Shown here in pieces: positions 1 through 64,000 of a stretch of 64,000 bases of DNA. This DNA comes from Opitutaceae bacterium EW11 (GTDB lineage Bacteria > Verrucomicrobiota > Verrucomicrobiia > Opitutales > Opitutaceae), in NCBI GenBank assembly GCA_003054665.1, contig QAYY01000015.1, forward strand, positions 1-64,000, given 5' to 3'. The translations under genes and the position numbers were made by a program. Under the pieces are notes generated by a model, which did not search any database, was not told where the DNA came from, and was given only the letters and a program-made list of their open reading frames with translations. Each line of letters starts with the position of its first letter. The stretch's first letter is position 1.

Positions 1-164
1 ACGAAGAGCTTACGGCTTCAGAAACTTTAACAACTACCGCTCCGCGTCCTCGCTCAGTGCGGCTAGTCACCTCCCAAAACCAAACCATCAAAAGACGGCT
101 GTCCCCAAACTTTGGTGTAGATCCCGCAGCGCCCTCGTCAGCCCCACCGCTTCGCCTCCCAAAG

Positions 165-238
165 TGGCTGCCCGGCCTGGATTCGAACCAGGACAAGGAG
201 ATCCAAAATCTCCGGTGCTACCATTACACCACCAGGCA
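165..238 (-). tRNA. tRNA-Gln (TTG)
   Basis: On the minus strand the sequence folds into a full cloverleaf. The 7-bp acceptor stem pairs TGCCTGG with CCGGGCA, the anticodon stem GGAGA/TCTCC encloses the loop TTTTGGA (anticodon TTG, Gln), and the T-arm is CCTGG-TTCGAAT-CCAGG. The encoded tail is GCCA, so CCA is genomically encoded. It lies downstream of the TonB receptor gene on the same strand. Confidence 0.95.
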
Positions 239-337
239 GTGGGAAGGTGGGAAATTGCGCCGATTGAAGGCCCCGTCAAGGCTCGTCTCCGGGGCATCCA
301 TTCGCCCCGGGATCCCAGGTTTTCCCGCGAGCAGCCC

Positions 338-362
338 GACCGGCCGTGGCATATGGCCGGTC
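338..362 (-). terminator. Hairpin just after the TonB receptor stop
   Basis: A perfect 8-bp inverted repeat (GACCGGCC / GGCCGGTC) with a 9-nt loop lies a few bases past the stop codon of the leftward receptor gene. It lacks a U-tract on the minus strand, so it is a transcript-end hairpin candidate rather than a classical intrinsic terminator. Confidence 0.4.
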
Positions 363-367
363 TCGGC

Positions 368-3300
368 CTAAAACGTTCCTTTGACGCCCAGTTCCCAGTA
401 GGCGCCGAAACGGGCGTAGCGGGCCCAGGCTTCTTCCCGGCCCTGGTAGCCCCAGATCGGTTCGTCGAAGATGTTGCGTCCATTCACGAACAGGGTGGCA
501 AAGCGCGTCAGGCGGTAACTCGCGGTCACGTCGCACATCCGGCGCTCACCGTCGAAGTTGCTCCAGCCGTAGACGGGCGTGCTGGTCTGCCGCTTGCCGG
601 TGTAGTTGACGCGAAACTGCGCGTAAAATCGGCCCATCGTGTAGCTGATGCCGGCGTTCCAGGTGTCCTTCGGCGAGTTGAGGTAGTTTTCCCAGCTGTC
701 GAAATGCAGCCGGGTATAGTTTCCGAACACACCGATACCCCGCAGCCGGCCCGGCAGGAAACTGAGCTGCTGGGCGTAGTCGAGTTCGATGCCGCTCATC
801 TCGGAATTCGCGACGTTGTCGGTGATCGAGAGCGTGTAGCCCGGATATTCCGAAGCCAGCCAGGTATCGGTCACCGGGATACCGGTTTGGGTTCTCTGCA
901 GGTTCTTGATCTTCGACTTGAACCAGCCGGCGGTCAGCTGGCCCACGGGCTTCAGGTAATACTCCAGGCTCAGGTTGAAGTTTTTCGACTTCTCCGGCTT
1001 CAGGTCCGGGTTCGTGGCGTTGAGCGTGAAGTTGGACTCGTTCACGTTGCTGATGCCGGGAATCAGGTTGGCGATGTCGGCGCGCGTGATCGCGTCGTGG
1101 TAGGAGGCCCGGAACAGCAGGTTCTCCCGAATCCGGTAGGTGCCGTTCAAATACGCGAGCGCCGTGTTGTAGCGGGAATCCCTCGTCAACCGGCCGCCAT
1201 AGCGGGCGTAGACGTATTCGGGGGAGCTCGAAGAGACCGATCCGGGATTGGAAGGATTGACGGCGCGCTTGGCAGCCAGATCGCCGATATCGTCGACGCC
1301 CTTGCCCCAAGAGTACGTGCGTTCGACCCGCACGCCGGGCGAGAGGTCGAAGGAGCCCATCGTGAAAATCGCCTGGGCGTACGCGCCGTCGATCTGCTCC
1401 TTGAAGTCCCAGGAATTCTGCAGCCGCGTCTGCAGATGCTGGATACTGTTCAGGGTGAAATACGAGGGGTGTTCGAAATAGTAGCGGGCCAAGGCGAAAC
1501 GGTTCAGCACCGGAAGCCCGTTCGCGTTCCCGCCCCACCCCCAGTCCGACTTGAAGCCCGTCTCCACCCAGTTGATGGGCCGGTCGTTGTCGCCCGAGTT
1601 GGCCACGCCGTCCGCGCCCACGATCATGTGCTGCATGCTTTCCTGGCGCTCGACGTCGCGGACGTTGAGCGTCGACACGACGCCGCCCTTGAAGGCCGCC
1701 TGGACGTCGCCGAGTTCCATCTTGTAGCGGACGTCCGCGCGGCCGCTCCATATCTGGTCCTTGCTGCGGCGTTTCACCGCGGTGAGGCTGTTGTTGTTGA
1801 AGGTGTAGTTCGCCGGGTTGCGCGCATCCGCTCCCGAAAGTTGCGTGTAGAGAATGCCTTCGTGGCTGCCGGCCGACGGGCGCTGCCAGGACCAGTTCAG
1901 CGTCGGACTCGTTGCCACGACGTTGTCGAACCAGCCGTGGTCGAGAGAGCCGTACCGGTTCGTCGCGCGGGAATAATCGGCCTGAGCGGTGATGAGGAGC
2001 CCGCCGCGTTTGAACTCCACGTTGCCGTTCAGGATCGTCGTATCGCCCCACTTCACCCGCGCCGTGCCGGCGTTGGTCATCTGCCACGTGCCGCCGTAGA
2101 TCGTCTGGCTGCGCAAGGAATACTCGACGCCCGGTACGACCGGCCCGCCGGGCGAGTTCACCACGCCTGCGGTGGCCGAATTGTTCGGCACGTTCATCTG
2201 GAAATTCCGGTTCAGCGATTCGTTGTAGAAGGTGTTGTAGTCGAGCTTCACCCAGGCGGAGAGCTCCGGCGTCACCTTGTAGTCGATACGGACATTCTTG
2301 TTGGTCCGGATCGTCGTGCGCAGGCCGTGCTGAAACTGGATGCTGTTGGCGCGCGGGACCTCCGAATCGTTGTTGGTCAGGTCGGTGTCGACATTGTAGG
2401 CCGTGCCTCCGCCGCCGATCCAGGCGTGCTGCTGCACGCCGTAGACATCTGACCGGCTCACGCCGAAGAGCAGGCCCAGGCGGTCGTGCAGGAAAACGTC
2501 GGAGTATTCGAAGGCGAAGTTGGGCCTCACCTTGTAGTGCTTCTGGTCGTTCCACCCGTACGTCTTCTCGAGCGTGAGGTCGCGCGAGTTGCCGAGCACG
2601 CTGACGGAGTAATCGATCCGGCGGCCCTTGCGGTCGAAGGCCCCTTTGCTAAGCAGGTTCACCGTGCCCGCGGCGGTCGACGGCTGGTCGGGCGTGGGCG
2701 TCTTGGAGACCTCCACCGCCTCCACCGACGAGATCGACAGCTGCTCGAACTCGAAGGTGCGGCCCGTACCGATGGTCGACGAACCCGCCATCGCCACCCG
2801 CGCGCCGTCCATCATCACGGACGTGTATTTCGGGTTGTACCCGCGCAGACGGATGGCTCGGACGTCCGCCTCCACGTAATCGGTGGTGACGCCCGGCATC
2901 AGCTTGAGGAACTCGCCGACGTTGTTTTCCGGGACCTTGCCGAACGCGTCCGACGCGAGGACTTTCTTCATGTTTTCGGCGTTGCGCTGGTCCATGATCG
3001 CCTTGGCGTTTCCCTCGCGTTCGCCCGAAACAACGAGCTGGCCGAGCGTGACGACCTCGTCGCCGTAGTCGGCGCTCGTGAGGTTCACGTCGCAGCGCAC
3101 CGTCCGGTCGGCGACGACCGACACGGCAACCGTCTGGGTGTCGAGCCCGAGATAATCAACCACCAGCTCCACCGCTCCCGCCGGCACACCCGAGAGCGTG
3201 AACTCTCCGCCGGCCTCGGAAACAGCCGTGAGATGGGTGCTTTTCACCGAAACCACCGCGTTCCGGAGATACTGCCCCGTGGCGACATTGAGCACCCGGC

Positions 3301-3457
3301 CCGCAACCGTGCCGGTGGGCATCGTCTCTGTAGCGGGCAAATCCACGGAGAGCGCCGACATCGCGGCCACGGAGATGACAAAACGGAAAAGACGGTCGGC
3401 ACACCCCATCCGACCGACGACAGCTTCCCAAGAAATGGCGGAAGAAACGGCATTCAT
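368..3457 (-). CDS. TonB-dependent receptor with N-terminal carboxypeptidase-like domain
   Basis: This 1029-aa outer-membrane receptor probably imports an oligosaccharide or other large ligand using TonB energy. After a hydrophobic export segment (about residues 25-45) comes a carboxypeptidase-regulatory-like beta-sandwich (GTVAGRVLNVATGQYL, about 50-130). A plug domain follows (AENMKKVLASDAFGKVPENN, then IRLRGYNP), then a long barrel ending in Phe (LGVKGTF), as expected for BAM substrates. I chose the ATG at 3457 because the upstream in-frame extension is low-quality and Arg-rich, whereas this start is followed by the signal segment. The histidine kinase gene ends 140 bp upstream on the same strand, which suggests a sensing/uptake pair. 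The substrate cannot be read from the sequence. Confidence 0.9.
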   Translation of the reverse strand: MNAVSSAISWEAVVGRMGCADRLFRFVISVAAMSALSVDLPATETMPTGTVAGRVLNVATGQYLRNAVVSVKSTHLTAVSEAGGEFTLSGVPAGAVELVVDYLGLDTQTVAVSVVADRTVRCDVNLTSADYGDEVVTLGQLVVSGEREGNAKAIMDQRNAENMKKVLASDAFGKVPENNVGEFLKLMPGVTTDYVEADVRAIRLRGYNPKYTSVMMDGARVAMAGSSTIGTGRTFEFEQLSISSVEAVEVSKTPTPDQPSTAAGTVNLLSKGAFDRKGRRIDYSVSVLGNSRDLTLEKTYGWNDQKHYKVRPNFAFEYSDVFLHDRLGLLFGVSRSDVYGVQQHAWIGGGGTAYNVDTDLTNNDSEVPRANSIQFQHGLRTTIRTNKNVRIDYKVTPELSAWVKLDYNTFYNESLNRNFQMNVPNNSATAGVVNSPGGPVVPGVEYSLRSQTIYGGTWQMTNAGTARVKWGDTTILNGNVEFKRGGLLITAQADYSRATNRYGSLDHGWFDNVVATSPTLNWSWQRPSAGSHEGILYTQLSGADARNPANYTFNNNSLTAVKRRSKDQIWSGRADVRYKMELGDVQAAFKGGVVSTLNVRDVERQESMQHMIVGADGVANSGDNDRPINWVETGFKSDWGWGGNANGLPVLNRFALARYYFEHPSYFTLNSIQHLQTRLQNSWDFKEQIDGAYAQAIFTMGSFDLSPGVRVERTYSWGKGVDDIGDLAAKRAVNPSNPGSVSSSSPEYVYARYGGRLTRDSRYNTALAYLNGTYRIRENLLFRASYHDAITRADIANLIPGISNVNESNFTLNATNPDLKPEKSKNFNLSLEYYLKPVGQLTAGWFKSKIKNLQRTQTGIPVTDTWLASEYPGYTLSITDNVANSEMSGIELDYAQQLSFLPGRLRGIGVFGNYTRLHFDSWENYLNSPKDTWNAGISYTMGRFYAQFRVNYTGKRQTSTPVYGWSNFDGERRMCDVTASYRLTRFATLFVNGRNIFDEPIWGYQGREEAWARYARFGAYWELGVKGTF

Positions 3458-3596
3458 GGCGAAGACCCTTTCAGTGGGAGGAGTCTGGCTGGATCTCCCA
3501 AACTGAGGCTGACGGAAGACTGCGGAACGAACTCTGGTTAGCTCGAAGGCAGCGAATCGCGATTGATCGAGAAGGTCAGGAGCGGCGGAGCCGCGA

Positions 3597-6500
3597 TCAC
3601 GAACGAGTCTGGTTTCCCAGCGTAAATGAAAAGGTGGCGCCCTGGTCGAGGACCCCTTCCGCCCAAACGCGGCCGCCGTGACGCAGCACAACACGCTGGA
3701 CGATTGCCAACCCGACACCGGTGCCCGGGAACTCCGAGGTTTTGTGCAGCCGCTGGAAGGCCCCGAAGAGTTTGTTCACGAACTCCATGTCGAAACCGGC
3801 GCCGTTGTCCCGGACGAAAAACACCCGCTCGCCGGACTGCTCCGTCACCCCGAATTCGATTCGCGCCTGCTCCCGCTTCGAAGTGAACTTCCAGGCATTG
3901 CCGAGCAGATTCTCCAGGGCGATGCGGAGGAGGTTGCCGTCGCCCGCGACCACGACATTTGGCGCGACAACGAGTGCAACGTTGCGCCCCGGATCGTGGG
4001 CCTGGAGCTCTCCGGCAATCTCGCGGACCAGCGCGGAAAGGTCCACCGACGCGATCCGCACCTCGGTGCGTGTCACGCGCGAGAGTTTCAGCATGTCCTC
4101 GATCAGCTGCCCCATGCGCTGCGCCGCCGCCCGGACGCGGTTGAGATCGCCCCGTCCTTCATCGTCCAGCTTGTCGCCATAGTCTTCGAGGAGGCCGCAG
4201 CAGAAGCCGTCGATGCTCCGCAGAGGAGTGCGCAGGTCGTGCGAAACCGAATACGAAAACGCCTCGAGCTCCCGGTTGGCTCCGGCAAGGTCGCGGTTCG
4301 CCGTCTCGAGCTCGGCCGTTCGCTGGCGAACCCGGGCCTCGAGTTCGCCGTGGGCACGGTGCAGTCGCGCCTGCTCCCGCATCACACGCACGGTCTGGGC
4401 GGCAATCAAACCGCCGAGCAGGACCATGAGCGCAACGAACCAGGCCTGGCGCCAGACCGGCGGCAGCACCTCGAAGTCGAGAACGGCGGGCGTGGGATCG
4501 ATATTGAAGTCCGCATCGCGCGCCCGAACCTCCAAACGATGGTGGCCGTGGGGCAGCGTGAAGAAGGAGTGCCCGCGGTCCGAGTTGAACGGCGACCAGG
4601 GCTGATCGTCCAGGCGGAACGAATACTGAAGCGGCGCGTCCTTGGCCGCCCGCCAAGGCATCACCGCCGTCCAGAGCACCGCCAGGTTTCCCGGTTGGGA
4701 AATGACCGACGCTCCCGCCTTGATGCTGGTGCGCGGCGCCGGCCCGCGAAACTGATGGCTGACGGTCCGAAAAACGGCGTCGGGCGCCGGTGGCGGCGAT
4801 TTTTCCCAAGCACGACGCATCCAATACAGCGTATAGTGATTGACCCAGAGCTGTCCGGAATGGGACGCCTTCAGGCCGCCACCCTCATGGGGAAAGTGTA
4901 GGGCATCCGGCAATACGTCGTCCATCCAGCTGTTGCCGTCGAACCGGCTGGACCCGCGGTCCGTCACGGCCCAGATCGAACCGTCGGCAGTCTGGGCGAG
5001 AGCGCGGACGCTGTTGGCCATCAGGCTGTCCTTGCCCTGGTGATGCCACCAGTCCTTGCCGTCATAGCGCCAGGCGCCGGATTCGCGCGTGCCAAGCCAA
5101 AGATCGCCCTCCCGGGTGGAGAGCATGGTTTCGACGTTACCCGGGGGCATGTGCGGCGGCGGGATAAATTTCCGCCACCGGGCACCGTCGTAGCACGCGA
5201 GGATCATCCGGCCCGCCCAGATCTTCCCGTCCTTTGATTCGCCGATGCAGACGTATTTTTCGATCGGCCGGTCGGGGTTCTCCGCCGGCGGAAGCAGTCG
5301 CGCAGGATCGTCCGGTTGGTCGGGCTGGGGCGACCTCCCCGGCTGGTAATGGTGCACCCACGCGCCTTTTCGAAACTGCAGGATGCCGTCGCGGAATTTC
5401 TTCGGCCCGTCCGAATCCACAAATGCCCCGAACCAGACCGAACCGTCGGAAGACTCAAACACCGCGCGCCAGTCGATCGCGAAGGAGAAATCCTCGTGGA
5501 GCTCGCGTGTCCACTTTTGCCCGTCGAAACGCGATGTCGCCGCTATTCGCCCCTGGCTGCCGGCCGCCCAGACCACGCCGCTGCGTGTGCCGAACACAGC
5601 CACCGGTGTGTCGATGACACCATCCTCGGGTCCGTAACTCGTCCACCGTTCGCCTTCGTGCACGACAACCCGCCCGTCCCGGTGAAGAAACCACTGCGCG
5701 CCTTCGGGGCTCTCCCACGCGAAGTTCAAGTCCTCCAGCGTCTGCCAGCGCGGCGTCTGGTAGCCGATGCGATAAACCTCCGAGTTCGGACCGCCAAACC
5801 ACAAGGCGCCGTCCGCCGACTGCATCACGACGTTGCGCAGACTCGGATACGCCACCTCAGTCTGGTCGTATTTCCGCCATTGTCCGTCGCGGAGGGAATA
5901 GAGGGCGAAACGCGCGGACAGCCAGACGACGCCATCCCGTGTTTCGAGAAACTTGCCGCCCGCGTCGCCGAGATCGAGAACCGGCAGAAACAGCGGAAGC
6001 CGGACGGTTTTCCAGACGTTCCCCTGGAAAACGCTGGCGTTCTCAGAGCCGGCATGCGCGACCCACAGGGAACCGTCGCGCCTCGGCAGAAGCGACGTGA
6101 TCGTACCTGCGCCCATGCCGTCGGCGGCATCGTAGATCGACCAGCTTTCCGAGACCGAGCCATTGGTCTTGGAAACGTGGCAGAGAACCTGCCCTCCCTT
6201 CGTACCAAACCAAATACGCCCCTGGTCGTCTGCACAGACCTCGGTGAAACGGCAGCCCGATCCTTCCTGCAGCCGGGCCACGACCGGCTCTGGCAGCAGT
6301 TGGAAGCTGACAGACCGGAAATCCGGATCGGGGCGCAATCGCTCGGCGGTCTTTCCGTCGGTGTACAGCGTCCAGCCTGTTCCCTCGCGGTGCAGGGCGC
6401 CCCAGCCGGTCGCCACCCAGAGCGATCCATCCCGCCCGCAGGCGAATCCTCGGATCGGATACTCGCCGGGGTCCGGCATGCGGCTGGCGTGGGCGGGAAA

Positions 6501-6875
6501 GAGCCGGGTCCACCGGCCGCCCTGATGTTCGCTGATCCCCCAGCCGCCTCCGACAAAAAGATGGCCGTCGGGCCGGATGCAGAGCGCGGTCACGTCGTTG
6601 CCGACTTCGTTCGCCTGCCGAACCCAGTCGATTCCGTCGTAACTCCAAAGGCCGTTGGCCGTGCCGAACCACATCTTTCCATCCGCGTCTTCGGCCATGC
6701 ACTGCACAACAAGCCCGCTCAATTCCGGGAAAGCTCTCCACCGCCATGGCTCGAGCAGCGCATCTCCAAAAACCGGTTTGTACGGCTTCGCGCCAGGGCA
6801 CCAGTGCGCCGCCAACAAAAGCGCGCTCAGGATGAGCCACTGGATTTCTGGGGACGATTTCGGGCGCACGTTCAT
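3597..6875 (-). CDS. Sensor histidine kinase with periplasmic two-component propeller
   Basis: This 1092-aa membrane sensor kinase has an N-terminal signal/anchor (residues 10-28) and many two-component-propeller blades ([29 protein letters not shown]). A Y_Y_Y-like beta domain ends near residue 800, followed by one TM segment ([19 protein letters not shown]), a coiled coil, a HisKA domain with SHDLRTPL (phospho-acceptor His879) and a HATPase_c domain. The N-box NLLGNAWKF and G-boxes DNGAGFD and GTGVGLAI are present. Unlike the Bacteroidetes hybrid regulators that carry this sensor, it has no receiver or HTH domain, so its response regulator must be elsewhere. It is co-directional with the TonB receptor and probably senses that receptor's substrate class. 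Confidence 0.92.
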
Positions 6876-7399
6876 GACCAGTCAATGTATCCACCAGCCC
6901 ACTCTGCCCTGTCCTGAAGCCCGGAAGTCCGCCGTATCGAGGAAAACGGACAGGCCAACTCCACGCACACATCCCTCACCGATGAACTCTGCGCGACCGA
7001 GGTCGGGTACCAGTCCTTCATCGTGAACCCGACGGCGCATCGCGTTGGCGTAGGCCCAGGGGTAGGGCCGCGTCTCGGGCCGGTCGGGTGTTGAAACTAA
7101 AGCCCGAAGACCCCCTGACCGCGAGTCCATATTTCCTGGACCGCCCGCCGGGGTCGGTCTCTCGCCGCGCCCATTCGATCGAGAACAAGGGCACAGAAAA
7201 CGCGCCGTGCACAAGCCGACCCCCAGCAGGTCGCGTTGGTGGGTGATGCGAACGAATGCGCGTCCTAGCCAACGGTGCGGACGGGCTCCGGGCCGGCCGC
7301 GTCGCCAACTCAGCTGGATTCTCCAGCCGGGCTTGCAGGCGATCCTTTGCCGACATCCGTCCCCCAGATCGAAGTGGGAATCGGAGTCGCCGTGCCGCT
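6876..7399. other. Intergenic stretch without a convincing gene
   Basis: About 520 bp lie between two histidine kinase genes on the same strand. Open frames exist on both strands, but they are Arg/Pro/Gly-rich with no recognisable domain or ribosome-binding site. I see no tRNA, terminator or repeat here. It should contain the promoter of the propeller kinase. Confidence 0.5.
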
Positions 7400-8545
7400 C
7401 TAGGGCGGCACCGGATTGCCGGCGCGTTCGTCCCGAAGCGCCGGCAGATGGCATACCACGGTCGTCCCCTCACCGAGCCGGGATTCGACCGAAATCGAAC
7501 CGCCGTGCCGCCGCAGGATCGAGCGGCAGATCGTCAGACCCAAACCCATGCCCTTCTGATCGCCCCGACGCTTCGTCGAGAAATACGGATCGAAGATCTT
7601 CGGAAGGATCTCCGGCGCGATGCCGGTTCCAGTATCCGATACGGTAATACGCACATACTTGCCGGAGAGCCGTTCGGGCGCGGCGCCGCTATCGAGCACG
7701 ATGTTTTCCGCCCGCAACTTCACGCTCCCGGAATCGGGGGTCGCTTCCCGGGCGTTCATCAGCAGCGCATGGATCACCTTCCCGATCTGCGAAGCGTCCA
7801 CCTCCGCGCGCCAAAGGTCGGTGGCGATCTCGCACGCGAGCGGCACCGCCGTCCCCTGAAGCGCTTCGTCCGCGGCCGCGTGCAGAAGCGGCGCCAGGTC
7901 GCAGATCTCGAGGGCCGCCGAACCGCGGTCGGCGAACATGATCAGCTGCCAGGTGAGCGCCTTGGCCGCATCAATCGCCTGCGTCGCCTTGCGGAGGTAA
8001 CGCTCCTGCTCGGACGTGAGGCCCAGCAGATTGACCATCTCGAGGCTGAGCAGCATGCCGGCGAGCAGGTTGTTGAAATCGTGCGCCACGCCGCCCGCCA
8101 TGATTCCCGTCGCTTCGAGCTTGCTCACCACCAGCCGCTCTTCGTCCAGCCTGCGGCGCTCGGTGACGTCCCGGGCGACGGCAAAGACCGTGCCGGTTTC
8201 CGGGGCAAACGACGACTGCCAGGAGAGCCAGCGGTACGTGCCGTCCTTGCACAAGTAACGGTTCTCCAAACCCCGCACCGGCTCCCCCGCGATCAGCGCC
8301 TCGCGTGCCTTGAGCGTGCGTTCGCGATCGTCGGGGTGCATGAACTCGTGCACGGGCCGCGCGAGCAACTCCGCCTCCGACCAGCCCAGCACCCGACTCC
8401 ACGAGGGGTTAACGCGCTTGAAATAGCCGTCCGTGCCCGCCAGGCAAAGGAGGTCGAGCGAGAGGTTGAACAGACGATTGAGATCGGCCTCGGCCAGGCT
8501 GACTCGCGAGCATTCGGACCCGAGCGGACACTGCGGACTGGACAT
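7400..8545 (-). CDS. PAS-domain sensor histidine kinase
   Basis: This soluble kinase of about 381 aa has an N-terminal PAS/PAC pair (FNLSLDLLCLAGTDGYFKRVNPSW, ending VFAVARDVTERRRLDEE). The kinase core is of the HDFNNLL type (GGVAHDFNNLLAGML) and ends with a HATPase_c domain (N-box ALLMNAREAT, G-boxes DTGTGIAPE and KGMGLGLTICRSI). It probably autophosphorylates on the His of AHDFNN. No receiver domain or partner gene is adjacent. The ATG at 8545 is used. The frame stays open to a TTG at 8647 and would add a 34-residue Cys-containing extension. Its target is unknown. Confidence 0.88.
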   Translation of the reverse strand: MSSPQCPLGSECSRVSLAEADLNRLFNLSLDLLCLAGTDGYFKRVNPSWSRVLGWSEAELLARPVHEFMHPDDRERTLKAREALIAGEPVRGLENRYLCKDGTYRWLSWQSSFAPETGTVFAVARDVTERRRLDEERLVVSKLEATGIMAGGVAHDFNNLLAGMLLSLEMVNLLGLTSEQERYLRKATQAIDAAKALTWQLIMFADRGSAALEICDLAPLLHAAADEALQGTAVPLACEIATDLWRAEVDASQIGKVIHALLMNAREATPDSGSVKLRAENIVLDSGAAPERLSGKYVRITVSDTGTGIAPEILPKIFDPYFSTKRRGDQKGMGLGLTICRSILRRHGGSISVESRLGEGTTVVCHLPALRDERAGNPVPP

Positions 8546-8726
8546 GCACCATGGTCCGAACACCTCGATCCCACGGCAACCCCGATCGCGCCGACAGCCC
8601 GTAACGATTTCGCTTCCAGCCGGCCGGAACGTCAGTCCGGCAGCCAAGTTCCGCAGCCAGGATCTCGCGTCCCTGACTGCGGTTCAGAAGCGCCGTCTGC
8701 GGCGGCCCACGACCTGCGAGTGTCGG

Positions 8727-10154
8727 TCAAGCGCCGCGCACGATCCGCACGACGTCGGCGGCACTGTAGCGGTCCTGACCGGGAGGTACCAGGCGAGCGA
8801 GGCTGGCCGCCTCCCGCCCTGCGGTGATGATGCTGAGTTCGGGGACGCCACGGCGAACCTGGCCCAATCCGACTGTCGCGAGCAGGCCGTTGCAGAGGCA
8901 TTTTCTTCCCCGGGTATCCGCTTCCGCGCCACCCTTGCGTACATAATCCTCGACCGGCTCGGCCGGACAGCGATAGCCCACTCCGCCGTCGGGTTTCTTG
9001 TAGGGAAGACGCAAATACCCGAGATCGCACACGCGTTCGCGCGACGCGTACAGAGCCGGGTCGGACACGGTGCCGGCGATGCCCAGCACCTTGAAGGGGA
9101 AACCGGTGGGCGATGCGGAAGGATCGGTGAAAATCCTGGAGGAACCTTCGCGGCTCGCCTCGATCGCGGCGCGCTTCAGTTCGTCCGTCACTCCCGATTC
9201 GTCGCAGAAGGCAAAGGCGGTGCCGATCTGCACGCCACGCGCTCCGAGCGCCTGCGCCTCCGCGAGCTTGCCCGACGAGGCCTGGGCGCCTGCGATCCAG
9301 AACGGCAATCCCAGCTGGCGGATTTTTTCCAGGTCGGGCACATCGCGCGCACCGTAGACCGGCTCGCCCTCGGCGCTCAGCTGCTGCGGACCGCGCGGAG
9401 GGGCGTTGTGGCCTCCCGCCGCTTCGCCTTCGACGACAAAACCGTCCACCCGACCATTCGACTTTTTCGCCAAGGTCATCGCGAGCGTGGCGGACGAGAC
9501 GATGGCGAAGAATGCGGGCCGGTGAAGCTGGGGTGCGGATCCGCCGCAGAAGGCCTGCGGATCGAACCGCGTGGTGAACTCCTCCTCGGATCCCGCGCCG
9601 AGGACGTCGATGCGAAGCTCCGCCGTCTCACCTCGAGCCAGTCGGTCCAGAGCACCCGGAATAGATCTCGGGATGCCTGCGCCCATCAGGACACAATCGA
9701 CGCCCGCCAACATCGCTCCATAGAGGCAAGGCAGGGTGGTCAGCTGCAGTTTTTCCAGCAGGTTCATCCCGACCTTCCCGGAGTGACCTTCCTTGGCGAG
9801 AAAGACCTCCGCAAACGTTGCCGTCACGGTCAGTTCGGTCAGCTCGGCCGGCGAACGCAGACTCGGCATGGCGGAGTTGCCGTAAGCGGACTCGGGCGAT
9901 TTGCCGCCCGGAATGTAGTGCCGCTCCAAAACTCGGGCGGCGACATCCGGGATGGGGAAACTCGCCAGCGCGCGCCGCATTTCTCCCTCGGGATCGCCGG
10001 CTTCGAGCCGGCGCGCCAGCACCACCGCAATCAGTGTGCCGGAGATGACGCCCAGTTCGCCGAGTCGGGATACGGCGCGGGCGAGGCGCCAATTGGAAAC
10101 GGCGACGCCCATGCCGCCCTGAATGATCGCTGGAAAATCGGTAACAATGCTCAT
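8727..10154 (-). CDS. Nitronate monooxygenase-type FMN protein
   Basis: The 475-aa product is a TIM-barrel flavoprotein of the nitronate monooxygenase / FabK-like superfamily. It begins with the characteristic IIQGGMGVAVSNWRLA and has the phosphate-binding region GAQASSGKLAEAQALGARGVQIGTAF. Such enzymes oxidise alkyl nitronates, but members are often misassigned and PfaD/FabK-like roles are possible. At about 475 aa it is longer than the usual 310-350 aa, with extra sequence between barrel strands 1 and 4 and a long C-terminal part. The start at 10154 is preferred because GGGAGG lies 11 nt upstream and the FMN motif follows at once. Confidence 0.8.
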   Translation of the reverse strand: MSIVTDFPAIIQGGMGVAVSNWRLARAVSRLGELGVISGTLIAVVLARRLEAGDPEGEMRRALASFPIPDVAARVLERHYIPGGKSPESAYGNSAMPSLRSPAELTELTVTATFAEVFLAKEGHSGKVGMNLLEKLQLTTLPCLYGAMLAGVDCVLMGAGIPRSIPGALDRLARGETAELRIDVLGAGSEEEFTTRFDPQAFCGGSAPQLHRPAFFAIVSSATLAMTLAKKSNGRVDGFVVEGEAAGGHNAPPRGPQQLSAEGEPVYGARDVPDLEKIRQLGLPFWIAGAQASSGKLAEAQALGARGVQIGTAFAFCDESGVTDELKRAAIEASREGSSRIFTDPSASPTGFPFKVLGIAGTVSDPALYASRERVCDLGYLRLPYKKPDGGVGYRCPAEPVEDYVRKGGAEADTRGRKCLCNGLLATVGLGQVRRGVPELSIITAGREAASLARLVPPGQDRYSAADVVRIVRGA

Positions 10155-10298
10155 GCTGGTGATCGCCTCCCGGCGCGTCGTCCGACTCTGCCGCGAAACC
10201 GCGGGCACGCCCTGCGCCTGCAAAGGCGCGAGAAAGTGCAGGCCAGGGGCCGAGAGTCCGGAAGCCGCTCCGCTCAGCGCGTAGTTCGGCGGAGGGAT

Positions 10299-10595
10299 TT
10301 ACGAAAAACGCCGGTCGTCGCCGAAGGAACGCGGGGACTTCGACGCGTTTTTCGGACGCGCTTCGTTGACGGTGAGGGTGCGGCCGTCGAGATCGTGGCC
10401 GTTCAGTCCGTCGACGGCAGCTTGCGCCTCTTCCGGAGTCGAGAACGTCACAAAACCGAACCCGCGGGCACGACCGGAAACCTGGTCAATTGCTACATGC
10501 ACATCGGTGAGTGTGCCGAACGGTTCGAAGGCTGTGCGAAGAGCGGAGTCGGTCGTGTGGAAGGACAAATTACCGACGTAGAGTTTGGTAGTCAT
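10299..10595 (-). CDS. Single-RRM RNA-binding protein
   Basis: This 98-aa protein consists of one RNA recognition motif. RNP2 is KLYVGNLSF near the N terminus and RNP1 is GRARGFGFVTF around residues 42-52, followed by EEAQAAVDGLNGHDLDGRTL and a short basic tail. Small RRM proteins of this kind are common in Cyanobacteria, Verrucomicrobia and Bacteroidetes and often respond to cold or stress. It is monocistronic, with about 360 bp of non-coding DNA upstream. Confidence 0.93.
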   Translation of the reverse strand: MTTKLYVGNLSFHTTDSALRTAFEPFGTLTDVHVAIDQVSGRARGFGFVTFSTPEEAQAAVDGLNGHDLDGRTLTVNEARPKNASKSPRSFGDDRRFS

Positions 10596-10958
10596 TGTGG
10601 GTGCGAATAGTTCGTAGCTGTCAGCGTGTTCCCGGTCGCCGGGTTTCGAATCGCCCCATGAACGTTCCGTTCATTTGAAGACTCACCAGTCACTGCCAAT
10701 TGCGGTATTGCAGGCCGGACGCTCTTCGCCTTTGCGGGCAACGGCAAGCACCAACCCCGGCGCTCCGCGGTGGCGATGCATGCCATGGGCACAGCGCGTT
10801 CGTGCGAGCGGAAACCGTCGACCGCGACGCTCGGATCGCCCGCAACGGGTCGCATGAGGGAGGCACACCCGCCGCGCGAGAAAACGTTCAGTCACACTCC
10901 GCCGCCAACGGCTCAAGCGCGCGGGTCCTTCGTCGCGGAAGGCAGACACTGTCTCGAC
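10596..10958. other. Long untranslated region upstream of the RRM gene
   Basis: This is 363 bp with no supported gene. The frames present are Arg-rich shadows. Part of it probably forms the promoter and 5' leader of the RRM gene, as is usual for RRM and cold-shock genes. I could not define a specific structure. Confidence 0.4.
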
Positions 10959-11294
10959 CTAGCTGCCGCGAGCTCTTCGCCGCCACAACGCGAAGAGCAT
11001 CGCCGCGACCAACGCGGCGATCGCAAACCCTAGCCAACCGCCGTGCAGTGAGGGAGCCTCGCCGCACCACTCCGCAGCCGCGCCGATCCCGAAGATCAGT
11101 GCGGCATACGCGGCCAGACAGAAAACGCACTTGGGCACGACCACCAGCAGCGCGGCGACGAGCAGCCAGAGCCCCCGGCGCCGGGCGGCCGCGCAGCGCC
11201 GCAACGAGACCGCGAACGTCTTCAACCGAGGTGAACCGATCGGAGGCGCAGGTCCGGCGGCCGCCCCGGCACGAGGGTCATCAGACGTCCGCAT
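10959..11294 (-). CDS. Small two-TM membrane protein with PKCVFCLAAY motif
   Basis: The 111-aa protein has a basic N terminus and two hydrophobic helices (about residues 42-75 and 84-103). The first contains VVPKCVFCLAAYAALIFG. That Pro-Lys-Cys-x-x-Cys-x-Ala-Ala-Tyr signature occurs in small uncharacterised MerC-like membrane proteins and suggests metal or thiol chemistry. Its start overlaps the end of the DUF899 gene by 14 bp, so the two are probably co-translated. The thioredoxin-like partner fits a redox role, but this is inference. Confidence 0.7.
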   Translation of the reverse strand: MRTSDDPRAGAAAGPAPPIGSPRLKTFAVSLRRCAAARRRGLWLLVAALLVVVPKCVFCLAAYAALIFGIGAAAEWCGEAPSLHGGWLGFAIAALVAAMLFALWRRRARGS

Positions 11295-12084
11295 ACTCGT
11301 CCGGATAGCGCGGCGGAGGTCCGGGATCCGCCGCGAGACCGGCGGCCCGGCTCTTCGGCTCCTCCCAAGCCTCCTGCCGGCCGAGCGCCGTCAGGTCCAG
11401 CATGCGGGTCGGTCCGAGGACGTCCTCGGCGCCGCGGGCGTAGGTCGAATACGTATGAAACACCTCGTCGTCGCGGCGGAGGAAGCAGCTGATCCCGTGG
11501 AGATCGAACGGCGTTTCGTTCGCGAAACAATAGCCGGTCCCCGCCTTCTCGTGCTCCTCCGGGGTTCGGTAATTGTACGACATCGGCCGGACGGCGGGAT
11601 CGAACGACACGCCGAAGTCGTAGTTGAAGCTCGTGCCGACGGACGAAAACCAGGGGAGCTTCCAACCCATGCGGCGGTTGAACGCCAAGATCTTCGCGAG
11701 CGGTGCGCGGGAGACAAAAACCAGTTCCGTGTTCCGTTCGTGCAGGCAGTTGAAGTGCCCGCGGGCGATCTGGTCGGCAAAACCCGAACAGCCTCTGCAC
11801 GGCTCGTCGAGCGCTTCGCCGTTTTCCCAGCGCCACATGAAGTGGTAGACGATGAGCTGCAGCCGTCCGCCAAACAGGTCGATCAGGCGGACCTTTCCAT
11901 TGGGCGCGTCGAAGGTGTAGTCGGTCTCGAGGCGAACCATGGGCAGTTCGCGCCGGTGGGTGTTAACGCGATCGCGCGCTTTCGTGAGAGCCTTTTCTTC
12001 TTGGAGGAGGGCCAGGCGGGACTGAAGCCACTCCTCGCGCGTGGCGACGCGCGGGTAGTCGATGGAGGCGATTGTGGTTGTCAT
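11281..12084 (-). CDS. DUF899 thioredoxin-like protein
   Basis: The 267-aa protein matches the DUF899 family (REEWLQSRLALLQEEKALTKARD near the N terminus, a typical family signature). It has a thioredoxin-like region with a CxxC (DEPCRGCSGFAD) and the family-typical end PTRMLDLTALGRQE. DUF899 proteins are predicted cytosolic thioredoxin-fold proteins of unknown reaction. The start at 12084 was chosen because the family begins there; the 48-residue upstream extension is non-family. It is the first gene of a pair with the CxxC membrane protein downstream. Confidence 0.87.
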   Translation of the reverse strand: MTTTIASIDYPRVATREEWLQSRLALLQEEKALTKARDRVNTHRRELPMVRLETDYTFDAPNGKVRLIDLFGGRLQLIVYHFMWRWENGEALDEPCRGCSGFADQIARGHFNCLHERNTELVFVSRAPLAKILAFNRRMGWKLPWFSSVGTSFNYDFGVSFDPAVRPMSYNYRTPEEHEKAGTGYCFANETPFDLHGISCFLRRDDEVFHTYSTYARGAEDVLGPTRMLDLTALGRQEAWEEPKSRAAGLAADPGPPPRYPDEYADV

Positions 12085-12332
12085 CCTGAAACGACGAACG
12101 ACGACCCGCGGTTCGGACACCCCGCGTCGCTCGTCGCAGAAAACCACGAGCGACCAGGCGAAGCCGCCGGCAAGCGTCGCAAGTCGCACCAACGGCAGTT
12201 CGCAGGCGACAGCACTTTCTGGATACAAACGAAGCGCGCCCTTTGGCGTTTTGCGCGAAGGAATGTAGGTTAGCCGCGTGCTGCACCGGGCTCGAAAGAT
12301 CCCAGAGTCCGCCTTCTGGCGCTCGCAACGCC

Positions 12333-12440
12333 GTACCGCCCGGGAGGGCGGCTAGCGCGGAAAGGAGGCCGCGGTCCGAACCGCGGCAAAGTTCCCATGC
12401 GCCTGCTCGCCCAATTCCGGCGAGTAGAACGCCAGTTTCG
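12333..12440 (+). promoter_or_regulatory. Structured leader upstream of the second TonB receptor
   Basis: Three perfect hairpins follow one another in the 5' region of the receptor gene: CCGCCC-GGGA-GGGCGG (12336-12351), GCCGCGGT-CCGA-ACCGCGGC (12368-12387) and CTCGCC-7 nt-GGCGAG (12406-12424). The last ends about 70 nt before the ATG. The arrangement suggests a cis-regulatory RNA. I tested it by eye against cobalamin, TPP, SAM and glycine consensus boxes and could not match any. The divergent DUF899 gene shares the roughly 410-bp interval. Confidence 0.4.
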
Positions 12441-12494
12441 TCACTGTCCGGCTCAACAATGACTCCCCACCACCCACAACCGTGAAATCAACCC

Positions 12495-15113
12495 ATGAGC
12501 CAAATCACCCCGTCCGCTCGGTTCGCGTCGGCCTTTCCGCCGCGCTCGTTCGTCTCCCTCGCCTTAGCCCTCGTCGTTCTCTCCCCTGTGAACCTTCGGG
12601 CGCAGACCACCGGCGCCGATTCTGCGGCCACACCCGCACAGAACGACTCGGGGGATGAAACCGTCGTCCTGAACGCCCTGACGATCACCGGATCGTCCGT
12701 GCCGCGCCGCGCGCTCGAGACGCCGCTCGCCATCACGTCCCTCGAGCAGGGACAGATCGCCATGGCCGCTCCGCGCAGCACGGCGGATTTTCTGAAGTTG
12801 ATCCCCGGACTCTACACCGAGGCGAGCGGCGGCGAGGCGCACAACAACGTCCTTCCCCGCGGCGTGTTCTCAAGCGGTGGATACCGTTATACCGCGCTCC
12901 TCGAGGACGGGCTCCCGGTCATCGCCGACTCGGAATTCCAGTTTTACTCGGCCGACGACTTCACCCGGATCAGCAATTGGATCGCGACGGCCGAAGGTCT
13001 GCGCGGCGGCACATCCGGCGTCTACATGACCAACGCCGCCATCAGCACGATCAATTTCATCGGGCGCGAAGGGGGCGATCGCCCGGCCGGCGAAGCGAAA
13101 ATCTTCGGAGGCGAAAACCAGCTCTTCCGCGCCGAAATCTGGCAAGGCGGCCCTGCCGGGGCAAACGCCTCCTACGCCATCGGCGGATTCTTCCGGCGCG
13201 ACGACGGGCCGCGAGATCCAGGTTACACGGCGAACTCGGGCGGCCAGTTTGCGGGCAATTTCAAGTACCGCTTCGCCAACGACGCCGGCTATCTGAAGGT
13301 TTCGGCGAAGTACCTGGACGACCATACCATCCTGTACCTTCCAATCCCGCTCACCGGATCGCCGGACGACCCGCGCACGATTCCAGGCGGTCCCGACATT
13401 CACACCGGCGCCTCGGCGTCTCAGGATATTCGCTACACCCGGTTTCCTTCCGGCACGCACCTCGACGACATCGATCTCGCCGACGGCATCCGCGCGCGGC
13501 TCGGCTACGTCGGCACCGAATTGGTCCTGAAGCCAGCGGAGGGCCTGCGCATCGAAAACCGGAACCGTTTCACCCAGTTCGTCCACGGCTGGAATGCGAA
13601 CCCGCCCGGCAGCGTTCAGAGTTTCCAGACGATCGCCAACACCCTCGCGACAGGCCCCAACACGACGCCGGGACAGTTCGCCGCCGCGCTGGGCACCGAC
13701 GGCAACTACCGGTACCACCTTGTTCAAACGTCGACCGGAACGACCTACACCGCGGCCCAGGCGCAGAATCTCAACGGCAACGGACTGGGGGAAATCGATC
13801 AGATCTGGCACACCGAGCGAGTCGGACAGAATTTCCAGAACGACCTGCGCGGCATCGTCAGCTTCAACGACAATGCCACCACGATCACCGTCGGCGGATA
13901 TTACAGCGACCTACGGTTCTCCCAGCTCTGGAACGGCGCGAACGCGCTCCTCGATGTTTCCAACGACTACCGGCGCTACGATCTGGTCTACGAAGACGCC
14001 CTCACCGGCGCTTCCGTCGGGCAGTACACCTACAACGGTCTCACCGGTCTCGGCACCTTCAACTTCGCCCACCGCCACGAGAAGCAGCGCGAGCTCTCCG
14101 GGTACGTGAACCTCGAGGAAAAACTCGGCCCGCTGACGCTCGACGCCGGGCTCAGGCACACACACCTGAGGTTCAACTGGCAGCAGATCGCCGCCGTGCC
14201 GACCGACATCAATCCCCCTGGGGGCACAACGCCGGCGCTCCGCAATGTGGGTCTCTACACCGGCGAAGCCACGTCGGGCCGCGTGGCGGAAAACGGCGAC
14301 GCCTACACGGCCGGAGCGAACTACAAGCTCACGTCGCAGTTCGCCGTGTTCGGCCGCTACTCGAAGGGGCCGCGTTTTCACGACGCAGACAACGCGGTCG
14401 GCTTTCAGACCCGGGACGCCATGCTCGACGTGAACGGCGCGGGGCCGATCGAGAAGATCTCGCAGTACGAACTCGGCTTAAAACACGTGGCGCGGAACTA
14501 CGGCGTGTACGTGACGTTGTATCAGATGCAGCAGGACAACCTGCTGAACAACGACTACACGATCGATCCCAACACCGGTCAGGTCGTGTACACCAAACGC
14601 ACGATCAGCATGAAGACCTCGGGCGTCGAGGTGGAGGGAACCTGGACGCCCCTGCGCGGCCTCGTCCTCGATCTTCGAGCCACCCTGCAGGATCCCAAGA
14701 TCCAAAGCGGGACGATCCAGGATCCGACAAGCACGGCGCCGTTTTCCCTCAAGGACAAGGTGCCCACGCGGCTGCCGAAAGCCTACGGAAGTCTCGGCGC
14801 CAGTTATTCGTTCACACCGACCAGTTGGGGCGTCTTCAGCGTGAGCGGAATGCTGAAATACACCGGCCGGCGGCCCACGGCTCTCGATAACAAGCTGTAC
14901 TTCTCGAGCTTCACCGAAACCAACTTCGGCGTGGCGCTCGCGATGCGCCGGGGTCTCTCGCTCCGGGTCGACGTGCAGAACGCATTCAATTCGGACGGCA
15001 TCACCGAAGGCGACCCCCGCGCCAGCCAGTCGGTCTCGTCGGCCGCCGCGTACTTCAACGCCCGACCCATCCTGCCGCGCACCATCGTCGCGTCGATCGC
15101 GTATCAGTTCTGA
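12495..15113 (+). CDS. TonB-dependent receptor
   Basis: This 872-aa outer-membrane receptor has a signal peptide ending near residue 36 (LSPVNLRAQ). A short linker leads into a plug domain (VVLNALTITGSSVPRRALETPLAITSL; DFLKLIPGLYTEASG; VLPRGVFSSGGYRY) and a barrel that ends in Phe (TIVASIAYQF). It resembles siderophore/FecA-like receptors in size and lacks the N-terminal carboxypeptidase-like domain of the receptor at 368-3457. No substrate-processing genes are adjacent. Expression may be controlled by the hairpin-rich leader just upstream. Confidence 0.92.
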   Translation: MSQITPSARFASAFPPRSFVSLALALVVLSPVNLRAQTTGADSAATPAQNDSGDETVVLNALTITGSSVPRRALETPLAITSLEQGQIAMAAPRSTADFLKLIPGLYTEASGGEAHNNVLPRGVFSSGGYRYTALLEDGLPVIADSEFQFYSADDFTRISNWIATAEGLRGGTSGVYMTNAAISTINFIGREGGDRPAGEAKIFGGENQLFRAEIWQGGPAGANASYAIGGFFRRDDGPRDPGYTANSGGQFAGNFKYRFANDAGYLKVSAKYLDDHTILYLPIPLTGSPDDPRTIPGGPDIHTGASASQDIRYTRFPSGTHLDDIDLADGIRARLGYVGTELVLKPAEGLRIENRNRFTQFVHGWNANPPGSVQSFQTIANTLATGPNTTPGQFAAALGTDGNYRYHLVQTSTGTTYTAAQAQNLNGNGLGEIDQIWHTERVGQNFQNDLRGIVSFNDNATTITVGGYYSDLRFSQLWNGANALLDVSNDYRRYDLVYEDALTGASVGQYTYNGLTGLGTFNFAHRHEKQRELSGYVNLEEKLGPLTLDAGLRHTHLRFNWQQIAAVPTDINPPGGTTPALRNVGLYTGEATSGRVAENGDAYTAGANYKLTSQFAVFGRYSKGPRFHDADNAVGFQTRDAMLDVNGAGPIEKISQYELGLKHVARNYGVYVTLYQMQQDNLLNNDYTIDPNTGQVVYTKRTISMKTSGVEVEGTWTPLRGLVLDLRATLQDPKIQSGTIQDPTSTAPFSLKDKVPTRLPKAYGSLGASYSFTPTSWGVFSVSGMLKYTGRRPTALDNKLYFSSFTETNFGVALAMRRGLSLRVDVQNAFNSDGITEGDPRASQSVSSAAAYFNARPILPRTIVASIAYQF

Positions 15114-15396
15114 CAGGACATACGGCGGCTGGCCGCGGGCACGCGCGCCCAGCTGCTCCGAACGAATCCCGTGCGCCGAACACCCCGCCGTGTCCGGCGC
15201 ACGGGAGCGGAGCGGGAGTTCGCGAGCGACCAGCGGGACGGCTCCACATCCCTCGGCAGTCCGGCGGTGCGCCACTCGAACCAAACGCGGGCGACCGTCC
15301 AAACTCCGATCCGGCGGACCGGCGTTTTTCCCGTCAGCCGCTCAGCCTGGCGCACAGGAACAGCCCGAATCGCGCCCGTTCAGTGCCGGAACTGCC

Positions 15397-16221
15397 ATGG
15401 CCCGCGCGGAAGACACGAACACCGAAGAAAGCGAGGACGCCGAATCGAAGGAGCGCCGGTCGCCCAGCAGCAAAGTGGTGCACGATGCCGTGCTCGCGGA
15501 GGGATTTGAAGAATTGGAACGGCCCACGTCGGCGCTGGCCTGGTCGGGCCTTGCCGCCGGTCTCTCCATGGGACTCTCGCTGATCGCGGAAGGCACATTG
15601 CGCACCTACGTCCCGGAGGCCAACTGGGCCCCGCTCGTCACTCGCCTCGGATACAGCGTGGGCTTCATCGTTGTGATCCTCGGTCGACAGCAACTGTTCA
15701 CCGAGAACACCCTCACCCCGATCCTGCCTCTGCTCGAGCGAAAGGATCGGCGGACCTTTTTCAGCGTGCTCCGACTTTGGATCATCGTGCTCGTGACGAA
15801 TCTTTTCGGGGGCATGGTCGTGGCCTTCGCCCTCGCAAAAACGTCCGCTTTCGATCCCGACGTGCGAGAAGCCTTCGTGAAACTCGGACGCGAAGCCCTC
15901 TCGCCCTCGGCCGGCCTGATCCTGCTTCGAGGCGTTTTGGCGGGCTGGATCATCGCCCTGCTGGTCTGGTTGCTTCCGTTCGCCGAAGTGGCCCGCCTCT
16001 GGGTGATTCTGATCCTTACCTACCTCATCGGCCTGGCGAAACTGAGCCATGTTATCGCCGGCTCGATCGAGGTTTTTGTGCTCGCGGCCTGCGGCCACGC
16101 GTCCTGGGCGTCGGTGTTTTCCCACTACATTCTTCCCGCCCTCGCGGGAAACGTCCTCGGAGGCGTGGCTCTGGTGGCGTTCGTGAATCACGCGCAGGTT
16201 GCGGCCGGGAAAGATGACTGA
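15397..16221 (+). CDS. Formate/nitrite transporter (FNT) family channel
   Basis: The 274-aa integral membrane protein has a charged N-terminal tail of about 45 residues followed by six predicted TM helices. Signatures include GLAAGLSMGLSLIAEG, GFIVVILGRQQLFTENTLTPILPLLER, LVTNLFGGM and ILTYLIGLAKLSHVIAGSIEV, typical of FNT pentameric anion channels (FocA/NirC and the YfdC branch). The YfdC-like branch often has such a long N terminus. The start at 15397 avoids a 69-residue Arg/Ser-rich non-family extension. The stop overlaps the next gene by 8 bp, implying an operon. The transported anion is not decided. Confidence 0.88.
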   Translation: MARAEDTNTEESEDAESKERRSPSSKVVHDAVLAEGFEELERPTSALAWSGLAAGLSMGLSLIAEGTLRTYVPEANWAPLVTRLGYSVGFIVVILGRQQLFTENTLTPILPLLERKDRRTFFSVLRLWIIVLVTNLFGGMVVAFALAKTSAFDPDVREAFVKLGREALSPSAGLILLRGVLAGWIIALLVWLLPFAEVARLWVILILTYLIGLAKLSHVIAGSIEVFVLAACGHASWASVFSHYILPALAGNVLGGVALVAFVNHAQVAAGKDD

Positions 16222-16705
16222 ACGAACTTCAGCGCAGCGGGCCGCGTGGCCGCTTCTCGCCGCATTTCTCTCTGCAATGCCGATACCGCTCGCGGCGGCG
16301 GGTGACGGAGCCTGGTACTTGCACGTCGACGGTGCCTCGCATCATTTCCATCGGCGGGACCTCAACGAAAGAAACTGGGGCGTCGGACTCGGCTACGAAT
16401 TCAACCCCAACGATCGGTGGGTGTGGTCCGCCGAGGGCGACTACTTCAAGGATTCGTTCGACGATCCCAGCGGCTACGTCGGCGGCGGCCTTCGCTGGCG
16501 GACCCGGCACGTGGATTTCGGTCTCCTCGGCTTTGTGATGTACCGCCAAACCGCGCAGGAGACCATCGGCTCCCATGTGTTTCCGGGCGTGCTCCCGTTC
16601 GTCGAGTTCGGCACTCGCCGCCTCCGGCTTCGCACCGTCTACATCCCGGCAGTCACGGGAAAAGACGACGAAGCGCTCACTCTCCAGCTGCTGATCGGTT
16701 TCTAG
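16214..16705 (+). CDS. Small outer-membrane beta-barrel protein
   Basis: The 163-aa exported protein has a signal peptide (AAWPLLAAFLSAMPIPLAAA) and about eight amphipathic strands (WYLHVDGASHHFH, NWGVGLGYEFN, WVWSAEGDYFKDSFDDPSGYVGGGLRW), ending in Phe (LQLLIGF). Layout and length resemble PagP/PagL-type 8-stranded barrels, but I cannot assign an enzyme activity. GGGAAAG precedes the ATG at 16214, which overlaps the FNT gene. It is the last chromosomal gene before the element. Confidence 0.7.
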   Translation: MTERTSAQRAAWPLLAAFLSAMPIPLAAAGDGAWYLHVDGASHHFHRRDLNERNWGVGLGYEFNPNDRWVWSAEGDYFKDSFDDPSGYVGGGLRWRTRHVDFGLLGFVMYRQTAQETIGSHVFPGVLPFVEFGTRRLRLRTVYIPAVTGKDDEALTLQLLIGF

Positions 16706-16793
16706 GGCGACGTCGTCCGAAGCCCTCACATTCAAAACGTCCGTCCTCCGCTCGAGAGCGCCCTCTCCTTCCGCCGCGCCTCTCGTTCTTGAA

Positions 16794-16817
16794 ATGGTGC
16801 CCAGAGTCGGGGTCGAA
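16794..16817. repeat. attL: copy of the tRNA-Leu 3' end
   Basis: A 24-bp sequence starting ATGGTGCCCAGAGTCGG is identical to 52425-52448, the 3' end of tRNA-Leu(CAA). The match includes CCA, the discriminator base, the acceptor strand and half of the T-arm. Left of it is ordinary chromosome; right of it begins the element. No complete tRNA can be folded here. Confidence 0.95.
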
Positions 16818-16846
16818 TCGCGAAATCCCACGAGTGAGATCCGCGC

Positions 16847-16866
16847 GGTGTCAAAGTTGGTGTCAA
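16847..16866. repeat. Tandem arm-type site, left end
   Basis: Two copies of GGTGTCAA are spaced with a 12-bp period (16847-16854 and 16859-16866), 30 bp inside attL and upstream of the integrase. A matching pair, CGTGTCCA with the same period and the same GTT before the second copy, lies inside the right end (52333-52352). Paired arm-type sites at both ends are usual for tyrosine-integrase elements. Confidence 0.55.
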
Positions 16867-16908
16867 CCGGACGCCCCCGAAAACTCGCAACCGTGGTAAA
16901 AACATTCC

Positions 16909-18252
16909 ATGCGAGTCACGAAACGCTTCGAAGGCATCTCATTCTACCGCGAGTCGAAGAAGTCTCGATGGTGCGTACGAATCTCCGGACGGCTCACCCC
17001 GTCCGGCAAGGAACAGAAGAAACGGTTTCCAGATTCCGACTTCGCAGCCCAGGCCACGGAGACGGCCTCCCCTTCGCAACTTGCCTATGCCGCCGCGAAG
17101 CAGTGGGCGGCCAAACAAGAGACAAGAAAGCAGGAGCAGGGCTCTGTCGCCTTCACCCTGACGCCAGGCCAGAACCTCGACGCGATCGCAGCCCTGAAGT
17201 TGCTCGACGGACGCGCGAGCCTAGTCGACGCCGCCTCGGAACTCCTCCGGCAGCGATTCCCACGCGGTGACAAGCAGCTGATCGGAATAGCAGTCCAGGC
17301 GTACATCGAAGAGCTAACCAAGCTCGGCCGCTCGCCGGTCTATGTTGCCGGCTTGGATGATCCTTTGTGGGCCCTGGCCCAACTGTGTGGGGCCATCCGC
17401 CCCGAAATGTCGGATGAAAACATCCGCCGTCGTGGCGGTCGACGAAGGTACCAAGTGCCACCGATGGCGGGCGGAAGAGAGAAGCACGTGCACGAAGTCA
17501 CAACGGCGGACGTCGAAAAATTCCTGGCTTGTCGAAAGCTCAGCCCGAACGGCTACAACCACTACGTCCAGGACGTAGCCAGGTTCTTTCGGTGGTGCGA
17601 GCGCCAGGCGTGGACCAACACGAATCCGGCCGCGCGAATTCCCCTGAAGAGCGAGGTACCAACGGAAATTGGAATTCTGACTCCACTCGAAGCGCTGAGG
17701 CTTTTGACTGCAGCAAAGGAACGGTCAGGCGGACAGCTCCTACCGTTTGTCGTCCTCGGTTTGTACACCGGACTTCGAACCGCTGAGTTGCACCGCTTGA
17801 CGTGGGATCGGGTGCTCCTCGACGACGATGAGCCCAGGGTTCTGTTGCCCGCCAGAAGTGCCAAAGACCGCGAATTCCGCGGCGTCGACATCCCCGCAAA
17901 TGCTGCCGAGTGGCTGAAGATGGTACCATTCAAAACCGGCAAGGTAGTACCGCTCTCAAATCCTGCGGATTCCTTCACCCTTCTTCATAAAAGCTGTCTT
18001 GGTCGCCCTTGGCCGAAAAATGGCCTTCGCCATTCCCGGGTCAGCTACACAGCCCGCCTCCATGGAGAGAGCAAAGCGTCAGAAGACGCCGGTCACGAAT
18101 CGGTCAGAATGACGAGACAGCGATACAAGGCATTGGTTACCAAGCGACAAGCACAGGCTTACTTCAGCATCTATCCCGAAACGACACCGCAGGAACTGGA
18201 GGTGATGCTGGCAATTCCGTCGCATGACGCGACGCGGGCGGCTTCTGCTTAG
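16909..18252 (+). CDS. int: Tyrosine-type site-specific integrase
   Basis: This 447-aa recombinase integrates and excises the element at tRNA-Leu. It has an N-terminal arm-binding-like segment, a SAM-like core-binding domain (about 190-250) and a catalytic domain. Catalytic residues visible are Arg290 (LYTGLRTAELHRL), Lys319 (SAKDREFRG), Arg374 (NGLRHSRVSY), His396 (AGHESVRMT) and Tyr406 (RYKAL). The usual box II His is Asn371, a known variation. It begins about 90 bp inside attL and reads into the element. Its stop overlaps the convergent small gene by 4 bp. Confidence 0.95.
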   Translation: MRVTKRFEGISFYRESKKSRWCVRISGRLTPSGKEQKKRFPDSDFAAQATETASPSQLAYAAAKQWAAKQETRKQEQGSVAFTLTPGQNLDAIAALKLLDGRASLVDAASELLRQRFPRGDKQLIGIAVQAYIEELTKLGRSPVYVAGLDDPLWALAQLCGAIRPEMSDENIRRRGGRRRYQVPPMAGGREKHVHEVTTADVEKFLACRKLSPNGYNHYVQDVARFFRWCERQAWTNTNPAARIPLKSEVPTEIGILTPLEALRLLTAAKERSGGQLLPFVVLGLYTGLRTAELHRLTWDRVLLDDDEPRVLLPARSAKDREFRGVDIPANAAEWLKMVPFKTGKVVPLSNPADSFTLLHKSCLGRPWPKNGLRHSRVSYTARLHGESKASEDAGHESVRMTRQRYKALVTKRQAQAYFSIYPETTPQELEVMLAIPSHDATRAASA

Positions 18253-18479
18253 TGGCGGTACAGGTCTACGAGCTCGACACCTTCTCGGGTGGTGAGCCCA
18301 AGGCGCCGTAACTCGAAGTCGAGCATGAGAGGGTCGCCCCGATAGAGATCCACCATGGTTGTGACCCAATCCATTTCTGTTTTCGGGATTGGGCACGGCC
18401 GCTTTCTGATTCTGCGTAAACGGGTTTCGCTGGTACCATCAGGAAACAGAAGGGCGTCAAAGTCGCACTGCGTTTTCAT
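18249..18479 (-). CDS. Small hypothetical protein
   Basis: A 76-aa ORF converges on the integrase with a 4-bp overlap. The product looks protein-like (acidic and mixed composition; ends GVELVDLYRH), but I recognise no family. No clear ribosome-binding site is visible. The region upstream is shared with the divergent regulator gene at 18546, so it may be a small element-control protein, but nothing in the sequence shows that. Confidence 0.45.
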   Translation of the reverse strand: MKTQCDFDALLFPDGTSETRLRRIRKRPCPIPKTEMDWVTTMVDLYRGDPLMLDFELRRLGLTTREGVELVDLYRH

Positions 18480-18545
18480 GATGGTAAGTTAGCAAGCGAC
18501 CTGGTTCGCCCCCTTTTCCTGCCACAGGGCTACGAGACCCTTGCC

Positions 18546-19325
18546 ATGGGAGATGCCGCGACGCTTCATCGGCGCCTCATGCCTGACTCTTCCCAACCAG
18601 CGAACGTCCGCGACCTGCTAAAGTTCCGAGACGCTCTCGAGATGGGCGACGGGCTCTTTGCAGAAGTTACCGGCTTGGAAGTCGTCACCTTGTTTGCGTT
18701 TCGCCGGGGGAAGCTGAAAGAACGCCCGCAGATCGCATCAGCGGCAGTCGATCGGATCGCCCGTTGCCGCGAAGCGCTGGCCCTCGCGAAGGAGCTCGGA
18801 GGAGGAGACGAGGAAAAATCGCTCGATTGGCTGTATGCTGATTCGCCGACGTTCGGCGGGCGCAGCCCGATTGACCTCACAGTCAGTGACGCCGCGTTTG
18901 AAGTTGTTCGCGGCTATGTCGCTCGCCTCCGCGCCGCCGTCCTGGCGGCAGCAGTGCCGACGGCTCCGCCGCCACAGGTCCAAACGAAAGGGCCGGAAGA
19001 GCCGCCAGAGGAGCCACCCGTCGTGCCGGCGGACGCGGCGGAAAAGTCGCGCCTTGCGCCGCCCAAGGGAATCGCGCCAGGTGACCGTGTGTTTCGAGTC
19101 AAAGAGCCGCTGGCCAGAGTCCGCGAGCGGCGTCCAGAGCTGACATTGAAGAAAATCTCGGTGCTCATGACCGAACGCGGCTTCAAGCAATTCGGCTCCA
19201 GCGCCTACATGTCTAGGGTGGCGAATTCCTACACGTGGCTCACATGGGAAGAGGTTGTCGCCATGGCTGAGGCTTTGGAGGTTGATCCGACGGAGCTCGG
19301 CACCGTCTTCAACGTGCCGGAGTGA
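18546..19325 (+). CDS. ParS/MbcA-like (DUF2384) and XRE-like regulator
   Basis: The 259-aa protein appears to have three parts. An N-terminal helical region (20-85) leads into a DUF2384/ParS-type toxin-binding segment (SLDWLYADSPTFGGRSPIDL, with the family WL...GG.xPI/L pattern, about 95-133). A Pro/Glu-rich linker follows (135-165). A C-terminal Cro-like helix-turn-helix domain closes it (LKKISVLMTERGFKQFGSSAYMSRVANS, 195-255). DUF2384 antitoxins normally pair with a RES toxin, but no RES gene is adjacent. It is therefore either an orphan antitoxin or, more likely, an element regulator built from the same parts. Confidence 0.6.
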   Translation: MGDAATLHRRLMPDSSQPANVRDLLKFRDALEMGDGLFAEVTGLEVVTLFAFRRGKLKERPQIASAAVDRIARCREALALAKELGGGDEEKSLDWLYADSPTFGGRSPIDLTVSDAAFEVVRGYVARLRAAVLAAAVPTAPPPQVQTKGPEEPPEEPPVVPADAAEKSRLAPPKGIAPGDRVFRVKEPLARVRERRPELTLKKISVLMTERGFKQFGSSAYMSRVANSYTWLTWEEVVAMAEALEVDPTELGTVFNVPE

Positions 19326-19326
19326 C

Positions 19327-19893
19327 CTACCGGTACACGTCGCCGGCTTCGGTCAGTGGCTCACCTTTTTGAAACCGCACCGCGAGAGCGCGGAGTTTCT
19401 CCACGTTGGGCCGATCCATCAGCAGATCGACGATACCCGCGGCGCTGCCGGAGGAGTCGCCTAGCAACTTCGATCGAATCCCCATTTGCAGCGCGTGTCG
19501 CCCCGCTTCGAGACTTTTGAAGCCGACATAGACGTTGAAGCCTGAGATGCTGGGCACACTGGCGATCCTTTTCGTGAGCACCTCGCCGCGCGACGTCGCG
19601 AGCTGCTCCCATTCGAGGTACTTGTCCAGCGCAGCGACCAGGTCCCCAGCTTTCTTGCGTGTGAAGACCACCTGGGCGTCGCGCCCATTTGCGCCTCGGT
19701 ACACTATGTGCAGCTCGTCAGGTGTCGCGGTCAGCGACAGCGCGTATTTTTCGCCACCGGCAGCGGTCGTGCCGATCTGAATACCTTCGAGGTCCGATGG
19801 AATTGCCACCGGTTTGGCTGCAAAGGCGATCCCCGTCACGAGGACGAAGCCCACCAGACCCCTAAGAAAAAAGTTCTTCATATGAGGACGCAT
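19327..19893 (-). CDS. Exported hypothetical protein
   Basis: The 188-aa product has a clear signal peptide (NFFLRGLVGFVLVTGIAFAAK). The mature domain of about 160 residues is of unknown family (IPSDLEGIQIGTTAAGGEKYALSL at its start). ATG codons at 19893 and 19881 both fit; the second starts directly at MKNFFLRG. It converges with the regulator gene (1-bp gap) and lies downstream of the radical-SAM gene on the same strand (9-bp gap), suggesting co-transcription. No function can be given. Confidence 0.7.
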   Translation of the reverse strand: MRPHMKNFFLRGLVGFVLVTGIAFAAKPVAIPSDLEGIQIGTTAAGGEKYALSLTATPDELHIVYRGANGRDAQVVFTRKKAGDLVAALDKYLEWEQLATSRGEVLTKRIASVPSISGFNVYVGFKSLEAGRHALQMGIRSKLLGDSSGSAAGIVDLLMDRPNVEKLRALAVRFQKGEPLTEAGDVYR

Positions 19894-19902
19894 GGTTGCG
19901 AG

Positions 19903-21522
19903 TCACTCCAGCAAAGCGTGCATTTCCTCTAGCAACGCGCGAAACTGTTTTTTCTCCTCCCGCGGCAGCTTGGCAACGAGCGCATCCACCCGGATTAGCG
20001 CCTGGGCAACCCGCTGTTTCAACGGTACTGGGGCCTTCTTTGTACCGAGCGAGATCCCCTTCGCTTCAGCGTACTCCTCCGCGGCCTCAGCAACAACCTT
20101 TGCGGTCAACTGTTCATCGCGGGCACCGCGCGCCACTTTCTTCCAGACCCGTAGACGATCTCCCTCCGGTAGGCGCAACACGGGCCGAACTTGGCTTTCA
20201 TGCGTGGGAAGTGAGATGTCTCCAATTGGAGAATCTTCGAGCTGGCGCACGAACGCGCCACATTCACGAAGGCGGTAGGCGTGCGCGCGTTCATATCCCC
20301 ACCGCGCCCGGCAGTAGTCCTCGAATTTGGCGAATCCGCCGGCTCGCCACAATTTACCATCGTCGTAATCGTAGATTTCAGCGAGCGCCTTGGCCGCAGC
20401 CATCGACGCTTTCACCCCCTCGGAAACGATCTCCTCGCGCGAGCGGAGGAAGTTCGATTCGTCCTTAGTCAGCTTTACCACTCGGTCGCTGGCCACGGTG
20501 AGCGCAACGGATTCTTTCGCTGCGGCCCCGAGCGGCAGTGCACCGTCAGGTTTTCTTTTCATCCACCAAGCGCTCGTATTCTTCACGACGTACTGCAAGA
20601 AACGTAGTTTGTCGCCGAATACTTGAGCGTGCGCCTCGAAGGTTGCCCTCGCATAGTCCTCCCAAGCTTCCTTGTCGCTCTTCACGATCTGTAGCGCGTC
20701 CGCCTCGTCCTCCAAACCTGCGCCATGGAGCGCAGCAATCGCTTGGTCCATCGCCTTCCCGCGGGAGTTCAAGACTTCAGCCCAGACGTGCTCGCATTTC
20801 TCTGCACGGATCATCTCTGCTAGATCGCTTGAGAACCTGCCATAGTCTGTTTGCGGCAAACTTGGGCAGAGCATTCCGAACGTACGGAAGCCACGATCTT
20901 GGAGCCAGTGTAGCGATTCGAGTCGCTTCGACACGAGAGCAGTCCCGCGCTCGATCGCCTTTGCAACCCCGTCATCTAGGGTGCCGGTTGAGACCCCGTA
21001 GATGACTCTGTCTCGGTACTTCTCCGGGATCCCCTCAGCCACCCTCGGGAGCAGATTTGACTTCGAAAGAAGCCGGATCTGCCATGGCGTCAGCTCGAGG
21101 ATTTTCTGGCAGATCGCGGCGGTTTCCTGAGCAAGCTCGATCGTCGCGGCGACATCGACCAAGGGGGAAGCGAAGATCACAGTGTCAGCCGAAGTCTCCA
21201 TGTACTTCGGCCGCCCTTTGGCATCGGTGAGCTCACTCACGACGCGCTCCACGGGATCCTTTCTCCGGATGACCAAATCCTGAAACTCCTTCCCGCATGC
21301 CGCCTTTGCTTGGCGGACCGCATGGAGCTTTGTCACCATGCTCTCGACGTAGCAGTACGAGCACCGGTACACGCACGCTGTCCCGCTGGAAAATGTCGGG
21401 CCTGTACAGAGAAGCTTCTCATCGAAGCCGCTGTGCATGTTGATGATTCGGCCTTCGATGGTCGCGACCGGCTTTCCGGCAATCACCTCGGGACCTGGCA
21501 CACCGCTCTCCAGCATCTTCAT
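19903..21522 (-). CDS. Radical SAM protein (SPL/photolyase-like) with DNA-binding-like C-terminal domain
   Basis: The 539-aa protein has a radical-SAM Fe-S motif CVYRCSYCY (Cys50, Cys54, Cys57) in a setting like spore-photoproduct-lyase family proteins, and a barrel region to about residue 330. The C-terminal third contains FEDYCRARWGYERAHAYRL, a Pro-Thr-His-Glu-Ser-Gln-Val-Arg-Pro stretch and LTAKVVAEAAEEYAE. I know this pattern from phage, plasmid and ICE DNA-binding proteins. The fusion suggests radical chemistry on DNA or a DNA-bound target. GGAG lies about 15 nt before the ATG. Substrate unknown. Confidence 0.75.
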   Translation of the reverse strand: MKMLESGVPGPEVIAGKPVATIEGRIINMHSGFDEKLLCTGPTFSSGTACVYRCSYCYVESMVTKLHAVRQAKAACGKEFQDLVIRRKDPVERVVSELTDAKGRPKYMETSADTVIFASPLVDVAATIELAQETAAICQKILELTPWQIRLLSKSNLLPRVAEGIPEKYRDRVIYGVSTGTLDDGVAKAIERGTALVSKRLESLHWLQDRGFRTFGMLCPSLPQTDYGRFSSDLAEMIRAEKCEHVWAEVLNSRGKAMDQAIAALHGAGLEDEADALQIVKSDKEAWEDYARATFEAHAQVFGDKLRFLQYVVKNTSAWWMKRKPDGALPLGAAAKESVALTVASDRVVKLTKDESNFLRSREEIVSEGVKASMAAAKALAEIYDYDDGKLWRAGGFAKFEDYCRARWGYERAHAYRLRECGAFVRQLEDSPIGDISLPTHESQVRPVLRLPEGDRLRVWKKVARGARDEQLTAKVVAEAAEEYAEAKGISLGTKKAPVPLKQRVAQALIRVDALVAKLPREEKKQFRALLEEMHALLE

Positions 21523-22175
21523 AAGGCACCAGTCTCCAAAGTAGCTCCTGCCCGGTCAAAGCCGCCCCCCGCAGCGCCCCAAACGAGAAGCCCGCTCGAT
21601 TCCGTACCACACGATCCCTGCTATGAGCTGCTACTTTTCCGGTGTCGCTCAAGTTTTCAGCGAACCGTCCGATGCACTGCGTCCGGCATAGCTCGACGGA
21701 GCCTCAGGCCGGCGCGGTCCATTGCTGATCATCCTCAGTGATTTCGGCCAGGCGGTCTCTGCGACCGGCCAGCGTGGTGACTCCCTTCCTCCAGCTCCCC
21801 GCTCCGCTGCCCACGGAGCGCCAGGACGACCCCACAGCGACAACCCATCGTCGCAAGCCGTCGCTTTTCAGAAGTCCCACGGTAGTGCTGTTCTGGTGAC
21901 GATGTTGGCTCCCCGTCAGAGCTGCCCATAGCGCCAGCGTGCGCCCATGCAGCCGTGGCGCGGGCATGGCGGCATCGGTGAAGTTCACGGATCGTTTTGG
22001 CATCGGAGCAGATGCTCTTTTGGCGGTCACTCCCTCGATTCGTGCACCTGCGGCGGCGCTTGGTCCAGGGGCACCCTTGGAAGGAATCCCAACCTGGCCC
22101 TGCTCACGAATCCAGGCACCCACGCCTCGGGCAAAGAGCATCCCGCTCCTTCAGAATTCAAAAACGAATCCTCTC
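21523..22175. other. Intergenic stretch, no supported gene
   Basis: About 650 bp lie between divergent genes. Open frames on either strand are Ser/Arg-rich and lack homology-like features, including a 145-aa minus-strand frame at 21704-22141. It should hold the promoters of the radical-SAM gene (leftward) and the small-gene block (rightward). I see no clear terminator, palindrome or RNA. Confidence 0.4.
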
Positions 22176-22442
22176 ATGAACTCCTCCACGAAAGCCGCCA
22201 ACAAGCCCGCTCACTCGATCCGCATCGGCCGCATCCAGGCCGCCATCTGGGGCAACGAAACTTCCGAAGGGAAAACCTTCTACTCTGTCACCATCACCCG
22301 CACCTACCGCGACGGTGAGAAACTTGCCAACAGCGACAGCTTCGGTCGCGACGACTTGCTTGTGGTAGCGAAGGTCGCCGACCTGGCGCACTCGTGGGTC
22401 TGTATGAAGCTCGCAGAAGCGAAACAGGAGGATGCGGAGTAA
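22176..22442 (+). CDS. Small ICE-type conserved protein
   Basis: The 88-aa protein has the pattern IRIGRIQAAIWGNETSEGKTFYSVTITRTYRDG...SFGRDDLLVVAKVADLAHSWV. I recognise this family as widespread next to mobilisation genes in Planctomycetes, Verrucomicrobia and other integrative elements, with no known function. It probably folds as a small beta-rich domain with a C-terminal helix. The ATG at 22176 follows an unrelated in-frame extension. A hairpin (22459-22482) separates it from the next gene. Confidence 0.8.
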   Translation: MNSSTKAANKPAHSIRIGRIQAAIWGNETSEGKTFYSVTITRTYRDGEKLANSDSFGRDDLLVVAKVADLAHSWVCMKLAEAKQEDAE

Positions 22443-22458
22443 CCACGCCGCGGATACG

Positions 22459-22482
22459 GCGGTCGCCAGAGGGCGACCGCCA
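22459..22482 (+). terminator. Intergenic hairpin between two small genes
   Basis: A perfect 10-bp stem GGCGGTCGCC / GGCGACCGCC with loop AGAG lies 16 bp after the preceding stop codon. It has no U-tract, so it may be a processing or stabilising hairpin. Its core GGTCGC/GCGACC recurs in the hairpin after the next gene (22900-22923). Confidence 0.5.
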
Positions 22483-22508
22483 AGTCGAAACCCTCAATCG
22501 AAACTCAC

Positions 22509-22886
22509 ATGAGCAACGAACCGCATTTCCGTCCGGAAGATCTCATCAGCAGCTACACCCGCCGCCAGGCAATCGAGGACGGTGTCCTTGTCGATCTCTC
22601 CGAGCATCAAATTACGCGGCAGCACTGGAAACTCCCTGTGGCATGTACTGCCACCGTCTGGGCGATCATTGAAGCGGCCGTCGGGCAGCGCGGACAAGAT
22701 CTCCCGGGAATCCTCCATGACCTCTACAGCATGGCGAGACTCGCGGTGCGCCGAGCTCGCGAAGGCGAGCGCTTGGTGCGGTTCACCGTACTGATCTCCG
22801 GACGCGCCCACCAACTGAAACTACACATCGGCCCTGGCGATACCCTTGCGCCGGTGCTGACGATCATGCTGCCCAACGAGGATTAA
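22509..22886 (+). CDS. DUF6573-like small element protein
   Basis: The 125-aa protein begins FRPEDLISSYTRRQAIEDGVLVDLSE, matching a short protein family (DUF6573-like) found in many conjugative elements and plasmids, with a helical C-terminal half. Function unknown. It forms a block with the gene at 22176; each is followed by a GC-rich hairpin. Confidence 0.75.
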   Translation: MSNEPHFRPEDLISSYTRRQAIEDGVLVDLSEHQITRQHWKLPVACTATVWAIIEAAVGQRGQDLPGILHDLYSMARLAVRRAREGERLVRFTVLISGRAHQLKLHIGPGDTLAPVLTIMLPNED

Positions 22887-22899
22887 CCTCGTTGGCGCG

Positions 22900-22923
22900 A
22901 GCCGGTCGCTGCGGCGACCGGCT
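22900..22923 (+). terminator. Rho-independent-like terminator
   Basis: A 10-bp perfect stem AGCCGGTCGC / GCGACCGGCT with loop TGCG is followed by a short TTTGATT. It lies 14 bp after the DUF6573-like stop. The stem is strong and the U-tract weak. Confidence 0.65.
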
Positions 22924-22990
22924 TTGATTCCGCATAAGTGGCCATGGCCGTGCTTGTGAGAGACCTCGCCACCTGCCAACCTCGACGTCG

Positions 22991-23767
22991 ATGCGATATT
23001 CTCCGAAGGGCTATTGTATCTATTGCGGTGAGACACAAGGGCCGCACTCGGATGAGCACATAATCCCGTTCGGACTGGCGGGTAAACTCGTTCTCCCCAG
23101 GGCAAGTTGCTCACGCTGCGCGGCAGTAACCAGCCGCATCGAGCGCAAGGTGCTGCGTGGCGAATTCTTCACGTTCCGAATGGTCGCAGGATACCCGACA
23201 CGTCGGCCTAAAGAGCGGCCAGAAAGACTGGCGTACGATGTTCAAATTGGCGAGACGATTGAACACATCGAAAAATGTCCAGCGGATGGATTCGCCATGC
23301 TGCTTCTTCCCCTTTTCGACCCGCCGGGGGTTCTGACGCGAACCGACTATAGGAATACCATGAAGCTGCAGGGTTGGGACCGTCTACACTGGGGTACGCC
23401 GCCCACGCAGCCCGACCGAGGTGGAACCCAGAAAATCGCGATGGAAATAACGCTTAACCCGACTGAATTCCTGCTGATGGTGTTAAAGATCGCATATGCG
23501 GCAGTCTGTGTTGATCGCGATCGATCCGATTTTGACGAGAACTACGCGGAGGACCTTCTTCTCGGCCGACGCAACGACGTCGCGAATTTTGTGGGCTCTG
23601 ATCCACAAGGGCGGCAACTTTACTCTGAAGGGACCCACAACATTCGCTGCTTCAACGTCGAGGTCGACGGGGCCGTCTACTCGGGGGCAAACGTGCAACT
23701 ATTTGCTAAGCACGCATCGAATCCGTATACAGCAATCGTTGCCCGTCGCGAATCGGTTCCGAGGTGA
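22991..23767 (+). CDS. HNH-type nuclease-like protein
   Basis: The 258-aa protein starts with a zinc-binding HNH/ββα-metal-like module: CIYCG (Cys9, Cys12), SDEHIIPFGLAG (Asp21-Glu22-His23) and CSRC (Cys40, Cys43). The DEHIIP motif is typical of HNH nucleases annotated next to restriction or unknown-defence genes. The remaining 200 residues have no family I recognise. It sits in a cargo-like block with the DUF2971 gene 130 bp downstream and shows less GC-biased codons than the flanking chromosome. Substrate unknown. Confidence 0.7.
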   Translation: MRYSPKGYCIYCGETQGPHSDEHIIPFGLAGKLVLPRASCSRCAAVTSRIERKVLRGEFFTFRMVAGYPTRRPKERPERLAYDVQIGETIEHIEKCPADGFAMLLLPLFDPPGVLTRTDYRNTMKLQGWDRLHWGTPPTQPDRGGTQKIAMEITLNPTEFLLMVLKIAYAAVCVDRDRSDFDENYAEDLLLGRRNDVANFVGSDPQGRQLYSEGTHNIRCFNVEVDGAVYSGANVQLFAKHASNPYTAIVARRESVPR

Positions 23768-23905
23768 GTCTGTGGAACCCAGCGCCTATCGGCCCTGGGG
23801 GGATGTGAGGTGTAGTAGCGAGGACCCAATTCAGCGGAAGCGCGAAGAATAGGCCGTCTTTTCGGTATTCGTTGCCCCACATCAGCCGCCGGCTATTTGT
23901 CCAAT

Positions 23906-24739
23906 ATGGGCCCGCCGAACCAACTATTTCACTACACCTCCCAAGAAGGGATTCTGGGTATCACTAGGTCCAAAAGCATCTGGGCAACGAAGATCCAGTT
24001 CCTTAACGATCGGAGTGAGTTTTTCGATGCATTCGAATATGCGCGATCCGAGCTCAAGTCCCACGCGTCCGAAGCGAACGACGCTGCCACCTCAAGACTC
24101 GTAGACCACGCAATCCAGCAACTGGAATGCTTCGAGGCCCTCAACGTGTTCGTGGCTAGTTTCTCCGAAGTTCCGGACTTGTTGAGCCAATGGAGAGGTT
24201 ACAGCAAGAATTCCGTCGGATACTGCTTGGGGTTTGACGCTGAGATGCTCAAGTCGACCGCCGAGGCGGGTGACTTTCGGCTCGGGCGCTGCGTTTACGA
24301 GCATCAGCCCAAGAGAGACTACATCAGGCAGATCCTAGCGAAGCACTGGGCCAGATTTGCTGAGGCCCGAGGCAAGCCGGATTTCGACTTCTTCATCTGT
24401 CGAGACGAATTTTCAGAGGCATTTTGTCGGGACGTGATTGACATCGCACCACTCTGGAAGAGCGCATCATTTCAAGAAGAGCGGGAGTGGCGACTCGTCT
24501 CGCCGTTGATCGCCACCAACAACTCGCGCTGCGATTTTCGGAATGGCAAGCACTCGCTGATTCCATACTATTCACTCGAATTGAAGCCTGCGAGGGACGG
24601 GGCTTACTTTGCGTTAGTCTTGGTTGGACCGACGAGAGAACCGAGTTTGGCAGCGAAGGCGGTGACCTCGCTGTTCAGCCGCTATGGCGTGAAGGCCCGC
24701 GGCGTACGCGCCTCGAAGATACCGTTTCGCGAAGTATAG
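23906..24739 (+). CDS. DUF2971 family protein
   Basis: The 277-aa protein matches the DUF2971 pattern: LFHYTSQEGILGITRSKSIWATKIQFLNDRSEF at the N terminus, then a central ALNVFVASFSEVPDLLSQWRGY. The family occurs sporadically in genomic islands and is of unknown function. I used the ATG at 23906; a TTG three codons upstream is also possible. It follows the HNH gene on the same strand and may form a two-gene cargo or defence module with it, which is inference from position only. Confidence 0.75.
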   Translation: MGPPNQLFHYTSQEGILGITRSKSIWATKIQFLNDRSEFFDAFEYARSELKSHASEANDAATSRLVDHAIQQLECFEALNVFVASFSEVPDLLSQWRGYSKNSVGYCLGFDAEMLKSTAEAGDFRLGRCVYEHQPKRDYIRQILAKHWARFAEARGKPDFDFFICRDEFSEAFCRDVIDIAPLWKSASFQEEREWRLVSPLIATNNSRCDFRNGKHSLIPYYSLELKPARDGAYFALVLVGPTREPSLAAKAVTSLFSRYGVKARGVRASKIPFREV

Positions 24740-25125
24740 ATCCCCGTCGATCGCGCCTCCTTGCTCCGCCCGGCGCGACGGCGACACCCTGACGGTTCTC
24801 TGGCGTCGTCACAACAGTGCCCCGGCGCTTCGCTGGGACCTTGGCGGCGGCCTGAAGCTGCGCTGCCACCGTCACAAGGCAGTGAATACACACGTCCTCT
24901 ATCTGCCGACGTTTTCTCCAATGGTACACGGGGGGTCAAGGTAGTGCGCATTCGCGCCTCCACCTACCTCGCTTCGTTTCCCCCTCAGTCGGGCGGCCCA
25001 GCCGCCACTCCTCGGCACTTACGCGAGTGACATCCTCGTAGGACGCCCTGGCAGAACGTCGGGGCAACCCGAACACCTCGAGCAAAGAAGCTCGAGAGCG
25101 GAACCGCTTCGACGCTCTGAACCAA
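24740..25125. other. Non-coding stretch with repeat copy A
   Basis: About 385 bp contain no convincing gene. It holds CAAGGTAGTGC and, after an 8-nt spacer, GCCTCCACCT (24937-24965). Both blocks recur exactly at 31235-31264 and 32467-32492. A small hairpin GGCGG-CCCAG-CCGCC follows near 24992. Confidence 0.5.
24937..24965. repeat. Element repeat, copy A
   Basis: CAAGGTAGTGC and GCCTCCACCT are separated by 8 nt. Copies B (31235) and C (32467) have the same two blocks with 9- and 5-nt spacers. Copy B is inside a small coding frame; A and C are intergenic. Confidence 0.6.
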
Positions 25126-25578
25126 ATGCGTGTCTATGAAGCGAGTATCAGCTACAAAATCGTTCAACTCGGAGAAGTCGCCAAGGTGGATACACCCGAG
25201 CGAGTTACCGAATACCTCCGAAGCGGCATGGACGAGCACGCCGCTGTCGAGAGCTTCTGGGTCATCGCGCTCGATCGAAAGAACAAGCCGATCGCGAGAA
25301 GCATGGTGACCCTCGGGACCGCGACGAGCAGCCTCGTGCATCCGCGCGAAGTCTTCCGCTACGCGCTTCTGCAATCCGCGGCTGCAATCATCGTCGCCCA
25401 CAATCACCCGAGCGGCGACCCCAGCCCGAGCGCCGCTGACATCCAAGTCACGCGGCAGCTCCGCGAAGCCGCCAAGACGGTGTGCATCGACCTCCTAGAC
25501 CACGTGATCGTCGGAAACAAAGAAGACGATCCGAGTGGCAACGGATTCTACAGCTTCAGAAGCGCCGGGCTCCTGTGA
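25126..25578 (+). CDS. radC: RadC-like JAB-domain protein
   Basis: The 150-aa protein is a stand-alone RadC/JAMM domain. The metalloprotease-like residues are Glu42 and the AHNHPSGDPSPSAAD box (His92, His94, Asp105), with the family ending near VIVGNKEDD. RadC-type proteins lacking the N-terminal HhH domain are very common on plasmids and ICEs. Their biochemical role is unresolved; DNA repair was proposed historically. It is transcribed alone between two non-coding stretches. Confidence 0.9.
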   Translation: MRVYEASISYKIVQLGEVAKVDTPERVTEYLRSGMDEHAAVESFWVIALDRKNKPIARSMVTLGTATSSLVHPREVFRYALLQSAAAIIVAHNHPSGDPSPSAADIQVTRQLREAAKTVCIDLLDHVIVGNKEDDPSGNGFYSFRSAGLL

Positions 25579-25690
25579 GCCCATGGGGGCACGCCCCCTT
25601 TTTGCAGGGAAGAGCCAATTAGAGGCGTGAGTGAGAGCATTCGCAGCCATAATTCTTAGGTGCAAACGGGTTTCAGTTTTGCGCACGTGA

Positions 25691-25703
25691 TCCGTAGTAC
25701 GGA
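25691..25703. promoter_or_regulatory. Palindromic operator candidate O1
   Basis: TCCGTA-G-TACGGA is a perfect 13-bp palindrome centred 18 bp before the ATG of the exported-protein gene at 25715. It shares the core GTAGTAC and flanking symmetry with the palindrome at 27149-27163 ahead of the next gene, suggesting a common repressor. Confidence 0.55.
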
Positions 25704-25714
25704 ATAATCCAGCC

Positions 25715-27055
25715 ATGAAAGTTTTGGCCGCGGCAGGGCAATTTGTGGTGCTACTCGTTCCGCTTTGGGCTCCGTCCATCGCGACCGCCGAACCGTCTGC
25801 ACCGCCGGCGGCCGTCAGGGAAGCTGCAGCGGCCGTAACAGTAAAGGGTTGGGATCCTTATCTTAAGGCAGACCTTGAGCTCACGATCCTACCGTCCGAT
25901 GCGTCTGGCCGATTCACGGGAAAATTCTCTGATCTGCGAGCTCAGCAGACGATGAACGTCACCGGAACGATTACACCCGAGGTACTGCGGTTTACCGGCG
26001 TTGATTGGGTTGGCAAGAAACCTTGGCTAGCGACCGGAAAGCCAGCGCAGTTCTCTGCCGAGCTTCCGCGAGCAGGAGGTAAGTACGTAGGCAAATACAA
26101 CTGGAACGGTTCCAAAGGTGATTTCGAATTCAGGGTTCCACCCGGCACTGCAGATGCGAATGCGTCAGCAGTACCCACGCTTAACGAATCCAAATCCGGC
26201 ATCGTTGCGGCGCTCGAACAGGTCAACAAAGGCGTTGATGGGATGGCGAGGGCTGCCCAAGCCGGCTCTGATCGTGTAGCGGGACGGGCAACAAATACGA
26301 CTGCACCGAGTGGGGGATCAACCGAGCAACCCCGTCCCTCGTCCGGATTCATCCCGACGTTTTCTACGGAGGCATTTACGCCAGGCGATTTTGAGGAGGT
26401 GAAAGAGCTGTTTGTCTCAAGCATCCGACACAAGCCGATCACACTTGCGCCGCCTTTGGACGGGAGCGTCGATGCGCCAGCTGGTCTGCATTGGGGTCTA
26501 TCGATTGACGAGCTTGTGGCTGGGTTAAAGAACCGCGGTGCGGTCCTCGAACAGAAAACGAAAGAAGCCGGAAAGACTGTCGTAACGCTTCGCGGTGGGT
26601 CGTTCGGCGGGCAGACCGTAGATTTATGGACAGCGTCCTTTGTCGATAGCGGTCTGTTTGAACTAAGCATCCAGTTTTATTCCGCAACAAGCGATACGAT
26701 GAATATTTTCCGCACGGTCCAAAAGTCGCTCGTTGGAAAATACGGGAAACCGAACGTTATCCAGGATCACGGATTCTCTCGGTTGAATCTGAACGCCGAC
26801 TACTCTGAGCGGTTGCACGACTACTACGCGGCTGACGGGCGGTTTTGGCGTGCACTCAATAATCTTCAGGCGGACTACGCTCACGGGGTGGCAAATGATG
26901 CGCTTCAAGTGGTTGCTCGTTGGGCGTACAAGAATTCCGACAAAATTACGCTTCACGCGGTGGGCAATTCAGACGTCCTTCTCGTTTATACAAACGGTGT
27001 AGGTGCGAGTCAAAAGAGCAGCGTAAATGCCGCTGAAGCGGCCAAGGACTTCTGA
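25715..27055 (+). CDS. Exported hypothetical protein
   Basis: The 446-aa protein has a signal peptide (AAAGQFVVLLVPLWAPSIATAEP) and an N-terminal beta-rich domain of about 110 residues (WDPYLKADLELTILPSDASGRFTGKFSD). A low-complexity Ser/Thr/Pro linker follows (165-225), then a C-terminal domain (LHWGLSIDELVAGLKNRGAVLEQ...) of unknown family. It immediately precedes the large membrane protein and shares a matching operator palindrome with it, so it probably belongs to the same envelope machinery. Codon use is less GC-rich than in the chromosome. Function unknown. Confidence 0.7.
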   Translation: MKVLAAAGQFVVLLVPLWAPSIATAEPSAPPAAVREAAAAVTVKGWDPYLKADLELTILPSDASGRFTGKFSDLRAQQTMNVTGTITPEVLRFTGVDWVGKKPWLATGKPAQFSAELPRAGGKYVGKYNWNGSKGDFEFRVPPGTADANASAVPTLNESKSGIVAALEQVNKGVDGMARAAQAGSDRVAGRATNTTAPSGGSTEQPRPSSGFIPTFSTEAFTPGDFEEVKELFVSSIRHKPITLAPPLDGSVDAPAGLHWGLSIDELVAGLKNRGAVLEQKTKEAGKTVVTLRGGSFGGQTVDLWTASFVDSGLFELSIQFYSATSDTMNIFRTVQKSLVGKYGKPNVIQDHGFSRLNLNADYSERLHDYYAADGRFWRALNNLQADYAHGVANDALQVVARWAYKNSDKITLHAVGNSDVLLVYTNGVGASQKSSVNAAEAAKDF

Positions 27056-27148
27056 GGCTGCCAAGTATTTGGACATCCGGACACGACATGTGGCCGGCTT
27101 TGGATCTTCGGCTTAGTGTAGATGCACTGGCGGACGCCCACCGCCGAA

Positions 27149-27163
27149 TTCTGTAGTACAGAA
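27149..27163. promoter_or_regulatory. Palindromic operator candidate O2
   Basis: TTCTGTA-G-TACAGAA is a perfect 15-bp palindrome 39 bp upstream of the ATG at 27203. Its core CxGTAGTACxG is the same as at 25691-25703, ahead of the preceding gene. Confidence 0.55.
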
Positions 27164-27202
27164 ATCGCTAGCGCAGTACACCCGGAAGAACGATAGGCTG
27201 AG

Positions 27203-30200
27203 ATGCAACGAGCATCTCTTCCTGGATTTCTCCCCGGGCTCCTCCTCGCCGCAGCCTTGGTGCTCCCAGCCGCGGCGCAGTCTTCGTCCCCCAACGAACC
27301 TGCCGTGGTGGCAACAAGCACGCCACCACCGATAACACCAACGCAGCAGGACCTGGCGGGAAACAGTTCAGATGGGAAAATTGGTGACGTCTGGCTCGAC
27401 GACGCTCAGACCGTCGCGCGCAAAGCGGCCACAATCTCCGCGGCTCACGACGAGGAAGAGAGCCAAACCGCGCTAAAGTGGGAAACGTTGGGTGCGGACG
27501 TTGTCGCGAACGTCAAAAAGTGCGTAACCATCTTCTGTTACGATTCAAACGGAGCGCCGGCAGGATGGCTCCGCACCTGGGCACTTCCCGTGGTCGCAAT
27601 AATGTCCCTCTGGTGGATTGCTCAATGGTGTGGATACATCAGCAGGGGCCAGGTCGCAGAGCCCATGCGTGCGGCAGGATTTCTCCTCCTGAACGCGTTT
27701 TTGGTGGGGATCTTTGCCACGAAGCTTTTTGTGATGATGGAGGGGTTCGAAAGCATCTCGAAGTCTATCGAGCGGGAGACCGCGGAAGAGCTCTCCGGCA
27801 TCGCAAAAACATACGCCGGCACGACGGCGCCGGCGCAGTTTTTCGAGAATTGGCACAAAGCGAAAACTCCGAAGTTTAACATCGACCCGGCCGTCATGAA
27901 CGTCATCGCGACGCGCTCACCGGAGACATGCGGGATCGAGTGGACCAGTGAAAATCTCGCGTGGTACACCTCAAAGATGACGTCAGTTCCACCGCTGGTG
28001 CCAATTGTTGCGAGTGGGAAAACCTACATCGGCTGGGCGCTCCCGACGGGGATCGATTTCGACTCTGTATCCGGTCGGCGCTTTGCGGCGTCAGGTGAGG
28101 TCCCCAGTGACACAGCCGTTTTCTTGACTGGCCGAACTGAGTCCGACCCGAGCGGCAATCAATACGTGAAGGGCACACGCCTGCTCTCGCGCCCAACTAC
28201 CCCTAACAACGCGGTAGTCGCGGGCTGGCCTTACGTCGAATTCCGCCAGCGCATCGCTGACGGTAGAATGCACGTCCCGCGGACTATCGGGCGTGACGAC
28301 GATGTTCAGCACAACTGGCGACCTTCCCCTGCGCTCTCCGTGCTTCTTCCGGGGTTCGCAGCGCTTCACCTGCCGGTTGGAATTGAAACAAAGGCCAACC
28401 GCGTTGACGCGCTAATGTCCGCGAATGCCCTGGTGCAATCTGCGGTCGGGCTTACAGCCACAAGCGCAAAGGACGGGGGAGCTCCAGGCGGAATAACGAC
28501 GCGATACGTCGTTGACGCCATTTTGTTGGTTCTGACGTATGTCGCCTGCTGGTGGGGCGCCTGGGGGGCCGCGGCGTTGAATTTGTTTGCCCATATCGCG
28601 TACTGGGTCGCTGCGCCATTTGTCGCGATGAGCGTTCCTTTTTTGCTCAGCCCCGACGCCAAGTGGCGAGGACTTTTCTGGAGCCAAATCAAGAATCTCC
28701 TGATGGGACTCACTCTCCCGATCATTTCCACAATCGTGTGCCCCCTAGTCTGGATTATGGTATTCAACCCGTTGTTACAGAAATTTATCGCGGGGCCGGG
28801 CCTGATGAATAGCGGCATCGCGATCATCCTCGCATTTCTGTACCCGATTGTTGTTTGGGTCACGTCCCTCGCCGCCATGAAGAGCCTCTTTTCTGGCAGT
28901 AGTTTCGCCGGAAAGCTTCTTCAGGACGGCCTTAGCATCGCAAAGTCTGCCGTGACCATCGGTGCGGCCGTCGCCACCGGAGGCATAGCCGGTGCCGCTG
29001 GTGCGGCAGTGGCGGCAGGAGGGAAAGCCTCCCTCGGGCAATCAATGGGTGGTGCGCTCCGGGGTATGGGCGGAACCTTGCTGGAGGGTATGACGGGCGG
29101 GGCAGGCGGCTCGACTCTGAGCCAGCTTGGGCGCGGGGCTTCGGAGGTGCTCTCGCTCGCACGCAACGGCGCAAAGGGCAACACAGCCGCCGGAGCCGCT
29201 TCGCCGGGCGGCACGTTGGCGCGACAACCCGCTGCGACTCAGGGGGCGCCAACGTCTGTTCCTGCACCAGCGCCTCTCGAGACCCTTGGCGAAGCTGTCG
29301 AGGCCGCTGGCCAAGCGGGCGCACCAACACGTATGACACGGGCCAATACACCCCCGGTAAATGCAGTCGGTGCATTCGCCGGAACCGTAGCACAAACCGC
29401 CAGCGCTGCCGCAGCGGCGATGCCCGCGCAGTCCCAGGCGGCAGCGGCACGCCGCCACGTGGGCGGCGAAGAGTGGGTCCGGGCAAATGACCGGCCAGGT
29501 TCTGACCCGAACTATGGTAAGATTATCGCGCACAATGGCGACGGCACCGCCACCGTCCGCTTCGAATCTGAGCCCGACGAAAACGGTGAGACGAGCGTGG
29601 CCAAGGTACGAATCCCTTACGAAAAGCTCTCCACTCAATCGGGCGAAACTCTCGCAAATGACGGCACCGTTTCAGCCGCTTCGAGTAGTGCCCCGTCGAC
29701 GACACGTGGTGCGGCAAGTCCAGGTGCCTCCGCCACACTCTCACGAGGCGCGGCCGCACAGGCAGCAACGCCGCAGGATCGGATTACTGAGGTCAAGGCA
29801 CATGCCGGCGAAGCCGCTGCGGGCGCCATAGGCGACCTCAAAGACAGCGCCTCTCTCGAGCATCTCGACGGTCTCGGAAAAAGCGCCCCCGAGCTTCGCT
29901 CAAGCAGCAACGGCGGCGCGAAGAAGACCGCCACGGCGAAGACGACTTCAAAGCAGCAAGGTCAAGTCACGAACGCAGTCGCGACAGAGGTCAGCTCGAA
30001 AACGGAAGCCGGCAAGGTCACCACGACCAGCACTGGCGAAGCGCCCGCACCGGACGCCGACAAAGCCGCACCGGCGAAACCAGCGAACGCGAAGGTGCAG
30101 GGTGAAGCCGCGACGCAAAAAACGGACGTGACCCACCCGGTAAACCAGGCCGTAACGCACAAGTTCGCCGGTGGCGCGACTTCAAGCACCACGGAAGCGC

Positions 30201-30376
30201 AACCGGCGGCGGCAGTGGACACGTCTGCGCCAAGCTTGGCGGACGTGAAGGTCCAGGGAAAAGCGGCGACGCAAAACGTCACCGTAGCACACGACGCGAA
30301 GCAGAACGTACGGCGCAAATTCCGCCCGAGGGCGTCTGCTGACATGGAACCGCCGATGCCGCCACCTGCGGTGTAA
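27203..30376 (+). CDS. Large polytopic transfer-like membrane protein (DotA/TraY- or TrbL/VirB6-like)
   Basis: The 1057-aa protein has a signal peptide (1-26), two TM helices (about 123-145 and 158-180), an extracytoplasmic loop of about 250 residues, and four to five TM helices (432-565) with VDAILLVLTYVACWWGAWG and LMGLTLPIISTIVCPLVWI. A Gly/Ala-rich VirB6/TrbL-like tail and a long low-complexity Ala/Pro/Thr region (590-1057) follow. The tail contains two copies of a roughly 27-residue repeat starting KVQG (residues 964 and 1016). The layout fits DotA/TraY or TrbL inner-membrane channel proteins of type IV systems, but no partner ATPase is in the window. Confidence 0.6.
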   Translation: MQRASLPGFLPGLLLAAALVLPAAAQSSSPNEPAVVATSTPPPITPTQQDLAGNSSDGKIGDVWLDDAQTVARKAATISAAHDEEESQTALKWETLGADVVANVKKCVTIFCYDSNGAPAGWLRTWALPVVAIMSLWWIAQWCGYISRGQVAEPMRAAGFLLLNAFLVGIFATKLFVMMEGFESISKSIERETAEELSGIAKTYAGTTAPAQFFENWHKAKTPKFNIDPAVMNVIATRSPETCGIEWTSENLAWYTSKMTSVPPLVPIVASGKTYIGWALPTGIDFDSVSGRRFAASGEVPSDTAVFLTGRTESDPSGNQYVKGTRLLSRPTTPNNAVVAGWPYVEFRQRIADGRMHVPRTIGRDDDVQHNWRPSPALSVLLPGFAALHLPVGIETKANRVDALMSANALVQSAVGLTATSAKDGGAPGGITTRYVVDAILLVLTYVACWWGAWGAAALNLFAHIAYWVAAPFVAMSVPFLLSPDAKWRGLFWSQIKNLLMGLTLPIISTIVCPLVWIMVFNPLLQKFIAGPGLMNSGIAIILAFLYPIVVWVTSLAAMKSLFSGSSFAGKLLQDGLSIAKSAVTIGAAVATGGIAGAAGAAVAAGGKASLGQSMGGALRGMGGTLLEGMTGGAGGSTLSQLGRGASEVLSLARNGAKGNTAAGAASPGGTLARQPAATQGAPTSVPAPAPLETLGEAVEAAGQAGAPTRMTRANTPPVNAVGAFAGTVAQTASAAAAAMPAQSQAAAARRHVGGEEWVRANDRPGSDPNYGKIIAHNGDGTATVRFESEPDENGETSVAKVRIPYEKLSTQSGETLANDGTVSAASSSAPSTTRGAASPGASATLSRGAAAQAATPQDRITEVKAHAGEAAAGAIGDLKDSASLEHLDGLGKSAPELRSSSNGGAKKTATAKTTSKQQGQVTNAVATEVSSKTEAGKVTTTSTGEAPAPDADKAAPAKPANAKVQGEAATQKTDVTHPVNQAVTHKFAGGATSSTTEAQPAAAVDTSAPSLADVKVQGKAATQNVTVAHDAKQNVRRKFRPRASADMEPPMPPPAV

Positions 30377-30380
30377 CCAC

Positions 30381-30701
30381 GTGGGAACTACAACGAGACA
30401 TCAAACGACCTCCCTTATTCTTGATCGCTACCACGATGCCACGGACGTCCGCGCGGCGGACGATGGTCGCTCACCACTCATTCTGATCGGCATAGCCGAT
30501 CAGATTCTCATAGTGGGCACTGCCGAGGCGCCCACTGCTGCGCTGCTCCACCAGGCGGCATCGCTCGCACAACGCTACGAAGCCGCCGAGGTAGACCTTT
30601 GGTGCGACTACCGTGCAGGCCTACTCGATGAGCTCGCAATGCTCGCCGGCAAGCTGCGCGTGAGCCTGCGGTGCTTCGATGAGCTGGAGGGCGCCGCATG
30701 A
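30381..30701 (+). CDS. Small hypothetical protein
   Basis: The 106-aa frame begins at GTG 30381, 4 bp after the large membrane protein, and ends in a 4-bp ATGA overlap with the next gene, indicating translational coupling. The product is a compact alpha/beta protein (LILIGIADQILIVGTAEAPTAALLHQAASLAQRYEAAEVDLW) with no family I recognise. The exact start is uncertain. Confidence 0.6.
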   Translation: MGTTTRHQTTSLILDRYHDATDVRAADDGRSPLILIGIADQILIVGTAEAPTAALLHQAASLAQRYEAAEVDLWCDYRAGLLDELAMLAGKLRVSLRCFDELEGAA

Positions 30702-31000
30702 AACCCACGAAGAAACCAACCTGCGCCAAGGCTGGCGCTCCGCTGAGTGAGCCCAACGAAGGGCGCAGGGTGTTTTTCCCCTCTGCGCGCGTGCGCGTGA
30801 AGACGCGAGCGGCTTTTGCGCGGCTCGCGAAGACTCGCAGAAAATCACTCGGACGAATTCTCGACGAAATTGCTGACCAACTCGGCTCCTCTGACCTGGC
30901 GCTTTCTCCGACGCCACTTGCCGTCCCCGGAGCCACATCAGCGGACAGCGTACTTCAGAAATCCAGGGCTGATACCAGCGAAGGCGCGACGAACGCTTGA
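30698..31000 (+). CDS. Small basic protein, ribbon-helix-helix-like
   Basis: The 100-aa protein has a basic N terminus and a segment RVFFPSARVRVKTRAAFARLAKTRRKSLGRILDEIADQL. That is the length and pattern of a ribbon-helix-helix DNA-binding unit (beta strand, then two helices). The C-terminal 30 residues are disordered. It overlaps the preceding gene by 4 bp. It may be a relaxosome or regulatory protein, but this is inferred only from the fold pattern. Confidence 0.55.
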   Translation: MKPTKKPTCAKAGAPLSEPNEGRRVFFPSARVRVKTRAAFARLAKTRRKSLGRILDEIADQLGSSDLALSPTPLAVPGATSADSVLQKSRADTSEGATNA

Positions 31001-31025
31001 TGGCGTCTCCTCCGGAAAGAAAACC

Positions 31026-31172
31026 ATGCAAGCGATCATCTTCCTTCTTCGGTTCTATCTCAAACCTTGGTTCTTCCTCCTCGGTCTCGCGCTGCGCGTT
31101 CTTGGCTGGCTCCTCGGCGCGCTCTGGCTCGGCGGGCGCGCCCTCGCAGGAGCCTTTCGGAAAACTTCTTAG
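31026..31172 (+). CDS. Small membrane protein, 48 aa
   Basis: The product starting MQAIIFLLRFYLKPWFFLLG is almost entirely one long hydrophobic hairpin (LALRVLGWLLGALWLGGRAL) with a basic end. The ATG at 31026 follows the RHH-like gene by 25 bp. The stop is 1 bp before the next ATG, so this is part of a tightly packed run. Function unknown. Confidence 0.55.
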   Translation: MQAIIFLLRFYLKPWFFLLGLALRVLGWLLGALWLGGRALAGAFRKTS

Positions 31173-31173
31173 C

Positions 31174-31302
31174 ATGAACCGTCTCGAAATTCTCCTCATC
31201 AAGAAGTCCAAGGCCGGGAAAGTCTACGCGAGGGTCAAGGTAGTGCCGCGCCGCGGCCTCCACCTCGTGCCGCTCGGCATCCGACTGATGCCGCAACGGT
31301 GA
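31174..31302 (+). CDS. Very small basic protein, 42 aa
   Basis: The frame starting MNRLEILLIKKSKAGKVYAR begins 1 bp after the preceding stop and ends 11 bp before a strong terminator, so it closes this operon. It is basic and beta-like, with no known family. Repeat copy B (31235-31264) lies inside it, encoding VKVVPRRGLHLV; the other two copies of that repeat are not in a similar reading frame. Confidence 0.45.
   Translation: MNRLEILLIKKSKAGKVYARVKVVPRRGLHLVPLGIRLMPQR
31235..31264. repeat. Element repeat, copy B
   Basis: CAAGGTAGTGC and GCCTCCACCT are separated by 9 nt, matching copies A and C. This copy overlaps the small gene ending at 31302. Confidence 0.6.
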
Positions 31303-31313
31303 CTCCTCGCGCG

Positions 31314-31342
31314 AGCCGCTCCCTGAAAGGAGCGGCTTTTTT
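31314..31342 (+). terminator. Rho-independent terminator
   Basis: A 9-bp perfect stem AGCCGCTCC / GGAGCGGCT with loop CTGAAA is followed by a T-run. It closes the operon running from 25715 or 27203. Confidence 0.85.
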
Positions 31343-31364
31343 GCGTCCTATAGGGCGGACGGAC

Positions 31365-31386
31365 GGCGGACGGAAGATTCTTTGAA
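31365..31386 (+). promoter_or_regulatory. Shared upstream motif, copy 1
   Basis: GGCGGACGG is followed after 3 nt by ATTCTTT and GAA. A near-identical arrangement occurs at 44087-44108 upstream of the gene at 44200 (4-nt spacer). Both precede the first gene of a small-gene group in the element. Confidence 0.4.
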
Positions 31387-31426
31387 AAACCCCTTGTATA
31401 AGTCGCCAGAAAAACGAGGTACTCGC

Positions 31427-31867
31427 ATGCAAGAAATAGCCCAGCTGCCCACTCTCGAAGAGTACCTCGATGACCTCCAGAAGCGTGCGAAAACTCGCAC
31501 GCTGAACCCGGAGATGCTCGCCGGAATCCGGTCACTCGCAGAGCGCGTCATGGACGGATCTGTCCTCGATCCCGTGGGCCACCCAGTTGGCGCCCTGTTT
31601 TTCGAGCCCCTCGGTTTTACGCAGCCAGTGCCCGAAGAGGCGCGAGCGGGTTTTATCGTCGAAGCGATTTGGCACGTAGACTTCGCATACGACCACGGCC
31701 GCAAATCCAACGCCCAGAGCACGAATGCGACTCTCCGGCGCGTCCACGGCGGCTGGAGAATCAATCCACGACGTGAGCCTTGCGCCCGCAACCAAGCATA
31801 CCTAAGCGGCCTGCGAGTGATCCTCCGTCACGAGGCCAGCGCCACCCAGGGGGTCTACATCAGATGA
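31427..31867 (+). CDS. Hypothetical protein
   Basis: The 146-aa protein is mixed alpha/beta (LPTLEEYLDDLQKRAKTRT near the start; FIVEAIWHVDFAYDHGRKSN centrally) with no recognised family. The ATG at 31427 has CGAGGT upstream. An earlier in-frame TTG at 31382 is less likely because it overlaps the shared upstream motif. It overlaps the next gene by 4 bp (ATGA). Confidence 0.6.
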   Translation: MQEIAQLPTLEEYLDDLQKRAKTRTLNPEMLAGIRSLAERVMDGSVLDPVGHPVGALFFEPLGFTQPVPEEARAGFIVEAIWHVDFAYDHGRKSNAQSTNATLRRVHGGWRINPRREPCARNQAYLSGLRVILRHEASATQGVYIR

Positions 31868-32136
31868 GCTCAATCTCAAAACCACGCGGGGGCGCACGGC
31901 CCGGCGCGGGCAGGCCGCGCTTCGATGAAGACCACCGCCGCGTGAATTTCCCAGGCCCCACGGTGGCCCCGCAAACCGTCGCGGCATTCCGGGCTGAGGC
32001 AAAGCGCCGATCGACGTCAATGGGCCTCCTGCTCGACGAGCTCGCATCGAACTTCCCCAAGCCGCTCTCCAGCGGTGCGTCCGCTCCGCGGCCAGCTGGC
32101 ACCTCGGGGAGCCCCACCAACCACTCACGCAAATGA
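31864..32136 (+). CDS. Small GARPGAGRP-motif protein
   Basis: The 90-aa protein begins with the AT-hook-like GGARPGAGRPRFD motif. A beta strand and helices resembling a ribbon-helix-helix unit follow (VNFPGPTVAPQTVAAFRAEAKRRSTSMGLLLDELAS). Proteins with this start are common small DNA-binding proteins of mobile elements. It overlaps both neighbours by ATGA. Confidence 0.6.
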   Translation: MSSISKPRGGARPGAGRPRFDEDHRRVNFPGPTVAPQTVAAFRAEAKRRSTSMGLLLDELASNFPKPLSSGASAPRPAGTSGSPTNHSRK

Positions 32137-32429
32137 AGACCCTCATCAGCATCCTCCCACGAACGAAACGCGAAGTCACCGCCGCGCGTGCCGCTGCAAA
32201 GCAGTACCGCGCCGAAGAACCCGATCTAGCCGGAAGCGGCTTCGTCGTTGTTTTCGATGGCCAGGTCTGCGGCTGGACCCGCGACCTCGCGACCCCAAGT
32301 GCACGCCGCCCGGGCTGCTACGCCGTCGGGACCGACGGCACAGTCCATCGCGCCGAAGGCGGGGACCAGCAGAGCGGCGCGAGACAGTGGGTCCAAGTGT
32401 GGCCCCTGAAACAAACAACAAGCAGCTAA
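32133..32429 (+). CDS. Hypothetical protein
   Basis: The 98-aa protein has a helical start (TKREVTAARAAAKQYRAEEP) followed by a beta-rich part (FVVVFDGQVCGWTRDLATPSARRPGCYAV). No family is recognised. It is translationally coupled to the upstream gene through a 4-bp overlap and is the last gene of this three-gene group. Confidence 0.6.
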   Translation: MKTLISILPRTKREVTAARAAAKQYRAEEPDLAGSGFVVVFDGQVCGWTRDLATPSARRPGCYAVGTDGTVHRAEGGDQQSGARQWVQVWPLKQTTSS

Positions 32430-32466
32430 GCGAGCCTCGAGTTGATGTCTTCATTGTACCACACGC

Positions 32467-32492
32467 GCAAGGTAGTGCCTCCAGCCTCCACC
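32467..32492. repeat. Element repeat, copy C
   Basis: CAAGGTAGTGC and GCCTCCACCT are separated by 5 nt, in an intergenic region. Shortly after it comes a 9-bp perfect hairpin GCGCTGAGC / GCTCAGCGC with a 5-nt loop (about 32517-32539). Confidence 0.6.
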
Positions 32493-32713
32493 TTTCCCGG
32501 CTGCGCTTCCCCCTTGCGCTGAGCTCTGGGCTCAGCGCGCGGCGCTACGCCGGTGCCAGCGTGTGTTCCATTGCGAGCATGAACTCGAAAATCTCATTCA
32601 TTCTTTCCCGCTGCGAACGCAGCGAATCACTTCAGCAGAGCGCCCACCTGGTTTCCACCCAGGCTCCTTCCGGGCGCGCTGCTCGGATCAGTCTCACTCA
32701 GAATTTCTCCAGC

Positions 32714-33238
32714 ATGAAAACTTTCAGATTCATCCCCACCTTCGCCGCCATCGCGGCCCTGGGTCTTTCCTCGGGCTGCGTGAGCAGCCACATTTCTTCG
32801 AGCAAGCAAATCGCCCCGGCAATCAGCGAAAACGTTCCCGCGAACACACTGCGCGCTCCGGTGAGCGTCCGCGTCACGTTCGCCAACGCGAAAGACGAAG
32901 ACCTCCGCGGTGACATCGAAGAAGCGCTCAGCAAGTCGCTGCGTAGTGCGAACGTTGCTACAAGCGAAGGCGGCAGCGTCATTGAGGTGCGAGTCGAGAA
33001 CTTCCGCCGACTGAGTTCGATGAAGAAATTCCTGCTTCGCGAATTCTCGGGCACGTCCCACTTCGATCTGACGATCACCTTCCCGACCGGTGAAACGATC
33101 CAACAGCACGGCACGGCCGGTGCCAACGCCGTGACCTTCTGGGGTCAGAACACGGGCACATCGATCAAGCTCATCGGCGAGACCGTCGCCACCGAAGTCG
33201 GCAAGCGCCTCTCGCAAACCTCCTTCGCGGCCCGCTGA
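32714..33238 (+). CDS. Putative lipoprotein
   Basis: The 174-aa protein has a lipoprotein signal (FIPTFAAIAALGLSSGC, lipobox LSSGC) and a mature domain rich in beta strands and a helix (SVRVTFANAKDEDLRGDIEEALSKSL). The pattern resembles small envelope lipoproteins that measure or assemble complexes, but no family is certain. It is a single gene between a non-coding stretch and a strong terminator. The ATG at 32714 starts directly at the signal peptide; the long upstream frame is not coding. Confidence 0.75.
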   Translation: MKTFRFIPTFAAIAALGLSSGCVSSHISSSKQIAPAISENVPANTLRAPVSVRVTFANAKDEDLRGDIEEALSKSLRSANVATSEGGSVIEVRVENFRRLSSMKKFLLREFSGTSHFDLTITFPTGETIQQHGTAGANAVTFWGQNTGTSIKLIGETVATEVGKRLSQTSFAAR

Positions 33239-33287
33239 GGGCCGCTTCCGCTGCGAAAACCTGGCTGTACCAGCGCCAGGTACTAGA

Positions 33288-33320
33288 AAGCCCGGTCCCA
33301 AGTGGGACCGGGCTTTTTTT
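33288..33320 (+). terminator. Rho-independent terminator (possibly bidirectional)
   Basis: A 12-bp perfect stem AAGCCCGGTCCC / GGGACCGGGCTT with a 4-nt loop is followed by seven T residues. It sits between the convergent lipoprotein gene and the end of the leftward exported-protein operon, so it may serve both. Confidence 0.9.
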
Positions 33321-33343
33321 ATGCACGCAGCTCCAGAACAGAA

Positions 33344-35020
33344 TCACCACATGCCGCCCCAATCGCTCTGGACGAACGCAACATCCCTCGCGACCACCTT
33401 TAGCCCATAGCGTTGCTGTTGGCTCTTGGGGTACGCGCTCACTGGGGTCATTCCGGGCACGTACGAAACAGAGCCACGGATGAGCACAGGGGCTCTCGTT
33501 GAAATCACCGCGACGCGTTGCGAGACTAGTCGGTACGTGCCGTCGGGGTGCGGTTCCAAAGAGAACGTCGCACCCGAGTGAATAACCAACGGTAAGTCAC
33601 CACTGTAGCCCAGGAGGAGCTGCCCCTCCGGGCCGATGCTCGAAGCGATCAGGGCAAGGTCCAATGTCGTGAAGCGGCCGAGCCCAGGGACTTCAACAGA
33701 TGAGACCGGTGAAGTGCCGTGGCCGAGCTCCGACAGGTCGCGGGAGCCGTGACACGGACCCGATTGGGTGAAGCGGTATAGACACTTTGCATACAGACCA
33801 CCGTATTGCGTGAGGCCTGCGGCCTCGGTTTCCTCAGAGAACAATGCCTCCATTTGCGGGATGAGGAGAACAGGGCGGCTCGTGTCCACTATGCGCTCGA
33901 ATCTGGGAGCCGCCTCTCGCAGTCCACCTACGGGCACGAACTGCGGCCTTTTCCCCGATGGCAGCACGGTCGTCAACTGGCCACCGAGATCCACGAGCCC
34001 GAGCACCTCGAGTGGAAAAGAACGGAGGATCGTTTGGGCGTGGAAACTCGCGCGGCCCTCCGCTCCGGGATCAACCCCATACCCATCTGTGCGCCGAATC
34101 TCGGTACGCGACGATTGGCCAAAGGGGATGGCTTGGTAGAACAGTGGCCAAGTTCCACTGGAGAGGAAGTCGTCTTTGAGGAATCCTCCTGCGCCATCGC
34201 CGCGGTCCCGTTCCCGTCTCGAGACCTCCCACACGATGGAATCGTCGCCGAGCTGCACGATTCGTGACAGCCGCTCTTCTCCCTCGGCTCCAGAAGCGGA
34301 AGGTTGAATCGCGAAAGCCCTTTGCTCTGCATCGCGCGCTGCGCTTTTCTGCCCAGAAACGGTCTCAACCGTCTCAAAGCGCCGACGGGGAATGTAAACG
34401 CGCGTCTTGCTGTCATCGACGAGTCCGTCGCGGTTGCCTTCGAATTCACGAACGCCTCCGCTGAAATCGCCAACGAACCATTGCGCCTCCGCTTCAGCGG
34501 GCGAAAGCCCATTGATGCCCACAGAGGCGGCGCCGGTGGGCTCAGGAAAGTACCACCGCTCCTGCACCTGATGCTCTGATGTACCTCCGGAATTGCCCTC
34601 GCTGATCGCGTTCGGCGGCAGCACGAAGCCGCCGTCGGAAACCACATCGAGGAGCTTCCGGCGTTCCTGGGCTCGCTGATCAGGAGTATCTGCCCAGACG
34701 GGATCAGAAGGGTCGCCGTGGGTGGGCGGCTCGGGGTCTGTGACTGGATCGAGTTGGCGGTACAGGTGGCCGTCGCTGAAAAGGAGTGTTTCGCCATCCG
34801 AAGAGACGGCAACAGCGTCGTCTGGGAATTGCTGCACCGGCTGGCCGTTTTCGCTGAGCACGACCCGGGAATTCGGATCAATCGCGGTGAAACCCTGCGG
34901 GATTTCGCCGACAGGGTAACTCGTCTCTGGCGAGACCTGCTGAAATTTCAGTGCCGCTGTCTGCGCGTGCAGCGAGCACGCACAGAGGGCACCAAGGAGG
35001 AGAAGCGTGGATCGTTTCAT
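33344..35020 (-). CDS. Exported hypothetical protein, last gene of envelope operon
   Basis: The 558-aa protein has a signal peptide (RSTLLLLGALCACSLHAQ) and a Pro/Asp-rich region. A long beta-rich body follows with no family I recognise (IPQGFTAIDPNSRVVLSENG; VPGLGRFTTLDLALIASSIG). The ATG at 35020 is supported by GAGGA about 10 nt upstream. Its start lies 4 bp past the stop of the upstream Cys-rich gene, so the two are in one operon. All four genes of the operon encode exported proteins. A surface or mating-pair role is plausible but unproven. Confidence 0.7.
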   Translation of the reverse strand: MKRSTLLLLGALCACSLHAQTAALKFQQVSPETSYPVGEIPQGFTAIDPNSRVVLSENGQPVQQFPDDAVAVSSDGETLLFSDGHLYRQLDPVTDPEPPTHGDPSDPVWADTPDQRAQERRKLLDVVSDGGFVLPPNAISEGNSGGTSEHQVQERWYFPEPTGAASVGINGLSPAEAEAQWFVGDFSGGVREFEGNRDGLVDDSKTRVYIPRRRFETVETVSGQKSAARDAEQRAFAIQPSASGAEGEERLSRIVQLGDDSIVWEVSRRERDRGDGAGGFLKDDFLSSGTWPLFYQAIPFGQSSRTEIRRTDGYGVDPGAEGRASFHAQTILRSFPLEVLGLVDLGGQLTTVLPSGKRPQFVPVGGLREAAPRFERIVDTSRPVLLIPQMEALFSEETEAAGLTQYGGLYAKCLYRFTQSGPCHGSRDLSELGHGTSPVSSVEVPGLGRFTTLDLALIASSIGPEGQLLLGYSGDLPLVIHSGATFSLEPHPDGTYRLVSQRVAVISTRAPVLIRGSVSYVPGMTPVSAYPKSQQQRYGLKVVARDVAFVQSDWGGMW

Positions 35021-35024
35021 TTTG

Positions 35025-36428
35025 TCAGTTCCTCTTTTCGATTCCGAAGATTCCACCAGGCCCCAGATCGCTTGGGACACTCGGAGGCGTAACCATTAGC
35101 TGCATACGGTGTGCGTCACGCATCTCGTCACCCTGCGTTGCCTCTTCTGAGCTCGGCTGGAGCGCCGGCGCGCCGAGATCCACCGCCGTTCCTTTGAGCA
35201 GCAGCTGCACTTGGCGACCATCTTTTGTCGCAACGGGGCCGCGGTAGTGGCGCGAGCCAAGAGCGACTCCGGACGGAGCGGCTCCAAAGCGCTGGAGATC
35301 CAGGCGACTCACGAGCGAGACGCCATTCGCGACTATGTCAGTCGCGCCCTGCGTCTTTGGTGTCGAGTCGAGGCGCACGAAGTAGTGCGTCGACAACGAG
35401 ATAACGCCATATGTGCACTTTTTGTTGCACGCGTAGATTCCGCAGTAAAGTCCGACGGCCTGCGCGGCCAGTGATGCTGAAGCAACGCTGACAACAACGT
35501 ACAACAGCCAATACTGAAAAAAGACGATCGCGACGACGGCGAGTACAGCTGCCACGACAAACATGATCGTACATGTCGCGGAATCGGTACATGACCTCCA
35601 TGAGTAAAAGCTATCGTTGGAAGATCGAACTTCAAAATCCGCAACGTAAGGGTCAGGACCAGACCCGCGTCGCCCTTGGAGCGTATCTATCCAGGCAGTA
35701 CGGACAGATTCACCGGGTCGATTCAGCAACTGCGCGGCTCCGATACGGTCGAAGCCGGGTGCTGGAACAGCCAGCGAACATGCCGCACCCTTCGGATAAA
35801 CGATTTGGTAGTGCTGCTGGTATAACTGTCCGGTAGAGAGGTCTAGTACCGTTAGCGCACCGGCCACAGCGCCGGCGCCATCTATGAGCGACGGTGCGGA
35901 CATTAACGAGCGAAACGGTCCCGTCACTCCGCCCCCGGCGCCTCCCTCGACACGAGCTGGCCGGATGGTGCCAGTCAGGCCGATGGGCGCGAAAAGCATC
36001 ATTGGGTGACCTACCGCGCCAAGCTCAGATGCGAGCTCATTTGTGAGATGGGAGTTCGCCCATGATCCATCAGTCACGTTGTCTAGATCTGCGCCGAGAT
36101 ACCCAAGCTCCTCCCGGACACCCTCTGATACCGCGGGACATGTTTCGTAATTTTTCCCGTCACCACTCGACCAAACCTCCTTGGCGAACGCGTAGTCGAT
36201 CTCTCCCTGTGTTCCGTACACCTCAGTCCCCCCACGCCACACGCGCATCACTACTCCATACGATTCCGTCCCTCCGCGGTTTCTGCAGCCGTCTTTTTTG
36301 TGCTTCGTGAACGCGATGCGGCACGAATCGATGCAGCACGGGCAGAAGAGAGAGACGCAGGGACACGCGGCAGAAGCGATTCCCGGGAGAACAAAAAGAA
36401 AGCCGATCAATTTCAGAAGTCGTTTCAT
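35025..36428 (-). CDS. Exported Cys-rich membrane protein
   Basis: The 467-aa protein has a signal peptide (LLKLIGFLFVLPGIASA) followed at once by a dense Cys cluster, ACPCVSLFCPCCIDSCR. It also contains TM segments (MFVVAAVLAVVAIVFFQYWL and VVSVASASLAAQAVGL) with further Cys nearby (YCGIYACNKKC). The density suggests several disulfides or metal binding in the periplasm. No family is recognised. It is the third gene of a four-gene leftward operon. Confidence 0.7.
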   Translation of the reverse strand: MKRLLKLIGFLFVLPGIASAACPCVSLFCPCCIDSCRIAFTKHKKDGCRNRGGTESYGVVMRVWRGGTEVYGTQGEIDYAFAKEVWSSGDGKNYETCPAVSEGVREELGYLGADLDNVTDGSWANSHLTNELASELGAVGHPMMLFAPIGLTGTIRPARVEGGAGGGVTGPFRSLMSAPSLIDGAGAVAGALTVLDLSTGQLYQQHYQIVYPKGAACSLAVPAPGFDRIGAAQLLNRPGESVRTAWIDTLQGRRGSGPDPYVADFEVRSSNDSFYSWRSCTDSATCTIMFVVAAVLAVVAIVFFQYWLLYVVVSVASASLAAQAVGLYCGIYACNKKCTYGVISLSTHYFVRLDSTPKTQGATDIVANGVSLVSRLDLQRFGAAPSGVALGSRHYRGPVATKDGRQVQLLLKGTAVDLGAPALQPSSEEATQGDEMRDAHRMQLMVTPPSVPSDLGPGGIFGIEKRN

Positions 36429-36439
36429 AGGTCACCGGA

Positions 36440-36856
36440 TTACGGATACACGACGGCGTAAAAATCCTGCCCGACTGTCGCAAATGGACCCATGAATTGA
36501 GTCTGCAGGACCAGCGAGCCGCCTGCCTTCGGCGTGCCGACCAGGCGCAACAGAACCTGACGACCGAAGCAGCTGTAACGCGCGACTTCTCGCACGCCGC
36601 CACTTACGACCTCTAGTCGCACGTGCGAAATTGTCGTCGGATACACCTCCGGAGCGGTGCCGCCACGGTCACCCTCCGTCAAGTGCCCGCAGAGCACCAC
36701 TTTCGCGCGCCCGTCAGCGCCCCTCAATTCGACGTATTCGCCAACCTGAGCGGCATCGACAAAATCGCTGGGTGGAGTCACCGGCGGAGGAAAGCCGGCC
36801 GATGCCGCCAGGGGCAGCATGCAAGAAACGATCAGAATTCTCAGAAGTGATTTCAT
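36440..36856 (-). CDS. Small exported protein
   Basis: The 138-aa protein has a signal peptide (SLLRILIVSCMLPLAASAG) and an all-beta mature domain of about 115 residues with two Cys (VVLCGHL and YSCFGRQ). A strong ribosome-binding site, GAAGGAGG, precedes the ATG at 36856. It lies 11 bp upstream of the next operon gene. No family recognised; part of the exported-protein operon. Confidence 0.7.
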   Translation of the reverse strand: MKSLLRILIVSCMLPLAASAGFPPPVTPPSDFVDAAQVGEYVELRGADGRAKVVLCGHLTEGDRGGTAPEVYPTTISHVRLEVVSGGVREVARYSCFGRQVLLRLVGTPKAGGSLVLQTQFMGPFATVGQDFYAVVYP

Positions 36857-36870
36857 CTGTAGGTCCTCCT

Positions 36871-37353
36871 TCAGAATTTCACCTCGAGCACCTTCGCCAC
36901 GCCGCTTTGGGGGCACTCGATGCGATTCACGGTTTCGGCTTCAGTGAACGTCGGCACCGCGCCTGCAGGCGCGGAGGAAGCACCATAGATGCGACAGATC
37001 ACGCGCCCGTATTCGCCGCACGACTTCGCCAGACCACTTGCGCGGCGGATCTCGGTGATGTCGCCGCTCTGCGTCAGCTCGAGGCCTTCGATCGAGAGAA
37101 AAATGTCTGAGCCGCGCCACCAGGCGACCCGCGGGTTTTCCACTGCGGCGCGAGGCCGAGGATCATTGGTTACTTTGCGCCATGCCCAAGGGCGATCGGT
37201 GAGGCAGCGTGGCACTAGCGTGTCGCCGTACAGCAAGGCACGGCAGGGGGCGTACTCGGCGGCGCTGGGCGTCTGCGCCGTGGCGGGAGACGCGAGGGAG
37301 GCGGCGAGGAGAGCCGCAATTGCGAGACAAGGGAGGATGCGGAGGAGGTGCAT
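36871..37353 (-). CDS. Small exported Cys-containing protein, first gene of envelope operon
   Basis: The 160-aa protein has a signal peptide (LLRILPCLAIAALLAASLASPATAQ) and five Cys in the mature part (APCRALL, PRCLTD, KSCGEYGRVICRI, IECPQ). That count suggests disulfides. It starts the run of four exported proteins and ends 14 bp before the start of the next gene. Function unknown. Confidence 0.7.
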   Translation of the reverse strand: MHLLRILPCLAIAALLAASLASPATAQTPSAAEYAPCRALLYGDTLVPRCLTDRPWAWRKVTNDPRPRAAVENPRVAWWRGSDIFLSIEGLELTQSGDITEIRRASGLAKSCGEYGRVICRIYGASSAPAGAVPTFTEAETVNRIECPQSGVAKVLEVKF

Positions 37354-37411
37354 CCCATCCTATCGTTTTTCCCCGTGTATCCCGCTAGTGATTTTTGTAC
37401 CACGCAATCCG

Positions 37412-37438
37412 GACGGCTCGAAATTGCTCCGAGCCGTC
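37412..37438. other. Intergenic hairpin
   Basis: A 9-bp perfect inverted repeat GACGGCTCG / CGAGCCGTC with a 9-nt loop lies between the mobilisation operon and the exported-protein operon, both leftward. It has no U-tract, so it may be an operon boundary or processing element. Confidence 0.45.
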
Positions 37439-37464
37439 AGGAGGTTTCCTCTGCTGCGGACCTC

Positions 37465-38172
37465 TTACTGCTCCCGTGGCGGACGGGCTTTGGTCGAGCG
37501 CATGCCACCCGCTTTGCGAGACTGCTTGGCTTCCCAAGCGATTCTCGCTGGTGGGGTTTTCCGCGGAGAGACATACAAGCCGCTGTCGAGAAGTTGAAAA
37601 TGGTCTTCTGCCAAAGTGTCGGCGTGACCGCATTCCTTCTTACGGACTTCACGCTCCTCAAATTCTCGCTGTGCCCACGCTTGAAACTCTGACGGTGAAC
37701 AAGCAGGACAGGGCAACACGTCGAGCTGCGACGGTGGAAAATCTCCCTGCGGTGGAATCACGTGCACGATGAGAAGCTCCACGCCGAGTGGTTCGCCACG
37801 CCGCGACTGGGCGTCGAGTAGTTTTACCGCGCGATCCGTGAGCATCTGCTGCAAGCGCGGATCGGACGCCACTCGACGATCGGCGAAATCCTCAATTACG
37901 GTGGAGCTCTCGCCTGTCGTCCAAGCCGTCACAGATTCGTTCTCGAGCTTAGCCGCTCCGATGGCCTGCTCGATTCGTGCACCAACGATGGCAGCATATG
38001 CTTTTAGCTCCTCGGGATCGAGAGGCTCGCCCTGGGGCTTCGGAGGAGCATCAGCGACAACGGTCGAGGGAGCGTCAGCTTTTCTCCCTCTGAGCTTCGC
38101 CCAGAGGCTTTCCAAAGCTTCTACGCATTTGAACGCGGTGCGATCGTATAGATTCAATGATGTTTCGTTCAT
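37465..38172 (-). CDS. Hypothetical protein, last gene of mobilisation operon
   Basis: The 235-aa protein has a helical N-terminal half (CVEALESLWAKLRGRK; DPEELKAYAAIVGARIEQAIGAAKLE). Its C-terminal half contains Cys pairs (LPCPACSPSEF; KKECGHAD). It starts 5 bp after the relaxase stop and is co-directional, so it is co-transcribed with it. No family recognised. An accessory transfer or relaxosome role is possible from position only. Confidence 0.6.
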   Translation of the reverse strand: MNETSLNLYDRTAFKCVEALESLWAKLRGRKADAPSTVVADAPPKPQGEPLDPEELKAYAAIVGARIEQAIGAAKLENESVTAWTTGESSTVIEDFADRRVASDPRLQQMLTDRAVKLLDAQSRRGEPLGVELLIVHVIPPQGDFPPSQLDVLPCPACSPSEFQAWAQREFEEREVRKKECGHADTLAEDHFQLLDSGLYVSPRKTPPARIAWEAKQSRKAGGMRSTKARPPREQ

Positions 38173-38177
38173 TTATG

Positions 38178-39131
38178 TTACCGGCTTAGGTGATCCAAAT
38201 TGCTCAAGCTCATGCCGCGGCCGAGGTCCCAAGTGAGGCCCCGCACGGCACCGGCGACGCCACGACCCGCGCGCGCTGTGGCGCGATCAGCTTGGCGCTC
38301 TGCTTTGTCTCGCAGTCGCTGCACGCCGGCGTGCAACGAGGCGACACGCATGCGGTGGCCCTTGTATTCGATCGATTTGACCTCTCCGTCTGGACCTTTG
38401 CGGCCCACTGTGATGACGCCCTCGTCGATGAGCGTCTCAATCGTGCGGCCACCGGCGAGCATGGATATCAGCTCTTTGCGTGCGGCTTCTGCGCGCTCGC
38501 GGTCCCCCCGTGGTTCCCTTTCGTGGCGTGACCGGTCACGATCCCGGGTCTTCAAAGCGGCCGCTTTGTCGACCTTCTCACCGGCGGTAGCGCGGCGGTG
38601 CTCCTCGGCATTGAGAGCCGGTCCAAAGCCTTCCTGCGCGGCATAGTCTGCCGCGCACATATCTAGCAGGTCATCTCGCTCAAAACTGAGGCGGACGCCC
38701 TGCCCATCGAAATTCGAGATAACCACGTGGCAATGCAGGTGCCCTTTGTCATGGTGGCACGCCACGGCCGCCGGTCTGCCGCCACCGTATCGAGCGATCC
38801 ATGCGAAGGCGGCGTTCATCAGTCGCGCTCGAAGCTCTGGCGTGTCGCCCTCTGCCGCGGGGCAGGATAACACGACCATTTTGGAAACCGCCGGCGGTTT
38901 CCTTCGCTGTGCGGCGTCCGCTGGATACGTCGACCCGATGCAGGCAGCGGCCCACCGAGCATCGCTGTCGCCGCGACACTCGGCCCGCTGACCCGCTTCG
39001 TCGACGAAGATGAAGTCGAGAGCCTCGAGGCCGGCACGCTTGTCGCAGGCACGGGCACGGGCGATGTAGAGCAACGAAGCGAGCGCATTGCCGCTCCCTT
39101 TCGTGATCTTTGTGGTGAGCGAAGTCTTCAT
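38178..39131 (-). CDS. MOBP-type relaxase / mobilisation nuclease
   Basis: This short relaxase (317 aa) is predicted to nick oriT and pilot the strand. It carries the metal-binding motif ACHHDKGHLHCHVVISN (His127, His131, His133, His135). That is the HxxxHxH signature of MobA/VirD2-type relaxases. A candidate catalytic Tyr22 lies in SLLYIARAR. The C-terminal 130 residues are helical and basic. The ATG at 39131 has AAGGGAG upstream and overlaps the preceding gene by 4 bp. No helicase or primase domain is fused. It is the key evidence that the element is transferable. Confidence 0.85.
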   Translation of the reverse strand: MKTSLTTKITKGSGNALASLLYIARARACDKRAGLEALDFIFVDEAGQRAECRGDSDARWAAACIGSTYPADAAQRRKPPAVSKMVVLSCPAAEGDTPELRARLMNAAFAWIARYGGGRPAAVACHHDKGHLHCHVVISNFDGQGVRLSFERDDLLDMCAADYAAQEGFGPALNAEEHRRATAGEKVDKAAALKTRDRDRSRHEREPRGDRERAEAARKELISMLAGGRTIETLIDEGVITVGRKGPDGEVKSIEYKGHRMRVASLHAGVQRLRDKAERQADRATARAGRGVAGAVRGLTWDLGRGMSLSNLDHLSR

Positions 39132-39508
39132 GCGGCGCTCCCTTTGATATCTTGAAGTCTCGAAACCAGCACCAGCGCCTCCCGGTGCCCCGCATCGTAG
39201 ACGATCAGAGCGGCGGACGATTCCGGGAAGCATTCTTCAAGAAGCAGCAACGCCTCGTGTTCGAGCACCCTTGGCACGCACGGCGCGAATTCCGGGTGAA
39301 TCTCGCCCCGGCATTCGATCGAGAACGCTCTTGCGTCAGCGCCAACTAAGCCTAGCGCCCAGCGCACCGCGCTGCTGTCGGGCAACGCGTATCGGTGTGG
39401 CCTGCCGTCGCGTACGATGGTGAGCCACTGAGCGATGTCGGCCGCGACGACCACACGGGCCGCGAGCATTTGGCCGCTAAGCAGCAATGGCAGGTCTAGG
39501 ATTTTCAT
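39128..39508 (-). CDS. Hypothetical mobilisation-operon protein
   Basis: The 126-aa protein is alpha/beta (LSGQMLAARVVVAADIAQWLTIV near the N terminus; ALLLLEECFPESSAALIVYD later). A strong AAGGAG precedes its ATG. It overlaps the MobC-like gene by 32 bp and the relaxase gene by 4 bp. The tight coupling implies a relaxosome-related role, but no family is recognised. Confidence 0.6.
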   Translation of the reverse strand: MKILDLPLLLSGQMLAARVVVAADIAQWLTIVRDGRPHRYALPDSSAVRWALGLVGADARAFSIECRGEIHPEFAPCVPRVLEHEALLLLEECFPESSAALIVYDAGHREALVLVSRLQDIKGSAA

Positions 39509-40238
39509 TTTGAGTTTCTCCTTGTGGCTTCCCCGGCACGACCCACAGCGCTCCGTGCAACCGCAGCACGTATTCAGCAGCAGCAGCTACGGCTTCGCGC
39601 TGCTTCGGTTCGAGACGTTTGCCCGCATGCGCGCTCATCAAACTTTCGTTGAGCGTCAGGCCGAGCCGCTGGAGCTCGGCAGCGTAGCCGCCAAGGCACG
39701 ACAGTTCGAAGCCGTCGCAGAATGCGGCTTCGATGAGAACTCCGATCAGTCGCGACCGCTGCCGCTTTGTCGCGCCGGCCAGGAGCGATAGGCCCGGGTC
39801 GCTCAGCGACAGGCTCGCAACCAGGGCAGCTCTCCGGCGGGCAATTCTATAAGGGACGACTTCGGCGGCGTCGCCGGTCAGCAGTGAAACCCTCTTTTTG
39901 CGCTTCCACTTCGCGTCACCGCCAGGCGGTCCTCCGAGAACTTGCTCGCGAAGATCCGCGACAGCCCCTGAAGCCGCGACCAACTGGCTCCAGTTTTCAG
40001 CGCTAACGCTTTCGCGGAGCCGGTCGGAGTAGAGCGCCTGGCGGAGATTGTTTCCGGCCCTCCTGAGCTGCTCCTCGAAGGCGTCCGCCGCTTCGAGTCT
40101 CCAATTGGAGACTACCGCGCCCTCGACCAGCTCACTAAGAAGCAGGTTGCGACAACGAGGCGGCATCCCTTTGAGCCACTGCCGGGCACGCTGAGGCAGG
40201 GTGACCTCCACGACGGGTTTGCGCGGGCGGCGATTCAT
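39477..40238 (-). CDS. MobC-like mobilisation accessory protein
   Basis: The 253-aa protein is mostly helical and basic. Its C-terminal part has LSCLGGYAAELQRLGLTLNESLMSAHAG. That resembles the MobC 'G..LNQ' region of plasmid accessory proteins that help relaxases melt or bind oriT. It has GGAGG upstream of the ATG and overlaps its upstream neighbour by 4 bp. The position two genes before the relaxase supports this call; sequence support alone is moderate. Confidence 0.5.
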   Translation of the reverse strand: MNRRPRKPVVEVTLPQRARQWLKGMPPRCRNLLLSELVEGAVVSNWRLEAADAFEEQLRRAGNNLRQALYSDRLRESVSAENWSQLVAASGAVADLREQVLGGPPGGDAKWKRKKRVSLLTGDAAEVVPYRIARRRAALVASLSLSDPGLSLLAGATKRQRSRLIGVLIEAAFCDGFELSCLGGYAAELQRLGLTLNESLMSAHAGKRLEPKQREAVAAAAEYVLRLHGALWVVPGKPQGETQNENPRPAIAA

Positions 40239-40807
40239 GCTGCCCCTCCTTCGTTTTCGCGTGCGCGCTGCTCGTCAGCCGCGGCGCCGTCTGCGATCTG
40301 GGGCGGTTCCGAGATGATTTCACCCCATGTTTTCGCTTCTGCCCATGAGTTCGTTCGAAGGTACTCATGAGAAGGCGCTCCGAATATGCCGCGGAGATTT
40401 GCTAGCATCCGCTCGACGCGGTCCACGATCGTGGGCAACTCGACGCCCGAAGGCGCGTGAATCGTTATCGACCAACTTAGGCGAGGACCATCGGCTCGGA
40501 AAATGGAAGTGACGTCGTTGCGCTGGAAATCTGGATGCTCGCAAAACCAACGCCGGGAAAACCAATCGCCGGCTTGTTCAGTGGTGGCAAATGCGTCCGC
40601 CGAAAGCGCGACGCTGCGAGCAATGCCGGCAAATTCGCCGCCAAGATGAAATGCCTGCGCCAACGCTCGCAGTGGAGCGGTACGGGGAATCTCGCAGTGA
40701 AGGCGGAACTCGCCCGCGTCTACATCGACGAGCGCTTCGATGACGGCATCGGTTGGAACGGCACCTTCTTTGGAAGGCGGAGGAAGAGAGGTCTTTTTTG
40801 AGTACAT
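40235..40807 (-). CDS. Hypothetical mobilisation-operon protein
   Basis: The 190-aa protein contains a region like LSWSITIHAPSGVELPTIVDRVERMLANLRGIFG and acidic ends. No family recognised. The ATG at 40807 was chosen because the long upstream extension is Arg/Gly-rich shadow. It overlaps the MobC-like gene by 4 bp (ATGA). Confidence 0.55.
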   Translation of the reverse strand: MYSKKTSLPPPSKEGAVPTDAVIEALVDVDAGEFRLHCEIPRTAPLRALAQAFHLGGEFAGIARSVALSADAFATTEQAGDWFSRRWFCEHPDFQRNDVTSIFRADGPRLSWSITIHAPSGVELPTIVDRVERMLANLRGIFGAPSHEYLRTNSWAEAKTWGEIISEPPQIADGAAADEQRARENEGGAA

Positions 40808-40851
40808 GTTGGTTGAAGCTTTTGAATTTCTTGTCGGCGGGTCCCCTTTTC

Positions 40852-41661
40852 TTAGTTCTTCCCGACTGACCCGTCCACGGGCGGACGCTCGGCGGCGGCG
40901 GACGGTGCCGCCGACCCTGGCTGCTTGCCACTCTCCGCGGCGCACACGGCGGCCCAAAGCGCATCGAGGCGCTTCGCTTCCGGGAGCTTGGAGATCCGGA
41001 CGGACAGGTCGCCAGGGAGCTGATCTTTCCATGCCGCCCACCGCGCCGGCAGCTCGCCGTAGTTCCGTGTGCCGTGGTTGAGGGCATCGAGGCCCCACGC
41101 CAGCACCTTGGGCGCGTCGGCCGGATCAATGCGCTCCATCGCGATCAAGGCATCTTTGGACAATGTCGCATACCAAGCAGGTAGCATTGGTTTTGGTTTG
41201 TACGGCACGCCGACGGGCGCGTCCGCCGGATCAATCGGCTCGCCGCGCGCAATCGCATCAGCGACAGACGTCCCTGCGGGCGCAGCGGGTGCGAAGATCG
41301 CGGCGAGCACTGCGGCTTTGCGCTCGGGAGGCATCACGGCGAGAGCACAGAGCGCTTTGTCTGAGAGGTACTCGCCGAGCTCCCTCGCGCGCCAACCCAG
41401 GTCGCAAATCCGCGAGCGCTCTTCTGGGGACATGTCGTCAAACCGCTTTGCTTCGAGCGGTGACAGCTCAACGCAGTTCGGCGGGACCACCGGCGCCGGG
41501 GCGGCAATGGCGGACGCCTGGGTGGCGCTTGGAGCCGCTGGGGCATTTTCGCGCGCTCTTTGCACGAGCGCGATGCGTTCCTCGGGGCTCATCGCGAGGA
41601 ACCAATCCATGGTTTCTTGGGGAAGACGCAGGCGCGTCTGTGGCATCTCTTCAGATTTCAT
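40852..41661 (-). CDS. Hypothetical protein with SPEER repeats, first gene of mobilisation operon
   Basis: The 269-aa protein contains two short related segments, WFLAMSPEERIALVQRARE and FDDMSPEERSRICDLGWRA, plus a related CALAVMPPERKAAVLAAIF. This suggests an internally duplicated helical unit separated by Ala/Pro-rich linkers. The ATG at 41661 faces the hairpin-rich candidate oriT immediately upstream, a usual place for a relaxosome gene. Function unknown. Confidence 0.55.
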   Translation of the reverse strand: MKSEEMPQTRLRLPQETMDWFLAMSPEERIALVQRARENAPAAPSATQASAIAAPAPVVPPNCVELSPLEAKRFDDMSPEERSRICDLGWRARELGEYLSDKALCALAVMPPERKAAVLAAIFAPAAPAGTSVADAIARGEPIDPADAPVGVPYKPKPMLPAWYATLSKDALIAMERIDPADAPKVLAWGLDALNHGTRNYGELPARWAAWKDQLPGDLSVRISKLPEAKRLDALWAAVCAAESGKQPGSAAPSAAAERPPVDGSVGKN

Positions 41662-41729
41662 TTTGTGTCTTTTTCTGCGTGTTTTGTTTGTCGTGGCACC
41701 GCTGGTACAGCCGCCGAATGACAGCTGAC

Positions 41730-41952
41730 GCAGCTGGCACGGGTTTTCGGTAACCCTGACACAGGAATCCTGTGTCAGCTGGCACAGGCACTGGCACAGG
41801 TGGCTTGTGCCACCTGGCACAGGGCTGCGTACGTTTGAGGCAACGATACCGCGATGTCGGGATTCTCCCGAATCGCTGCGTTGCCACCGTGACGGTAACC
41901 GGGGCATGAGCCCCGGCCCCGCGCACGGATGGTGAGGGGCTGCGCCCCTCCG
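41730..41952. promoter_or_regulatory. Candidate oriT / relaxosome region
   Basis: This intergenic region just upstream of the mobilisation operon carries five hairpins. They are an 11-bp arm palindrome (41756-41778), CAGGTGGC/GCCACCTG (41797-41816), a bulged 11-bp stem (41851-41875), CCGGGGC/GCCCCGG (41899-41916) and GAGGGGC/GCCCCTC (41934-41950). CTGGCAC occurs four times (41734, 41779, 41791, 41814). ATCCTGT at 41767-41773 matches the ATCCTG core of P-type nic sites. The position fits a relaxase target. Binding and nicking are inferred. Confidence 0.55.
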
Positions 41953-41982
41953 ACCCTGCTCTCAAACTAGGCGAACCTCGAT

Positions 41983-42297
41983 TCACTTTGCCTCGGCGAG
42001 CGCCTCGGAATTCTTCGCGCTCGCAGCTGTGACAATGGCTCGCGCCACGTCGCTCGCGCTCAGCTCCGCGACGAGTTTCTCCTGCAGTTTCTCGGCTTCG
42101 GCCGACGCCTTCGCTCGGCTCTTCGCGAGTTTTCCCTCGTAGGATTTCCTGAGGGCGGCCTCTCGCTTCTCCGCCGTTTTCGCAGCGGCGTCGAGGCGCA
42201 ACTCGATGTTGGAAACAAGGAGCGCTTGCGCGCTCGATGGGCATGGGAACACGCCCAATACTTTGAGCCGTTCCGTGATTTTTTGTTTTGTATCCAT
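41983..42297 (-). CDS. Small coiled-coil protein
   Basis: The 104-aa protein has a short N-terminal domain (KQKITERLKVLGVFPCPSS) and a long charged helix (AKTAEKREAALRKSYEGKLAK...EAEKLQEKLVAEL) that is probably a coiled coil. No family recognised. It lies on the other side of the candidate oriT from the relaxase operon, same strand. Confidence 0.6.
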   Translation of the reverse strand: MDTKQKITERLKVLGVFPCPSSAQALLVSNIELRLDAAAKTAEKREAALRKSYEGKLAKSRAKASAEAEKLQEKLVAELSASDVARAIVTAASAKNSEALAEAK

Positions 42298-42320
42298 GGT
42301 GGAGGTACCTCGTTGGAGGG

Positions 42321-42671
42321 TTAAAAATGGGCTGCAGAGGCATCGGCGACGTCTTCGACCGAGAGCTCCACGCCCGCTTCGAGGCAGCGGAGCCTGGCTA
42401 ATTCAATGTCCACCGTTTCTCGCGCGAGGGTCGCCGCCCAGAGCTTGATTTGCCGCAGCGCGGTGGGATTGCTGCTGTATTCTATCCTCAGCTCTTGGAG
42501 CAGAGCGCAGCACTCCGTATATAGTGGCACGTAGTAGCTAATCCGTGGATTCTCCGGATCGAGGTCGCCGTGCCGTACGGCATCGCGAATCGTGAATTTG
42601 GCTGCGTTCCACCGTGCTTCTCTTGAAAGAGGCGGTGTGCGGCTAGGAGAAGAAGTAGGCGCTAGGTCCAT
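42321..42671 (-). CDS. Hypothetical protein
   Basis: The 116-aa protein is mostly helical (SREARWNAAKFTIRDAVRHG; CCALLQELRIEYSSNPTALRQIKLW). No family recognised. It is leftward, 23 bp upstream of the coiled-coil gene, and begins next to a 370-bp divergent promoter region. Confidence 0.55.
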   Translation of the reverse strand: MDLAPTSSPSRTPPLSREARWNAAKFTIRDAVRHGDLDPENPRISYYVPLYTECCALLQELRIEYSSNPTALRQIKLWAATLARETVDIELARLRCLEAGVELSVEDVADASAAHF

Positions 42672-43040
42672 GCTATCTGTTCTACTCCTTTTCCGCGACC
42701 CCGGGGTAAATCATTTCCACTTTTATTCGCGGAGCCGCGTTTCTCCTCTGGGAAATATCTCCGGACGGACGCGCGTCCTTTCGGAAAACCCAGCCAGGTG
42801 TCCGGCTAAAACGCTCGGAAACCGAAGGCCCGAGCGCCTTCGCCGGCTCCTCTTTTGAGACCGGCTTTTCGGCTTCGGTGAGACACCCACGTCGATTTCA
42901 GCCCCAGACGGGGCCTGGAAAAACCGCTCGTTTGGGACGCCCAGGGCAGAGCTAAGTCGCGCCCCGACGGACGCTTCGACTGCGAAGAATCTTCGACCGG
43001 ACGCACGACGGACGAAGACGACCACCCCGAAAAGCACTAC
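42672..43040. other. Divergent promoter region
   Basis: This is 369 bp between leftward (42671) and rightward (43041) genes. It contains a 13-bp palindrome CGAAGA-A-TCTTCG (42983-42995). The element-type GGACG-rich words around 42999-43016 are similar to those at 31357 and 44089. A 104-aa minus-strand frame here (42723-43037) is Arg-rich and not supported. Confidence 0.45.
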
Positions 43041-43295
43041 ATGGAGTTAAACTTCCTCGCCGAAACCAATACAATGAAAGCTCAAGAACTCCTTCACGAA
43101 ATCGCAGCGGAAACCACCCGCTTTCATCGAAACCTCTCCATTGGCGGCGAGTACTTCGCGACAAGTCAGTGGTGCGACCTAGCTGAGTTGTGGGCGGCGG
43201 ACGTTGGCGTGCGCACGCCGAGTTATGAGTTTCTCCGGGAGCATGCGGAGGAGAACCTCGAGGAGTTGGTGGCACAGATGCCAAAGCGCGCCTGA
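43041..43295 (+). CDS. Small hypothetical protein
   Basis: The 84-aa protein is acidic and helical (ELLHEIAAETTRFHRNLSIGG; FLREHAEENLEELVAQMP). An internal ATG at 43074 is an alternative start. The stop is 2 bp before the ankyrin-like gene, so the two are probably co-translated. No family recognised. Confidence 0.55.
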   Translation: MELNFLAETNTMKAQELLHEIAAETTRFHRNLSIGGEYFATSQWCDLAELWAADVGVRTPSYEFLREHAEENLEELVAQMPKRA

Positions 43296-43297
43296 CT

Positions 43298-43906
43298 ATG
43301 GAATCGCTCAGCCGAGGATCCATTTCGCTGCCGCAGGAAGAGATACTGAGGCGGGCAGAACGCCTTCAGTCCGCAGCGGCTTTTGGCTATATCTCTCAGT
43401 GTCCGCAAGACTGGTTCACCGCGGATGTCGTCTTCGCAAGACGGGGATTCTTTGAAGAAACAGTAATCCATGCAGCAGCACGGACTGGCACGCTCAGCGA
43501 GATTCCTGTCGAGTTTGTCACCGAACACTCGCTCACGCGAGAGAACACTCTGGGACAAACGGCGCTACACTTGGCCGCTGAGGCATTCAGATTTGGAGCG
43601 GTACCATCGCAGTTTCGGAGGCTAGAACTGCTGGACGCGGTTCGTGATGCGGCGGGACTCACTGCTCTACAGGTGCTGTCTCTTCAGTATCGGTTGCACC
43701 AGATACCAGTCGAAAGCTGCGCAGTGTTTTACCCGAGAATCCGAAGTGTTTTCGAAGCGGTCCCAGAGATGGAGGAGCAAGGACACAGTCGCCGAGCGCT
43801 TCTCAAAGGGGACCGGACGCGCGATGTAAAATGGCTACAGGAAGTCATCGGCGCATGGATCAGGCTTGAGGCGAGAAGGCCGAAAGACCCACCCCGCGCC
43901 GCATAG
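43298..43906 (+). CDS. Ankyrin-repeat-like protein
   Basis: The 202-aa protein has ankyrin-like helices, best seen in NTLGQTALHLAAEAFRFGAV and ETVIHAAARTGTLSEIP, and an AAGLTALQVLSLQ segment. This suggests two to three degenerate ankyrin repeats for protein binding. Proteins of this type occur in many bacterial genomes; no partner is evident. It is preceded directly by the gene at 43041. Confidence 0.6.
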   Translation: MESLSRGSISLPQEEILRRAERLQSAAAFGYISQCPQDWFTADVVFARRGFFEETVIHAAARTGTLSEIPVEFVTEHSLTRENTLGQTALHLAAEAFRFGAVPSQFRRLELLDAVRDAAGLTALQVLSLQYRLHQIPVESCAVFYPRIRSVFEAVPEMEEQGHSRRALLKGDRTRDVKWLQEVIGAWIRLEARRPKDPPRAA

Positions 43907-43926
43907 GCGCACCGGTGCTCCTCACC

Positions 43927-44079
43927 ATGGAATTCTGGGCGACACTTCTCGCGGCAGCATGGTCCGCCGCCCTGGCGTGGCTTCTCAGCGGTGGTGCATT
44001 GCCACCGGCGTACCTGGCGGCAGGGGCTTCCATCGCGACGAGCTGGATCGCGTGGCGGTGGCTTGGCGGTGAGAGCTAA
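43927..44079 (+). CDS. Small two-helix membrane protein, 50 aa
   Basis: A short frame starting MEFWATLLAAAWSAALAWLL encodes two hydrophobic helices joined by SGGALPPAY and ends WRWLGGES. It lies 20 bp after the ankyrin-like gene on the same strand. It is too short for an ordinary gene call, but its hydrophobicity pattern is coherent. Function unknown; possibly a small inner-membrane accessory. Confidence 0.5.
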   Translation: MEFWATLLAAAWSAALAWLLSGGALPPAYLAAGASIATSWIAWRWLGGES

Positions 44080-44086
44080 TGCGCCC

Positions 44087-44108
44087 GGCGGACGGTGAAA
44101 TTCTTTCA
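44087..44108 (+). promoter_or_regulatory. Shared upstream motif, copy 2
   Basis: GGCGGACGG is followed after 4 nt by ATTCTTT and CAA, nearly the same as 31365-31386. It lies 92 bp upstream of the gene at 44200. Confidence 0.4.
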
Positions 44109-44199
44109 AGATTCTCCGCCGAACCGCATCGGAAAGCACCATGTTTCGATGTCACGTCGCGCCGGATACGCGCGGCAAACCCAGTAACGAAAGACGAAA

Positions 44200-44823
44200 A
44201 TGAAACTTCGAAACCGAGCTATTCTCGATGAAATCACACGCGCAGCCGGGCTTCCCGACGGCGCTTCTCCAGCGCAACTTGTCGCCGCCCTCAGAGAATT
44301 CACAGCGAAACCCAATGCGCTCGGCGCGGTGCTTTACCGTACCGCGCCGGACGAATTGACGACCGCTCAGGGCGAAGAACTCGACGAGGCTCTTGAAAAA
44401 TGGCGCACTGACGCGCGGCAGGAATTGTTGAATCAGCTCACGACGGAACTGAACAGAGACGCCAAGGAGCGGAGCCTCATCGCGTGCAACGATGGTGTCG
44501 TTCTCCATTGGGACAAAGAAGACATCGAGGCCGGCAACTATAGCGGATTTGCGGATCTCGACGACCGACTCGATTCCGCGAAGTCGCTCGAGGAGCCAGC
44601 GTATTCTCGATCATTGGCGGCCGAGCTGAACGACAACGATGGTCGCTCGCGGAATCTCAACGAAGAAGAAGAACGGGCCTACGCGGCGCTTCGGAAGGAG
44701 AATGATTGGAAGACTCCGCTCGAAGAGAAAGTGCGCGACTTGCGTGAGGAGCGAGACCGTGAGGAGGAAGAAGACCTCGAGGAAGAAGAGGAGCAGACCG
44801 AGGACCGCGGCATGTGCCGGTAA
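44200..44823 (+). CDS. Acidic hypothetical protein
   Basis: The 207-aa protein has a helical N-terminal half (LDEITRAAGLPDGASPAQLVAALREF) and a highly acidic, coiled-coil-like tail (REERDREEEEDLEEEEEQ). No family recognised. It stands alone, followed by a strong terminator. The acidic tail is reminiscent of DNA-mimic or chaperone-like small proteins, but that is speculation. Confidence 0.6.
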   Translation: MKLRNRAILDEITRAAGLPDGASPAQLVAALREFTAKPNALGAVLYRTAPDELTTAQGEELDEALEKWRTDARQELLNQLTTELNRDAKERSLIACNDGVVLHWDKEDIEAGNYSGFADLDDRLDSAKSLEEPAYSRSLAAELNDNDGRSRNLNEEEERAYAALRKENDWKTPLEEKVRDLREERDREEEEDLEEEEEQTEDRGMCR

Positions 44824-44844
44824 GCAGCCGCTCAATGGATTCTC

Positions 44845-44877
44845 AAGCGCCGGGCCGAAAACCCAGCGCTTTTTTTT
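44845..44877 (+). terminator. Rho-independent terminator
   Basis: The stem AAGCGC/GCGCTT continues, after one mismatch, as GGG/CCC, with a 7-nt loop and a run of eight T residues. It isolates the helicase gene from the upstream acidic-protein gene. Confidence 0.85.
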
Positions 44878-44965
44878 CAACTACCGTCGGGCCAGAAAAA
44901 GTTCGACCAACGCCAGCTTCCAGAGACGGCTTGGCTTCGATGCAGTCGCTCGCCTAAGGTGCGGT

Positions 44966-47533
44966 ATGGTGGATTTTTCAAAACGGCTGAATAAGCCGAA
45001 GAGGGAGAGCGTTCTCGACCCCGTCGAGATCTATGCGGGATTGGATCGGAAAGCTGACAAGGGCGAGTTGAGGAAGGTGCAAGCCCACGTGTTATCGGAG
45101 TGGCACAAACGGCTGCGTACGCAACGCGATGTCATCGTGAAGCTTCATACCGGCCAAGGGAAAACCCTGATCGGGTTACTCCTACTTCAGTCGAAACTAA
45201 ACGAGAAGGGCGGTAGGGTCGCATACCTTTGTCCGACGATTCAGCTGATCGAACAGACGTACAACCAAGCGCTGGATTTTGGATTCAAAGTCTGCAAACC
45301 GGAGCAAGGGGAGCCACTCCCAGCCGAGTTTCACGATGGGAAAGCGATACTTATCACATCGGTGCAGAAGCTCTTCAATGGCCGCACGCAGTTCAAACTG
45401 CACCACCAGTCACTAGCCCTTTCCGCGCTTGTGATGGACGATTCGCATGCCTGTGTTGATTCGATACGTGATGCCGTCAGTTTGAGAGTTCCCCGCAGCG
45501 TTTACGACTCGAAGGGTAAGGTAACGGGAACACACCCGATCTACGAAAAGCTCTTCAATTTGTTCTCTGGTGCGTTAAGAGAGCAGGGAGAAGGAACGTT
45601 CCAGGAGATTGAGGCGAAAAAGGCCAACGCACTCCTCGCGGTGCCATACTGGGCATGGAAAGAGAGGGTTTTGGAGGTGACTCGAACGATTGCCGGGCAT
45701 GACGAAGATGACCTGGTGAAGTTTGTCTGGCCGATCATAAAGGACCGTCTCGCCGAGTGCCTTTGTGTGATCTCGGGTGCGGGGCTAGAAATCACACCCT
45801 ACTTGGCGCCTCTCGAGGATTTCGGATCCTTTTGGAAGGCCGAAACGAGGATCTTCATGTCGGCCACGGTAACTGATGACTCATTCCTGATAAAGGGACT
45901 ACGGCTCTCCCCAGAGACCATCACGAAACCACTGACGTATCCGAAGGAGAGTTGGTCGGGAGAGAAGATGATTCTGATACCGTCGTTAATTGATGATCAA
46001 CTTGACCGTGGCGCGATCGTTAAGGAATTCGGCGAACCAAATCAGAGGAGAACGGTTGGAGTCGCCGCCCTAGTGCCGTCCTTCAAAGGGACCAAAGATT
46101 GGGAGAAATATGGTGCGACCATCGCGCGGAAAGACACCATCGAGGATGCCCTGAACGCACTCAGGACCGCAGGGCGACGCGCGGCGGCAGTTGTATTCGT
46201 GAACCGCTACGACGGTATCGATTTACCTGACGATAGCTGCCGCCTGCTAATCTTCGACGGGATGCCCTACGGAGAGAGCCTTATAGATCAGTACCTGCAG
46301 GCGTCGAGGGGAGACAGCGAAAGCAGTTCGATTAGGCTGGCCCGTTCGATCGAGCAAGGATTGGGGCGAAGTGTTCGTGGCGAGAAGGATTTTTCAGTGG
46401 TTCTCGTCGTCGGCACCGATCTGGTAGACTTCGTTCGGCAGCGTTGCACGCGGGCTTATCTTTCAGACCAGACTCGGCAACAAATCGAGATCGGCCTTGA
46501 GACGGCCGAAGCCGCTACCGAGGAAATCAAAGCGGGGAAATCTCCAATGACTGCATTGAGGGAACTGATCCAGCAGTGCATCGGTCGCGACCAGGGATGG
46601 AAAGACTTCTACGTTGAGCGTATGGACCAGCTGAAGGCGGAGGAGCCGAAGCCCAAAGGCCTGAAGGTATTCGAAAGTGAGCTCGAGGCTGAGACAGAAT
46701 ACCTTTCCGGGAATGTGGATCGAGCGATCAAGACTCTTCAAGACCTCCTGGATACGACGAAAATGGAGGAATCGGAACGGGGATTCTACTTGCAGGAAAT
46801 GGCAAGATATCAGGACCGCTCATCAAAGGCGAAATCCAATGAGTACCAGAAAGCCGCACACAAAAAGAACCGGTTCCTGTTCAAGCCGGTCGAGGGCTTT
46901 ACCGTCGAGAAGCTTGCTCCAGCGGCAGGCAAGCGCGCTGCCAATATCGCGGTTTGGGTTTCGGCTTTCGAGAGCTTCGAGCAGCTTAAGTTGGCCGTGG
47001 AGTTAATCCTCACAAACTTGAGCTTCGGAGTTGCGGCAGAGACTTTCGAGAAATCTCTGCAGAAGCTCGGAGCCGCGCTTGGCTACACTGCAGAGCTGCC
47101 CGACAGGCAATGGAAAGCAGGCCCTGACAACCTATGGTGCCTCCAGCAGAACGACTACCTTCTCATCGAATGCAAAAGCGAGGTGCTGACTGATCGCGCC
47201 GAGATCTACAAGGAGGAGTCAGGACAAATGAACAATGCATGTGGCTGGTTTCACCGGAACTATCCGGGTGCGAATTTGACGCGCCTCCTGGTGATACCGA
47301 CGAACAAACTTGGCCATGGCGCTGCGTTCAACGAAAGCGTCGGGATCGTACGTGGTACCGAACTGAGCCGACTGGTGAGAAACGTAAGGGCGTTCTTTCA
47401 AGAGTTTTCAAAAGTCGACTTGCACGACCTGAATGACGCCAAGATCCAAGAGTTTCTGGTTATCCATAAGTTGACGAATGATGAGATAAAGAGCGGGTAC
47501 CAGAAGGACGTCTATGCTGGGTCGGTCCGGTGA
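44966..47533 (+). CDS. SF2 helicase with C-terminal PD-(D/E)xK-like nuclease motif
   Basis: The 855-aa protein has an N-terminal superfamily 2 helicase core. Walker A is HTGQGKT (62-67), motif II DDSH (158-161), motif III SAT (299-301), and motif VI QGLGRSVRG (464-472), in an order like DinG/XPD-type helicases. A helical middle (550-650) follows. The C-terminal domain (about 670-855) carries GPDNLWCLQQNDYLLIECK, the D-(x)n-ExK spacing of a restriction-like nuclease (Asp721, Glu735, Lys737). The protein is probably DNA-directed defence or repair. It is flanked by terminators and followed by a KAP NTPase gene. Confidence 0.7.
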   Translation: MVDFSKRLNKPKRESVLDPVEIYAGLDRKADKGELRKVQAHVLSEWHKRLRTQRDVIVKLHTGQGKTLIGLLLLQSKLNEKGGRVAYLCPTIQLIEQTYNQALDFGFKVCKPEQGEPLPAEFHDGKAILITSVQKLFNGRTQFKLHHQSLALSALVMDDSHACVDSIRDAVSLRVPRSVYDSKGKVTGTHPIYEKLFNLFSGALREQGEGTFQEIEAKKANALLAVPYWAWKERVLEVTRTIAGHDEDDLVKFVWPIIKDRLAECLCVISGAGLEITPYLAPLEDFGSFWKAETRIFMSATVTDDSFLIKGLRLSPETITKPLTYPKESWSGEKMILIPSLIDDQLDRGAIVKEFGEPNQRRTVGVAALVPSFKGTKDWEKYGATIARKDTIEDALNALRTAGRRAAAVVFVNRYDGIDLPDDSCRLLIFDGMPYGESLIDQYLQASRGDSESSSIRLARSIEQGLGRSVRGEKDFSVVLVVGTDLVDFVRQRCTRAYLSDQTRQQIEIGLETAEAATEEIKAGKSPMTALRELIQQCIGRDQGWKDFYVERMDQLKAEEPKPKGLKVFESELEAETEYLSGNVDRAIKTLQDLLDTTKMEESERGFYLQEMARYQDRSSKAKSNEYQKAAHKKNRFLFKPVEGFTVEKLAPAAGKRAANIAVWVSAFESFEQLKLAVELILTNLSFGVAAETFEKSLQKLGAALGYTAELPDRQWKAGPDNLWCLQQNDYLLIECKSEVLTDRAEIYKEESGQMNNACGWFHRNYPGANLTRLLVIPTNKLGHGAAFNESVGIVRGTELSRLVRNVRAFFQEFSKVDLHDLNDAKIQEFLVIHKLTNDEIKSGYQKDVYAGSVR

Positions 47534-47578
47534 CAACGCGACGCCCCCGTTCCGGCGAATTTGGCCCCGACTCGGACA

Positions 47579-47606
47579 CAAAAAAGCCCGCTCTTGCGAG
47601 CGGGCT
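47579..47606 (-). terminator. Strong hairpin terminator reading leftward
   Basis: A 9-bp perfect stem AGCCCGCTC / GAGCGGGCT with loop TTGC is bordered on its left by six A residues, i.e. a U-tract on the minus-strand transcript. It lies between the helicase and KAP genes, both rightward, so it would stop antisense transcription or a small leftward RNA. It may also weakly end the helicase mRNA. Confidence 0.7.
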
Positions 47607-47743
47607 AAAACCACCGGGAGCTAGGCTCTACCGGCAGCTTTTGGCGGGAGGGACCTCTTTATCGGCACGATGGGGTGGTGGCTCAATGTGAATTCGGGCA
47701 ATGGTCGCTTGAGAAGCGGGCGAGATTCCTCGTAGAAATCGTT

Positions 47744-49165
47744 ATGCGCATCCAGCCGCCGGAGGTAGAGGTTCCCGATGCGGAGCCGTTCAAGAACGCA
47801 TTATTCGGCCGAAAGACTTTCGGCCTCGAACTCACCAGCCTGCTCAGAAATATCGACGACAGCATCGTGCTTTTCGTCAATGCGCCCTGGGGCGAAGGAA
47901 AGACAACTTTCGCACGAATGTGGCGCGCACATCTCACTGCCGAGAAACTGGACGTGATCTACTATGACGCATACGCCTCCGATTATTTCGAAGACCCGTT
48001 CGTCAGCTTCTCAGGGGAAATCTTGAGTTTGGTGAAGCGGAAGTTGGCCGAAGTTGAAGGCATCACTGAGCAACAGATTGCTTTCAAAAAGACCGCGATC
48101 GAGGTCGGGAAGAAGTTGGCCGGAGTTGCCACCAAGATTGCACTGAAAGCCGCAACGATGGGTGCGGTGGACGCGAGCAACGTTGCAGAGTTGAAAGAGA
48201 TCGGGTCAGAGCTAGCCTCAGGTGTTTCGGAGGCCGGGGAGAAGATCGTGGAAAAGCGGATTGAGGAGCACCTGGCAGAAAAGGATGTGCTGAAGTCTTT
48301 TCGCGAAAACCTAAGCAAACTCGCAAAAGTCTTCCGGGAGCAGCAGGGATTTCCACTCACGATCATTGTTGATGAACTGGACCGGTGCCGGCCGAGTTTC
48401 GCTTTGGGTCTGCTGGAACGGATAAAGCACCTCTTCGACGTACCGAACGTGGCGTTCGTCCTCTTGGTCAATAGGGACCAGATCGAAAGCTACGTGCGTA
48501 CCGTTTACGGTCAGGACGTGGATGCACGGGCATACCTTCTCAAATTTGGAAACCTGTTTGTTGATTTGCCGCTTCAAGCACCCGAAACTCACCACGAGCA
48601 CGGAAAGAAGGAGTTCGTCAGAGCCGCGCTTGCTCACTATGGCCTAGAACCCCGAAATGACCGCCTTGAATCCGTTGCGCGGTCGTTGGAGTTCCTGGTC
48701 GATCACTTCGACCTTACCTTACGCGACACCGAACGGGTTCTGCTCGTACTCTCGATCTACTTAGCGTCGGTACCCGCTAACCACTTCACGGTGCCTTTCT
48801 TGGCTGTTCTCCTTGCTATTCTGAAGCTGAAGCGGCCCGAGCTCTACGAACAGCTCCGACGACAGGAGGTGAAACTCGGAGACTTCTTGGACGCGACTGG
48901 ATTGAAGAGCCGCCCTCAGGTGTCTGGTGATTCAATAAGCCCTAACTGGGTTGTTGAGCTTCTGACTTGCTGTCTCGCTACCGAAGCGGAGTTGGAAGAA
49001 TCGGAGAAGTCGGAGGACGCGTCAGCGAAGAAGACCGCGCAGAGAAGCAATCGCTTCGACGGATGGTTTTCTGGTTACAACATCGGACGCTTGCGAGTGA
49101 TTCCTTACCTGTGTGCCCGGCTCGATCGCTTTACGACGGCTCCAGCCGTTAAGCAGGCGACTTAG
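47744..49165 (+). CDS. KAP family P-loop NTPase
   Basis: The 473-aa protein belongs to the KAP NTPases. Walker A is APWGEGKTT (47-55), Walker B IIVDELDRCRPSFA (207-220), and FVLLVNRDQIESYV follows in the usual place. Unlike KAP proteins anchored by TM helices inserted in the P-loop domain, its insert (about 100-190) is a charged helical stretch with a small hydrophobic patch (GVATKIALKAATMGAV). KAP ATPases occur in defence islands. The ATG at 47744 is preferred over a GTG at 47675. It lies directly downstream of the helicase-nuclease gene. Its stop overlaps the convergent primase stop by 4 bp. Confidence 0.85.
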   Translation: MRIQPPEVEVPDAEPFKNALFGRKTFGLELTSLLRNIDDSIVLFVNAPWGEGKTTFARMWRAHLTAEKLDVIYYDAYASDYFEDPFVSFSGEILSLVKRKLAEVEGITEQQIAFKKTAIEVGKKLAGVATKIALKAATMGAVDASNVAELKEIGSELASGVSEAGEKIVEKRIEEHLAEKDVLKSFRENLSKLAKVFREQQGFPLTIIVDELDRCRPSFALGLLERIKHLFDVPNVAFVLLVNRDQIESYVRTVYGQDVDARAYLLKFGNLFVDLPLQAPETHHEHGKKEFVRAALAHYGLEPRNDRLESVARSLEFLVDHFDLTLRDTERVLLVLSIYLASVPANHFTVPFLAVLLAILKLKRPELYEQLRRQEVKLGDFLDATGLKSRPQVSGDSISPNWVVELLTCCLATEAELEESEKSEDASAKKTAQRSNRFDGWFSGYNIGRLRVIPYLCARLDRFTTAPAVKQAT

Positions 49166-51480
49166 GCCGTGGCCATTCGCATCCCTCGGACCTGCTCCCA
49201 AGAAAGTTCCGGGCAGGACCGCTGCCAACGCTTGCGTGACGCGCAGCGCTGAGACCCAAGAGACCCGTCCGGGATGCCTTCGCGCTGAAGATCCGCCTGA
49301 AAGTCTACTTGTTGTTCCTCTCGAGATTTTTTCTGGCGGTTTGCCGAGCTCTCGCCGGCCAACCGCCGCTGCTCGGCCGCGCGGAGCCGAGGCAGCTTTC
49401 CATACCGGCCCGCTCGCTGCTCATCCCAAAGGACCCGCGGAAAATCGTCGGGCTCATATCCGCGCCCGTCTCTGAATTTGTTCTGTTGGTAGCACCAGTT
49501 ACGATACAGCAGGACCGCATCTCCTAGGTGAGCCAGCCAGTGCGCCGCGTCGGTGGGCTGCAGCCTGCGGATCTGCTCGACGACGTCATCACGGGTTTTC
49601 TGCAGCATTGCCTGACGGATCGCTTCGTTGCGTTCTGCGGTCTGCCTTTTCTGTGTGTCGAGGAGGTAGCTCTGAGCAGCTTTCTTTTCCGCACAATTTT
49701 TGCCGAGAAGTTTGCCGACCAATCCGTCGATTTCTTCTGCGGGAATCCCGAGCTTCTCACAGCGCTGTTTCGCCTGAAGCAATTTCTTGCTCGCCCGGCG
49801 GGTAGGCTTCTTCTCTGCATGCGATTCGATGGAGGAAACGACAGGGAGTGGAGTCTCCTTCGGCCCTTCACAAAGGGATTCAGAGGGAGTAACACCCACC
49901 ACACCACACCTACAGTTCGTTACTGTATGTCCAGAATCAGGGATCATTGGTTTGAGGGTCCATCGTTTATTCCTCGTGGAACCAGAAATGATTACCTCGC
50001 CGGCAGCCTCCATCAGCTTCAGAGCTCGCCGCACCTGCTTTTCACAGTATGCGGTCGCGCCATCAGCATCCAAGTAGCTCGTCACCTGGAGCACGTTCGC
50101 GGCACCAAGCTGCAGAAGTGCAGCTTTAACCGCGGCGAAGCAGTTGCGGTGCACCTGGCCAAGCCCAGCGAAGGGCTCCCTGCCGTATTTTTCGTAGAGG
50201 TGGACCAGTTCCTCCCATAGCGCCGCCTCCCATCGGCTTGGCCCAAAGGTTTCTTTGAGGTACTGTATGAACGCATCGAATACAGGCGTATTCCGAACGG
50301 TCGCTTCCGCCTGTTCCGCATTTTCGCTACGAGTCCAACACTGGACAAGGAGCCGAGCAAAATACGTTCGGATATCGAATTTGGTCTGCGGGGGTAGCCA
50401 CTCGTGATCGTACCGATACCGAGCCGGGTCCTCAGGCAGGTTGCGCGGCCAGGTGAACACACGGCGACCACGCTTTCTTTCAAGCCCGCGGCCTGGTCGG
50501 TACCGCTTCTTCGAAAACACTTTCTGCACTCGATTGAGGGGAATACCCATCTCGTTGGAGACGTACTCCGCAGCGAGTGCCACGTCGGCGTCGCGAACCT
50601 CTAGACCGACGATCCCGCGCGAGACTAGATGCCGCCTTGCGAGGGTTAGCATCGTCGCAATCTCGACTTTGTCTTCCGCGTGACTCCCTCCAGTACTCTT
50701 GCGGCACCCCTTCCCGCACTCAGTTGTTGGAGTTGGGCGCGTTTCTGCGTCTGCCCAATACCAATGATGGTTTAACCCAGCACTATCGCTGCAGAGACCT
50801 GCTGATGCATCGACCGGTGCGTACCAGGTTGGAACGGCATTGCGGCGCGATGCGTAACCGCAGGGCAACCGGAAGAGGTGACCATCATGCGCGGCTGCTC
50901 GGCCATCTTTACAGAAGTGCGTGCCGACATCGTATGCCGCACCCTCGATCAGCCTTTCGATCTCACGCCCAATTTGGTACGCCTTGCCGATCGACGCCTC
51001 CCAAGACATCGCTGAAGGAATCTCGTAGTACAGCGTAACTCCATTCGAGTGAACGAGGATCGCCCCGGGGAATCGCTCCCGAAGTCTGGTGACGTCCGCG
51101 TCTGTAGCGACTCGGCCCTCGAAATCGATGTCGATCGCGACCAAGTATGTCCGCAACACACATCCCGAATTTTGATTCTGCTTTCGAGATTTGCCGCGCA
51201 AATACGAAGCGGGGCTCGCAGTGATTTTTTCCTGCGGGTACAGCTCGGCGAGTTGCGGAAGATCACTGACCAAACACAGAAAGGTGCCACCGGCTCGCCG
51301 CTTCGGTTCCTGCTTAAAACAAATCGTGACCGGCTTCGACGAGTCACTCGGGTGATAGCAGACCCTCTCGAGTTCACCTATTTGCACGCGCACATGCGCG
51401 TCTGCCGGCGCATATCGGTACGCGAGAAACGAGCGTAGCTGATCCAGACAAGCCATTGCGGCACACGCCGCCGGTCCCAT
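49162..51480 (-). CDS. AEP-type primase / replication protein
   Basis: The 772-aa protein has an archaeo-eukaryotic-primase-like N-terminal domain. The acidic pair is in VAIDIDFEG (about residues 117 and 119), followed by ILVHSNGVTLYYEIPS and then HLFRLPCGYASR, the order seen in plasmid and phage prim-pol proteins. A middle region may be winged-helix (YCEKQVRRALKLMEAAGEVI). A charged C-terminal tail resembles other element-replication proteins. It probably primes or initiates DNA synthesis of the excised element. No helicase motif is seen. ATG codons at 51480 and 51456 are both possible. Confidence 0.6.
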   Translation of the reverse strand: MGPAACAAMACLDQLRSFLAYRYAPADAHVRVQIGELERVCYHPSDSSKPVTICFKQEPKRRAGGTFLCLVSDLPQLAELYPQEKITASPASYLRGKSRKQNQNSGCVLRTYLVAIDIDFEGRVATDADVTRLRERFPGAILVHSNGVTLYYEIPSAMSWEASIGKAYQIGREIERLIEGAAYDVGTHFCKDGRAAAHDGHLFRLPCGYASRRNAVPTWYAPVDASAGLCSDSAGLNHHWYWADAETRPTPTTECGKGCRKSTGGSHAEDKVEIATMLTLARRHLVSRGIVGLEVRDADVALAAEYVSNEMGIPLNRVQKVFSKKRYRPGRGLERKRGRRVFTWPRNLPEDPARYRYDHEWLPPQTKFDIRTYFARLLVQCWTRSENAEQAEATVRNTPVFDAFIQYLKETFGPSRWEAALWEELVHLYEKYGREPFAGLGQVHRNCFAAVKAALLQLGAANVLQVTSYLDADGATAYCEKQVRRALKLMEAAGEVIISGSTRNKRWTLKPMIPDSGHTVTNCRCGVVGVTPSESLCEGPKETPLPVVSSIESHAEKKPTRRASKKLLQAKQRCEKLGIPAEEIDGLVGKLLGKNCAEKKAAQSYLLDTQKRQTAERNEAIRQAMLQKTRDDVVEQIRRLQPTDAAHWLAHLGDAVLLYRNWCYQQNKFRDGRGYEPDDFPRVLWDEQRAGRYGKLPRLRAAEQRRLAGESSANRQKKSREEQQVDFQADLQREGIPDGSLGSQRCASRKRWQRSCPELSWEQVRGMRMATA

Positions 51481-51558
51481 GCATGGACGCCAGGCCAAGG
51501 CTCCCCAGGCTCACACCAGGGCAGCACCAAGCCGCGTCACGCGAAGGGACGCGGCGAG

Positions 51559-51696
51559 TTAAGCGGTTTCCTCGAAACGGAGTTCCGCCTGGCGGGCAGA
51601 TGGGCTCTCAGTGGCGACCTCGAGCAGCTCCAGTTGGATCTCGGTGCTGCTTTCGATCGAGAGCAGCTCAAATTGAATTTCTGTTGGCGTATTCAT
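51559..51696 (-). CDS. Very small protein with internal duplication, 45 aa
   Basis: A short frame encodes an acidic peptide with two tandem units, TEIQFELLSIESS then TEIQLELLEVATE, visible also at DNA level. It lies 78 bp upstream of the primase start, same strand. No strong ribosome-binding site is visible. The repeat and composition argue for a real small protein, perhaps a regulator or anti-toxin-like helix, but confidence is limited. Confidence 0.4.
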   Translation of the reverse strand: MNTPTEIQFELLSIESSTEIQLELLEVATESPSARQAELRFEETA

Positions 51697-51793
51697 CTTT
51701 ATGGTACGCCGTCCAAGAAACTAGAGGATTCTGCGGACTAAGCCTTGACGCAGGAGCGCCATGCGCTACCTTTCGTCAATCTTTGTTAGCTTT

Positions 51794-51824
51794 GCCGCTC
51801 CTCTAGCCAGGGGCGGCTTTTTTT
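51794..51824 (+). terminator. Intrinsic-terminator-like hairpin, rightward
   Basis: A 9-bp stem GCCGCTCCT / AGGGGCGGC (one wobble pair) with a 6-nt loop is followed by seven T residues on the plus strand. The adjacent genes are leftward, so it would end a rightward transcript, perhaps antisense to the primase region or a small RNA. Confidence 0.65.
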
Positions 51825-52089
51825 ATGCTGCGGGCTGGAGGGTTGCAGTGGCTTTGATCGCACGAACGCGCTGACGGCGGCGTTCTTCAGCCAGGACCTC
51901 GGAAGGGATCATCGGCGGATACTCACCGGCTGCCAGGCGTTCTTCGACGCGTGCAACGTCGGCGAGAGACCAAATGGTGAAGCGGCTGCGCGACTGCAGC
52001 GGCTTGAACCAGCCAGCCGCGTGAGCTCGAAGCACGAGCTTCGGCGTCAGCCGCGCGTACAAATCCTTGGTGCGAATGAAAGCTGTCAC
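51823..52089 (-). CDS. Putative excisionase / AlpA-like small HTH protein
   Basis: The 88-aa product from GTG 52089 (AAAGG 7-10 nt upstream) reads TAFIRTKDLYARLTPKLVLRAHAAGWFKPLQSRSRFTIWSLADVARVEERLAAGEYPP. That is the layout of excisionase/MerR-type winged-helix proteins (N-terminal HTH, wing, then a basic helix). A longer ATG start at 52182 gives a Pro/Ser-rich extension and is less likely. It lies just inside the right end near arm-type sites, the expected place for a recombination directionality factor. Confidence 0.55.
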   Translation of the reverse strand: MTAFIRTKDLYARLTPKLVLRAHAAGWFKPLQSRSRFTIWSLADVARVEERLAAGEYPPMIPSEVLAEERRRQRVRAIKATATLQPAA

Positions 52090-52332
52090 AGGAGAACCTT
52101 TTGAAGTCGAGGGCCACACGCGGGGATGGCCCTCTGTGGGCTCCCCCAGGTCTCCTGTCCTCGTCGCTCTCTTGGCGACCACGACTCGCGAGTTTCTGAG
52201 CAGACTGCCAGCGGCGTGCGCGCTGTCAGCTCATTGAGAATACACCTTTATCGACCGAAGGACTCCGAAATTAATGCGCATTTCTTGCGATTTCGTTCCG
52301 GAGCTCCCCGAAAGCCCCCTTTGGGCGATTTC

Positions 52333-52352
52333 CGTGTCCATGTTCGTGTCCA
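52333..52352. repeat. Tandem arm-type site, right end
   Basis: Two copies of CGTGTCCA have a 12-bp period (52333-52340 and 52345-52352), 72 bp inside attR. The pattern S-GTGTC-M-A with GTT before the second copy matches the pair at 16847-16866. This supports integrase or excisionase binding at both ends. Confidence 0.55.
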
Positions 52353-52424
52353 CGAAAAGCAGTGATTCGATCCATTTCGGAGGGCTTCGATAGCCCTTTC
52401 TCCTCTGAAAACTTCCTCGTTGAC

Positions 52425-52448
52425 ATGGTGCCCAGAGTCGGGGTCGAA
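52425..52448. repeat. attR: 3' end of tRNA-Leu
   Basis: This 24-bp sequence, identical to 16794-16817, is the 3' end of the intact tRNA-Leu(CAA) gene. Integration here keeps the tRNA functional because the element supplies the same 24 bp. Confidence 0.95.
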
Positions 52449-52513
52449 CCGACACTCCTTTAAAGGGAACCGGATTTTGAGTCCGGCGCGTCTGCCAATT
52501 CCGCCATCCGGGC
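52426..52513 (-). tRNA. tRNA-Leu (CAA)
   Basis: On the minus strand the acceptor stem GCCCGGA/TCTGGGC is followed by ACCA (CCA encoded). The anticodon stem CCGGA/TCCGG encloses CTCAAAA (anticodon CAA). A long variable arm and the T-arm GTCGG-TTCGACC-CCGAC fold as expected for a class II Leu tRNA. Its 3' end is the attachment site of the element, which lies to its left. Confidence 0.96.
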
Positions 52514-52883
52514 GATGGAAGAGCCGAAAAACGTAGGGCCGCTCCCGAGGTTGTAAATGGAATTCTCCGGCACACCGACCTGGTCTCCTGTTCGAAGAAA
52601 ACGCCGGCAGGCTGCGAGCAACCGGCCTCGGCGAGCTGCCGACAAATGCACGGGCCTTTCTGGACTGAGTCCCGACCCCGACGAAAAAAACTTCCGCCAT
52701 TTTTGAACGGCTCGGCGACTGCCGCGTCTCTCTCACCGTTAGTTACCCGTTCTTTTTTGTAGTCCATAGTTTGTAGTTCAAAGTCGGCAAGGGCGCTGGT
52801 TTTCACCAGCGCCCTTACTGTTTTACGGAGCCCAGGCTGCGTGCTTGCACCAGCGACCACGCGGAGTTTTGACTGGGCGCGCC
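52514..52883. other. Intergenic region with a strong hairpin
   Basis: This is 370 bp between tRNA-Leu and rsmE with no gene. It contains an 11-bp perfect inverted repeat AAGGGCGCTGG / CCAGCGCCCTT (52789-52816, loop TTTTCA) followed by a short ACTGTTTT. It is a possible terminator before rsmE. The rest should hold the tRNA and rsmE promoters. Confidence 0.5.
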
Positions 52884-53642
52884 ATGCCCGACTTCCGAGC
52901 CTTCTGCCGCCCCAGTGAACGTGAACCGGCCGAGATCCGCCTGTCCGCAGACGAGTCTCACCACTTGGTCAACGTGAACCGCGCCCACGTCGGCGACACG
53001 GTCGTCGCGTTTGACGGAGCCGGCACGGAGTGGATCTGCGAGCTCGTTTCCGACGCAAAGGCAGGAGCGGCGCTGAAGGTGCGCTTCAGCCAGAAAATCA
53101 AACCGCTGCCCTACGAAATTACGCTGGGGCAAGCGCTTCCGAAGGGTCCCTCGATGGACGCGATCGTGCGGAAGGCCACCGAGCTCGGCGCAAAACGCAT
53201 TGTCCCGCTCGAGAGTGAACGCACCCAGGTGCACCTCGACGGCGAGCGTCAGGACAAGAAAATCGAGAAGTGGCAAACCGCCGCGCTCGAGGCCGCCAAG
53301 CAGTGCGGAAACGCCTGGCTTCCGGAGATTCTCCCGATCGAACACGCCTCGGACTTCATGGAAAAAAGCCGCGGCTACGATCTGAAGCTGATCGCCAGCC
53401 TCCAACCCGGCGCCAAGTCGTTGAAATCGGTTTTGTCCACCTATCGCGCCACCACCGGCAAAGCGCCGCAGCGCGTTCTGTGGCTGATCGGGCCTGAGGG
53501 CGATTTCACTCCCGCCGAAATGAGCCAATCGAAGAGCACCGGGTTCGAGCCTATCGGCCTCGGACCTTTGGTGCTTCGCTGCGAAACCGCCGCCGTTTAC
53601 GCGCTAAGCGTGCTCAGCTACGAGCTTCAGAATCCCTCCTGA
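52884..53642 (+). CDS. rsmE: 16S rRNA (uracil-1498-N3)-methyltransferase RsmE
   Basis: The 252-aa SPOUT methyltransferase methylates N3 of U1498 in 16S rRNA using SAM. The N-terminal PUA-like domain has LSADESHHLVNVNRAHVGDTVVAFDG. The SPOUT knot region has LWLIGPEGDFTPAEM (trefoil-knot SAM pocket) and LGPLVLRCETAAVYALSVL, both diagnostic. Length is normal for the family. The ATG at 52884 fits the family N terminus; 13 upstream residues are extra. Confidence 0.93.
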   Translation: MPDFRAFCRPSEREPAEIRLSADESHHLVNVNRAHVGDTVVAFDGAGTEWICELVSDAKAGAALKVRFSQKIKPLPYEITLGQALPKGPSMDAIVRKATELGAKRIVPLESERTQVHLDGERQDKKIEKWQTAALEAAKQCGNAWLPEILPIEHASDFMEKSRGYDLKLIASLQPGAKSLKSVLSTYRATTGKAPQRVLWLIGPEGDFTPAEMSQSKSTGFEPIGLGPLVLRCETAAVYALSVLSYELQNPS

Positions 53643-53838
53643 GGCCTGCGCATTCCTCGGGCGGCCTGCGCCCGAGATGCCAGTTTCACCCGTCTGCTTC
53701 GCGGCCGTGCCCTGAAAACGGATACGGTCGCCAGCTATCGATCCGTTTCAGCCGCGGCGTCCGGCGTTGCATCGGCCCATGGACGCGGGAGCTCTCGATC
53801 GAGAGCGACGAATCGGGCGGCGAGTCCGCCGCCCTCCG

Positions 53839-55413
53839 TCACCAAACCAGCAGGCCGCCGGCAAAGGTCAGTCCGGCACCCACGCTGCAGAAGATGATCT
53901 TGTCTCCGGCGTTGAAGATGCCCTCCTCCGCCGCCCAGCCGAGAGCCATCGAGACGCTGGCCGCACTGGTGTTTCCGTATTTCCCGATCGTGACGACAAA
54001 CCGCTCGTAGGGGATGCCCACGCGTTTGCTGACCGCCCTCAGGATTCGCTCGTTGGCCTGGTGAGGGACGATCCACGCGATGTCCTCCGGTTTCAGCTGG
54101 TGGCGCGCAAGGGTCTTCTCGATCTCGTCCGCGAAGGCGATGACCGCGTGCTTGAACACAGCGGCGCCGTTCATCTGCAGGAAAAAGTCGTCGCGATCGA
54201 TGCCCTCGGGATGCGGGAACGGCCGGGTCGCTCCACCGCCGGGCCGCTGGATCGCACAGAACTGTTCTGCATCGCCCGACAGCGCCATGCGGCCGAGGCG
54301 ATGGCCTCCCGGTGCGTCCGTGAGGATGGCGGCACCGGCGCCGTCGCCGAAGAGAAAAGCCGTCGCGTGGTCCTTGGGATTGGTGATGCGCGAAAGCAGT
54401 TCGGCCGTGACGACGATCAGCTTCTTCGCCGTGCCGGACCGAATGAAGGCGCGGCCCACTTCGAGGGCGTAGAGCCACCCGGCGCAGGCAGCGTTGAGGT
54501 CGAATGCGAGGGCGCGGGGGATGCCCAATTGTTTGGCGAGCGCGCTGGCCATCGAAGGCACCGGCTGGTCGGGAATCAGCGTCGCCATGATCACGCCGTC
54601 GATCTCGCCGACCGGCACGTTGGCCTGTTTGAGGGCATGCTGCACGGCGGTCGCGGCAAGGCTCGTGGCGGTTTCGCCGTTGGAAGCATACCGGCGTTCA
54701 CGGATGCCCGTCAGCTTGATGACCTCGGCCTCCGTCATGTCCGGGAAAGCCTTCAGAATCTCGCTGTTCGAACGAACTCCGCTCGGGAAAGCGTAGCCTA
54801 CTCCGGCGATGCAGACCGTCTCGTTCGCATGGGGCAGAAACCCGGACGAAGAGGGAGCCTTCGCGGCGGCGGCAGCGGGGGCGGAACGCACCTTTTCCAA
54901 ATAGCGGGCGACATCGTCGCCGGAAACGCGGCCTCCCGGACCCGTCGCTTCGATGTCCGTGATCTTCGCCGGATCGAGGCCGGCATCCGTCGCGAGCTTG
55001 GCCGCCCGGGGCGTCCATTGGGGGCCTGACGAAACCTTCGCCGCCGCCGGCGCGGGAATGTGCGGTGTGGCGACCGGAACGCTGGGGGGCGTCTGCGCGG
55101 CGACCTTGGGCGCAGTCGTGGCCGGCGGAACCGTCGCCTTCGTTTCGAGGTGTTTCAAAGCCACATCCGACGTCTCAATCCGGAGAAACGGAGCGCCCGA
55201 CGGAAGAATGTCACCGGCCCGGCCGATCACGTCGCGCACGGTGCCGTCGCAGGGCGATTCAAACTCGAAGACGGACTTATCGCTCTCCAACTCGGCCAGT
55301 TTTTGCCCCTTCTTCACGGCGGCTCCGGCAGTGACCGTGATGTCGATCACGGTCAGCTCGTGTACGGTGGCGCCCATGGAGGGCACAGGCACTTCGATCA
55401 GAAACGTTTCCAT
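53839..55413 (-). CDS. Lipoyl-domain / E3-binding-domain / 3-oxoacyl-ACP synthase III fusion
   Basis: This 524-aa protein joins three modules. Residues 1-82 are a lipoyl/biotinyl domain with Lys46 in LAELESDKSVF. An Ala/Pro linker follows. Residues 133-174 match the peripheral subunit (E3)-binding domain of 2-oxo-acid dehydrogenase E2 (TPRAAKLATDAGLDPAKI then GPGGRVSGDDVARYL). After a second linker, residues 195-524 are a FabH-type KAS III with catalytic Cys310 (NAACAGW), His451 (PHQANERIL) and Asn481 (KYGNTSAAS). It is E2-like, with the acyltransferase core replaced by KAS III, suggesting use of an acyl-lipoyl primer for fatty-acid or polyketide initiation. That is inference. Confidence 0.85.
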   Translation of the reverse strand: METFLIEVPVPSMGATVHELTVIDITVTAGAAVKKGQKLAELESDKSVFEFESPCDGTVRDVIGRAGDILPSGAPFLRIETSDVALKHLETKATVPPATTAPKVAAQTPPSVPVATPHIPAPAAAKVSSGPQWTPRAAKLATDAGLDPAKITDIEATGPGGRVSGDDVARYLEKVRSAPAAAAAKAPSSSGFLPHANETVCIAGVGYAFPSGVRSNSEILKAFPDMTEAEVIKLTGIRERRYASNGETATSLAATAVQHALKQANVPVGEIDGVIMATLIPDQPVPSMASALAKQLGIPRALAFDLNAACAGWLYALEVGRAFIRSGTAKKLIVVTAELLSRITNPKDHATAFLFGDGAGAAILTDAPGGHRLGRMALSGDAEQFCAIQRPGGGATRPFPHPEGIDRDDFFLQMNGAAVFKHAVIAFADEIEKTLARHQLKPEDIAWIVPHQANERILRAVSKRVGIPYERFVVTIGKYGNTSAASVSMALGWAAEEGIFNAGDKIIFCSVGAGLTFAGGLLVW

Positions 55414-55526
55414 CGTTTTGGCGAGTTGTACGGGTAACGCTCAGGTTCGCAAGGGCTGCGGCCGGGGCGACGGTCTAAGCTTTGTTGGTCGGGTTGGCTC
55501 GGTCAACGCCGGTCGTTGACAGCTCG

Positions 55527-56903
55527 TCAGCCTCGCGAGCCGGGAAGCCCGAGCAGTTTCACTTTGTACGCAAGCGCTCTGGGACTAATCCCCAGAATCT
55601 GCGCGGCCTCTCGGCGATTGCTCGTCACGCGCGACAACGTTTCACGAATCAGCCGGGCTTCAACTTCCGGAATGCTCATGCGAGCCCGCACCGTAAACAG
55701 GACCGACTCGTCGGACTCGGCGGAAGCGGCGGGCGGCGGCGGCGCATAACTCGCGTCGATCTCCGTCGCGCGAACGGTCACCACCAAACGTTCGATGAGA
55801 TTGCGCAGCTGGCGGATGTTACCCGGCCAGCGGTGGCGCATGAGGGCCTTGAGAAAATCGTCGGTGAACACCTTCCTCTTGCGGCTGTGTCGGGCGGAAA
55901 AGTGGGCGTTGAACGACTCGACAAGCGCGGGAATATCCTCTGGACGCTCGCGCAGCGGAGGCAGGGAAAGCTCCACGATGTTGAGCCGGTAGAGCAGGTC
56001 TTCGCGAAACCGTCCCTCGTTGGCCCACTTCGCGAGATCGCGGTTGGTCGCCGCAACGATGCGCACGTCGGCCCGCACCGGGCGCGAACTGCCGACCGGG
56101 CGGAAAACGCCGTCCTCCAAAACGCGCAGCAGGTCGCCTTGTCCTTTTCCGCTGAGGTCTCCGATTTCGTCAAGTAGCAGCGTCCCGCTCGCCGCGAGCT
56201 GAAATGCGCCCGGGCGATCGTTGATCGCGCCGGTGAAAGCGCCGCGCACGTGGCCGAAGAGTTCGGACTCGATCAGATTGTCCGGCAAACCGGCGCAGTT
56301 GATCGCGACAAACGGTCCATGCCGGCGGTTGCTTCGGTCGTGAAGCGCACGGGCAACGAGGTCCTTGCCCGTTCCGCTTTCTCCCGTGACCAGCACCGGC
56401 ACGTTGGTCGTCGCGACTTCAGCGACGGTTTCCGCCACATGGCGCATCCGGCCGCTGGCACCGACAAAGACGTCCGGATCGGCACGCCGCTTAAGGCTGC
56501 GACGCAACTTCGGGTCGGCCGCGACCAAGGCCTGACGATCCAGCGCCTGATCAATGGCCGCATACAGCGCCTGCGGGTCCACCGGCTTTGAAACGTAATC
56601 GCGCGCCCCTTGCCGCACCGCCTCCATCGCCTGCGAGATCGTCGCGCCCTCGCCACATAGAATAAACTCGGTGTCGGGCGAAACCGTGCGAATCCGCCGC
56701 ATGAACACGATCGGATCCACCCGTCCCGCCTCAAAACCCAGCACCACCAAATTGAGCGCCTCCGTGCTCGCATATCGCTCCACATGCGCTTCCGTGGAGG
56801 CAGCCAGCGTCCGGTAGCCACGGTCTTCCAGCAAGCCAGTGAGTTTGCCCAAATCGGCCGCATTGCGATCCAACACGGCCACGGTAATATTCGCCGGGTT
56901 CAC
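55527..56903 (-). CDS. NtrC-family sigma-54 activator with degenerate receiver
   Basis: The 458-aa bacterial enhancer-binding protein has a receiver-like domain (6-125), an AAA+ domain with GESGTGK (174-180), GAFTGA (221-226) and LLLDEIGDL (242-250), and a Fis-type HTH ([20 protein letters not shown]). In the receiver the phospho-acceptor Asp is replaced by Gly56 ([10 protein letters not shown]), although Asp12 and Lys106 (SKP) remain. It is probably not phosphorylated in the ordinary way. The start is GTG at 56903 with a TATAAT directly upstream. It diverges from the SulP transporter, which has a candidate sigma-54 promoter. Confidence 0.88.
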
Positions 56904-56911
56904 TGGAGTAT

Positions 56912-56917
56912 ATTATA
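56912..56917 (-). promoter_or_regulatory. -10-like TATAAT before the activator gene
   Basis: A perfect TATAAT on the minus strand ends 8 bp before the GTG start codon of the NtrC-like gene. No Shine-Dalgarno sequence is visible. If used, transcription would begin at or next to the start codon, giving a leaderless mRNA. The -35 side is weak. Confidence 0.4.
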
Positions 56918-57049
56918 GAAAAAATTGCTCCAGAGGCTATGCAAGAATTGCACTTCTTTGGGCACTTTTGGGAAAAGGCCGGCCGGCTACAACCAGCAAA
57001 CGTCTCTAGGTAGGTCATCAGCAGGCGGATACAACCGGCCCGCCAATCC

Positions 57050-57065
57050 TGGCAGAGTCTATGCC
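57050..57065 (+). promoter_or_regulatory. Candidate sigma-54 promoter for the SulP gene
   Basis: TGGCAGAGTCTATGCC has the invariant GG (57051-57052) and GC (57063-57064) separated by 10 bp and agrees with TGGCA and TGC of the -24/-12 consensus. It lies about 180 bp upstream of the SulP start and is divergent from a sigma-54 activator gene. Confidence 0.5.
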
Positions 57066-57246
57066 TTTGTTGGGGCATGACGTTCAATAGGTCCTTGCGC
57101 TTTTTTGCCGCGGCTTGCTCCGCGGGCACCGGAGCGCATCGGCATGGAGCTGTGCGGGTGGTAGGCGCCCGGCGCTCCGAGGCCGGAAGGGATCTGCCGA
57201 TCGCCCCGGGGTTCGCCCTTTTTCGGCTGACGGGAGTACGCGGCTG

Positions 57247-58998
57247 ATGGCCCTCCGCATCGGCGAGTTTCAACCCCGCAGTTTTACGCTGTGGGGCTCG
57301 GGGTATAGTCGTCAGGACGCACTCGCCGATCTGAAGGCGGGTGCGACCGTGGGCCTGATTGCCCTGCCGCTTGCCCTGGCTCTGGGAATCACGAGCCTTC
57401 CGCAGTCGATCGCCGGTGCCGTGCCGGCTGCGGCAATCGGCGTTCTCACCGCAGTGATCGGCGGCTTCATCGTTTCGCTCCTGGGCGGCAGCCGCGTGCA
57501 GATCGGGGGTCCGACCGTCGCGTTCATTCCGGTCATTCTCCTCGTTCTCCAGCAGCATGGATACATCGGGCTGCTGGTGGCGACGATGCTGGCCGGCGGG
57601 ATTCTGATCATCATGGGCATCTCGCGGCTGGGTAATCTCGTCCGCTACATCCCCTATCCCGTCACGAGCGGACTCACGACCGGCATCGCCATTTCGGTCA
57701 TTGTGACGCTTACGCCCGACTTCCTCGGGATTCCGGACGGCCCAGCGGCGCCGCACGAGTTTGTGGCGCGGGTCGGCTGGATCGCGCAGCACATTCCGCA
57801 GATCAATCCGCTCGCCGCGATCCTCGGTATCGCCTGCGCCCTGCTGATCTACTTCTGGCCGCGCCTGGGTTGGCAGAGACTGCCGGGCTCCGTCGTGGCT
57901 CTTGTGGTCGCCACGCTCGCGGTGGTGTTCCTTCACTGGCAATCCCTCTACGGCGTGACCACCGTCGGCACCCGTTCTGGCGCCAACTTGCTGCCCGATC
58001 GCCTGACGCTCGTCTCGCTCAGCGATCTCACCGTCAGCCGAATCCGAGATCTGATCGTGCCCGCGACTTCGATCGCGCTCCTCGTGGCGATCGACTCCCT
58101 CCTTTCCGCCCGCGTGGCCGACACGCTCATCAACGACCGCCACGACCCGAACTCGGAACTCATCGCTCACGGACTGGCCAACCTGCTCTGCCCTTTTCTG
58201 GGCGGTCTCCCGGTGAGCGGCGCCGTCGCCCGCACCTCGACGAACATCCGGTGCGGCGGACGCACGCCGCTGGCCGGCATGGTGCACGCCGCGGTCCTCC
58301 TGGTGCTCGTTCTCGCGCTTCAGCGCTATCTGCTTTTTGTCCCCCTCTCCGCCCTGGCCGCCGTGCTGCTCCTGGTCGCATACCGCCGCGGCGAATGGCA
58401 CGAGTTCGCCCGCCTCGGACAGATGACGCGCAGCGACGGCGTGGTCCTGGTCACAAGCTGCGTCCTCACGGTTTTCTTCGGCGTGGTGGTCGCGGTCGAG
58501 GTGGCGATGGTGCTCGCCGCAATCCTGTTCATCCGCCGCATGGCCGACACGACGCAGGTTTCGCTCGTCACGGCCAACGACGAACTCGAGACGTCGGAAC
58601 AAGTCGCCCACGGCAAACGAATCCCTGACGGCGTCCTGGTCTACCGGATCTTCGGCCCGTTCTTCTTCGGAGCGGCGGAGAAGATGGAAGACGCGCTCCG
58701 GAGGATGGAGCGGCTCCCCCGTGTATTGATTGTGCGGATGCAGCTCGTTCCGGCGATGGACGCCACCGCCCTGGATACGCTGGAAACCGTGCTCGAAAAG
58801 ATGCGCGCCGCGGGCGGCACCGTCATCCTCAGCGGGCCGCATCGCCAGCCCCTGCAGCTATTGTCCAAGGCCGGATTCGTCGAACGGATCGGCCGCCCGA
58901 ACATCCGCGCCCATTTCGACGACGCGCTCGCGCGCGCCGAGGAATTGCTCGAGGACATGAAGGTCCCGAAGGCCGAAGAAGCGAGGGTGCGCCCATGA
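57247..58998 (+). CDS. SulP family anion transporter with STAS domain
   Basis: The 583-aa integral membrane transporter has about 12 TM helices. Signatures are DLKAGATVGLIALPLALALGI at the start, GSRVQIGGPTVAFI, GLPVSGAVARTSTNIRCGGRTPLAG and VPLSALAAVLL. These are diagnostic of the SulP/SLC26 family (sulfate, bicarbonate or other anions). A C-terminal STAS domain follows (VLVYRIFGPFFFGAAEKMEDAL ... DATALDTLETVLEKMRAAGGTVILSG). The start at 57247 begins the conserved N terminus. It is probably controlled by the divergent NtrC-like activator. The anion is not determined. Confidence 0.92.
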   Translation: MALRIGEFQPRSFTLWGSGYSRQDALADLKAGATVGLIALPLALALGITSLPQSIAGAVPAAAIGVLTAVIGGFIVSLLGGSRVQIGGPTVAFIPVILLVLQQHGYIGLLVATMLAGGILIIMGISRLGNLVRYIPYPVTSGLTTGIAISVIVTLTPDFLGIPDGPAAPHEFVARVGWIAQHIPQINPLAAILGIACALLIYFWPRLGWQRLPGSVVALVVATLAVVFLHWQSLYGVTTVGTRSGANLLPDRLTLVSLSDLTVSRIRDLIVPATSIALLVAIDSLLSARVADTLINDRHDPNSELIAHGLANLLCPFLGGLPVSGAVARTSTNIRCGGRTPLAGMVHAAVLLVLVLALQRYLLFVPLSALAAVLLLVAYRRGEWHEFARLGQMTRSDGVVLVTSCVLTVFFGVVVAVEVAMVLAAILFIRRMADTTQVSLVTANDELETSEQVAHGKRIPDGVLVYRIFGPFFFGAAEKMEDALRRMERLPRVLIVRMQLVPAMDATALDTLETVLEKMRAAGGTVILSGPHRQPLQLLSKAGFVERIGRPNIRAHFDDALARAEELLEDMKVPKAEEARVRP

Positions 58999-59194
58999 AA
59001 ACTTGCGCCTCCAACTCCGGCCGGCTCGGCGTCTCCACCTTTCCCCTACCAAGAACACCCCGTTCCCCGTTCACACCCCTGAGGGAGGGAACCGTGTAGG
59101 AGAAGGACGCAAACGAAGTCCGCGGCGGCCCACAGACCGGTGACACACCGGCCCGCGCGGAGCTTGTCGTCCTACCTTTCCATTTTCGGCAACC

Positions 59195-59920
59195 ATGCTA
59201 CGCAAACCCATCCCTCTCTGGATTATTGCTGGTGGATTCGCCCTGACTCTCATCGGCGGCTGCATCAACGCCGTCGGCTTCCTCAGCCTCTACCACCAGG
59301 CGCTGAGTCACATGTCCGGGACGCTCTGCGCCCTGGGCTTCAACCTGGCCACGGAGCCAGCGCCCGTCGTCTGGCATTCGCTGCGCGTGCTGGTCTCGTT
59401 CTTCTTCGGCGCGCTGCTGAGCGGTTTCATTCTCCGCCAAAGCACCCTGAAGGCCGGGCGCCGGTACGGCGTCACGCTCGCGGTCGAATCCGCGCTGCTT
59501 TTCGCCGCGGTCCACGCCTTCCGAGTGAACTCGGTTTGGGGCGTGTACTTCGCCGCAGCGGCATGCGGCCTGCAGAACGCCATGGCCTCGAGCTACAGCG
59601 GCACCGTGATTCGCACGACCCACGTCACCGGCATGGTGACGGACCTCGGCATCGCGTGCGGCCACATGCTGCGCCGGCAGCCCGTCGAGTGGCGCCGCTT
59701 CAAGCTGTACGCCGCGCTGATGACGGGCTTCTTCGCCGGAAGCTACATGGGGGCGGTCAGTTTCGTCCGCATCGGCTACGACACGCTCCTCTTCCCGGCG
59801 GCCCTCGCCGGCGCGACCGGGCTCGGCTACGCGATCTTCAAACACATCGAGCGCCGGCAATTCCAGCGCTCCGAGCAAGCGGCGCTCCGCGATCTGCCTC
59901 GCGCGCCGGATCCGCTCTAA
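59195..59920 (+). CDS. DUF1275 (YoaK-like) membrane protein
   Basis: The 241-aa protein has six predicted TM helices. The DUF1275 signatures are IGGCINAVGFLSLYHQALSHMSGT, AAACGLQNAMASSY and HVTGMVTDLGIACGHMLRR. The family is of unknown function. It lies between the SulP gene and the nucleotidyltransferase-like gene, same strand. Confidence 0.9.
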   Translation: MLRKPIPLWIIAGGFALTLIGGCINAVGFLSLYHQALSHMSGTLCALGFNLATEPAPVVWHSLRVLVSFFFGALLSGFILRQSTLKAGRRYGVTLAVESALLFAAVHAFRVNSVWGVYFAAAACGLQNAMASSYSGTVIRTTHVTGMVTDLGIACGHMLRRQPVEWRRFKLYAALMTGFFAGSYMGAVSFVRIGYDTLLFPAALAGATGLGYAIFKHIERRQFQRSEQAALRDLPRAPDPL

Positions 59921-59935
59921 ACCCGAATTTCCGCC

Positions 59936-60508
59936 ATGTCTGATAGTTTTCTCTCACACCGTCGGATCACCCGCGCTCTCCGTCGACTCTCCGAGCTTGC
60001 GGCCAACGAGCGCCTCGCTCTGGAAATCGCGCTCTGCCACGGGCACATCATGACCGTCGTCTACACGCTGCCCGACGACGCGAGCGGGCACGCCAAGATG
60101 GTCGTTTCGAGTTCGCGCGGGGCGGAACTCGTCCGGCAGGTCGCCTCGGAGCAGCGCCTTCCCTCCGCCTGGATCGAGGAGGACGTGAAGTTCTTCGTCG
60201 CGCTCACCGCGGCGCGTAATCCGTCGCAGCTCCGCGAATACGCGCCCAGCCTGATTCTCTCGGTTTCCGAGCCGCCGCATCTCTTCGCGATGAAGCTCCA
60301 CGCCCTGCACGCCGACAGTTCGCCGGCGCTCGCGGACCGGCATGACCTCGCCTTCCTGCTGCAGAAGCTGAGCCTCAGCTCGATGGAAGCCGTCGAGCAC
60401 GCCTATGCGCGGTTTTTTCCGGATCAGGCCCTGCCCGACGACGTCCGAAAAATCGTCGCTCAGCTTCTGCCCGCCAGCAACGCGCCCTTCGCCGCGCCGG
60501 TGCGCTAG
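59936..60508 (+). CDS. Nucleotidyltransferase-like protein (DUF6036-like)
   Basis: The 190-aa protein resembles DUF6036/AbiEii-type nucleotidyltransferase-fold proteins. It has VSEPPHLFAMKLHALHADSSPALADRHDLAFLLQKLSLSS, the Lys-containing helix followed by an R-x-H-Asp-Leu segment typical of this group. Some relatives are toxin-like. No antitoxin partner is obvious, and it lies 15 bp after the DUF1275 gene. Catalytic GS motif is not clearly visible, so activity is uncertain. Confidence 0.6.
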   Translation: MSDSFLSHRRITRALRRLSELAANERLALEIALCHGHIMTVVYTLPDDASGHAKMVVSSSRGAELVRQVASEQRLPSAWIEEDVKFFVALTAARNPSQLREYAPSLILSVSEPPHLFAMKLHALHADSSPALADRHDLAFLLQKLSLSSMEAVEHAYARFFPDQALPDDVRKIVAQLLPASNAPFAAPVR

Positions 60509-60617
60509 AGGTTCTCCAGCGTTCGCCGTTCACGGAGCCGCCGGCGGGGGTTCCGATCGCCTCGTTCCGGCGTGCACCTGAACGCCTCAGACCGCGCTTG
60601 CGATTCGGCAGCGCAGA

Positions 60618-61415
60618 TTACTTCTGCCGCACGACGCGCCAGATCCGGACACAATCTTCGAGTAGCGCGGGGAGCTCCGACAACGGGATCATGTTGGGCC
60701 CGTCGCTGATCGCCTCGGCAGGATTTGGATGCGTCTCGAGAAACAGTCCCTCGGCTCCCGCAGCCAGGGCGGCGCGGGCCAGCGGCGGAACGAATTCGCG
60801 CTGGCCGCCGCTCTTGCCGCCGGCAGCGCCCGGAAGCTGCACACTGTGGGTCGCGTCGAAAACCGTGGGAAAACCGTTGGCGCGCATGATCGAGAACGAC
60901 CGCATGTCCACGACCAGGTTTTGATAGCCGAACGTCGTGCCGCGCTCCGTCTGCCAGATCTCCGCGGCGTTCCCATCGCGCAGTTTGCCGGTGACGAAAA
61001 CCATCTCCTGCGGCGAAAGAAACTGACCTTTTTTCACGTTCACCACCCTCCCCGTAGCTGCGGCGGCGAGGAGCAGGTCGGTCTGCCGGCAGAGAAAGGC
61101 CGGGATCTGCACGACGTCGCACACCGCCGCGACCGCCGCGACTTGGCTGCTCTCGTGCACGTCAGTCAGCACGGGGAAGCCGTACTCGCGTTTGATGAGC
61201 GCGAGCAGCTTCAGCCCCTCTTCCATCCCGGTGCCGCGAGCGCCCGCCAGCGAAGTCCGGTTCGCTTTGTCGAACGAGCCCTTGAACACGATGTTGAGTT
61301 CGGGGAGCGACTTCTGGGCGGAACGAAGGGATTCGGCGACGGCACGGCAAACGCGTTCGTTTTCCAGCGAGCAAGGTCCGGCGATGAGCAGCAGCTTGGT
61401 GGGATCGAAAAGCAT
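60618..61415 (-). CDS. kdsA: 3-deoxy-D-manno-octulosonate 8-phosphate synthase (KdsA)
   Basis: The 265-aa enzyme condenses phosphoenolpyruvate with arabinose 5-phosphate to form Kdo-8-phosphate for lipopolysaccharide core synthesis. Diagnostic segments are [50 protein letters not shown] and [10 protein letters not shown]. Cys in FLCRQ and related residues place it with the metal-dependent type II-like group, but that is uncertain. It lies 41 bp downstream of pyrG, same strand, an arrangement common in many bacteria. Confidence 0.95.
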
Positions 61416-61456
61416 GAGTGGAAGTGCGACCAGGGACGCCGAAGCGCCTCAACGGC

Positions 61457-63094
61457 TCAGGCCTTGGATTTCTTCTGAACCTTGCGCGCGGACTTCACCG
61501 AAGGCTTCTGAGTCTTCACCGCGGCGGCGATGAACGCCTTGAACAGCGGATGCGGCTGGTTCGGCTTCGACTGAAACTCGGGATGGAACTGTACCGCGAC
61601 GAACCACGGATGGTTCTTCAGCTCGATGATCTCGACGAGATTCCGACGGGGGTTCACGCCGCTGATCACCATGCCCGCCTTCTGAAGCTGGCTGACGTAG
61701 CTGTTGTTCACCTCGTAACGGTGGCGATGGCGCTCGCGGATGCTCTCTTGAGCGTAAGCTTTTCCGGCCAGCGTGCCCGGCGTGAGCGCGCATTCGTAAC
61801 TGCCGAGCCGCATGGTCGCGCCCTTGTCGATGATCTTCTTCTGGTCCTCCATCATGTTGATCACGGGATGGGGGGCGTTGACGTCGAACTCGGTGCTGTT
61901 GGCGCCTTCGAGTTTCAGGACGTTCCGCGAAAACTCGATGACGGCGATCTGCAGGCCGAGGCAAAGGCCGTAGTACGGGATTTTCTTCTCACGGGCATAG
62001 CGGGCCGCGGCGATCTTGCCCTCTGTGCCGCGGTCGCCAAAGCCGCCGGGTACGAGGATGCCGTCGAGGTTCTTCAGCACCGCGAGGCCGTTCTTTTTCT
62101 CCAAGTCCTCCGCATCGATGCGCACGATGTTGACCTTGCAGTTGTTCGCGATGCCCGCGTGGGTGACCGACTCGTAGACGGATTTGTAGGCGTCCTGGAG
62201 CTCGATGTATTTGCCGACCACGCCGATCGTGACTTCGTGAGCCGGATTCTGGATACGGGTGACGATCTCTTCCCAGATATTCTTTTTCGGCAGCGGATTC
62301 TGCAGGCCGAAAAGATCGATCACCAACTGGTCCATGCCCTCCTTCTGCAGGGCGACCGGCAATTCGTAGATCGACGACACGTCGCGACACTCGATGACGG
62401 CCTTCACCGGCACGTTGCAGAACATCGAGAGCTTGTCGCGAAGGCCAGGATCGAGCGGATGGTCGCAGCGGCAAACGAGGATGTGCGGCTGGATTCCGAT
62501 CTCGCGGAGCTTCGCGACCGACTGCTGCGTGGGCTTGGTCTTGAGCTCGCCGGCCGCCGCAAGGAACGGGACCAGCGTCACGTGGATGAAAATCACGTCC
62601 TTCGGGCCGACTTCCAAAGCGAACTGGCGCATCGCCTCGAGGAACGGCAAGCCCTCGATGTCACCGGTCGTGCCGCCGATCTCGGTAATCAGGACATCGA
62701 CGTCCTTCGCCGCCTGGTAAATGCGCTCCTTGATCTCGTTCGTGACGTGCGGAATCACCTGCACCGTCTTCCCGAGAAACGCGCCGCGGCGCTCTTTCTG
62801 GATCACGCTCTCGTACACTTGACCGGAGGTCAGGTTGTTGAGCCGCGACAGCTTGCCGCTGGTAAACCGCTCATAGTGCCCCAGGTCCAGGTCGGTCTCG
62901 GCGCCGTCCTCCAGCACGTACACTTCGCCATGCTGGAAAGGGCTCATCGTGCCCGGATCCACGTTCAGGTACGGGTCGAATTTCTGGATGCGCACGGTCA
63001 GTCCGCGCATCTCCAGCAGCGCACCGAGCGCTGCCGCCGTGAGGCCTTTCCCCAGCGAAGAAACAACTCCGCCTGTGACGAAAATGTACTTCAT
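61457..63094 (-). CDS. pyrG: CTP synthase (PyrG)
   Basis: The 545-aa enzyme makes CTP from UTP, ATP and glutamine. The synthetase domain starts [18 protein letters not shown] (P-loop-like) with [22 protein letters not shown] and [10 protein letters not shown]. The class I glutamine amidotransferase domain has PGGFGDRG, the nucleophile Cys in YGLCLGLQ and the His in [12 protein letters not shown] basic tail ([14 protein letters not shown]) is an extension. The start at 63094 is fixed by the family N terminus; the 47-residue longer frame is excluded. Confidence 0.97.
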
Positions 63095-63251
63095 CGGAAT
63101 GGGATATGAAGCGCCCGGAAACCATACAAGAAAAAGGTAGGCTCCACCGCGCGGCATAAGCGGCGCACGCACGATTCGGTAGGCCTGCAGAACCCGGCGG
63201 AGTACGCTCGCGCATGCCGATTTCGTGCGGGGCACCGACGCACCGGCGCGT

Positions 63252-63446
63252 CTACCCGACCAGATAAACGATCACGCCCAGCACAAAGCAGATCGCCGCG
63301 CCGACCAGCAGCCATTTCACCACCCAGGCGAAAAAGCGAAGGAGGAGCCACAGCAGCACGCCGCCCGCGATGACGACGCAACTCAGGACCAGCCATTCGG
63401 GATAGGCGGCCCATTGAGATCTCCAAAACTGCAGGAGCGACTCCAT
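63252..63446 (-). CDS. Small two-TM membrane protein
   Basis: The 64-aa protein consists of two long hydrophobic helices ([22 protein letters not shown] and [20 protein letters not shown]) with a short N-terminal amphipathic start. No family recognised. It lies between pyrG and the divergent DUF6941-like gene. Function unknown. Confidence 0.65.
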
Positions 63447-63534
63447 CTGCGGCAGGACACGTTACTTTGGCTTTTGCGCCGCGCAATTGCCCTTGCCGAC
63501 GCGGCGCTCGGTTGCGCAGCATCCCGCCTTTCCC

Positions 63535-63918
63535 ATGCATTCCAAGCCCCAAGTCCTTGTCTGGATCACCTGCGACGGCGTTCACATCGATCCGGGCACT
63601 GGAAAACACACGATTCTCGGCGTCTTCTCGAATATCCGTGCGCGTCAGTTTCCAGTCGTGCACCCATTCATGATCTGGTTCCTGACGATCAGCGACGTTC
63701 CGGCGGGGCAGCACAAAATCAAGATTTCGATGGGCCCCGAGCCGACCAATCTCACCGCGCTGATCGACCGGACCTTCGAGTCGCAGAGTCCTCTGCAGCG
63801 GATCAACCTGATCAACGAAATCCGCAACCTCAGCTTCGCGCAGCCCGGCGACTATTCCATCGTGATTGATGTCGACGACGAGCCGCTGCTTGCGACCAGT
63901 CTCACGGTCTCGAACTGA
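63535..63918 (+). CDS. DUF6941-like protein
   Basis: The 127-aa protein contains VLVWITCDGVHIDPGTGKHTILGVFSNI and ends PGDYSIVIDVDDEPLLATSLTV. That is the pattern of DUF6941, a small beta-sandwich family of unknown function in Planctomycetes, Verrucomicrobia and others. The ATG at 63535 starts the family domain; 16 upstream residues are extra. Confidence 0.75.
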   Translation: MHSKPQVLVWITCDGVHIDPGTGKHTILGVFSNIRARQFPVVHPFMIWFLTISDVPAGQHKIKISMGPEPTNLTALIDRTFESQSPLQRINLINEIRNLSFAQPGDYSIVIDVDDEPLLATSLTVSN

Positions 63919-64000
63919 GTCGGCGCGAACGCGCCGGAGAAGCTGGAAATTAGAAGTTGGAAGTTGGGGACGGGCACTCTGTTGTTGAAAACCACTCGTT

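Follow-up and report, generated by a model that had tools for sequence, protein, structure and literature searches.

In textbook accounts, 2-oxo-acid dehydrogenase complexes pass their acyl group to CoA, and the primer of FabH is an acyl-CoA. The 64,000-nucleotide stretch of Opitutaceae bacterium EW11 DNA analysed here (the window) encodes one protein combining parts of both systems, a ketosynthase preceded by lipoyl and peripheral subunit-binding (PSBD) domains, which raises the question of where this ketosynthase obtains its starter group. The genome evidence described below suggests that the fusion takes the starter directly from the lipoyl arm, not from coenzyme A.

The fusion is encoded by a single ORF with an ATG start (53839..55413, minus strand, as are all features of the protein given below) and comprises 524 residues. 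Residues 7-79 (55177..55395) form a lipoyl domain (Pfam Biotin_lipoyl, 6.2e-14) in which alignment identifies Lys46 (55276..55278), within the motif DKS, as the predicted lipoylation site. An Ala/Pro-rich linker of a length that differs among relatives (residues 80-132; 55018..55176) leads to the PSBD (Pfam E3_binding, residues 134-168, 2.9e-7; 54910..55014), and a second linker rich in Ala, Pro and Ser (residues 173-197; 54823..54897) leads to the FabH/KAS III core (residues 198-524; 53842..54822), delimited with Pfam, NCBIfam and alignment to solved FabHs. The core was matched by ACP_syn_III at residues 304-378 (1.7e-24) and ACP_syn_III_C at residues 435-524 (2.8e-31), all four Pfam matches being above the curated cut-offs, and residues 199-524 by the NCBIfam model for beta-ketoacyl-ACP synthase 3 (1.3e-93). 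It contains the catalytic nucleophile Cys310 (54484..54486) and the catalytic residues His451 (54061..54063) and Asn481 (53971..53973). The first-pass annotation had described a lipoyl domain with Lys46, a PSBD at residues 133-174 and a FabH core with Cys310, His451 and Asn481 in one frame; the residues are where it placed them, the KAS III core is complete and the three domains lie in the same chain. Residues 5-195 matched a pyruvate dehydrogenase (PDH) E2 model (1.4e-21) below that model's full-length cut-off, and a Pfam search found no PF00198, the catalytic CoA acyltransferase core, in the protein. An AlphaFold model, moderately reliable (mean pLDDT 73) and built on a shallow alignment, has FabH structures as its best fold matches in the PDB.

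When 84,980 species genomes were scanned, 80 loci were obtained; with the window, these were parsed into 36 fused forms, 28 split forms, 14 with the lipoyl-PSBD gene alone and 2 with KAS III alone. The wider search for the domain architecture that the first-pass annotation had called for thus found the fusion in 35 further genomes, together with split and lipoyl-only forms. Since the fusion recurs in all of these, among them the genome of an isolate, Ereboglobus sp. PH5-10 (L007), an assembly error as its source was ruled out. In the split form the lipoyl-PSBD gene is followed directly by the KAS III gene, the two overlapping or abutting at L063, L064 and L083; one locus counted as split (L037) has merely one in-frame stop, and the genome presumed to be Opitutus terrae PB90-1 (G148) carries the split form. 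Judged by sequence, the fused and adjacent split loci are a Rosetta-stone pair. A quick tree of the KAS III domains, with SH-aLRT support only, placed the fused forms basally with one change to the split form, L037 aside. The Opitutaceae are bacteria of soil, freshwater and gut. With a lipoyl-PSBD profile at E <= 1e-30, 34 of 388 Verrucomicrobiota genomes matched, all of them Opitutaceae, and this half is present in 34 of the 36 Opitutaceae in that phylum sample. As a separate observation, the KAS III encoded at L051:9977-11008 has no lipoyl gene beside it; the genome is a MAG of 5.2 Mb in which KAS III was matched three times.

Where flanks were long enough, the gene order was mostly pyrG-kdsA-[lipoyl-PSBD(-KAS III)]-rsmE with rsmE on the opposite strand. 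In the window the convergent neighbour rsmE (16S rRNA methyltransferase) lies at 52845..53642 on the plus strand, and kdsA (DAHP_synth_1 family; 60618..61415) and the conserved upstream gene pyrG (CTP synthase, named from sequence; 61457..63235) lie on the minus strand; the first two were assigned by Pfam and locus comparison and pyrG by locus comparison. Other genes separate kdsA from the fusion here, whereas in many relatives kdsA directly precedes the lipoyl gene. Elsewhere in the window (47675-51498) a P-loop NTPase-like ORF on the plus strand adjoins a 778-residue ORF on the minus strand with the look of a replication protein, possibly a mobile element.

In order to compare the lipoyl-associated KAS III (KAS III-2) with canonical FabH, 66 KAS III-2 domains were aligned with 19 canonical FabHs of the same family. 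Cys112, His244, Asn274, Asn247 and Arg249 (E. coli numbering, here and below) are invariant in both groups (66/66 and 19/19), and Cys310, His451, Asn481 and Arg456 of the fusion occupy positions conserved in 66/66 domains. Arg456 (54046..54048) is the equivalent of Arg249 which, with Lys214, we take to be an ACP contact; the Lys214 position holds Lys in 64 domains and Arg in 2. The residues that contact CoA follow another pattern. In FabH, Trp32 and Arg151 flank the CoA adenine in a stack, with further CoA contacts made by Thr28 and Arg36 (PMC4606726). All four are kept in the 19 canonical FabHs, whereas in KAS III-2 Trp32 is replaced by Glu (61/66), Arg36 by Leu (62/66) or Ile (3), Arg151 by His (60/66) and Thr28 by Arg (57) or Met (7), with none of Trp32, Arg36 and Arg151 retained in any of the 66 aligned domains. 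Aligned to solved FabHs, the window protein itself shows these replacements: Glu230 for Trp32 (54724..54726), Leu234 for Arg36 (54712..54714) and His349 for Arg151 (54367..54369). Since the triad and Arg249 are kept and the CoA contacts are lost, KAS III-2 seems to have all it needs for catalysis and for meeting ACP but, as far as residues alone can tell, to have lost the means of holding CoA.

The fusion is not the cell's sole FabH, a possibility ruled out by a canonical FabH, 41% identical, encoded at C27:302728-303735 of the EW11 genome behind a PlsX-like gene (named by sequence). A distant KAS III-like protein (23%) is also encoded at L105:7471-9416 (EW11 C5, about 319470-321415), preceded by a FabI-like reductase and followed by an alpha/beta hydrolase; judged by eye, that locus resembles OleA/OleB of olefin synthesis.

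The lipoylation motif [DE]KS is present in all 78 aligned sequences of the lipoyl-PSBD half, the window included. The PSBD begins with an invariant WTP, but the Arg of the usual SPxxR motif, present in the PDH and 2-oxoglutarate dehydrogenase (OGDH) E2s of the EW11 genome itself, is replaced, mostly by T, A, I or V (commonest residues among the 78). With the usual Arg missing, docking of E1 or E3 by this domain is unproved.

If the lipoyl arm is the donor, an E1 is expected to load it. The EW11 genome encodes PDH (E1 alpha, E1 beta and E2) and OGDH with E3, and since both of their E2s are present, replacement of either by the fusion was ruled out. It also encodes a 683-residue fused E1-alpha-beta (C3:661460-663508) beside a KdsC-like gene. 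Three PSBD proteins were found against only two catalytic E2 domains, those of PDH and OGDH with PF00198 at other places than the fusion, which leaves the fused E1-alpha-beta without a catalytic E2 of its own. Thus the check for E1 and E3 genes elsewhere in the genome yielded an E1 lacking an E2, and an E3 with OGDH. No E1 was found in the fusion's own operon at the loci searched; a simple motif test placed a KdsC-like gene beside E1-alpha-beta at 23 of 30 loci. Three genomes alone have E1-alpha-beta in the vicinity of the fusion, at a distance of ~12-15 kb: G386, G474 and G270, in the last of which the interval spans the origin. Separately, an orphan E1 alpha/beta pair without an E2 is located among polysaccharide/heptose-biosynthesis-like genes at L101:7762-9808 (EW11 C13:159761-161807).

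Of the 388 Verrucomicrobiota genomes, those with an orthologue of E1-alpha-beta (at least 56% identity, the next E1s being about 33% or less) are precisely the 34 with the lipoyl-PSBD gene, and both genes are missing from the same two Opitutaceae of that sample. In a wider family sample of 59 scorable genomes, from which two with a KAS III fragment alone were excluded, 53 hold both E1-alpha-beta and the lipoyl half, 4 hold neither and 2, which are 87% and 83% complete, disagree (Fisher p 5e-5, a value inflated by shared descent within one family). These results are strong evidence that E1-alpha-beta and the lipoyl half are a working pair, the physical interaction being inferred.

The reading that best survives beside direct transfer, although we consider it unlikely, is that the lipoyl domain and PSBD only dock KAS III on a dehydrogenase complex, or sense its acylation, while the donor is still neighbouring acyl-CoA. 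Both domains are known docking modules and the intact triad of KAS III is consistent with such a role; nevertheless, the CoA contacts kept in every canonical paralogue are lost in nearly all 66 KAS III-2 domains, and the EW11 genome has no third catalytic E2 to supply a separate acyl-CoA.

Since lipoyl-PSBD is kept without an adjoining KAS III at 14 loci, the lipoyl half serves some purpose even where KAS III-2 is absent. Thirteen of these 14 genomes have just the canonical (~40%) FabH and one has no match, and in all of them there must be another destination for the acyl group. In the E1 tree the genomes without KAS III were placed among those with the split form. Of the 14 family genomes devoid of KAS III-2, 10 have a third catalytic E2, as against 3 of the 47 that possess KAS III-2 (not counting a partial second match within one of the PDH regions in G465), and it is present in 4 of 4 family-sample genomes lacking both E1-alpha-beta and the lipoyl half. 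It lies mostly within an E1-alpha-E1-beta-lipoyl-acyltransferase polyprotein, the domains of which were checked in two. The pattern suggests that this polyprotein, by supplying acyl-CoA to canonical FabH, serves the same purpose as the lipoyl-KAS III route, although the events are too few for a phylogeny-aware test, KAS III-2 having been lost independently only about twice. Polyproteins of this type (~1050-1100 residues) are encoded at L252:1806-5033 and L253:1772-4906 (G067 and G109) and in nine more family genomes, mainly without KAS III-2.

The cultured Opitutaceae for which data are available are rich in iso and anteiso fatty acids (PMC5303756, PMC12193912). The genome presumed to be that of Lacunisphaera limnophila (G321), with ~60% branched acids, has no lipoyl-KAS III module, which indicates that such acids do not require the module and that it would be one way among others of making them; the E1-lipoyl-E2 polyprotein was not seen in 100 sampled 20 kb stretches of that genome, about half of its length. 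Branched starters are most likely the substrates of the module, an inference. It is also conceivable, if somewhat more doubtful than docking alone, that transfer from the lipoyl arm is direct but that E1 makes an acetyl, propionyl or glutaryl group, for a straight-chain starter or a BioZ-like biotin precursor. The NCBIfam models scoring highest with the E1 halves are those for PDH E1, all below cut-off, and BioZ is among the structures that match the KAS III. Generic FabH structures are better matches than BioZ, however, alpha chains of branched-chain dehydrogenase (BCKDH) gave the E1 alpha half its best scores (123 bits for the human chain, against 86 for PDH alpha), the EW11 genome has a separate PDH, and the family is rich in branched acids. 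Least probable is a primer drawn from acyl-ACP or another carrier, with the lipoyl domain serving for example in redox or regulation of E1. In its favour, Arg249 and Lys214 are kept, the loss of CoA contacts suits an acyl-ACP donor equally, and among the fold matches of the model an E. coli FabH-acyl-ACP structure ranks second; but both the co-occurrence with E1-alpha-beta and the lipoyl lysine conserved in 78/78 sequences are left unexplained.

In the favoured mechanism, the fusion would serve an unusual 2-oxo-acid dehydrogenase complex as its acyl-acceptor subunit, with KAS III in place of the E2 CoA-acyltransferase core. The dedicated E1-alpha-beta would decarboxylate a 2-oxo acid, the likeliest being a branched one derived from Val, Leu or Ile, and acylate the lipoyl group on Lys46; the arm would hand the acyl group to Cys310, and KAS III would condense it with malonyl-ACP to give 3-oxoacyl-ACP. 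Fatty-acid synthesis, perhaps of branched chains, would then begin without free acyl-CoA, and the dihydrolipoyl group would be reoxidized by an E3 common to the other complexes. Resting on an architecture, conservation, a co-occurring E1, the lack of a dedicated E2 and a loss of CoA contacts that are all established, a lipoyl-fed KAS III replacing the E2 core is the probable explanation as a whole, in which lipoylation, acyl transfer, the substrate and the role of E3 are inferred. The first-pass annotation's reading of an E2-like FabH gains support from the E1 without an E2, the lack of a third catalytic E2 in EW11, the adjacent split genes, the lost CoA contacts beside a kept triad, and the branched acids of the family.

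The fusion shares with the E2s of PDH, OGDH and BCKDH an N-terminal lipoyl domain, a flexible Ala/Pro linker, a PSBD, a C-terminal acyl-acceptor enzyme and a co-occurring E1, but differs in that the core is KAS III without PF00198, the acceptor would be malonyl-ACP and not CoA, and the PSBD is without the SPxxR Arg. It resembles the FabH/KAS III enzymes of E. coli, S. aureus and B. subtilis in its thiolase fold, Cys-His-Asn triad and Arg249/Lys214, but not in the fused or adjacent lipoyl-PSBD module, the replaced Trp32, Arg36, Arg151 and Thr28 or the coexistence with a canonical FabH. The split or stand-alone form, composed of lipoyl and PSBD domains without acyltransferase activity, is similar to the eukaryotic PDH E3-binding protein (protein X), which has another core and no known partner ketosynthase. 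BioZ (3-oxopimeloyl-ACP synthase) is likewise a KAS III with a non-acetyl primer, yet it has no lipoyl module and binds glutaryl-CoA in solved structures. The first-pass annotation knew of no characterised example, and no published one was found: a literature search that omits most subscription journals returned no paper pairing a lipoyl domain with a ketosynthase or with a fused ketoacyl-ACP synthase III, and on related topics no relevant case was apparent from titles and abstracts.

With marginally less assurance than the explanation itself, we judge it rather likely that these proteins represent a new class of 2-oxo-acid dehydrogenase complex, one whose acyl acceptor is a Claisen-condensing ketosynthase and which allows CoA-free initiation of (branched) fatty acids from a 2-oxo acid. 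If so, the lipoyl swinging arm would have a new use, and the module may be a part for engineered branched-acid synthesis. In the Opitutaceae it would provide a concrete route for starting branched fatty acids, in which the CoA step is removed and branched-chain keto acids would be channelled directly into membrane lipids.
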